DNA from: an uncultured Clostridia bacterium
Lineage (GTDB): Bacteria; Bacillota; Clostridia; Lachnospirales; Anaerotignaceae
Assembly: GCA_944381455.1 (NCBI GenBank)
Contig: CALWLF010000089.1
Coordinates: 1 to 32,446, forward strand
Direction: 5' to 3'
Length of the DNA stretch: 32,446 bases
Numbering within the stretch: the stretch's first letter is position 1; the number at the start of each line of letters is the position of its first letter. The position numbers and the translations under genes are program-made. Under the pieces are notes generated by a model. That model was not told the origin of the DNA. It ran no database searches and worked only from the letters and a program-made list of their open reading frames with translations. Shown piece by piece: positions 1 to 32,446 of this stretch.

Positions 1-46
1 GCGCAGCAATTATACGACAAAATTTCTGCAAAAGTTCCTGTACAAA

Positions 47-74
47 TGTAACAAATTTGTAACCATTTTGTAAA
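47..74 (+). promoter_or_regulatory. Three phased WalR-like half-sites
   Basis: TGTAAC (47-52), TGTAAC (58-63) and TGTAAA (69-74) lie on the same strand, each starting exactly 11 bp after the last. This fits the published WalR (YycF) box TGTWAH-N5-TGTWAH, used twice with a shared middle half-site. The array ends 16 bp before a good -35 element and the gene behind it is a secreted cell-wall peptidase, a typical WalR target class. The sequence match is seen; control by WalR is inferred. Confidence 0.6.
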
Positions 75-90
75 CTGACGCCCAAAACCA

Positions 91-119
91 TTGACTTTCC
101 TAGAAAAAACCAGTATAGT
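91..119 (+). promoter_or_regulatory. SigA-type promoter of the M23 peptidase gene
   Basis: TTGACT at 91-96 and TATAGT at 114-119 are separated by 17 bp. This leaves a leader of roughly 55 nt before the TTG start at 183. Confidence 0.75.
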
Positions 120-182
120 TTTCTCAATGACTCGTAAAATATTACTAATTGATTACATTTTAGTGAACGAGGAGGAACACGA

Positions 183-836
183 TTGTACTGGAAAACATTG
201 TTTTATCATCATAAAAAAACCATCGCTTTTTATGCTGTTACGGCCTGTGTGCTTGGCGTTGGACTGCCTTTGACCAGCCAGACCATCCAGGCTTATGAAC
301 CGCAAACGGACGTGCCCAGGGTTTCTTCTGTGGCAGAGGCGGTGGAGACGCCGTTTTTGGAAACGGACGAAGCCGTGATGACAGCGCTGGAAAACAGCTT
401 TACTGTCATTGCCACCACCCAGGCCGAAGTGAAAGAAGCGGCGCAGAAAATGGAAGCAGCCACCCCCAAGGGGCTGCCCTTAGAAGGGGTGCTCACCTCT
501 CCCTTTGGCCAAAGAAGCGATCCGGCCACCGGCAAAACAGTGACCCATGACGGGGTGGATTTGGGCGTAGCCCAAGGGACGCCTGTCTGTGCCACAGCCG
601 ACGGCGTAGTCGTTTATGCCGATTATCGAGATGATTATGGTTATATGGTGATTTTAGACCATCAAAATGGATATGAAACGGTCTATGCCCACAATAATCA
701 GCTGACTGTATCGGTGGGCGATACCGTCAGCCGGGGCGACGTGGTGGCCTATTCTGGCAACACAGGATACTCCACGGGGCCGCATTTACACTATGAAATT
801 CGGCTGGATGGGGTTTGCATTGACCCGCTGGCTTAG
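183..836 (+). CDS. Secreted M23 (LytM-type) metallopeptidase
   Basis: A 217-residue exported cell-wall hydrolase that would cut peptide cross-bridges in peptidoglycan. The start is TTG at 183, 7 nt after GGAGG (171-175); no ATG fits this ribosome binding site. Residues 1-10 are polar and basic, 13-30 hydrophobic (signal peptide or N-terminal anchor), about 40-98 a linker without clear homology, and 100-217 the peptidase domain. The zinc ligands are visible: H122 and D126 in the HDGVDLG stretch and H203 in HLHYE, with H170 as the further active-site histidine. No SH3, LysM or SPOR domain is seen, so it is a minimal M23 protein. It is monocistronic, with its own promoter, WalR-like sites upstream and hairpins downstream. 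A spore-cortex or division role cannot be excluded. Confidence 0.9.
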   Translation: MYWKTLFYHHKKTIAFYAVTACVLGVGLPLTSQTIQAYEPQTDVPRVSSVAEAVETPFLETDEAVMTALENSFTVIATTQAEVKEAAQKMEAATPKGLPLEGVLTSPFGQRSDPATGKTVTHDGVDLGVAQGTPVCATADGVVVYADYRDDYGYMVILDHQNGYETVYAHNNQLTVSVGDTVSRGDVVAYSGNTGYSTGPHLHYEIRLDGVCIDPLA

Positions 837-1044
837 CTTTCGGCAAAATCCGGCGATTTTGCCGAAGATAGATAGAGGTAAAAAAAGGAAGTTCCTAAGC
901 CTGCGGCTACGAAACTTCCTTTTTTTGTCCTCGGCCAAACTAAATTTGGCCTGCGGATTTGATGCAGGGCTTTGCCCCACACCCCGGAAGCGGCGCACGG
1001 CGTCTGTTTTTCCTTTTGTTTGATACAAAGTAAAATAAAACATC
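837..1044. repeat. Hairpin-rich noncoding stretch, possible dispersed repeat
   Basis: About 200 bp without a credible gene. It contains a 12-bp perfect hairpin (839-850 with 855-866), a 14-bp hairpin rich in A and T (880-893 with 913-926) that ends in a T run and should terminate the M23 transcript, a GGCCAAA/TTTGGCC hairpin (about 933-951), and a short GGGC/GCCC hairpin near 967. The serial stem-loops look more like an intergenic repeat family than a single terminator. No second copy is present in this window. Confidence 0.45.
880..926 (+). terminator. Terminator after the M23 gene
   Basis: The arms 880-893 and 913-926 are perfect complements (14 bp) and the 3' arm ends in seven T residues on the + strand. 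The 5' arm starts with seven A residues, so it could work from either side. Confidence 0.65.
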
Positions 1045-1045
1045 A

Positions 1046-1085
1046 AAAAAGAAGTTTCCGGTCCATGGTTTGGAAACTTCTTTTT
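1046..1085. terminator. Bidirectional terminator between convergent genes
   Basis: The arms 1046-1059 and 1072-1085 pair over 14 bp (GAAGTTTCC with GGAAACTTC plus flanking A/T runs). It lies between the + strand M23 gene and the - strand PHP phosphatase gene and has T runs on both strands. Confidence 0.8.
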
Positions 1086-1111
1086 CTGTTTTTCCTATCT
1101 TTTCCCTGTTT

Positions 1112-1906
1112 TTATTCTCTTACCATCCTGTTTTGAAACCGGGTTACATCCACAAAACCCACTTCTTTCATCAACTCATAGGCCACGGCAAAATCGGCGC
1201 CAATGTCCTCCGGTTTATGGGCATCGCTGCCCACGGTCAAAATCCGCCCGCCCAGTTCATAATACCGCTTCAATAAATCCACCTGGGGGTGGGTTCTGTT
1301 TAAGCCATAGCGAAAGCCGCTGGTGTTGATTTCTAACCCCTTCCCCTGGGCAATGAGAGCCCGGAAAATCTGATCCAGCACAGGGGCATACTGTTCATAG
1401 CTTAAGGTCTGATCTTCATAGCCACCATAGCGGCTGATGAAGTCAATATGGCCATAGACGTTAAACACCGGGCAATGCTCCACATGGTAAAGGACATCCT
1501 CAAAATACGCTTCATAAGCTTCTTCCTTTGTTTTCCCCACAAAAAAGTCCGGGGCGCACAAGTCACATTGGTCCACACAGTGGCTGCTGCCAATGACAAA
1601 GTCAAACTGGTTGTCCTTTAAAAACTGATGGATTTCGCCATAGACATGGCGCTGCAGCCCCAGCTCCACCCCCAGCAAAATGGAAATCTGGCCGCCATAA
1701 ATGGCCCGCAGCCGCTCCACCTCTGCCCGGTAGGGGGCATAGTCAAACAAAAACGGCCAGGCCGGATCGGGAAAATCAAAGTCAATGTGGTCTGTGACGG
1801 CAATTTCTTTCATCCCCAAACCAATGGCCGCTTTGATATTTTCTTCCATGGGCGTTTCGCTGTCGGTGGAAAACGACGAATGGGTGTGATAATCGGCATA
1901 AAACAT
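1112..1906 (-). CDS. hisJ: PHP-family histidinol-phosphatase (HisJ type)
   Basis: A 264-residue cytoplasmic metal-dependent phosphatase of the PHP fold, expected to hydrolyse L-histidinol phosphate in the penultimate step of histidine synthesis. Metal-binding motifs are seen in order: HTH at residues 7-9, DHIDFDFP around 40, GSSHCVD around 107, HIDFI around 151 and SDAHKP near 229. The length fits the HisK/HisJ family (about 260-270). The ATG start follows an AAAGGAG site with good spacing. No other his gene is in the window, so the substrate is inferred from the family; other PHP phosphoesterases are possible. It is transcribed divergently from the thrS leader, with its own promoter (1945-1974). 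Confidence 0.82.
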   Translation of the reverse strand: MFYADYHTHSSFSTDSETPMEENIKAAIGLGMKEIAVTDHIDFDFPDPAWPFLFDYAPYRAEVERLRAIYGGQISILLGVELGLQRHVYGEIHQFLKDNQFDFVIGSSHCVDQCDLCAPDFFVGKTKEEAYEAYFEDVLYHVEHCPVFNVYGHIDFISRYGGYEDQTLSYEQYAPVLDQIFRALIAQGKGLEINTSGFRYGLNRTHPQVDLLKRYYELGGRILTVGSDAHKPEDIGADFAVAYELMKEVGFVDVTRFQNRMVRE

Positions 1907-1944
1907 GGATGAGAACTCCTTTCCAAAAAAATGCTGTTTTTCTC

Positions 1945-1974
1945 AGTATAGCACACAAAAAAACAAAATTGCAA
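1945..1974 (-). promoter_or_regulatory. Promoter of the PHP phosphatase gene
   Basis: On the minus strand TTGCAA (1974-1969) and TATACT (1950-1945) are 18 bp apart. The -35 lies two bases from the divergent thrS -35 element, so the two promoters are back to back. Confidence 0.65.
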
Positions 1975-1976
1975 TC

Positions 1977-2004
1977 TTGACACCGGCCTCTTTTGTGCTA
2001 TAAT
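1977..2004 (+). promoter_or_regulatory. Promoter of the thrS T-box transcript
   Basis: TTGACA at 1977-1982 and TATAAT at 1999-2004, both consensus, with a 16-bp spacer. Transcription would begin near 2011, just before the T-box leader. Confidence 0.8.
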
Positions 2005-2010
2005 CAAAGG

Positions 2011-2250
2011 CAGAGAAAACGATGATGAGGACGTTGTTTTTTGTTCCCACGGGTGCAGAGAAAAGCTCCGCCGGCTGCAAGGGCTTTCCCGTTAGAAAAA
2101 CAATACCACCTCGAAGTGGCTCCAATCCAGCCCGCCTTGGCCGCGTTATCAGCCCAAAATGAAGTGGTGCATTCACAAGAAGGGTGGAACCGCGGGTAGC
2201 TGATACTCGTCCCTTTTCCGTTACGTTTGGCGGAAAAGGGGCGTTTTTTG
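2011..2250 (+). promoter_or_regulatory. T-box riboswitch, threonyl-tRNA responsive
   Basis: The leader contains the diagnostic T-box element AGGGTGGAACCGCG at 2181-2194, which pairs with the uncharged tRNA acceptor end and forms the antiterminator. An intrinsic terminator follows (CCCTTTTCCG 2211-2220 with CGGAAAAGGG 2231-2240, then GCGTTTTTT). In Stem I the strands near 2033-2040 and 2095-2103 pair, and ACC (threonine) codons stand at 2105-2107 and 2108-2110 where the specifier is expected. Seen: the T-box and terminator. Inferred: ACC as specifier, supported by the downstream thrS gene. Confidence 0.93.
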
Positions 2251-2288
2251 TTCCTTCCGCCCAGATTGTTTGAAAGGAGAATTTAACC

Positions 2289-4190
2289 ATGTTTCAAGTA
2301 ACCTTAAAAGATGGCGTCATCAAAAGCTTTGACGCCCCCGTCACCGTATTGGACATTGCCAAATCCATCAGCGAAGGCCTGGCCAGAAACGCTTGCTGCG
2401 GCCTGGTGGATGGCGAAGTGGCAGACCTGCGCTCTGTGGTAGACAAAGACGCCACCGTAAGCATCTGCACCTTTGACGATGCCGACGGCAAAAAAGCCTT
2501 CCGTCACACTGCAAGCCATATCATGGCCCAGGCCATCAAACGCCTGTTCCCAGAAACCAAACTGGCCATCGGCCCTTCCATCGACGACGGGTTCTATTAT
2601 GACTTTGACCGGGAAACGCCATTTACCGAAGAAGAATTGGCCCAGATTGAAGCAGAAATGAAAAAAATCGCCAAGGAAGACCTGGCACTGGAACGCTTCA
2701 CCCTGCCCCGTGATGAAGCCATCGCTTTCATGAAAGAAAAAGAAGAACCTTATAAAGTGGAACTGATTGAAGACCTGCCGGAAGATGCAGAAATCTCCTT
2801 CTATCGTCAAGGCGAATTTACCGACCTTTGCGCAGGCCCTCACCTGATGAGCACCAAGGCCGTCAAAGCCGTCAAACTGATGAGTGTGGCCGGCGCTTAC
2901 TGGAGAGGCAGCGAAAAGAACAAAATGCTCTCCCGTATTTATGGTACGGCGTATCCAAAGGCTGCCGATTTGGACGCTTATTTGGAAATGCTGGAAGAAG
3001 CCAAAAAACGGGACCACCGCAAACTGGGCAAAGAATTGCAGCTCTTTGCGCTGATGGACGAAGGCCCAGGCTTCCCCTTCTTCTTGCCAAAGGGCATGGT
3101 GTTAAAAAACACTCTGTTGGAATACTGGAGAGAAATCCATAAAAAAGCCGGCTATGTGGAAATTTCCACCCCTATCATCCTCAGCCGTCAGCTGTGGGAA
3201 AACAGCGGCCACTGGGATCACTACAAAGATAACATGTATACCACCGTCATCGACGATGCCGACTTTGCCGTAAAACCCATGAACTGTCCCGGCGGTATGC
3301 TGGTTTATAAATTGCAGCCCCATTCCTATCGTGACCTGCCGCTGCGTGCCGCCGAAATCGGCTTGGTACACCGTCACGAAAAAAGCGGCGCCCTCCATGG
3401 CCTGATGCGGGTGCGCTGCTTCAACCAGGACGATGCCCACATCTTCATGACGCCAGACCAGATCCGCAGCGAAATCAAAGGCGTTGTGAATTTGATTGAC
3501 AGCGTGTACAGCCTCTTTGGCTTCAAATACCATGTGGAACTGTCCACCCGTCCCGAAGACAGCATGGGCAGCGACGAAGATTGGGAAATTGCAACCAACG
3601 GCCTGCGCGGCGCCCTGGAAGATATGGGCATGGACTATGTGGTTAACGAAGGCGACGGCGCGTTCTATGGTCCAAAAATCGACTTCCATCTGGAAGACTC
3701 CTTGGGCCGTACCTGGCAGTGCGGCACCATCCAGCTGGATATGCAGATGCCAGAACGCTTTGAACTGGAATACACCGATAAAGACGGCCAGAAAAAACGC
3801 CCTGTTATGATCCACCGGGTATGCTTTGGCTCCATCGAACGGTTCATCGGTATCTTGATTGAACACTTTGCCGGCCAGTTCCCAACCTGGTTGTCCCCAG
3901 TACAGGTAAAAGTATTGACCATTTCCGAAAAATCCGACGACTACGCCAAAAAAGTGGCCGAAGAACTGGACGCCCAGGGCATCCGGGTGGAAACGGACCT
4001 GCGGGCAGAAAAAATCGGCTACAAAATCCGCGAAGCCAGAAACGAACGGGTGCCTTATATCATCGTTGTGGGCGAAAAAGACCAGGAAGCCGGCAAGATT
4101 TCTCTGCGTAGCCGCCAAGGCGAAGAAGGCCAGATGAATCTGAACGACTTTATCACCAGAATCAAAGCAGAAATCGCCGAAAGAAAATAA
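2289..4190 (+). CDS. thrS: Threonyl-tRNA synthetase
   Basis: A 633-residue class II synthetase that charges tRNA-Thr, of full bacterial length. Domains in order: TGS (about 1-62), the second N-terminal editing domain with HTASH (H73, H77) and CAGPHL, the catalytic core with class II motif 2 (HEKSGALHGLMRVR region) and motif 3 (GSIERFIGILIEH), and the C-terminal anticodon-binding domain (about 530-633). The zinc-binding Cys of MNCPGGM and the His residues in the core are present. The ATG start is 8 nt after GAAAGGAGA. Expression is controlled by the T-box leader, so transcription should rise when tRNA-Thr is uncharged. No clear terminator separates it from the infC promoter at 4217. Confidence 0.98.
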   Translation: MFQVTLKDGVIKSFDAPVTVLDIAKSISEGLARNACCGLVDGEVADLRSVVDKDATVSICTFDDADGKKAFRHTASHIMAQAIKRLFPETKLAIGPSIDDGFYYDFDRETPFTEEELAQIEAEMKKIAKEDLALERFTLPRDEAIAFMKEKEEPYKVELIEDLPEDAEISFYRQGEFTDLCAGPHLMSTKAVKAVKLMSVAGAYWRGSEKNKMLSRIYGTAYPKAADLDAYLEMLEEAKKRDHRKLGKELQLFALMDEGPGFPFFLPKGMVLKNTLLEYWREIHKKAGYVEISTPIILSRQLWENSGHWDHYKDNMYTTVIDDADFAVKPMNCPGGMLVYKLQPHSYRDLPLRAAEIGLVHRHEKSGALHGLMRVRCFNQDDAHIFMTPDQIRSEIKGVVNLIDSVYSLFGFKYHVELSTRPEDSMGSDEDWEIATNGLRGALEDMGMDYVVNEGDGAFYGPKIDFHLEDSLGRTWQCGTIQLDMQMPERFELEYTDKDGQKKRPVMIHRVCFGSIERFIGILIEHFAGQFPTWLSPVQVKVLTISEKSDDYAKKVAEELDAQGIRVETDLRAEKIGYKIREARNERVPYIIVVGEKDQEAGKISLRSRQGEEGQMNLNDFITRIKAEIAERK

Positions 4191-4216
4191 AAATCTTTGG
4201 AATCAGGAAAAATTTC

Positions 4217-4245
4217 TTGACAGAACATTGCCCCTGTGCTAGAAT
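4217..4245 (+). promoter_or_regulatory. Promoter of the infC-rpmI-rplT-rpsT operon
   Basis: TTGACA (4217-4222), a 17-bp spacer and TAGAAT (4240-4245). It begins 27 bp after the thrS stop codon and would produce a leader of about 170 nt before infC. Confidence 0.85.
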
Positions 4246-4251
4246 ACCATA

Positions 4252-4391
4252 GGTAACAAGTAGAAGTATCCGCTTCTCACCCTGCGCCCACGGCAGCAGC
4301 GGTTCATATGCAGCATTTTGTCAAGGCCGCCTTTTGCGGTTTTCCTGAAGGAGCATAGAGAGAGTGGATATTACATCCGCTCTCTTTTTTT
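4252..4391 (+). ncRNA. L20-type ribosomal leader with terminator
   Basis: The infC leader holds a CGCTTCTCACC element (about 4271-4281) just after a small AGAAG/CTTCT hairpin, a CCGCC/GCGG hairpin (about 4328-4339), and an intrinsic terminator whose arms 4359-4369 and 4375-4385 pair over 11 bp and are followed by a T run to 4391. In Bacillota the infC-rpmI-rplT operon is known to be repressed by L20 binding its leader and causing premature termination. Position, terminator and the conserved element fit that model. The exact L20 binding fold was not resolved by eye. Confidence 0.65.
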
Positions 4392-4423
4392 GAGAAGCCA
4401 TCAAGTTTAGGAGGTGCTGTACC

Positions 4424-4930
4424 ATTACTGAGTTAATGATCAATGAGCAAATTAGAGATAAGGAAATTCGTCTCATCGACGAAGAAGGCAATCAGCTGGG
4501 CGTTCTCTCTGCCAGAGAGGCACAAAAAATTGCCGATGAAAAACATTTGGACCTGGTGAAAATTGCCCCAACGGCAAAACCGCCTGTCTGCAAAATCATG
4601 GACTATGGCAAATATCGTTTTGACCAGGCCAAAAAAGAAAAAGAAGCCAAGAAAAAACAGAAAACTGTGGACATCAAAGAGCTTCGCTTATCTCCCAGCA
4701 TCGACACCCACGATGTGCAAGTAAAGGTGAAAAAAGCCATCGAGTTTTTGAAAAACGGAGATAAGGTGAAAATCTCCATCCGTTTCCGCGGCCGTGAAAT
4801 CGGTCATTCCAAAACGGCTGTCACCATACTTGAAAATTTCGCCAATGACATTTCCGAATACGGCGTGGTGGACAAAGCACCGAAGATGGAAGCAAGAAGC
4901 ATGGTGATGTTTCTTGCCCCAAAACAATAA
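4424..4930 (+). CDS. infC: Translation initiation factor IF-3 (ATT start)
   Basis: IF-3 binds the 30S subunit, prevents premature 50S joining and discriminates against non-canonical start codons. I place the start at ATT 4424, giving 168 residues beginning (M)TELMINEQIRDKEIRLI. The ribosome binding site AGGAGG (4409-4414) is 9 nt from ATT but 21 nt from the first in-frame ATG (4436), which is too far. AUU starts on infC are known from E. coli and Geobacillus and allow IF-3 to limit its own translation. The N-domain (INEQIRDKEIRLI), lysine-rich linker (about 72-88) and C-domain are all present. It is the first gene of the operon; rpmI follows after 35 nt. Confidence 0.95.
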   Translation: MTELMINEQIRDKEIRLIDEEGNQLGVLSAREAQKIADEKHLDLVKIAPTAKPPVCKIMDYGKYRFDQAKKEKEAKKKQKTVDIKELRLSPSIDTHDVQVKVKKAIEFLKNGDKVKISIRFRGREIGHSKTAVTILENFANDISEYGVVDKAPKMEARSMVMFLAPKQ

Positions 4931-4965
4931 TTCCAAAACCGTACTTTTAAGGAGGAACACTTATC

Positions 4966-5166
4966 ATGCCTAAGTTGAAAACAAAAAAAGCAGTTGCAAA
5001 ACGTTTCAAAATGACCGGCAGCGGCCAGCTGAAAAGACACAAAGCCAACACTCAGCACATCCTGGGTAAAAAATCCACCAAGAGAAAAAGAAACTTGAGA
5101 AAATCTACCTTGACCGATAAGACTGTTTTGAACAGCATCAAGAAAAAACTGTTACCTTACGCTTAA
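4966..5166 (+). CDS. rpmI: Ribosomal protein bL35
   Basis: A 66-residue, strongly basic 50S protein beginning [14 protein letters not shown] with the family's KxxKAxxxH region ([14 protein letters not shown]). Length and motif match bL35. AAGGAGG lies before the ATG. It is second in the infC operon and probably shares the L20 leader control. Confidence 0.97.
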
Positions 5167-5199
5167 TCGTAGTCGTCAATTCATAGGAGGAAAAGAACA

Positions 5200-5556
5200 A
5201 TGGCAAGAGTCAAAGGCGCGCTGAACGCAAGAAAAAAACATAAAAAAGTATTGAAACTGGCAAAAGGCTATCGTGGCGCCAGAAGCAAACAATATCGTGT
5301 AGCAAAACAGTCTGTTATGAAAGCCATGGCTTATGCTTTCGCCGGCAGAAAACAGACCAAGAGAGAATACAGAAGCCTGTGGATCACCAGAATCAACGCA
5401 GCTGCCAGAATGAACAACATCTCCTACAGCCAGCTGATGCACGGCCTGAAACTGGCCAACGTGTCCATCAACCGCAAAATGCTTGCAGACCTCGCTGTCA
5501 ACGATGCAGAAGGCTTCACCAAGCTGGTTGACACCGCAAAAGCAAAACTGAACTAA
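5200..5556 (+). CDS. rplT: Ribosomal protein bL20
   Basis: A 118-residue basic 50S assembly protein starting [19 protein letters not shown], with the conserved [15 protein letters not shown] stretch and the C-terminal globular part ([21 protein letters not shown]). Besides building the 50S subunit, L20 is the expected autoregulator that binds the leader ahead of infC. AGGAGG precedes the ATG. It lies 33 nt after rpmI and 34 nt before rpsT. Confidence 0.97.
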
Positions 5557-5590
5557 TGCGAACCTTACCATAGATTAGGAGGAAAAACAA

Positions 5591-5851
5591 GTGGCAAACA
5601 TCAAATCTGCAAAGAAAAGAGTAAAAGTAATCGCCAAGAAAACCATGATCAACAAAATGATCAAATCCAGCACCAAAACTGCGATGAAAAAAGTGATCCT
5701 GGCGGTAGAAGCAAAAGATAAAGCTGCAGCAGAAGCTGCTTTGAAAGGCGCAATTTCTGCCATCGACAGAGCTTATGCCAAAGGCATCATCAAGAAAAAC
5801 AGCTGCGCTAGAAAGAAATCCAGCCTGACCAGAATGGTTGCATCCATGTAA
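5591..5851 (+). CDS. rpsT: Ribosomal protein bS20
   Basis: An 86-residue helical 30S protein, MANIKSAKKRVKV at the N-terminus, with the typical Lys/Ala-rich helices and the family's C-terminal SLTRMV ending. The start is GTG at 5591 after AGGAGG (5578-5583). It sits 34 nt behind rplT with no promoter or terminator between, so it appears to be the fourth gene of the infC operon. In many Bacillota rpsT stands alone near other genes, so this position is noteworthy. A terminator follows at 5866-5899. Confidence 0.96.
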   Translation: MANIKSAKKRVKVIAKKTMINKMIKSSTKTAMKKVILAVEAKDKAAAEAALKGAISAIDRAYAKGIIKKNSCARKKSSLTRMVASM

Positions 5852-5865
5852 TTTCTAGTACAAAC

Positions 5866-5899
5866 AAAGGCCGGCCTCTGACAAGAGGACGGCCTTTTT
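5866..5899 (+). terminator. Terminator of the infC operon
   Basis: AAAGGCCG pairs with CGGCCTTT and an inner CCTCT pairs with AGAGG, followed by a T run at 5895-5899. Confidence 0.85.
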
Positions 5900-5962
5900 G
5901 TTGTGTTTATGCTCTGCGCTTTTCTCCCCTGCCCCATGAGCCCAAATCCCATGGACCAGGCA

Positions 5963-5993
5963 CAAAAAAAGACCGCCGATTCCTCGACGGTCT
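5963..5993 (-). terminator. Terminator of the rpsU-yqeY operon
   Basis: On the minus strand AGACCGTCG pairs with CGGCGGTCT, followed by seven T residues (5970-5964). It lies just after the yqeY stop codon. Confidence 0.8.
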
Positions 5994-6007
5994 CTTGTGT
6001 TTCATCC

Positions 6008-6451
6008 TTAGCCCAGCATCTGTTTGACCAGCGTGCTGACCACTTTGTTGTCGGCGCGGCCTTTCACCTTTGGTGTGATGGCGCCCATGACTTTGCCCAT
6101 GTCTTTCATGGTGGTGGCTCCCACTTCTTGGATGGTTTGCTCCACAATCTGCTTGATTTCCTCTTCGCTCAACTGTGCAGGCAAATATCCCAGCAGTACT
6201 TCGATTTCTTTTTGCAAGTCTGCCAATAAGTCGGCACGGCCACTTTTTTCATAATCAGGCACAGCGTCCCGGCGTTTTTTCAATTCTCTTGCGATCACAT
6301 CCAATACGCCTTCATCATCCAGCTCCACCTGTTTATCTTTTTCGATTTGAAGCACGCCACTTCGTACCAGTTGGATGGTGTTTTTGCGCACCACGTCTTT
6401 TTCCTTCATGGCTGCTTTCATATCCTGTAAAAGCGTTTCTTTCAAAGACAT
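6008..6451 (-). CDS. yqeY: GatB/YqeY domain protein
   Basis: A 147-residue soluble protein beginning MSLKETLLQDMKAAMKEKD. It is homologous to the C-terminal tRNA-interacting part of the GatB amidotransferase subunit and carries the conserved EEIKQIVEQTIQEVGATTMKDMGKVMGAITPKVKGRAD stretch. Stand-alone YqeY proteins have no firmly assigned reaction; binding tRNA or the translation machinery is inferred from homology. It follows rpsU after 24 nt on the same strand, the usual Bacillota arrangement. Confidence 0.93.
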   Translation of the reverse strand: MSLKETLLQDMKAAMKEKDVVRKNTIQLVRSGVLQIEKDKQVELDDEGVLDVIARELKKRRDAVPDYEKSGRADLLADLQKEIEVLLGYLPAQLSEEEIKQIVEQTIQEVGATTMKDMGKVMGAITPKVKGRADNKVVSTLVKQMLG

Positions 6452-6475
6452 AGAAAAGACTTCCTTTTTCTCGGA

Positions 6476-6652
6476 TTATTTAAACTTGCGCTTTCTTGCA
6501 GCTTCCGATTTCTTTTTCCGTTTTACGCTAGGTTTGTCGTAATGTTCTCTTTTACGTACTTCACCCATAATACCATCTCTGGCACAATTTCTCTTAAAAC
6601 GACGAAGAGCGCTATCTAAGGATTCATTCTCTTTCACTTTAACCTCTGACAT
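6476..6652 (-). CDS. rpsU: Ribosomal protein bS21
   Basis: A 58-residue basic 30S protein translated from 6652 down to TAA at 6478-6476: [20 protein letters not shown], then [20 protein letters not shown] and an Arg/Lys-rich tail ending RKRKFK. This is the complete bS21 pattern (ESLDxALRRFKR, then [15 protein letters not shown]). The ATG follows GGGAGGG with good spacing. It has its own promoter at 6729-6757 and leads the rpsU-yqeY pair. Confidence 0.97.
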
Positions 6653-6728
6653 GAATTTCCCTCCCTTCGATTGCGAAATACTGTGCCAACAGAAACAGAC
6701 TCCTATCCCTTATGCCACATACTATAAG

Positions 6729-6757
6729 ATTATACACAGTTTTTTGCTTCCCGTCAA
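6729..6757 (-). promoter_or_regulatory. Promoter of rpsU-yqeY
   Basis: On the minus strand TTGACG (6757-6752), 17 bp, then TATAAT (6734-6729). It lies in the 136-bp gap after glgB, for which no terminator is visible. Confidence 0.8.
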
Positions 6758-6788
6758 TACGTCTGCCGCTTTTTTATGGAAAACTTTT

Positions 6789-8999
6789 TCAGTCAAAGAC
6801 GGGTTTCAGCACCACAAAACTCAGCGGCGGCAGCGTCATGGAAATGCTGTACGGACAGCGGTTTGCGCCCTGATGCAAATTGGGCAGCAGCCCTTCGTTG
6901 CGGCGGTTGGTGCCGCCAAAGGCTTCGCTGTCGCTGTTGAAAATTTCTCGATACGGCACATCTTCCGGCACGCCCAAAATGAAATTTTCATAAGGGCGCT
7001 CGGTGAAGTTGCAGACCACGGCCACCTGCTCTTTTCTGTCATACCCCCGTCTGGCGAAGGAAACAATGCTGTGCTCGTTGTCATCGCATTCAATCCATTG
7101 GAATCCCCAAGGATCAAAGTCCTTTTCCCAGAAGGCCGGCTCCTGCTGATAGAGGCCATAGAGGGCCTTCATATAGTCGTGGAAACGGCGATGGTCCTCG
7201 TCTTGGAGCAGATGCCAGTCGATGCTGCGGGCCTCGCTCCATTCGCTGTACTGGGCCAGGTCGTTGCCCATAAAGTTCAGCTTTTTGCCGGGATGGGCAT
7301 ACATATAGCCATAGGCTGTCCGCAAATTGGCAAACTTCTGCCACCGGTCTCCCGGCGCCTTATACATCATGGAGCCTTTCATATGCACCACTTCATCGTG
7401 GGAAAGCACCAGCACATAATTTTCGCTGTATGCATACATCATGCTGAAGGTCAAATAATTGTGATGATATTTCCGGTGCACCGTTTCTTTTTTCAGGAAG
7501 CTTAAAAAGTCGTTCATCCAGCCCATGTTCCACTTGAGGCTAAAGCCCAGCCCGTCGTGCTTGACATCCCTGGTCACGCCTTCCCAGCTGGTGCTTTCTT
7601 CTGCAATGGTCAACGCCCCGGGGCACTGGGTATGGATGACAGAGTTCATATGTTTTAAAAACTCCACAGCCTCCAAATTTTCCCTACCGCCATAGCAGTT
7701 GGGCAGCCATTCCCCGTCTCTTCTGCAATAGTCCAAATAGAGCATGGAAGCCACCGCATCCACCCGCAGCCCGTCAATGTGGTATTCTTTGAGCCAATAG
7801 AGGGCGTTTGCAATGAGGAAGTTGCGCACTTCGTTGCGGCCGTAGTTAAAGACATAGGTGCCCCATTCCTTGTGCTCCCCTTGGCGCCAGTCCTGGTGCT
7901 CATAGAGGGCGCTGCCGTCAAAACGGGCCAGGCCATGGGCGTCTCTGGGGAAATGGGCCGGCACCCAGTCCATGATCACCCCAATGTGATGGCGGTGCAG
8001 GATGTCCACAAATTCCATAAAATCCTTCGGCGTGCCATAACGGCTGGTGGGGGCATAATACCCTGTCACCTGATAGCCCCAGCTGCCATCAAAGGGATAT
8101 TCTGTCACCGGCAAAATCTCCACATGGGTATAGCCCATGTTCGTCACATATTCGCTTAACTTCTGGCCCAGTTCCCGATAGGTCAAAAACCGGTTGTTGT
8201 CCTCCACCACCCGTCTCCAGGAGCCTAAATGGACCTCATAAATATTCATAGGACGGTTATACTGGTCTTTGGTGGTGCGAAACGCCATCCACTCCTCATC
8301 CTGCCAGTCATAGCCGTTAATATCGTATACCACCGAAGCCGTTTCCGGCCGCAGCTGGGCATAGGTGCCGTAGGGATCGCTTTTATAGACCACCTGGCCG
8401 TTTTGGCCTTTGACGGCGAATTTGTATAAATCCATTTGCTGCATCCCAGGAATAAAAATTTCCCAGATGCCGCTTTCGCCCAACAGGCGCATCATGCTGC
8501 GTCTCGTATCCCACTGGTTGAAATCGCCAATGACACTGACACTTTTGGCATTGGGCGCCCAAACGGCAAAGGCCACGCCTTTCACCCCGTCCATTTCGCG
8601 CAGATGCGCCCCCAGCTTTTCATAAATCTCATAGTGGTTGCCGGCGCCAAATAAATACCGGTCATATTCGGAGAGGGTGGGTGCAAAGGTGTAGGCGTCC
8701 GGCGTCTGCCAAAGATGGCCGTCGGCAAATTCCACCAGCAGCTCATAGGGAAAATAGGCCGTCCGCCCAGCAATGGTTCCCTCAAAAAAGCCGTCGTCGT
8801 GGATTTTCTTGATGGGAAACGTCTCCTTTGTTTTGCAATCCACCACCGAAACGGCCACGGCAGACGGCATCAGCGCCCGCACCACCACCTGTGGTGCTTC
8901 TTTGGTGCCAATGACGTGCATCCCCAGCACGCTGTGCGGATCTCCAAATTCGCTATGCAGCAGTTTATTGATTTCTTCAATCCCCAGTGAATGTCTCAT
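6789..8999 (-). CDS. glgB: 1,4-alpha-glucan branching enzyme
   Basis: A 736-residue GH13 enzyme that transfers alpha-1,4 glucan segments to form alpha-1,6 branches in glycogen. Two N-terminal beta-sandwich modules (about 10-110 and 140-225, the second a CBM48 with VAFAVWAPNAKSVSVIGDFN) precede the barrel. Catalytic residues are visible: nucleophile D414 (DGLRVDAVASMLYLDY), acid/base E467 (TIAEEST) and the SHDEV aspartate near 535. I chose ATG at 8999 because AGGAG lies 8 nt before it; the in-frame GTG nine bases further upstream overlaps that site. It starts 24 nt after the upstream sulfhydrylase stop, so they are probably co-transcribed. No other glg gene is in the window. Confidence 0.95.
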   Translation of the reverse strand: MRHSLGIEEINKLLHSEFGDPHSVLGMHVIGTKEAPQVVVRALMPSAVAVSVVDCKTKETFPIKKIHDDGFFEGTIAGRTAYFPYELLVEFADGHLWQTPDAYTFAPTLSEYDRYLFGAGNHYEIYEKLGAHLREMDGVKGVAFAVWAPNAKSVSVIGDFNQWDTRRSMMRLLGESGIWEIFIPGMQQMDLYKFAVKGQNGQVVYKSDPYGTYAQLRPETASVVYDINGYDWQDEEWMAFRTTKDQYNRPMNIYEVHLGSWRRVVEDNNRFLTYRELGQKLSEYVTNMGYTHVEILPVTEYPFDGSWGYQVTGYYAPTSRYGTPKDFMEFVDILHRHHIGVIMDWVPAHFPRDAHGLARFDGSALYEHQDWRQGEHKEWGTYVFNYGRNEVRNFLIANALYWLKEYHIDGLRVDAVASMLYLDYCRRDGEWLPNCYGGRENLEAVEFLKHMNSVIHTQCPGALTIAEESTSWEGVTRDVKHDGLGFSLKWNMGWMNDFLSFLKKETVHRKYHHNYLTFSMMYAYSENYVLVLSHDEVVHMKGSMMYKAPGDRWQKFANLRTAYGYMYAHPGKKLNFMGNDLAQYSEWSEARSIDWHLLQDEDHRRFHDYMKALYGLYQQEPAFWEKDFDPWGFQWIECDDNEHSIVSFARRGYDRKEQVAVVCNFTERPYENFILGVPEDVPYREIFNSDSEAFGGTNRRNEGLLPNLHQGANRCPYSISMTLPPLSFVVLKPVFD

Positions 9000-9023
9000 A
9001 CGCAACACTCCTTTGGTTGTTTT

Positions 9024-10307
9024 TTATTTTTGGCAGGCGGCAAAAGCCTGTTCAAAGTCGTCGATCAAGTCCTGCACATGCTCGATGCCAACGGAGAAGC
9101 GGATCATGTCGGCAGAAACACCGCAGGCCACCAATTCTTCATCACTCAGCTGACGATGGGTGGTGCTGGCTGGCTGCAATACACAGCTGCGCACATCAGC
9201 CACATGGGTTACCAATGCCACCATCTGCAAGCTGTTGATGAATTTCCGCCCGGCATCGCGGCCGCCTTTTACCCCGAAAGTCAAGACACCGCTTTGGCCC
9301 TTGGGCAGATATTTTTTTGCCACATCATAATATTTGCTGCTTTTTAAACCTGGATAATTCACCCAGGCACACATGGGGTGGTTTTCCAGATATTCAGCCA
9401 TTTTCATGGCGTTTTCACTGTGGCGCTCCATCCGCAGCGGCAGCGTTTCCAGCCCCAGGTTCATCAAATAAGAGTTAAAGGGCGCCGGTGTAAAGCCAAA
9501 ATTTCTCATCAGCTGAGCTCTCGCTTTGACCATATAGCCATTTTTCCCAAAATCATGGAAATAACGCACCCCGTGATAGCTTTCGTCCGGCTCTGTCATA
9601 CAGGGGAATTTGCCGTTATCCCAGTTGAAATTGCCGCCGTCAATCAAGATGCCGCCCAAAGCCTGGGCATGGCCGTCGATGTATTTGGAGGTGGAGTAAA
9701 CTACAATGTTGGCCCCCAATTCCAATGGTTTACAAAGGGCTGCCGTAGCAAAGGTGTTATCCACAATGAAAGGCACTTCCAGCTCTTTGGCCACTGCTGC
9801 AAATTTTTCAAAATCAATGACATTGACCAATGGATTGCCAATGGTTTCGCCGAAAATGGCTTTGGTGTTTGGCTTGGCCAAGGCCAAAATTTCTTCTTTT
9901 GGCGCATCGGGATCAAAGAAAATGACTTCAATGCCCAAGTCTTTGAATGTGGTGGAAAAGAGCGTAAAGCTTCCGCCATAGATGGTGCTGGAAGAGAGGA
10001 TGCTGTCGCCTGCTTTGGCAATGTTGAGCACTGCCAGCACTGTAGCCCCCATGCCCGACGATGTAGCCAGCGCCCCCACGCCGCCTTCCATCATGGCCAT
10101 CTTCTTTTCAAAGGCATCGGTGGTTGGGTTCCCCAGACGGGTATACATGAAGGTATCCTGCTCCAGGTCAAACACTTTTGCCAGCTCTTCGCAAGTGTCG
10201 TAACGATAGGTGGTGCTTTGCACAATGGGCAGCACCCGCGGTTCGGCATTGCCGGGCCAGTAAGCGCCCTGCACGGCCTGGGTTTCAATGTTCCAGTTTT
10301 CTTTCAT
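9024..10307 (-). CDS. metY: O-acetylhomoserine sulfhydrylase (Cys/Met PLP family)
   Basis: A 427-residue PLP enzyme expected to make homocysteine (or methionine) from O-acetylhomoserine and sulfide (or methanethiol). The PLP lysine is K208 in YSTSKYIDGH, with D183 in VDNTFAT; YTRLGNPT (55-62) and the phosphate-binding SSGMGA (83-88) are also seen. The long insertion around GGNFNWDNGKFPCMTEPDESYHG is typical of the O-acetylhomoserine branch rather than cystathionine synthases. The start is ATG 10307 after AGGGGG; an in-frame TTG seven codons upstream lacks a site. No SAM or T-box riboswitch is visible in the 134-bp gap to pepF. Methionine gamma-lyase is the main alternative. Confidence 0.88.
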   Translation of the reverse strand: MKENWNIETQAVQGAYWPGNAEPRVLPIVQSTTYRYDTCEELAKVFDLEQDTFMYTRLGNPTTDAFEKKMAMMEGGVGALATSSGMGATVLAVLNIAKAGDSILSSSTIYGGSFTLFSTTFKDLGIEVIFFDPDAPKEEILALAKPNTKAIFGETIGNPLVNVIDFEKFAAVAKELEVPFIVDNTFATAALCKPLELGANIVVYSTSKYIDGHAQALGGILIDGGNFNWDNGKFPCMTEPDESYHGVRYFHDFGKNGYMVKARAQLMRNFGFTPAPFNSYLMNLGLETLPLRMERHSENAMKMAEYLENHPMCAWVNYPGLKSSKYYDVAKKYLPKGQSGVLTFGVKGGRDAGRKFINSLQMVALVTHVADVRSCVLQPASTTHRQLSDEELVACGVSADMIRFSVGIEHVQDLIDDFEQAFAACQK

Positions 10308-10380
10308 TTCTTCTAACCCCCTAGTCAAATTCTTTTACAAGTTTAGTATACTGGATTTGGACATGTTTTTCCAGCTTTTC

Positions 10381-10409
10381 TTGCAATCCAGGAAAATTTC
10401 TGCTACGCT
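10381..10409 (+). promoter_or_regulatory. Probable promoter of the M3 oligoendopeptidase gene
   Basis: TTGCAA (10381-10386), 17 bp, TACGCT (10404-10409). The -10 is imperfect. The divergent sulfhydrylase probably uses TATACT on the minus strand (10350-10345), for which no good -35 is visible. Confidence 0.5.
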
Positions 10410-10441
10410 GTAACCCAAAGAACAAAGGAGGTCGATTTTTC

Positions 10442-12205
10442 ATGCAAACCACTTGGGATTTAACGCCCCTCTATCCATCCATCGAAAGCGAGGCATTTTT
10501 GGCCGATTTCGCAGCCGTTCAAACATCTCTCAAAGAAATGGCTCTTTGGAGCAAAACATCTTTCCAAGGGCACGATGCCGCCGCCGATGTATGCACGTAC
10601 CTGACCTTTTGCAAAGAAACTGGCAGCCGCTTTTTCCGCCTGAAAAGCTACTGCAATTTGCTCTTAAGCACCGATGGCCTGGCAACTGCCCCCGGGGCAG
10701 CCTTAGAGCAGCTGGAGCAGATGGAAGCCCTCTTTGCCCCCATCGATACAGCAGCCAAAGCCTTTTTGGCCACCGTCTCCAATTTGGACGACCTTTGTAA
10801 AAACCAACCGCTGCTTTTGGAACACCGCTTTTTCCTCTCCCAGCTGCAAGAAGAAGGGCGCCATCTCCTCTCTGAGCAGGAAGAAACCCTCTATGCCACC
10901 CTTCGCTCCACCGGCGTGCTTTCTTTTGTGAAACTTTGGGAAAACACCACCGCCGCCCTGGAGCCGGTGGTAAACGGCCAGGCGCTGCCCTTAGCCGAGG
11001 TGCGCAATTTGGCCTATCACCCCGATAGCGCAATGCGAAAGGCCGCCTATGAGGCAGAGCTTAGCGCCCTGCAAACGGCCGCCCTTTCTGCCGCCGCCTC
11101 CCTCAATGCCATCAAAGGCGAAACCATCACCCTCTGCCGCCTGCGCCGGTATGCTTCTCCGCTGGAGATGACGCTCACCCAGTCTCGCATGGATAAAGAG
11201 GTGCTCTCTGCCATGAGAGAGGCCATGGCCTCTGCCCGTCCGGCCTTCCGCCGCTATTTCAAGGCCAAATCCAAGGCATTGGGCAATGAAGGCGCCCTGC
11301 CTTTTTGGGATTTATTTGCGCCAGTGGGAAGAGAAAACAAGACTTTCACCTATGCAGAAGCCCAGGACTATGTGGTGAAGCAATTTTCCACCTTCTCCAA
11401 AGAGCTGGGCGACTATGCCCGGTACGCCTTTACCCACCGCTGGATAGATGCCCTGCCCAAAAAAGGCAAGCGGGGCGGGGCTTTTTGCGAAAATCTGCAC
11501 CCCATTGGCGAAAGCCGGGTGCTGACCAATTTTTCCGGCACCTTTAACGACGTGCTGACCCTGGCCCACGAGCTGGGCCACGGCTATCATGGCGCCTGCC
11601 TGAAAGAAGAGTCCTTCTTAAACAGCGATTATCCCATGCCCATTGCCGAAACGGCGTCCACCTTCTGCGAAATTCTCGTCAAACAGGCGGCCTTGGCCAA
11701 AGCCACGCCGGAAGAAGCCCTTTCCATTTTAGAAAGCGATGTTTCGGATATGGCCCAGATTTTGGTGGACATCGACTGCCGCTTCCTCTTTGAAGACGGC
11801 GTCTTTTCTGCACGGCAAAAGGGGCCTTTGTCTGTGGAGCAGCTGAACCATTTGATGCTCTCAGCCCAAAAGGAAACGTATGGCGAGGGGCTTTCTGCCT
11901 ATCATCCGCTGATGTGGGTGGTGAAACCCCATTATTATGATGCCGACTATCATTATTATAATTTCCCCTATGCCTATGGCCTGCTCTTTGCCCAGGGGCT
12001 TTACGGCCTTTATCAGCAGGACAAAGCTTCATTCCCAGACCGCTATCGCGCCATGCTTTCCCTCACCGGCAAAGCCAGCTTAAAAGACGTGGCTGCCTCC
12101 ATGGGTATCGACATCACAAAACCAGAGTTTTGGCAGCTTTCCATCGCCCAGTGCCTCCAAACGGTGGAACAATGCACCAAGGCTTTGGAATCGTATCAGA
12201 AATAA
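10442..12205 (+). CDS. M3B oligoendopeptidase (PepF family)
   Basis: A 587-residue cytosolic zinc metallopeptidase that degrades short peptides. The gluzincin motif HELGH is at residues 376-380 (LAHELGHGYHG), with the downstream glutamate ligand at E403 (ETASTFCEI). The length fits PepF/M3B enzymes (about 560-610), and the N-terminal helical region that covers the active-site channel is present. The ATG is preceded by AAAGGAGG. There is no signal peptide. It is monocistronic and ends before a bidirectional terminator. PepF proteins normally recycle intracellular peptides; nothing nearby suggests a specific partner. Confidence 0.94.
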   Translation: MQTTWDLTPLYPSIESEAFLADFAAVQTSLKEMALWSKTSFQGHDAAADVCTYLTFCKETGSRFFRLKSYCNLLLSTDGLATAPGAALEQLEQMEALFAPIDTAAKAFLATVSNLDDLCKNQPLLLEHRFFLSQLQEEGRHLLSEQEETLYATLRSTGVLSFVKLWENTTAALEPVVNGQALPLAEVRNLAYHPDSAMRKAAYEAELSALQTAALSAAASLNAIKGETITLCRLRRYASPLEMTLTQSRMDKEVLSAMREAMASARPAFRRYFKAKSKALGNEGALPFWDLFAPVGRENKTFTYAEAQDYVVKQFSTFSKELGDYARYAFTHRWIDALPKKGKRGGAFCENLHPIGESRVLTNFSGTFNDVLTLAHELGHGYHGACLKEESFLNSDYPMPIAETASTFCEILVKQAALAKATPEEALSILESDVSDMAQILVDIDCRFLFEDGVFSARQKGPLSVEQLNHLMLSAQKETYGEGLSAYHPLMWVVKPHYYDADYHYYNFPYAYGLLFAQGLYGLYQQDKASFPDRYRAMLSLTGKASLKDVAASMGIDITKPEFWQLSIAQCLQTVEQCTKALESYQK

Positions 12206-12250
12206 TGCTTGATAACAAAAAAAGTGCCCGTCTGGACGCAGGTTCCTAAG

Positions 12251-12305
12251 AAAATAAAGATGGCTACAACCCTGATATCCAAAGGATTGCAGCCATTTTA
12301 TTTTT
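12251..12305. terminator. Bidirectional terminator
   Basis: AAAATAAA plus ATGGCT (from 12251) pairs with AGCCAT plus TTTATTTT (to about 12305), with a further inner pairing around GATATCC/GGAT. It separates the convergent oligoendopeptidase and AGCS symporter genes. Confidence 0.7.
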
Positions 12306-12318
12306 ACTGAGACTCTTT

Positions 12319-13779
12319 TCAACTGAACGATTGCTTTTCTGGCGTTTTTTCTGATTCTCTCCAAACTTTTACCTTTTTCAGACCAATGTGTTTGGCCACA
12401 AAGAGGGGATCTTTTCCTTCTGCCTTTTGTGTGCGGTAATCTTGCAGACAGCGCTTCACCGTGCCGGAAAGCTGTAAAATCACGCCCACATTGATTAAGG
12501 CCATAAAGCCCATCAACACATCGGCCAAGTTCCACACAAAGCTATATCCTGCAATGCTGCCCAAAAAGACGGCAGCCACCACCGTCCAGCGAAAAGCCGT
12601 CAAATTGGTGCGCTGGCCAAAGATAAAGCGCATATTGGACTCGGTGTAATAATAATTGCCCACAATGGAGCTAAAGGCAAAAAAGAAAACAGAAATGGTG
12701 ATAAAATGGATCCCCAGCACGCCAAACTGAGAAAACAGGGCCTGCTGCACCAGCGGCATCGCTTCTAACCCCGACGAGGTATCCACCCCCGAAAGCAGGA
12801 TGATAAAGGCCGATGTGGAACAGATGATCAGCGTATCAATGAACACCGAAAGCATCTGCACCAGCCCCTGTTTCACTGGATGGGACACATGGGCAGAGGC
12901 AGCTGCATTGGGGGCCGAACCCATGCCGGCCTCGTTGGAAAAAAGCCCTCGTTTGATGCCCATCACCACAGCCGAGCCGCCAAAGGCGCCCACCATGGCC
13001 GGAATATCAAAGGCATTTTGAAAAATGGATACGAACATGGCCGGCACACCGGTGATGTTTTTGACAATCACAACAAACCCAATGGCCAGATACAACAGCG
13101 CCATCACCGGCACAATGACCGATGTAATAAAAGCAATTTTTTCCTGTCCGCCAAAAATCACCGCCGCCGTGGCCACAGCCAAAATCAAGCCGCAAATGGC
13201 AGGCACCAGCTTGCTTTCAAAACTTCCGCCAAAATAATAGGACAACGACGAAACGATGTTATTGGCTTGAAGCGCATTAAACCCATAGGCAAAACAGGCC
13301 ACCAGCAGCACAGAAAACAAAATCCCCAGCCATCTTTTTCGCATGGCCTGCTCAATATAATAGGCCGGGCCGCCGCGAAAAGCGCCGTTTTTGCCTCTGA
13401 CTTTATAAATCTGGGCCAAAGTGCTTTCTGCAAAAGCAGAAGCCGAGCCCAAAAGCGCCATCAGCCACATCCAAAACACAGCGCCGCTGCCGCCGATGGC
13501 AATGGCTGTGGCAACGCCTGCAATGTTGCCCACGCCTACCCTGGACGCCGTGGAAATCATCAGCGCCTGGAAGGAAGAAACGGCGTTTTCATTTTCATTT
13601 TTTTCGCTTAAAAGCCGAATGCCTTCTTTCAAAAACCGCAGCTGCACAAAGTCTGTTTTGATGGTGAAATACAGCCCGGCTAAAATCAGCAGGGCAAAGA
13701 GCACACTGCCGTATAAATAATCATTCACCACTTGCAGCACGCCGTTGAAGGCATCCATCACTGCACCAAATTGTTCCAA
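12319..13779 (-). CDS. AGCS-family Na+/alanine symporter
   Basis: A 486-residue polytopic membrane protein of the alanine or glycine:cation symporter (AGCS) family, expected to import alanine or glycine with Na+. Family signatures seen include GVGNIAGVATAIAIGGSGAVFWMW (about 77-100), GGPAYYIE near 136 and GLFSNEAGMGSAPNAAA around 275. The start is TTG at 13779, 5 nt after GAGGTG; the nearest ATG is seven codons later without its own site. It follows the phosphofructokinase gene by 18 nt, so both share a transcript. A second family member lies at 15436-16752, but the two proteins are clearly diverged and are not a recent duplication. Confidence 0.92.
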   Translation of the reverse strand: MEQFGAVMDAFNGVLQVVNDYLYGSVLFALLILAGLYFTIKTDFVQLRFLKEGIRLLSEKNENENAVSSFQALMISTASRVGVGNIAGVATAIAIGGSGAVFWMWLMALLGSASAFAESTLAQIYKVRGKNGAFRGGPAYYIEQAMRKRWLGILFSVLLVACFAYGFNALQANNIVSSLSYYFGGSFESKLVPAICGLILAVATAAVIFGGQEKIAFITSVIVPVMALLYLAIGFVVIVKNITGVPAMFVSIFQNAFDIPAMVGAFGGSAVVMGIKRGLFSNEAGMGSAPNAAASAHVSHPVKQGLVQMLSVFIDTLIICSTSAFIILLSGVDTSSGLEAMPLVQQALFSQFGVLGIHFITISVFFFAFSSIVGNYYYTESNMRFIFGQRTNLTAFRWTVVAAVFLGSIAGYSFVWNLADVLMGFMALINVGVILQLSGTVKRCLQDYRTQKAEGKDPLFVAKHIGLKKVKVWRESEKTPEKQSFS

Positions 13780-13797
13780 TCCAACACCTCTTTTCTG

Positions 13798-15033
13798 TTA
13801 TGGCTGCATCCAGCGAGAAAGACTTGCATATTTCGGCAGGCCGTTTTCCATGGGTACGGCCACTTCTCCTTGAATCAAAGGCAGCAGATAGGCAAGCCCT
13901 GCATCGCTTGCGCCATTTTTATCTTCATTTACAAAGGTTTCCGGTACGACTTTTTCCTGGTTTGCAATTTTTTCAATTTCCGTTGTGCCAATGGTTAAGC
14001 CATACATCGGCCCATTGTTGCGCTTGGTGGTGACCATCACGCCGCTTTTGCCGGCCAGCGCTGCTTCCACCGCCTTTTTCCCCACCATAACGCTTTCGTT
14101 GACATCCCGGGCCGAAAGGAGATGGCCTGCTGCTCTTTGGCATACATTCAGTTCCACCGAGCGCACCTTCACACCCAGCCGTTCTTTGATGACGGCCTCC
14201 ACGTGCTTGGCTGCCCCGCCCAGCTGGCCATGGCCAAAGCTGTCTTTGGTGGCGGCTTCTGCAATGCGGTTTCCTTCCTTGTCGCTGATGCCTTCGGAAA
14301 CGACAATGACAATCTGCCGCTTTCTTTCTTGCACCTTTTGAATATCGGCAATGAGCTTATCATAGTCAAAGGCAAATTCCGGCAGATAAATCAAATCGGC
14401 TGCCGCTGTGCCGTCGGCATGTTTGGCCAAAGCGGCGCTTAAGGCAAGCCAGCCGGCGTTTCTGCCCATCACTTCCACCACCACAATGCTGTCCATGTCA
14501 TACACAGCCGTATCCAGCGCAATTTCCTGGACAGAGGTGGCAATGTATTTGGCCGCAGAACCGAACCCTGGCGTATGGTCGATGCAGGTTAAGTCGTTAT
14601 CGATGGTTTTTGGCACGCCAATGAAGGACACATCGCCGCCATGATTTCTTTGATAGTCCTCCAGCTGCAAGATGGTGTCCATGGAATCGTTGCCGCCGAT
14701 GTAGAAGAAATACTTGATGTTGTTTTCCTGGAACACCTGAAACAGCTGCTGCATCTCTTGTTCTTTTTGCCCCGTTTGCCCCAATTTATACCGGCAGGAG
14801 CCAAGAAAAGAAGATGGCGTCGTTTTGAGCAGCTGGATTTTTTCTTCACTGTCCAGCACCTTCTGCAATTCCACCAAACGGCCGTTTAAAATGCCTTCGA
14901 TGCCGTTTAAGCCGCCAAAAATACGGCCAATGGCAAACTGTCCGCTGGCGCCTTGAAAGACACCGGCAAGGGTTGCATTGATGGCTGCCGTTGGGCCGCC
15001 GGACTGGGCAATGATACAATTTCCAATTTTCAT
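13798..15033 (-). CDS. pfp: Pyrophosphate-type 6-phosphofructokinase
   Basis: A 411-residue phosphofructokinase that phosphorylates fructose 6-phosphate, predicted to use PPi reversibly rather than ATP. The donor-site motif reads GGNDS (113-117), with Asp116 where ATP enzymes have Gly104 (E. coli numbering), and PKTIDND (141-147), with Lys142 where ATP enzymes have Gly124. This Asp/Lys pair is the established mark of PPi enzymes. The catalytic base is D145 and MGRNAGW (189-195) binds substrate. The ATG follows GAGG. A promoter at 15081-15109 serves this gene and the AGCS symporter. PPi use is inferred from residues, not measured. Confidence 0.92.
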   Translation of the reverse strand: MKIGNCIIAQSGGPTAAINATLAGVFQGASGQFAIGRIFGGLNGIEGILNGRLVELQKVLDSEEKIQLLKTTPSSFLGSCRYKLGQTGQKEQEMQQLFQVFQENNIKYFFYIGGNDSMDTILQLEDYQRNHGGDVSFIGVPKTIDNDLTCIDHTPGFGSAAKYIATSVQEIALDTAVYDMDSIVVVEVMGRNAGWLALSAALAKHADGTAAADLIYLPEFAFDYDKLIADIQKVQERKRQIVIVVSEGISDKEGNRIAEAATKDSFGHGQLGGAAKHVEAVIKERLGVKVRSVELNVCQRAAGHLLSARDVNESVMVGKKAVEAALAGKSGVMVTTKRNNGPMYGLTIGTTEIEKIANQEKVVPETFVNEDKNGASDAGLAYLLPLIQGEVAVPMENGLPKYASLSRWMQP

Positions 15034-15080
15034 CCTCTACACATCCTTTGCATATTTTTTTCGATACCACGATTACTGTT

Positions 15081-15109
15081 ATCATACCAGAAAATGCGGA
15101 AAAAAACAA
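15081..15109 (-). promoter_or_regulatory. Probable promoter of the pfp-symporter operon
   Basis: On the minus strand TTGTTT (15109-15104), 17 bp, TATGAT (15086-15081), about 48 bp before the ATG. Confidence 0.6.
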
Positions 15110-15116
15110 TTCTGCC

Positions 15117-15156
15117 ATAAAAAAAGCCTGGCCGCTTCTTGAAAGATACGGTCAGG
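15117..15156 (-). terminator. Terminator after the tRNA-Asp/tRNA-Val genes
   Basis: On the minus strand CCTGACCG (15156-15149) pairs with CGGCCAGG (15134-15127), including one G-U pair, followed by seven T residues down to about 15119. Confidence 0.8.
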
Positions 15157-15173
15157 TTTTTTCCATAAAAAAA

Positions 15174-15246
15174 TGGGAGTTATAGGGCTCGAACCTATGA
15201 CATCTTGCTTGTAAGGCAAGCGCTCTCCCAGCTGAGCTAAACTCCC
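15174..15246 (-). tRNA. tRNA-Val (anticodon UAC)
   Basis: The 73-nt cloverleaf reads from 15246 downwards. Acceptor GGGAGTT pairs with AACTCCC, the anticodon stem CTTGC/GCAAG encloses CTTACAA (anticodon TAC) and the T-arm is AGGTTCGAGCCCT. The discriminator is A and no CCA is encoded. It lies 15 nt after tRNA-Asp and shares its promoter. Confidence 0.96.
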
Positions 15247-15261
15247 ATAAGATAAGAAAAG

Positions 15262-15335
<74 letters not shown>

Positions 15336-15386
15336 AAAAGGTTGTCACTTTTCTTCAGCGCCTCTTTGGCGCTGCTGACGGAGTAT

Positions 15387-15416
15387 ATATTACCACAAAG
15401 GGCTGTTTTGTGTCAA
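15387..15416 (-). promoter_or_regulatory. Promoter of the tRNA-Asp/tRNA-Val operon
   Basis: On the minus strand TTGACA (15416-15411), 18 bp, TAATAT (15392-15387). A CAGCGCC/GGCGCTG hairpin (15356-15374) lies in the 5' leader before tRNA-Asp. No terminator is seen between the upstream AGCS symporter stop (15436) and this promoter. Confidence 0.7.
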
Positions 15417-15435
15417 CCTTTTTTTCATATTTTTT

Positions 15436-16752
15436 TCATTTTTTTGCTTCTTTTTTCAAATATGCCCTCGTCCCCTGCCAAACCAGCGGAGAAAGCAGCA
15501 GCAGGGCTGTCAAATTGGGAAAAGCCAGCAGGGCATTGACGCCATCGGTCAGCCGCCACACCATCTCCTGCGGCAGACACACCCCCAAAAACACCAGTGC
15601 CAAAAACACCGCCCCAAACTTGCTGCTGCTGGTTCTGCCCCAAAGATAGGCAGCACAAGTGCTTCCATAATAAAACCAGCTGATGACCGTGGAAAAGGCA
15701 AAAAGCGCCAATGCCGCCGCCAAAAGACCTTTGGCCTTTGCGCCAAACACCGTTTCAAAGGCTGCCATGGTTAAGGCTGCACCGCTTTGGCCCGTCTCCA
15801 GCACACCCGTGACCAAAATGCAAAGGCCCGTCAGTGTGCAGACAACCATGGTGTCGGCAAAGACTTCAAAAATCCCCCAAAGGGCTGCCTGAGCCGGTTC
15901 CTTTGTCTCCACTTCGCCATAGGCCAACGTGGCTGTGCCAAGGCCGGCTTCATGACTGAATACGCCCCGGGCCATGCCGTATTGGATGGCCGCAGCACCG
16001 CTGCCGCCAAACAACGCCTCCATGGAAAAAGCATCGGCCACCATCTCCTGCACCGTCTGCCACAAAGACGCCCGAAACACCCAAAGAACACAAAGCCCCA
16101 TGGCCAAATACCCCAAAAAGAGCACCGGCACCAGCACCGCCGACACCTTCCCCACCATCTGGCTTCCGCCTAGGATGACAAAAGCAGCCGCACCGCAGAG
16201 AAAGGCGCCGCAAAGAAAGGATGGGCAGCCAAAGGCTTCTGCCATGCCCTCTGCCACGGCTTTGCTCTGGCTCATGCCGCCCATGGTAAAAGCAGCCAAA
16301 AGCCCAAAAAAACCATAGGCCCGGGCCAAGGGCCGGCAGGAAAGCCCCCGTTCCAAATAGGCCATGGGCCCCACTAGATCTCTGCCCCGGCCCTTTTGGC
16401 GAAATCGTAAGCTCAGATAAATTTCCCCGTATTTTAAGGACATTCCCACCAGCCCGCTCAGCCACATCCAAACCAGGGCGCCGGCGCCGCCCAAGGAAAG
16501 GGCCGATGCCACCCCCACCAAATTTCCGGTGCCCATGGTGGCGCCCAGGGCCGTACTGACGGCCTCAAAGGGAGAAAAAACACCTTTGCCCCGTCCAAAA
16601 GAAGATGAAAGAGCGCCTATGGTGCGCCGCAGCCATAAAAATCTTCGCCGAAACGGCAATCCTCCCGTTAAAACGGTGTAATAAACTCCTGTCCCCAACA
16701 GCAGCACGCATAATCCGCCGCCCCAAAGCCATCGTTCCAGCCACGCAATCAA
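15436..16752 (-). CDS. Second AGCS-family Na+/amino acid symporter
   Basis: A 438-residue polytopic membrane protein with AGCS signatures: GTGNLVGVASALSLGGAGALVWMWLSG (about 75-101), GPMAYLERG near 127 and RGVFSHEAGLGTATLAYG around 260-277. It is expected to import alanine, glycine or a related small amino acid with Na+. It is shorter than the 486-residue relative at 12319-13779 and lacks its long C-terminal tail. The start is TTG at 16752 about 7 nt after GGAGGG. It is preceded by the terminator at 16841-16875, so it needs its own promoter; a weak candidate -10 TAGAAT lies at 16791-16786 on the minus strand. Substrate is not readable from sequence. Confidence 0.9.
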   Translation of the reverse strand: MIAWLERWLWGGGLCVLLLGTGVYYTVLTGGLPFRRRFLWLRRTIGALSSSFGRGKGVFSPFEAVSTALGATMGTGNLVGVASALSLGGAGALVWMWLSGLVGMSLKYGEIYLSLRFRQKGRGRDLVGPMAYLERGLSCRPLARAYGFFGLLAAFTMGGMSQSKAVAEGMAEAFGCPSFLCGAFLCGAAAFVILGGSQMVGKVSAVLVPVLFLGYLAMGLCVLWVFRASLWQTVQEMVADAFSMEALFGGSGAAAIQYGMARGVFSHEAGLGTATLAYGEVETKEPAQAALWGIFEVFADTMVVCTLTGLCILVTGVLETGQSGAALTMAAFETVFGAKAKGLLAAALALFAFSTVISWFYYGSTCAAYLWGRTSSSKFGAVFLALVFLGVCLPQEMVWRLTDGVNALLAFPNLTALLLLSPLVWQGTRAYLKKEAKK

Positions 16753-16840
16753 GCTGGTCCCTCCTTTTTTCTGCTTGTCAAAACTATTCTATGGCTGAGC
16801 AGAAAAAAAAGAAGGCGTCCTGCCCCGCTTTTTTTCAGTC

Positions 16841-16875
16841 AAAAGCCGCCAAGAGAATATCTCTTGGCGGCTTTT
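16841..16875 (-). terminator. Terminator of the amylase-rluA-DUF134 operon
   Basis: AAAAGCCGCCAAGAGA (16841-16856) pairs perfectly with 16861-16876 around the loop ATAT. On the minus strand the stem ends in TTTT. It begins directly at the DUF134 stop codon. Confidence 0.85.
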
Positions 16876-17241
16876 TCAATCACAATTTCTTTCCTGCTGC
16901 CCCTGCCGGTAACGGCAGCAGCAGTTTTTTCGAACGCAGCAAGTGTGTTCTCCATCACAAACTTCCACATCTCCGCCGTCAATGACCAGTGTTTTGCCAT
17001 GGACGATGCAGTCAGCCAGTTTTTTTCTGGCCGCGATATAAATGGCCTGCACCGTAGTACGGGCAATTTCCATTTGTTTGGCACATTCTTCCTGTGTCAT
17101 ATCCTGCAAATCAATGAGGCGGATGGTTTCGTACTCATCCACACTCATGACTACCTTTCCCCCATTCCCATCAAAATTTGGCACAAACACCGTATTGCTG
17201 GGCAATGCGCAAACTTTACGACATTTCTTCGGTCTTGCCAA
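16876..17241 (-). CDS. DUF134 / UPF0251 DNA-binding protein
   Basis: A 121-residue protein starting MARPKKCRKVCALP, the typical UPF0251 opening. The middle (about 42-82) is a sigma-70 region 4-like helix-turn-helix (MTQEECAKQMEIARTTVQAIYIAARKKLADCIVHG), followed by the family's GKTLVIDGGDVEVC. The tail is Cys-rich (CDGEHTCCVRKNCCCR), which suggests metal or Fe-S binding, so it may be a redox- or metal-sensing regulator; its target is unknown. The start is TTG at 17241, 7 nt after GGAGGG, and overlaps the end of rluA by 26 nt in another frame. It is the last gene of the three-gene overlap cluster. Confidence 0.88.
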   Translation of the reverse strand: MARPKKCRKVCALPSNTVFVPNFDGNGGKVVMSVDEYETIRLIDLQDMTQEECAKQMEIARTTVQAIYIAARKKLADCIVHGKTLVIDGGDVEVCDGEHTCCVRKNCCCRYRQGQQERNCD

Positions 17242-17905
17242 TGGTTTTCCCTCCCCCTTGCAAAAAAAACGTAAATGGTTCTCCCTGCGGCTTTGCAGTA
17301 AAAGTCATCCATTGACCTGTCTGCGGATGGGTAAACGAAATTTCATGGGAGAACAACCCAAATCCCTTTTGGCCCCTGCGGCGGGCCGCTCCATATTTTC
17401 CGTCGCCATACAGCGGCCAGTTTCTGGAAGCAAACTGCACCCGGATTTGATGATGCCGTCCCGTTTGCAGCCTTACCTCCACCAAAGAAAGCAGATGCCC
17501 TTCCCAAGTCACTTGCTGCTTTGTTTCATAGGACAGTCTGGCCTCCTTGGCGCCTTTGGCCTCTTTGGAAACCACCTGCGACAAATTGCTTCTTCCATCT
17601 TTTCGCAAATAATCCACCAAAGTCTGCTGCGGCGCTGTGTTTCCTTCTGCCACGGCCAGATATGTTTTTTCTACCAGGCGCTGCTGCATTTGTTGGTTCA
17701 ACGCCGCCGCTGCCTGTGCCGTTTTGGCAAACACCACCACGCCGCCCACCGGCCGGTCCAGGCGGTGAAGCAGGTACACCGGCTGCCCCAGCTGCGCTTC
17801 CAGCTGGCTTTGACAGTCCAGGTCGCCTGTTTTATCCATTTGAATGGGCTCTCCCGGCTCTTTTTGGCCAACCCAAATCCATTGATCTTCCCAAAGAAGT
17901 TTCAT
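17216..17905 (-). CDS. RluA-family pseudouridine synthase
   Basis: A 229-residue enzyme that would isomerise uridine to pseudouridine in rRNA or tRNA. The catalytic motif HRLDRPVGGVVVFAK is at 47-61 with Asp50; TGRHHQIRVQFA (about 148-159) and LYGDGKYG (about 165-172) are the later family motifs. There is no S4 domain, and the protein begins directly with the catalytic fold (LLWEDQWIWVGQKEPGEPIQMD), so the ATG at 17905 is reasonable although its ribosome site is weak. It overlaps the amylase gene by 74 nt and the DUF134 gene by 26 nt, which suggests translational coupling. The target nucleotide cannot be told. Confidence 0.93.
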   Translation of the reverse strand: MKLLWEDQWIWVGQKEPGEPIQMDKTGDLDCQSQLEAQLGQPVYLLHRLDRPVGGVVVFAKTAQAAAALNQQMQQRLVEKTYLAVAEGNTAPQQTLVDYLRKDGRSNLSQVVSKEAKGAKEARLSYETKQQVTWEGHLLSLVEVRLQTGRHHQIRVQFASRNWPLYGDGKYGAARRRGQKGFGLFSHEISFTHPQTGQWMTFTAKPQGEPFTFFLQGGGKTIGKTEEMS

Positions 17906-19937
17906 CTCGTAATATCACACCACTTTTCGGGCGCAGTGTCAGCTGCACCGTTCCTTCTTTCACCAAAAATTCTTCTCCAGAGTACCCAAACCCTGTATCA
18001 AATGTCACATACAGTTTGCCCATTTTTGCCCCGTTGCGCACTCCAATGCGCCAAACAGGCAAAAACACCGTTTTTTCTTCTTCCAAATTATTAAAAACAA
18101 CCACCATCTTTTCCCGGTCATCAAACCGGCCATAGGCCAACAGCCCATAATCTTCCACCAAAAACAAGGTGGAGCCAAAAGAAAAGACGGGATAACGCTT
18201 GCGAATGCGAATCAGCTCCTGATGGTATTCCATCAAGCTGCGATCCTCCCTGCCCCAGGGAAAGGTCCGCCGGTTATCGGGATCCGTAAAGCCGCAAAGC
18301 CCCACTTCATCGCCATAATAAACCGTCGGCGCACCCACCCAGGTCATCTGCATCATCACTGCTTCCCGCATCACGGCCACATCCACATTTTCTCCGGCTT
18401 TTTTGGTGCCCAGCTGTTCCACCCGGCCGCTGATTTGGTTGGTTCTGGTCAGAAAACGAGAATGGTCATGGTTAGAAAGCTCATTCATGGCCGTAAAGAG
18501 CGTCTGCTGCGGCAGTCTTGCCATATTTTGCACCATGGTGTTGGCAAAAATGCTGGCCTGGTTATATAAGTCGGGCCGAAACACATCGCTGTGTTTTTCC
18601 ATGCCCGTAAAAAAGTAGCTGACTGGATCCATAAATGCATCATAATTCATGATGGTATCCCACTGATCGCCCAACAGCCATGGCGAAGGATCGCCATAAT
18701 GCTCTGCCAAAATAACGGCTTCCGGCTTGGCGCTTTTGACGGCTTTGCGAAATTCCCGCCAAAAATGATGGTTCATCTGGGAACTCTGCCCCAAATCGGC
18801 AGCCACATCCACCCTCCAGCCGTCAGCGTCAAAAGGCGGCATCAGCCATTTTTTTGCCACCGCCATGATGGTATCAAACAATTCCTGAGAGCCTTCATAA
18901 TTCAGCTTTGGATGGTTGCAAAAGCCCCACCAGCCTTCATAATTTTCCGGCCAGCTGCCATCCTTGCGCCACACAAAAAAATCGTGATAAGGGCTATCTT
19001 CCTTTTGAAAAGCCCCCGGCGTTTGATCACGGTAAAAGCCTTCCTGGTCCAGCCAATGGTGAAAGGCGCCGCAATGGTTAAATACGCCGTCTAAAATCAC
19101 CTTCATGCCCAGCTGATGGGCCTCCTGCACCAGCTGGATGAACAACTGGTCACTGGCCTCCAGATTTTCTTTTTTTGTAGTGCGGCTGATGTATCGGGTG
19201 GCAGCGTCATTGTCTTCTGCTCCGGCAGGCAGCACTGCTCCTGCCTCACTTACCACCTTGCCCAAATGGGGATCGATATGGTCATAGTCTTGGATATCAT
19301 ATTTATGATTGCTGGGCGAAACAAAAATGGGGTTAAAATAAATGGCATCCACCCCCAGCTGCTTCAAATACCCCAGCTTCTGCCGCACCCCTTCCAAATC
19401 ACCGCCATAAAAATTGGCATAATCGGGACATTGGGGCGGCGCATACCAATCCTTTGTTTTCGTCACCTGGCGGTCCAGATAAAAATATTCGCCATCCTCC
19501 ACATCATTGGTCCGGTCTCCGTTGCAAAACCGGTCCACATAAATTTGATACATCAAACTGCCCCGGCTCCAAAGGGGCGGATGGAAACTGCGAATCACCG
19601 TAAAATTGGCATAAGGCAGCACCTGGCGGCTGCAGCCCACTTTGGAATAATAATAGACTTCCGTTCCCTTTTCCAGCAAAAAATAGTAGGAAATGGTTTT
19701 TTCTGTGGGCGGCAAAATCCCTTCATAAAAATCAAACATCTGGTCGCTCCATGCCTGTTCCATGGGCTTTTTGTTGCCGTTCCAAATCAGAAAAACGCGG
19801 TCCACATCTCGTTTTGCCGTGCGCAGCCGCACCGTCACACAGTCTTTTTTATTGGGCTCCAGGGGACGGCGGAAAAAAGGTGTTTCATCGCTGAAAAGTG
19901 CAAGTTCGTTAAGACCTTGTTCCAAATATTCGTTCAT
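17832..19937 (-). CDS. Cytoplasmic GH13 alpha-amylase/neopullulanase-like enzyme
   Basis: A 701-residue glycoside hydrolase expected to cut alpha-1,4 (and perhaps alpha-1,6) glucans or cyclodextrins inside the cell. A CBM34-like N-terminal module (about 1-120) precedes the barrel. The four GH13 motifs are seen: DGVFNH (283-288), GWRVDVAAD with nucleophile D377, acid/base E412 in LAEHYGD, and NHD with D491. I chose ATG 19937; the reading frame stays open far upstream, but that part runs through a terminator hairpin and has no ribosome site. The C-terminus continues about 20 residues past the usual family end (GVILRDETSLGR...), into rluA. With glgB nearby it could act in storage-glucan turnover. 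Confidence 0.88.
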   Translation of the reverse strand: MNEYLEQGLNELALFSDETPFFRRPLEPNKKDCVTVRLRTAKRDVDRVFLIWNGNKKPMEQAWSDQMFDFYEGILPPTEKTISYYFLLEKGTEVYYYSKVGCSRQVLPYANFTVIRSFHPPLWSRGSLMYQIYVDRFCNGDRTNDVEDGEYFYLDRQVTKTKDWYAPPQCPDYANFYGGDLEGVRQKLGYLKQLGVDAIYFNPIFVSPSNHKYDIQDYDHIDPHLGKVVSEAGAVLPAGAEDNDAATRYISRTTKKENLEASDQLFIQLVQEAHQLGMKVILDGVFNHCGAFHHWLDQEGFYRDQTPGAFQKEDSPYHDFFVWRKDGSWPENYEGWWGFCNHPKLNYEGSQELFDTIMAVAKKWLMPPFDADGWRVDVAADLGQSSQMNHHFWREFRKAVKSAKPEAVILAEHYGDPSPWLLGDQWDTIMNYDAFMDPVSYFFTGMEKHSDVFRPDLYNQASIFANTMVQNMARLPQQTLFTAMNELSNHDHSRFLTRTNQISGRVEQLGTKKAGENVDVAVMREAVMMQMTWVGAPTVYYGDEVGLCGFTDPDNRRTFPWGREDRSLMEYHQELIRIRKRYPVFSFGSTLFLVEDYGLLAYGRFDDREKMVVVFNNLEEEKTVFLPVWRIGVRNGAKMGKLYVTFDTGFGYSGEEFLVKEGTVQLTLRPKSGVILRDETSLGRSMDLGWPKRAGRAHSNG

Positions 19938-20007
19938 ATTTTTCGACCACTTTCTGGCTTCATATTTTCTGATGAAAAAACAACAAACAAAAAAAGGAAA
20001 CCACGGG

Positions 20008-20046
20008 AAAAAACGGGTTTTGCGTCTTTTCATCGTAAAACCCGTT
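20008..20046 (-). terminator. Terminator-like hairpin in the amylase leader
   Basis: On the minus strand AACGGGTTTT (20046-20037) pairs with AAAACCCGTT (20021-20012), followed by a run of six T residues (20013-20008). It lies after the promoter at 20113-20142 and about 70 nt before the amylase ATG. It may act as an attenuator; it could also end read-through transcripts from the BofC-like gene. Confidence 0.75.
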
Positions 20047-20112
20047 GGCTTATTTCCGTCGTTTGGTTCTTTTTTTGTCTTACTGGTTTTGTTTTCTTCT
20101 CCTGTCTTGATC

Positions 20113-20142
20113 AGTATAGCACAAATTGCCTGCTTCTGTCCA
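20113..20142 (-). promoter_or_regulatory. Promoter of the amylase operon
   Basis: On the minus strand TGGACA (20142-20137), 18 bp, TATACT (20118-20113). It begins 20 bp after the BofC-like stop codon and implies a leader of about 170 nt. Confidence 0.65.
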
Positions 20143-20161
20143 GAGCAGACAGGCCATTTTC

Positions 20162-20758
20162 TCAACTGCCATAGTCTTGCAGCACTTGGGCCAGGCGGTC
20201 TTTTCCCACCACCAAAATGCCTTCTGCAAGCCGCTGCTGCTCTTCTGCCGCAAGGGAAGAGACGGGAATATTGGTCTGCTCTTTCAGCGATACGCCGTTT
20301 TGCTCCTCTTCATAAAACACTGCCACATAACCGTCTTTAATGCCAACAATATACCGCTCATGGCTGTTTCCTTCCACCGTGCGCCGCAGCACCACTTCTT
20401 TCGGAGAAAAGGAAAGCAGCTCCCATTCTTGGTAGATGGTTTCCATATCGCTTCTGCTTAAGCCCACCAAAAAATAGGGCGGCACCTCTTCGGCCGTTTC
20501 TGTCACATCGTCAGAAGGATAATAATATTGATAGACCATTTTGGTGGAAGGAGTGATGGTTTCTTCCTTGGTATCGACGGCTGCGGCCGGTTCTGTTGGC
20601 AGTTCTGCCGGCAGTTCCTGTTTTGTGGTCACTTCCAAAGGCATCACTTCCTGCTCCTGTGTCACCTTCTGCCCCACCCATAAATACCCGGCTGTGCCGC
20701 CCAGCAAAATGGCAAGGGCAATCAATACCATCCAAATCCAGATTCGTTCTTTCTCCAT
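20162..20758 (-). CDS. BofC-like membrane-anchored protein
   Basis: A 198-residue protein with one N-terminal membrane segment (about 7-27), a Pro/Glu/Thr-rich linker (about 30-75), and a C-terminal region (about 90-198) resembling the BofC C-terminal domain: YFLVGLSRSDMETIY, then DGYVAVFYEEE, LKEQTNIPVSSLAAEEQQRLAEGI and VLQDYGS at the end. In Bacillus BofC is a forespore protein that restrains SpoIVB in the sigma-K checkpoint. Many clostridial proteins carry only this C-terminal domain and have no tested role. The ATG at 20758 follows AAAGGAGGG, which is buried in a terminator-like hairpin. It lies downstream of the SpoVB-like gene. Confidence 0.72.
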   Translation of the reverse strand: MEKERIWIWMVLIALAILLGGTAGYLWVGQKVTQEQEVMPLEVTTKQELPAELPTEPAAAVDTKEETITPSTKMVYQYYYPSDDVTETAEEVPPYFLVGLSRSDMETIYQEWELLSFSPKEVVLRRTVEGNSHERYIVGIKDGYVAVFYEEEQNGVSLKEQTNIPVSSLAAEEQQRLAEGILVVGKDRLAQVLQDYGS

Positions 20759-20761
20759 GAA

Positions 20762-20803
20762 AAACCCTCCTTTTGGACTAGTTTTTCCCAAAAAGGAGGG
20801 TTT
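20762..20803 (-). terminator. Terminator hairpin that also covers the BofC-like gene's ribosome site
   Basis: On the minus strand AAACCCTCCTTTT pairs with AAAAGGAGGGTTT (13 bp), ending in a T run. The 3' arm contains the AAAGGAGGG ribosome binding site of the downstream gene, whose ATG is at 20758. Confidence 0.75.
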
Positions 20804-20814
20804 ATACTTCTTTC

Positions 20815-22413
20815 TTACAGCAGTTTTGTTTTCTTGCAAAGATCCACCAGGCGTTTTCCCATGGGCATGGAGCGGATCTCTTCTTCCGAAAGGCCCTTGC
20901 TTTTTAACAGCACCACCGCATAGACTGCCATGCTGATGACAATGGTCAAAAGTGTGGCCGGCGTATTGCCAAGGCCAGCCAGCAGCCGGTAAGCGCCGTA
21001 GCAGACAATGCCCATCCCTGCCGCCGCAATGGCAGGCTTCACCAGCGCCCCCACCAAGTCCGGCCAAAAACCTACGGCCCGTTTCAGCGCCCAAAGGTTC
21101 AGCAACGACGCCACGGCATAGCAGGCGATGGTGGAAATGACGGCCCCCTGCACATTGATGGCAGGAATGACAATAAGCACATAGTTAAGCACAATTTTCA
21201 CCACAGCCCCAAAGGCTGCGTTGATGGCAGGCACATGGACTTTCCCAATGCCTTGCAGTGTGCCGGTGACAATCTGGCTTAAGGCCAAAAACAAAATGGA
21301 GATGGAGCCCACGGCCAGCAAATCGCCGCCTTCTGCCGCCGTTGGAAAAAGCATCAGCAAAATCTGATGGGCCAATACCCCCATGCCAACAGCCGCCGGA
21401 ATGGAAATGACCATGGCAATTTTCACGGCCATGTTGATTTTCCGCCGCACTGCTTCCGTATCCTTCAGCACCGCCGAAGCGGCAATGGTGGGCACAGCCG
21501 CCGTGGCCATGGCAGTGGAAATGGCCACCGGCATGGTGGTTAAAACCACATATTTGCCCTGTAACTGGCCATAGAGGATTTCTGCTTCGTCAGAAGAAAA
21601 CCCGGCCGTCAACAGCCGCTCCATCACCATGCTCATGTCGGCCAAGTTGGTGATGGAATAGATGGCAGTGCCTAAAATGATGGGGAAGGCAGTGCAGACC
21701 AGGGTTTTTCCAATTTGTCCTGCCGTTTCCCTTTTCCCTTGGCCCTCCTTGCGGATATTTTCAAACAGACCAGGACGGGCTTTGGTGTAGGTGAAAAGCA
21801 TCACAACCAGCCCGGCTAAAGCACCAATGCCGGTGCCGGCCGTGCCGCCGGCGCTGGCCAAAGCAACGCTGTGGCGCACCAGCAGATAAGCCAGCAGCAC
21901 GCTGGCAGAGGCATTAAACACCTGCTCCACCACCTGGCTGATGGCCGTGGGCACCATGGTGTTCATCCCTTGGAAATAGCCGCGAAATACACTCATGATG
22001 CCCACAATCAATATCGTTGGGGCCAATGTCATCAGTGCATAATAAGAGCCGGGGATTTTACAGATGACCACGGCAATCCAATCGGCCAAAAGCCACAGCC
22101 CCACCATAAAAATGGCGCTGAGGATGCCGCAGCCCAAAAGCGCCACCCGAAAGACTTTATGGGCGTTTTCATATTCTCCCAAAGCCATCCGCTCCGACAC
22201 CATTTTGCCAATGGCCGCCGGAAGCCCGGCGGAGGAGAGAATCAGCAAAAAGTTATAGACCTGATAGCCGGCACTATAGATGGCGTTACCAGTGTCTCCC
22301 CACAACGCCGTTAACGGCAGGCGGTATAAAAAGCCGATAAACCGCACAATCAGCCCCGCCGCCACCAAAATGGATGCTTGTTTTAAATAGGAACTGCCCT
22401 TTGTTTTTTCCAT
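20815..22413 (-). CDS. SpoVB/MurJ-like polysaccharide flippase
   Basis: A 532-residue polytopic membrane protein of the MOP superfamily (polysaccharide transporter branch), beginning MEKTKGSSYLKQASILVAAGLIVRFIGFLYRLPL. The opening GLIVRFIGFLYRLPL and GYQVYNFLLILSSAGLPAAIGKMVSE are typical of SpoVB-like proteins in Bacillota, which move lipid-linked cell-wall or cortex precursors across the membrane. About a dozen hydrophobic segments are visible through to residue 515. It starts 37 nt after typA and precedes the BofC-like gene, a grouping that fits a sporulation or envelope role. A general MurJ-type lipid II flippase is an equal possibility. Confidence 0.85.
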   Translation of the reverse strand: MEKTKGSSYLKQASILVAAGLIVRFIGFLYRLPLTALWGDTGNAIYSAGYQVYNFLLILSSAGLPAAIGKMVSERMALGEYENAHKVFRVALLGCGILSAIFMVGLWLLADWIAVVICKIPGSYYALMTLAPTILIVGIMSVFRGYFQGMNTMVPTAISQVVEQVFNASASVLLAYLLVRHSVALASAGGTAGTGIGALAGLVVMLFTYTKARPGLFENIRKEGQGKRETAGQIGKTLVCTAFPIILGTAIYSITNLADMSMVMERLLTAGFSSDEAEILYGQLQGKYVVLTTMPVAISTAMATAAVPTIAASAVLKDTEAVRRKINMAVKIAMVISIPAAVGMGVLAHQILLMLFPTAAEGGDLLAVGSISILFLALSQIVTGTLQGIGKVHVPAINAAFGAVVKIVLNYVLIVIPAINVQGAVISTIACYAVASLLNLWALKRAVGFWPDLVGALVKPAIAAAGMGIVCYGAYRLLAGLGNTPATLLTIVISMAVYAVVLLKSKGLSEEEIRSMPMGKRLVDLCKKTKLL

Positions 22414-22450
22414 GTGACTGCCCTACTTTCCAAAGTCGTTTCCTGTTTCC

Positions 22451-24298
22451 TTACCCTTGCTGTTCCATCTGCTGAGCTCTGTTTCTTGCTTTTTTTCTGG
22501 CCTGAGAATCGAGGATTCTTTTTCTCATCCGCAGCGACTGTGGCGTCACTTCCACCAATTCATCATCGGCAATGAATTCCAGACACTGTTCCAGGCTCAT
22601 CTGAATGGCTGGTGTCAATTTCAGCGCATCGTCGGCCCCGGCAGAACGCATATTGGTCAACTGTTTCTTTTTGCAGACGTTTACTTCCATGTCGTCGTTT
22701 CTGGCGTTACGGCCCACCACCATGCCGGCGTATACCTTCGTGCCAGGTTCGATGAACAAATCGCCTCTTTCCTGGGCGTTATAGAGGCCATAGGCCACGG
22801 CGTCGCCGCTTTCAAAGGCAATCAAAGAGCCTTGGGCCCGTTTGGGGATTTCGCCGCGATAGGCAGCATAGCCATCAAAGATGGAGTTTAAAATGCCGTT
22901 GCCCTTGGTGTCGGTCAAAAATTCGTTGCGGTAACCGATGAGGCCGCGGGCAGGGATGGAAAATTGCAGACGGGTATAGCCGCCGTTGGATGGGTGCATA
23001 TCGGTCATTTCGCCTTTGCGGCTGCCCAGTTTTTCAATGACGCTGCCCACAAATTCTTCCGGCACGTCAATGGTCACCAATTCCATTGGCTCCTGTTTTT
23101 CGCCGTCAATTTCTTTATACAATACTTCCGGTTTGGCCACCTGAAATTCATAGCCTTCTCTGCGCATGGTTTCAATCAAAATGGAAAGATGCAGTTCCCC
23201 ACGGCCTGAAACCTTGAAGGCTTCGGTGGTGTCCGTATCTTCCACCCGAAGGCTCACGTCGGTGTTCAGTTCTTTATACAGCCGTTCTCTCAAGTGGCGG
23301 CTGGTCACATATTTGCCTTCCGTACCGGCAAAGGGGCTGTCATTGACAGAGAAAGTCATCGCCAAAGTAGGTTCAGAAATTTTCACAAAAGGCAGCGGCT
23401 CTGGATTTTCCGGCGAGCAGATGGTATCGCCAATGCGCACATCGCTGATACCGGAGACGGCCACAATGGAGCCGATGGAAGCTTCTTTCACTTCCACTCT
23501 CTGCAAACCTTCGTATACATAGAGCTTGCTGATTTTCACTTTTTCACTGAATTCTGGGTTATGGATATTGCGCAGCACACATTCATCGTTGATATGGATG
23601 GTGCCGTTTTCCACTTTGCCAATCCCGATGCGGCCCACATATTCGTTATAGTCGATGGTGCTGATGAGGGTTTGCAGCGGCGCTTCTGGATCGCCTTCCG
23701 GCGCTGGGATATGGTCAATGATGGTTTCAAACAAACATTTCATGTTGTCGTCTTGGGTGTCTGGGGCCAAAGAAGCCGTACCCTGGCGGGCAGACGCAAA
23801 CACGAAGGGGGAATCCAGCTGTTCGTCGTTGGCATCCAGTTCCATAAACAGTTCCAGCACTTCGTCCACCACTTCGTTTGGCCGCGCTTCGGGACGGTCG
23901 ATTTTGTTGACGCAAACCACCACCGGCAGCTCCAGTTCCAATGCTTTTTTCAGCACAAACTTCGTCTGGGGCATGGGCCCTTCAAAGGCGTCAACCACCA
24001 GCACCACGCCGTTTACCATCTTCATCACACGTTCCACTTCGCCGCCAAAATCGGCATGGCCTGGCGTGTCCACAATATTGATTTTGATGTCTCCATAATG
24101 GACGGAGGTATTTTTGGACAAAATGGTGATGCCCCGTTCCCGTTCGATGTCGCCGGAGTCCATGACACGTTCCTGTACCACTTGATTGGAGCGGAAGGTG
24201 CCGCTTTGTTTCAATAATTCATCCACCAATGTGGTTTTCCCATGGTCTACATGGGCAATGATGGCTACGTTGCGGATTTTTTCATTTTTCACTTTCAT
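22451..24298 (-). CDS. typA: Ribosome-associated GTPase TypA/BipA
   Basis: A 615-residue translational GTPase that binds the ribosome and supports 50S assembly and stress adaptation. The G1 motif AHVDHGKT is near residues 15-22, DTPGHADFGGEV near 77 and NKID near 131, followed by EF-G-like domains and the TypA-specific C-terminus (GLYNAQERGDLFIEPGTKVYAGMVVGRNAR). I chose ATG 24298, because most family members start MKxKxEKIRN and because GGGAG then has an 11-nt spacer; ATG 24307 is only 2 nt from it. The promoter is at 24353-24381. The SpoVB-like gene follows after 37 nt without a terminator. Confidence 0.96.
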   Translation of the reverse strand: MKVKNEKIRNVAIIAHVDHGKTTLVDELLKQSGTFRSNQVVQERVMDSGDIERERGITILSKNTSVHYGDIKINIVDTPGHADFGGEVERVMKMVNGVVLVVDAFEGPMPQTKFVLKKALELELPVVVCVNKIDRPEARPNEVVDEVLELFMELDANDEQLDSPFVFASARQGTASLAPDTQDDNMKCLFETIIDHIPAPEGDPEAPLQTLISTIDYNEYVGRIGIGKVENGTIHINDECVLRNIHNPEFSEKVKISKLYVYEGLQRVEVKEASIGSIVAVSGISDVRIGDTICSPENPEPLPFVKISEPTLAMTFSVNDSPFAGTEGKYVTSRHLRERLYKELNTDVSLRVEDTDTTEAFKVSGRGELHLSILIETMRREGYEFQVAKPEVLYKEIDGEKQEPMELVTIDVPEEFVGSVIEKLGSRKGEMTDMHPSNGGYTRLQFSIPARGLIGYRNEFLTDTKGNGILNSIFDGYAAYRGEIPKRAQGSLIAFESGDAVAYGLYNAQERGDLFIEPGTKVYAGMVVGRNARNDDMEVNVCKKKQLTNMRSAGADDALKLTPAIQMSLEQCLEFIADDELVEVTPQSLRMRKRILDSQARKKARNRAQQMEQQG

Positions 24299-24352
24299 CT
24301 TGTTCATTACTCCCTATTTCTTTGTCTTCTTACAGAATGCCCTAACTGAGTT

Positions 24353-24381
24353 ATTTTATCACAGGATGGGAAATTGTGCAA
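24353..24381 (-). promoter_or_regulatory. Promoter of typA
   Basis: On the minus strand TTGCAC (24381-24376), 17 bp, TAAAAT (24358-24353). Confidence 0.7.
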
Positions 24382-24414
24382 TTTTTTTTGCCCGCAAACC
24401 AACACGGCTTTTTT

Positions 24415-24462
24415 GCAAAAAAAGAAGCGGCTTTTGCACACGTCCATGGGCAAAAGCCGCTT
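24415..24462 (-). terminator. Terminator of groES-groEL
   Basis: On the minus strand AAGCGGCTTTTGC pairs with GCAAAAGCCGCTT (13 bp; 24462-24450 with 24437-24425), followed by a T-rich tail to about 24415. Confidence 0.88.
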
Positions 24463-24500
24463 TTCTCAGCTGTTTTTATGCAATTTGTTTTGCTTTTTTC

Positions 24501-26153
<1,653 letters not shown>

Positions 26154-26176
26154 TTATCAATGATTCCAAAAGTGCA

Positions 26177-26464
26177 TTATTCTTCTACAATGGCCAAAAT
26201 GTCAGACTGTCTCAAAATGATGTAGGTTTCTCCATCGAATTTGATTTCGGTGCCGATATATTTGGAATAAATCACATGGTCGCCTGGTTTTACCATCATT
26301 TCTACTTCTTCCCCTTTTACTTTGCCGCCAGGGCCAACGGCAATGACTTCTGCTTCCTGTGGTTTTTCTTTGCTCTGGGTTGGCAAAACGATGCCGGATT
26401 TTGTTTTTTCTTCGGCTTCCATTTGTTTGATGACAACTTTATCTCCCAATGGTACTAATTTCAT
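26177..26464 (-). CDS. groES: Co-chaperonin GroES (Cpn10)
   Basis: A 95-residue cap subunit of the GroEL/GroES folding chamber: [28 protein letters not shown], where the region around residues 15-31 is the mobile loop with GIVLP contacting GroEL, then GPGGKV and [16 protein letters not shown]. The ATG follows AAGGAGG. It is the first gene of the operon, 42 nt after the CIRCE operator. Confidence 0.98.
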
Positions 26465-26505
26465 GTGGTAAGACCTCCTTAGCGTAATCTCTCATTTTAG
26501 TGTTA

Positions 26506-26532
26506 TTAGCACTCACTTCAATCGAGTGCTAA
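26506..26532. promoter_or_regulatory. CIRCE operator (HrcA binding site)
   Basis: TTAGCACTC (26506-26514), N9, GAGTGCTAA (26524-26532) is a perfect match to the CIRCE inverted repeat. It lies between the promoter and groES, so HrcA should repress the operon until heat shock. No hrcA gene is in the window. Confidence 0.98.
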
Positions 26533-26543
26533 TCATTGTCCTT

Positions 26544-26572
26544 ATGATAGCTCGAATGGAACTTTTCTGCAA
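26544..26572 (-). promoter_or_regulatory. Promoter of groES-groEL
   Basis: On the minus strand TTGCAG (26572-26567), 17 bp, TATCAT (26549-26544). Transcription would start near 26537, just ahead of CIRCE. Between here and the degV terminator (26573-26696) the DNA is AT-rich and I see no gene. Confidence 0.75.
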
Positions 26573-26696
26573 CATTTGTTATCACCAGATATCCGATGAT
26601 ATCAAGAAATATTTTTATTTTTTAGCAAAAACACTTCCATTTTCTTGTTTTTTCTTTCGTTTTTTATTGTTTAAATTCCCGTTCCAAATTTCAGAA

Positions 26697-26738
26697 CAAA
26701 AAAGGGCATTTTCTCCTTTTTCCGGATGGAATGCCCTT
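26697..26738 (-). terminator. Terminator of the degV gene
   Basis: On the minus strand AAGGGCATT (26738-26730) pairs with AATGCCCTT (26710-26702), followed by TTTT and a T-rich tail. Confidence 0.8.
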
Positions 26739-26752
26739 ATTTATTTCCCTTG

Positions 26753-27622
26753 TTATTCCGGCAGCTGTTTGCTGCAAGCCAGCGCCACAGCCCCCGGCCC
26801 AATATGGCAGGCCACGCTAAGAGAAAGCGGCGAAACGTCGATATCCATTCCTGGAAACTCCACCTGCACTTCCTTCAAAAACTCCAGCGCCTCTTTGTTG
26901 TCCCCGCTGTAAGCAATGGCCAGCATCATGCCTGTCCCTTTTTCGTCGGAACCAAAACGGGTGACACAATCGTTTTTGATGGCTTTGATCATGATCGCCT
27001 TGGCCATTTTTTTCGTTCTTGCCTTAGAAAAGGCATCCAGTTTGCCGCCTTGAATTTGCAGCACTGGTTTTAAGCGCAGCAATTCTCCAAAAGCTGCGGC
27101 AGCCGGCGTAATCCGTCCGCCTTTTTTCAGATACTTCAATGTTTCAAGCGTAACATAAATGCTGGAAAGGGCTTTGGTTTCTTCCAAAATTTCCTTGATT
27201 TTTTCTGCTGTAACACCTTTTTTAGCCAAATCCATGGCCTGGCGCACTGCATGGACCTGAGTGATGGAGATCCGCTGGTTATTGACCACCTGCACCCTTC
27301 CGTCAAACTCAGCTGCCAGCATGGCCGCCGTTTCGTAAGAACTGCTGAGGCTGCTGCTCATGGGAATATGGACCACAGCGTCATACTCTTTCAGCAGCCC
27401 TTCCCAGGCGTCCAGCACATCGCCCACCGCCGGCTGGGATGTGGCAATTTCTGCCCCGCCTTCCAGGCATTTATAAAATGCCTCCTGGGTAAAATCAATA
27501 TCTTCGTATTTTGTTTCCCCATTGATATAAAACGGCATAGGCAGCACAAAAATGCCCAATTCCTTGGCCTGCTGCTGAGTGATACCGCTGTTGCTGTCTG
27601 TCATAATCGCGACTTTGCTCAC
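26753..27622 (-). CDS. DegV family fatty-acid-binding protein
   Basis: A 289-residue soluble DegV/FakB-like protein. Family members bind a fatty acid and, with FakA kinase, feed exogenous fatty acids into phospholipids; no fakA is present here. The start is GTG at 27622, giving VSKVAIMTDSNSGIT, 10 nt after AAGGAGG; upstream in-frame ATGs lack a ribosome site. TDSNSGI near residue 9, HIPMSSSLSSSYETA around 90 and LKYLKKGGRITPAAA near 155 are the DegV motifs, and the C-terminal HIGPGAVAL stretch holds the conserved His-Xaa-Gly-Pro. It is monocistronic with its own promoter and terminator. Confidence 0.93.
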   Translation of the reverse strand: MSKVAIMTDSNSGITQQQAKELGIFVLPMPFYINGETKYEDIDFTQEAFYKCLEGGAEIATSQPAVGDVLDAWEGLLKEYDAVVHIPMSSSLSSSYETAAMLAAEFDGRVQVVNNQRISITQVHAVRQAMDLAKKGVTAEKIKEILEETKALSSIYVTLETLKYLKKGGRITPAAAAFGELLRLKPVLQIQGGKLDAFSKARTKKMAKAIMIKAIKNDCVTRFGSDEKGTGMMLAIAYSGDNKEALEFLKEVQVEFPGMDIDVSPLSLSVACHIGPGAVALACSKQLPE

Positions 27623-27674
27623 GCGTTTTTCGCCTCCTTGGTTTTTTGGACAAAAACAAGAATCATATTCCTTC

Positions 27675-27703
27675 ATTGTATCGTGCGCCATTCGTTCCGT
27701 CAA
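27675..27703 (-). promoter_or_regulatory. Promoter of the degV gene
   Basis: On the minus strand TTGACG (27703-27698), 17 bp, TACAAT (27680-27675), about 50 bp before the GTG start. It separates degV from the surface-protein gene upstream. Confidence 0.8.
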
Positions 27704-27764
27704 TAGTAAAACCCGTTCCAGCCAAAGAAAAAGCTACCCTTATGAAGAAGCAACTTTTTCCATG

Positions 27765-30653
27765 TTATTTTTTCCAAGTTTCCGTTTTGTCTTCGTTTCT
27801 GATATACGCATGGCCGTTGGCCGCCTCCATCATCAAGCCGTAGGCCCAGTGGGTTTTGGGCAGGTCTAAAAATGTACGCAGGGTTGTTTCCTGTTCTGCA
27901 ATAAAATCCAAATCTGCCGCGCGGTCTGTCATCCTGTTTAATATGCTGACCACCTCTGCCCGGGTGATGGCCTGTTCCGGACGGAAGGTGCCGTCTGGAT
28001 AGCCGCTGATCCAGTCCTGTTCCACTGCGGCAGCCACAAAACCGGCATACCAGGCCATTACAGGCACATCCGGGAAGAGCACATCCGTCCCCGGCTGTGC
28101 TTTGGCAAAGGCCGTGGCCATGGTCACAAATTCTGCCCGGGTGATGGGTGCATCGGGACAGAACGCACCGTCTGGATAGCCGCTTAAGATACCTCGCCCA
28201 GCCAGGGTGCGCACTGCCATGCCATACCAGCTGTCTTTCGGCACATCATAAAACCCTTTGCCTGTTTCCTGCTGCGGGGCGCCCAGCAGCTGATAAAACA
28301 GCATGGCCGTTTCTGCCCGGGTGATAGTCTGTTCCGGCCGGATGGTGCCGTCTGGATACCCGTTTAAGTAAGGCGCATGATAAGCTTCTCCCTCTGCCCA
28401 AACGGCATAAAGATGATAGGTTTCATCGGGCATGGTAAATTTCTTGCCCGGCAAAAAGTCTGCGGTTCCGCCTGCTTCCTTGCTCCAGCCGGCAAAGACA
28501 AAACCTTTTGGCGCAGAGAAAGGATTCTCGGCCGCTTCAATTTTCTGACCATGATAGAATTTTCCTTCTTTGACTTCCTCTTCTCCATCATGGTAAATCA
28601 CATAATAAGTGTCAATATGACCGCTTCCGCCACCGCCGCCGCTTGCGCCACCAGAAGATGAGGGTTCAAAGATGGCTTCAATGGTTTGATGGTCCATAAC
28701 ATTGGAAAAGGTATATTCCTCCACAGCACCAACGCTTTTTCCATTGACAAGCACGTCGGCAATGACATAGCCCTCCTGGGGCGTGATGGTAAAGGTCTGG
28801 CTTTCTCCTTGCTTCAGTTTCACCGTTCCTTCCGGCGTAATGGTCCCCTGGCCTTTTGCTGTGGCAGAAATAGTCACAAATTCCGTCACAGATACATGCA
28901 TCAAATAGCATCTAGGATCGGTGTGAGTAAAGATTCCTCCAATAAAATTGTGGGCAGATTGATAATATTTTCCCTGCTCCACACCGTCTTTGACATAATA
29001 GCCAAACACTTCCACCATATAATAGTCCCCGTCTACTCTGGCGTGTTCTGCCTTTGTAATAGGAATTACGGATTGCTCGGTCAACACTCTTTGATAGGAA
29101 GCAGAGGTGATGGCTGTGGAAAAAAGCTCCGGTTCTTCCTGACTTCGGGTACCATTTGGGCTGTCCCCTTCTTCATCCCACCAGCTATATCGAAAGTATA
29201 CATAGGTGCCGCTTTCTTTTGCCTCTGGCGTTGCCAGAGGATGAGTGACTTCCAAACCCACATAGGCCGGCTTTCCATCTTCAATTTCCGCAAGTAACGT
29301 GGGCACTGTTTGATTGTCTGCAATAATCTGATCTCCTTGGCGAAATTGAATGGTTGGTTTTGATACTACGCTGTCACTTTCCAGTCTTACCGGGAGCGCC
29401 GCATCAGGCCAACCATTGACGGTGGAAGTATTGGTCAAAATTTTTGTATCTCCATCAATTTTCCACCCTGCATCATAGCCCGGCTTGTTTTCCACATCAG
29501 GGATCTCTGGCAATGTATAATTGGGATTTTTTACCCATTTTTTTGCCTCTTGGTTATATTCATATTGAATGCTTTGTTTATATAGCTTGGTCTGCTCCAC
29601 ACTACCTTGAAACCGCAGCATCACCGGATATGTTTTCGTTGCCCCGGTAAAACTACCTGTATTATTATAACCTTTCTGATCTTGGAAAATTAACAAACAC
29701 CCCTTGGCACTTTTGGTTTTAAAGGCACGCGAGTGATAGTTGGTATATCCCTCATCCGAAGGCCTTGTAATAAAAATCTGAGAAAAACCACTGTAAAAAG
29801 CCTGGGAACCCACCTTCTCCAAAGAAGCCGGTAAATAGGTCACTATTTCTGCATTAGATGCAAAAGCATCCTGGAATGTTTGGTTACCAATAAACCGCAA
29901 TCCTTCCGGCAACTCAAACACAGTCCCCTCTTCACTGCCCTTTGTACGAATAAATTCCAGCCCACTGCATTTTACAAACACTGAACCGCCATCTCCGCTG
30001 CCACCTTGTGTACCCAGCGTTTCCAAAGTATCCGGCAAAATCACACCTGTCAAGCCAGTACAGTCTCCAAAGGCATTTTGTTCAATCCTTTTCATTTTTG
30101 TATTGGACAAATCCAACACACCAGTAAGCCATGTGTTGTTTTTAGCCGCCTGATAACCAATCACTTCTAAAGATGTGGCGTTGGAAAAATCTATGGCAAC
30201 CGTTTGGCATTCCCCCAAATTACTATTCGGCGTCACGACACGGTTAGATTTTTTCCCGCTCGTATAATTATAACGAAACGCATCATTGGCAATGGTTTTC
30301 ACACTGTCTGGAATCGTCACAGAAAAATACATCGTTTCTTGATTTGGATTGTTGGTTTGAAACCAGGATTCCAAAATGCCATAATACGTCCCTCCGACAA
30401 TCGCCATGGCCTCTTCTGGCAGCTCCATGGGATTGTCTGCCGAAAAACCCGGGCCTCCGTTTCGCGTTCCCGCCACTATTCCCTCCAGCGGCTGAACCGA
30501 CGCCAAAGCTCCGTCATTCCTTTCTGTTTCCTCTGGTGTCTGTGCAAACGAAACCGCAGCTTGTAAAACCAGCAAAGCCACGGTAAAAAAGAGAAGATAC
30601 CCAATTCTTATGCCCCTATCTTTGTTTGCCTTGTTGCCTTTTCTTTTGTTCAT
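27765..30653 (-). CDS. SLH-anchored surface protein with leucine-rich and InlB-like repeats
   Basis: A 962-residue exported protein. Residues 1-37 form a signal peptide (basic start, hydrophobic core 16-34, AQT cleavage region). About 100-310 contains BspA-like leucine-rich repeats (VTIPDSVKTIANDAF, LEVIGYQAA, MKRIEQNAFGDCTGLTGVILPDTLETLG, LRFIGNQTF). About 595-663 resembles a divergent InlB B-repeat (GQGTITPEGTVKLKQGESQTFTITP), followed by a Gly/Ser linker (about 664-679) and a Listeria-Bacteroides repeat ending in YHLYAVWAEG. About 760-955 holds three SLH domains, each with GYPDGxxxP and ITRAE, which bind pyruvylated wall polymer. It is probably an adhesin or host-surface ligand. AAAGGAGG precedes the ATG. 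Its upstream region contains a putative invertible segment. Confidence 0.92.
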   Translation of the reverse strand: MNKRKGNKANKDRGIRIGYLLFFTVALLVLQAAVSFAQTPEETERNDGALASVQPLEGIVAGTRNGGPGFSADNPMELPEEAMAIVGGTYYGILESWFQTNNPNQETMYFSVTIPDSVKTIANDAFRYNYTSGKKSNRVVTPNSNLGECQTVAIDFSNATSLEVIGYQAAKNNTWLTGVLDLSNTKMKRIEQNAFGDCTGLTGVILPDTLETLGTQGGSGDGGSVFVKCSGLEFIRTKGSEEGTVFELPEGLRFIGNQTFQDAFASNAEIVTYLPASLEKVGSQAFYSGFSQIFITRPSDEGYTNYHSRAFKTKSAKGCLLIFQDQKGYNNTGSFTGATKTYPVMLRFQGSVEQTKLYKQSIQYEYNQEAKKWVKNPNYTLPEIPDVENKPGYDAGWKIDGDTKILTNTSTVNGWPDAALPVRLESDSVVSKPTIQFRQGDQIIADNQTVPTLLAEIEDGKPAYVGLEVTHPLATPEAKESGTYVYFRYSWWDEEGDSPNGTRSQEEPELFSTAITSASYQRVLTEQSVIPITKAEHARVDGDYYMVEVFGYYVKDGVEQGKYYQSAHNFIGGIFTHTDPRCYLMHVSVTEFVTISATAKGQGTITPEGTVKLKQGESQTFTITPQEGYVIADVLVNGKSVGAVEEYTFSNVMDHQTIEAIFEPSSSGGASGGGGGSGHIDTYYVIYHDGEEEVKEGKFYHGQKIEAAENPFSAPKGFVFAGWSKEAGGTADFLPGKKFTMPDETYHLYAVWAEGEAYHAPYLNGYPDGTIRPEQTITRAETAMLFYQLLGAPQQETGKGFYDVPKDSWYGMAVRTLAGRGILSGYPDGAFCPDAPITRAEFVTMATAFAKAQPGTDVLFPDVPVMAWYAGFVAAAVEQDWISGYPDGTFRPEQAITRAEVVSILNRMTDRAADLDFIAEQETTLRTFLDLPKTHWAYGLMMEAANGHAYIRNEDKTETWKK
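27955..28368 (-). repeat. Three near-identical DNA segments encoding the SLH repeats
   Basis: The three SLH motifs are also alike in DNA: TCTGCCCGG-GTGAT starts at 27955, 28132 and 28312 and is followed about 30 bp later each time by CCGTCTGGATA. The period is 177 and 180 bp. Similarity at this level could permit recombination between repeats. Confidence 0.75.
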
Positions 30654-30786
30654 GTTTGCCTCCTTTACGTTGATTTTTCAAGAAACAATGGTTTCTACGG
30701 TTATCTCCTTCTTCCAAAACCAGAATTGCTTTCTTTGTTTTTTCACATAATAACACAATTCAACGCCGTGTACAGTAACTATGTCA

Positions 30787-30805
30787 CATTGATTTCCTCC
30801 TTTTT
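30787..30805 (-). other. Strong ribosome site followed by ATG-TGA
   Basis: On the minus strand AAAGGAGG is followed by a 6-nt spacer, ATG (30789-30787) and immediately TGA (30786-30784). It lies about 130 nt ahead of the surface-protein start. It may be a start-stop regulatory element or the relic of a gene start. Confidence 0.4.
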
Positions 30806-31010
30806 CCAGTCCTTATTTTTTTATTTTGGAGAGAAGCGATCTATGTACCTGTTTGGTCCCTGTTCTGCCTGATCAGCTCTTTTTTACAACGTAATTTCCC
30901 TTCTGTCGTATACGAAAACGATGTTTTTCTTCAAAACTGAGTTCTTTTACGATAAAAAAATGATTATTTACCATTTTTTGTGATGATTTTTTAATTTTTT
31001 TCACAACAAA

Positions 31011-31053
31011 AAACCGAATGAGCAAGAAAGAAAAAAATAGATTCATTCGGTTT
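31011..31053. terminator. Terminator in the centre of the putative invertible segment
   Basis: AAACCGAATGA (31011-31021) pairs with TCATTCGGTTT (31043-31053). On the minus strand it ends in TTTTTTGTTG and would stop recombinase transcripts; the + strand side is also T-rich. Confidence 0.75.
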
Positions 31054-31070
31054 CTTTTGTTGTCTTTTTC

Positions 31071-31099
31071 TTGTTTTTTTCAGAGGAAAATGGTATATT
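31071..31099 (+). promoter_or_regulatory. Promoter-like sequence inside the putative invertible segment
   Basis: TTGTTT (31071-31076), 17 bp, TATATT (31094-31099). As sequenced it points away from the surface-protein gene and antisense into the recombinase gene. After inversion it would point at the surface-protein gene. The region is AT-rich, so a chance match is possible. Confidence 0.45.
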
Positions 31100-31164
31100 T
31101 TTGCTATGTACTGAAAAAAAGGTTGCCTAAAAACCAGCATAATTACGACAGAAGGGAAATTCCG

Positions 31165-32007
31165 CTATTGAACCAACCCCATTTGTTCCAATTTCTTTTG
31201 ATGCTCTTTTCCACTTTCCATGATATAAATACGTGTCGTTTCGATGCTGGCATGCCCCAATAAGTCAGCCAGCTTTGCAATATCCTTATCCAGTTGATAA
31301 AAAGTTCTTGCAAACAAATGCCTAAGATTATGTGGAAATACTTTTTTGTCAGGCACTCCGGCCTCAAGGCACAGCTTTTTCATATCCGACCAAATATTGC
31401 TGCGGTGCAGCGGCCGGCCCGATTTTGTGCGAAAGATCGCTCCTGATTGAATTTTTTTGCTTTTGGCATATTGTTTCAGCTTTTGCCGCAGCCGCGCAGG
31501 CAGCAGGATGATTCTTCTTTTTCCCTTCCCCTGCACTTCGGCTCTGCCTTGTTCCACAGCAGCCAAAGTGATATATTGCAGCTCAGAAACGCGGATTCCT
31601 GTGGCACAAATGGTTTCCATGACCAGCGACAAACGCCGGTTGCCCTTTTGCCCTGCTGCCTGAACCAAACGCCGGTATTCCGTTTTTGTCAGCTCTTTTT
31701 CTTCCTGCAAAAAGATATTTTTTTGCATTTTCAGCAGTTTCATCCGCAAATCAAACCAGCCCATATAAGAAAAAAATCCGTTGACCGCCACCAATGCACC
31801 GTTGACGCTGGAGGGCCGGTACATTTGCTCCAGCTGCGCTTTCCATTGCAAAAGCGCTGTTTTTTCCAAATTCCGCTCCCCAAAATACTGCAGCAGCCCG
31901 TTTAATTCCCGTCTGTATTTTTCCAATGTGCTTTTGCTCTTTTCCTGTTCTTTTAAATACTGCAAATACTGTTCCATGACATACCTTGTTATCTTTTTTT
32001 CTACCAT
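31165..32007 (-). CDS. Tyrosine recombinase, DNA invertase type
   Basis: A 280-residue site-specific recombinase. The N-terminal SAM-like core-binding domain (about 8-85: YLQYLKEQEKSKSTLEKYRRELNGLLQYFG) is followed by the catalytic domain. Catalytic residues are visible: Arg in ATGIRVSEL (about 136), Lys in the QGKGKRR hairpin, HNLRH (about 222-226), the LGHASIETT histidine (about 249) and the tyrosine in TRIYIM. The ATG at 32007 lies 7 nt after AAAGGAGG and gives the usual length of small clostridial invertases; the frame is open further upstream but without a site. The end (RIYIMESGKEHQKKLEQMGLV) resembles recombinases of promoter-inversion systems. Its substrate is probably the adjacent inverted repeat. 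Confidence 0.9.
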   Translation of the reverse strand: MVEKKITRYVMEQYLQYLKEQEKSKSTLEKYRRELNGLLQYFGERNLEKTALLQWKAQLEQMYRPSSVNGALVAVNGFFSYMGWFDLRMKLLKMQKNIFLQEEKELTKTEYRRLVQAAGQKGNRRLSLVMETICATGIRVSELQYITLAAVEQGRAEVQGKGKRRIILLPARLRQKLKQYAKSKKIQSGAIFRTKSGRPLHRSNIWSDMKKLCLEAGVPDKKVFPHNLRHLFARTFYQLDKDIAKLADLLGHASIETTRIYIMESGKEHQKKLEQMGLVQ

Positions 32008-32070
32008 CGAGCATCCTCCTTTTCCATTGGTCGATTTGCTCCTATTATGCCATGTTTCTGTATAAATATA

Positions 32071-32111
32071 AAAAAGCACAGAATTTTGCAAAAACAAAAT
32101 TCTGTGCTTTT
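32071..32111. terminator. Terminator after the tRNA cluster
   Basis: AAAAGCACAGAATTTTG pairs perfectly with CAAAATTCTGTGCTTTT. On the minus strand it is followed by further T residues and separates the tRNA genes from the recombinase gene. Confidence 0.85.
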
Positions 32112-32122
32112 CATTTTTATCA

Positions 32123-32194
32123 TGACCCGACCGGGAATCAAACCCGGGTTACAGCCGTGAAAGGGCCGTGTCTTAACCGCTTGACCATCGGGCC
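32123..32194 (-). tRNA. tRNA-Glu (anticodon UUC), T-loop variant
   Basis: The 72-nt cloverleaf has acceptor GGCCCGA/TCGGGTC, anticodon loop CTTTCAC (TTC) and discriminator A, with no encoded CCA. The T-loop reads TTTGATT instead of TTCGATT, so the normally invariant C56 is U. It is otherwise identical to the copy at 32333-32404. Confidence 0.93.
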
Positions 32195-32211
32195 TCATAT
32201 TTTTTTGGAAA

Positions 32212-32246
32212 GAAAAAACCAGTTATCAAAAATGATAGCTGGTTTT
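32212..32246 (-). terminator. Terminator between tRNA-Cys and the variant tRNA-Glu
   Basis: On the minus strand AAAACCAGCTATCA pairs with TGATAACTGGTTTT with one mismatch, followed by TTTTTTC. It would reduce transcription of the variant tRNA-Glu unless bypassed. Confidence 0.7.
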
Positions 32247-32249
32247 GGA

Positions 32250-32320
32250 AGGCGCCACCCGGATTTGAACCGGGGGTAGAGGTGTTGCAGACCTTTGCCT
32301 TACCACTTGGCGATGGCGCC
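32250..32320 (-). tRNA. tRNA-Cys (anticodon GCA)
   Basis: The 71-nt cloverleaf has acceptor GGCGCCA/TGGCGCC, discriminator U (a cysteine identity element), anticodon loop CTGCAAC (GCA) and T-arm CCGGTTCAAATCCGG. The outermost anticodon-stem pair (27-43) is A-C. No CCA is encoded. Confidence 0.95.
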
Positions 32321-32332
32321 ATAAAAGAAAAA

Positions 32333-32404
32333 TGACCCGACCGGGAATCGAACCCGGGTTACAGCCGTGAAAGGGCCGTGTCTTAACCGCTTGACCATCG
32401 GGCC
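32333..32404 (-). tRNA. tRNA-Glu (anticodon UUC)
   Basis: The 72-nt cloverleaf has the same acceptor, anticodon TTC and discriminator A as the copy at 32123-32194, with a standard TTCGATT T-loop. No CCA is encoded. It stands 12 nt before tRNA-Cys in the direction of transcription. Confidence 0.96.
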
Positions 32405-32412
32405 AAAAAAAG

Positions 32413-32446
32413 CTCCCCGAGCAGGATTCGAACCTGCGACCCACCG
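32413..32446 (-). tRNA. Partial tRNA, probably Asn
   Basis: Only the 3' half is in the window: variable loop, T-arm GCAGGTTCGAATCCTGC and the acceptor strand TCGGGGA with discriminator G. A 5' strand TCCCCGA and G73 suit tRNA-Asn in Bacillota, but the anticodon is beyond the window edge. Confidence 0.7.

Follow-up and report, generated by a model that had tools for sequence, protein, structure and literature searches.

The window, the whole 32,446-nucleotide stretch analysed here, makes up all of contig 89 of the 2.05-Mb assembly of an uncultured Clostridia bacterium. Near its right end, an inverted repeat is located between a tyrosine recombinase gene and a gene for an SLH/leucine-rich-repeat surface protein. 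The features of this locus are as follows.

27765-30653, minus strand: presumed target of the switch, the gene for a surface protein of 962 aa containing LRR_5, InlB-type repeats and three SLH domains
30654-30892, minus strand: leader of 240 bp from the switch to the start codon
30747-30774, minus strand: weak promoter-like site, TGTACA-16-TATTAT, located outside the invertible segment
30893-30910: surface-gene-side arm of the repeat; full site ACAACGTAA-TTTCCC-TTCTGTCGT
30895-30900: 6-bp centre of the surface-gene-side site, TTTCCC on the plus strand, presumed crossover region
30911-31143: putative invertible segment of 233 bp bounded by the arms, for which relatives have homologues in either orientation
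31003-31063: predicted bidirectional terminator, a hairpin with T-runs on both strands (-20.4 and -20.0 kcal/mol)
31071-31099, plus strand: predicted extended -10 promoter, TTGTTT-N17(TGG)-TATATT, directed toward the recombinase
31144-31161: recombinase-side arm of the repeat; full site in coding orientation ATAGCGGAA-TTTCCC-TTCTGTCGT
31154-31159: 6-bp centre of the recombinase-side site, GGGAAA on the plus strand, presumed crossover region
31165-32007, minus strand: tyrosine recombinase of 280 aa from the ATG at 32007, the presumed invertase

The open frame of the recombinase spans 31165-32097 and is opened by an upstream TTG, while translation from the ATG at 32007 gives the 280 residues reported in the earlier note on this DNA. 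The domain search detected PF00589 (phage-integrase, catalytic, E 8e-26) and PF02899 (N-terminal SAM-like, E 3e-7), in agreement with the tyrosine recombinase named there, and the nearest solved relatives were XerA/XerC/XerD-like proteins. When the residues R, H, R, H and Y were scored, leaving out the catalytic lysine, they were present in 84-86 of the 86 family members, the recombinase of the window included. The R...H-x-x-R...H...Y set in a PF00589 fold and a 9+6+9 bp site with a centre identical in both partners are those of a tyrosine site-specific recombinase. The surface protein likewise had the length and the leucine-rich and SLH character described earlier. Its three SLH domains (PF00395, E 1e-32), together with a hydrophobic N-terminal stretch that on inspection of the sequence was consistent with a signal peptide, characterize it as an SLH-anchored surface protein with a putative secretion signal.

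The repeat consists of AATTTCCCTTCTGTCGTA (30893-30910) and TACGACAGAAGGGAAATT (31144-31161), which are complementary at 18 of 18 positions and 233 bp apart. Extension of the arms to 30890-30910 and 31144-31164 gave 20 complementary positions out of 21. Remeasuring thus reproduced exactly the values of the earlier note, including the 240 bp between the arm and the ATG of the surface protein gene. Among perfect inverted repeats whose arms are separated by more than 60 bp, the longest in the surrounding 650 bp measured 18 bp, while 60 dinucleotide shuffles gave a longest repeat of at most 12 bp (mean 9.3), indicating that the repeat is not a product of chance. Inverted repeats flanking a short segment, the arrangement that defines invertons, are therefore present. 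In the 2.05-Mb assembly, the only two places matching the site with fewer than three mismatches were the two arms themselves. The perfect arm ends three bases from the stop codon of the recombinase (31161 and 31165-31167), as had been noted. The full recombination site reaches past the perfect arm, so that its outer half-site ATAGCGGAA runs into and overlaps the TAG stop codon. The inner half-sites and the centre are identical in the two copies. The outer half-site on the recombinase side, ATAGCGGAA, is degenerate, and recombination might be slowed by this.

Relatives of the recombinase were gathered from the genus, family and order of the window and from GTDB species genomes, and those with enough sequence were examined for an inverted repeat starting within approximately 110 bp of the recombinase end. 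The repeat was found just after the recombinase stop codon in 73 of 78 relatives of this discovery set, compared with 2/64, 0/79, 0/59, 0/58, 0/55 and 0/54 (0-3%) at shifted control positions. A held-out set, drawn afresh from the whole class with duplicates of earlier loci removed, was analyzed with unchanged criteria, and all 22 usable loci possessed the repeat. The recombinase itself was found in 63 of 391 sampled Clostridia-class genomes, roughly one in six. Alignment of the sites on their dyads revealed 9-bp arms with the consensus ACCACATAA and TTATGTGGT around a 6-bp centre. The two copies of the centre within one locus agreed in 99-100% of cases at every position (81 loci), whereas the four variable inner positions agreed in only 28-45% of comparisons between loci. 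A centre that matches within a locus and varies between loci fits strand exchange, because the crossover regions of the two partners must match while their sequence is free to drift. A third site copy was present in the cassettes L050, L087, L089 and L132, which may thus allow a choice between two inversions, or a small deletion. The recombinase gene appeared broken or frameshifted in L108/L126 (Anaerotignum lactatifermentans DSM 14214) and in L104/L128, and these switches may be locked.

Both orientations of the segment occur among the relatives. The segment of L040 aligned well with those of L045, L046 and L048 only when flipped, and the same was true of L069 against L058, L060 and L112. In both sets the segments were 78-88% identical and the upstream flanks 88-94% identical. 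The downstream flanks of most of these pairs could not be aligned, indicating paralogous or rearranged loci and not different strains of a single species. In 75 of 83 loci, the first sizeable ORF past the switch was co-directional. The domains recurring in these downstream genes were LRR_5, InlB-type repeats, SLH, VWA, cohesin, dockerin and Cna_B/SpaA, listed here as raw occurrences, and other loci carried different genes such as transferases and regulators. Surface proteins are therefore the commonest target of the switch, not its sole one.

Promoters were scored with a simple sigma-A matrix whose values were set from general knowledge, not fitted. Nearly every family segment contained one dominant predicted promoter, mostly TTGACA-N17-TGnTATAAT, which generally lay 20-50 bp inside one repeat and faced outward, and which was unmatched by any of 30 shuffles in 61 of 80 loci. 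It pointed toward the recombinase (OFF) in 68 loci and toward the downstream gene (ON) in 12 of the discovery set, and the held-out set was divided into 11 OFF and 11 ON; as the family loci are mutually related, these counts do not represent independent events. The promoter predicted in the window scored 8.5 (z approximately 1), a value not significant alone; it was accepted since its position, spacing and TGn motif match those of the relatives and it lies in a stretch alignable with the sister species. An outward promoter within the segment, a further hallmark of an inverton, is a prediction with a weak score in the window and a strong one family-wide. As the predicted promoter faces the recombinase, the window appears to have been assembled in the OFF orientation for the surface gene, and flipping the segment in silico placed the end of the -10 box 301 bp before the SLH start codon. 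The hairpin at 31003-31063 had z values of -4.1 and -4.9 on the two strands and sits behind the predicted promoter in either orientation, so that it would stop read-through from the recombinase in both states. The segments of L148 and L154 were longer (353-364 bp) and had a strong outward promoter at each end; the gene might be driven in either orientation, or one end might drive something else.

The closest comparison was provided by the sister species locus L118, where the order of tRNA genes, recombinase, switch, recB, SLH protein gene and DegV gene is that of the window except for recB, a recombinase-like gene that the window locus lacks. The identity between the two loci was 72% for the recombinase and 86% for the DegV gene, and the switch centre was TTTCCC in both. 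The earlier note had named loss of the repeat in close relatives keeping both genes as evidence against a switch; L118 retains the recombinase, the repeat and the SLH gene in synteny. Its repeats (L118:7175-7602) are 86-bp arms with two nested sites in each, and the arms include a stretch resembling the 3' part of a tRNA and the last codons of the recombinase. The SLH proteins (27765-30653 in the window and L118:2439-6320) were 75% identical over the C-terminal 284 aa containing the anchor and differed at the N-terminus. The exposed part of the protein seems, from this comparison, to have been replaced while the switch and the anchor persisted.

The anatomy of the sites, the family-wide linkage of repeat and recombinase, the promoter in both orientations among relatives and the flipped homologous segments were all computed here. 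From them we infer an ON/OFF phase-variation cassette in the window, flipped by the adjacent recombinase, with a probability of about 90%. The tyrosine recombinase would bind the two inverted sites bracketing the 233-bp segment, and strand exchange inside the identical 6-bp centre TTTCCC would invert it. The segment is predicted to carry a single outward promoter, backed by a bidirectional terminator. As assembled, this promoter would direct transcription into the recombinase gene from its 3' end, and recombinase read-through would be halted by the terminator, leaving the SLH surface protein OFF. Inversion would bring the promoter to approximately 300 bp before the SLH start codon, from where it would drive the gene, giving the ON state. 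The inversion in this strain, the role of this recombinase as its agent and the dependence of expression on orientation are the parts proposed on comparative grounds. The proposal of the earlier note that the adjacent recombinase flips the segment and thereby switches the surface protein is supported by the family-linked repeat, the site structure, the outward promoter, the occurrence of both orientations in relatives, the predominantly co-directional downstream genes, many of them for surface proteins, and the synteny of recombinase, repeat and SLH gene in the sister species.

The inverton could work and yet be uncoupled from the SLH gene, if a fixed promoter in the 240-bp leader made flipping matter little. 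The first gene begins within approximately 40 bp of the repeat in many relatives, compared with which the leader of the window is unusually long, and in L118 its place is occupied by recB, which is missing here. The promoter-like TGTACA-16-TATTAT at 30774-30747 could give constitutive expression; however, such matches were near chance in the region around the leader (4 found against 2.6 expected). The site is intact, and the same region scan reported no terminator-like site between the switch and the SLH gene, so the switched promoter should still reach the gene. Uncoupling is unlikely. The leader was also inspected for a remnant of recB, and no clear homology was seen there except the site itself; recB was not found elsewhere in the genome of the window either. 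At 30770-30810 on the minus strand, the leader contains an RBS-like GGAGG followed by ATGTGA, a start codon directly followed by a stop.

A once-active switch now locked OFF in the lineage of the window also seems quite unlikely. The degenerate outer half-site and the weak -35 would agree with it, as would the fact that both cassettes of this genome are in the OFF orientation. On the other hand, the centre and inner half-sites have stayed identical in the two copies, and an intact recombinase retains all of the catalytic R, H, R, H and Y. The second recombinase-switch-SLH cassette of the genome (L116:6723-12992, on contig 123) has the centre TTTCAG and three site copies, at 7639 and 7714 in direct and at 7995 in inverted orientation. 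Its promoter TTGCCA-N17(TGG)-TATATT faces its own recombinase and lies upstream of another SLH protein gene. The repeats of L116 are imperfect and were recognised by eye, not by the repeat scan, and the surface gene of this cassette appears to be frameshifted at its start.

The strong hairpin inside the segment raised a further explanation, a switch acting through a terminator or attenuator like that of C. difficile cwpV, in which inversion alters the folding of the leader RNA and the promoter lies outside the segment. At cwpV the promoter is indeed outside the inversion (PMC2784873), whereas nearly every segment of the present family has its own outward promoter near one end. The hairpin of the window is, moreover, closely similar when read from both strands, so that inversion would leave termination unchanged. 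With the promoter predicted inside the segment, this explanation was rejected as very improbable. The notion that the recombinase is the integrase of an integrated element, with the repeats as attachment sites or a chance repeat, can draw on the tRNA cluster adjoining the gene but is hardly credible against sites that are inverted and 233 bp apart without cargo, an arrangement that recurs in varied gene contexts across Clostridia and is syntenic in the sister species. Phage origin received nothing from one scan of viral contigs, in which no relative of the recombinase was found.

We consider the invertible-promoter switch cassette of the window very probably genuine, captured OFF and functional. 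Its mechanism is of a known kind, that of a fim-like invertible promoter. As in E. coli fimS with FimB/FimE, the promoter is on a short segment bounded by inverted repeats, the tyrosine recombinase is encoded alongside and a surface structure would be controlled. The window recombinase belongs to a different lineage, with XerA/XerD-like proteins as its closest solved relatives, and here there is one active recombinase per switch, its stop codon overlaps one site and the target is a Gram-positive SLH protein. The earlier note had given RecV of C. difficile as an example. The RecV switches (cwpV, flg, cmr) are likewise clostridial, depend on an XerC/D-like tyrosine recombinase and include a cell-wall protein target, with roughly 20-bp repeats about 200 bp apart (PMC2784873). 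The analogy is loose in other respects: recV is unlinked and acts in trans on several switches, and cwpV is controlled by termination from a promoter outside the inversion (PMC2784873), while the window has an adjacent recombinase, a promoter predicted inside the segment and a hairpin similar in both directions. The PhaseFinder-type invertons of gut Bacteroidota and Firmicutes are similarly intergenic promoter inversions near surface genes, in which tyrosine-type invertase genes are positioned to escape transcription from the switched promoter (PMC11892184); those were defined from reads, the present family by comparative genomics. In Anaerotignum propionicum, a relative in the family of the window, a DNA inversion near a chemotaxis gene was detected from reads (PMC5903667).

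What is new is how widely the cassette occurs in Clostridia, together with a conserved dead recombinase paralogue, RecB, which is found in relatives and absent from the window. The gene recB was the first behind the switch in at least 10 relatives (loci with recB: L118:6352-7170, L119, L121, L122, L126, L127, L128, L080, L092, L134 and L105). RecB is approximately 30% identical to the recombinase, and its catalytic His and Tyr, usually also Arg, are replaced (Tyr by Thr, Met, Leu or Val; His by Arg or Ser). The dN/dS values of 0.07-0.16 in six pairs indicated strong purifying selection. RecB is unlikely to be active as a recombinase, and our guess is that it may be a site-binding regulator produced only in the ON state. 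Extending this tentatively, the family in gut Clostridia could possibly be self-regulating: the promoter in the OFF state would produce RNA antisense to the recombinase of its own cassette, and the dead copy, which many relatives would express as the first gene in the ON state, would bind the sites and set the flipping rate, the window being a stripped form without it. In L124 (7952-13989), the block formed by recB and the surface gene seems to lie inverted when compared with the relatives. A run of N marks the junction, and the arrangement reflects a 6-kb inversion or else an error of scaffolding at the repeat.

A description of this Clostridia cassette family was not found in the openly licensed literature, and earlier read-based reports of single loci are possible. 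Promoter inversion as a means of phase variation has been well documented in Bacteroides and in a small number of pathogens; in the present case, a compact cassette was identified from sequence alone. The combination of recombinase and switch commonly precedes adhesin-like or S-layer-type proteins, and the cassette supplies a rule by which switched surface genes, and whether they are ON or OFF, can be predicted in gut bacteria that cannot be cultured. How such switches are regulated is a question that the dead paralogue of the relatives makes testable.
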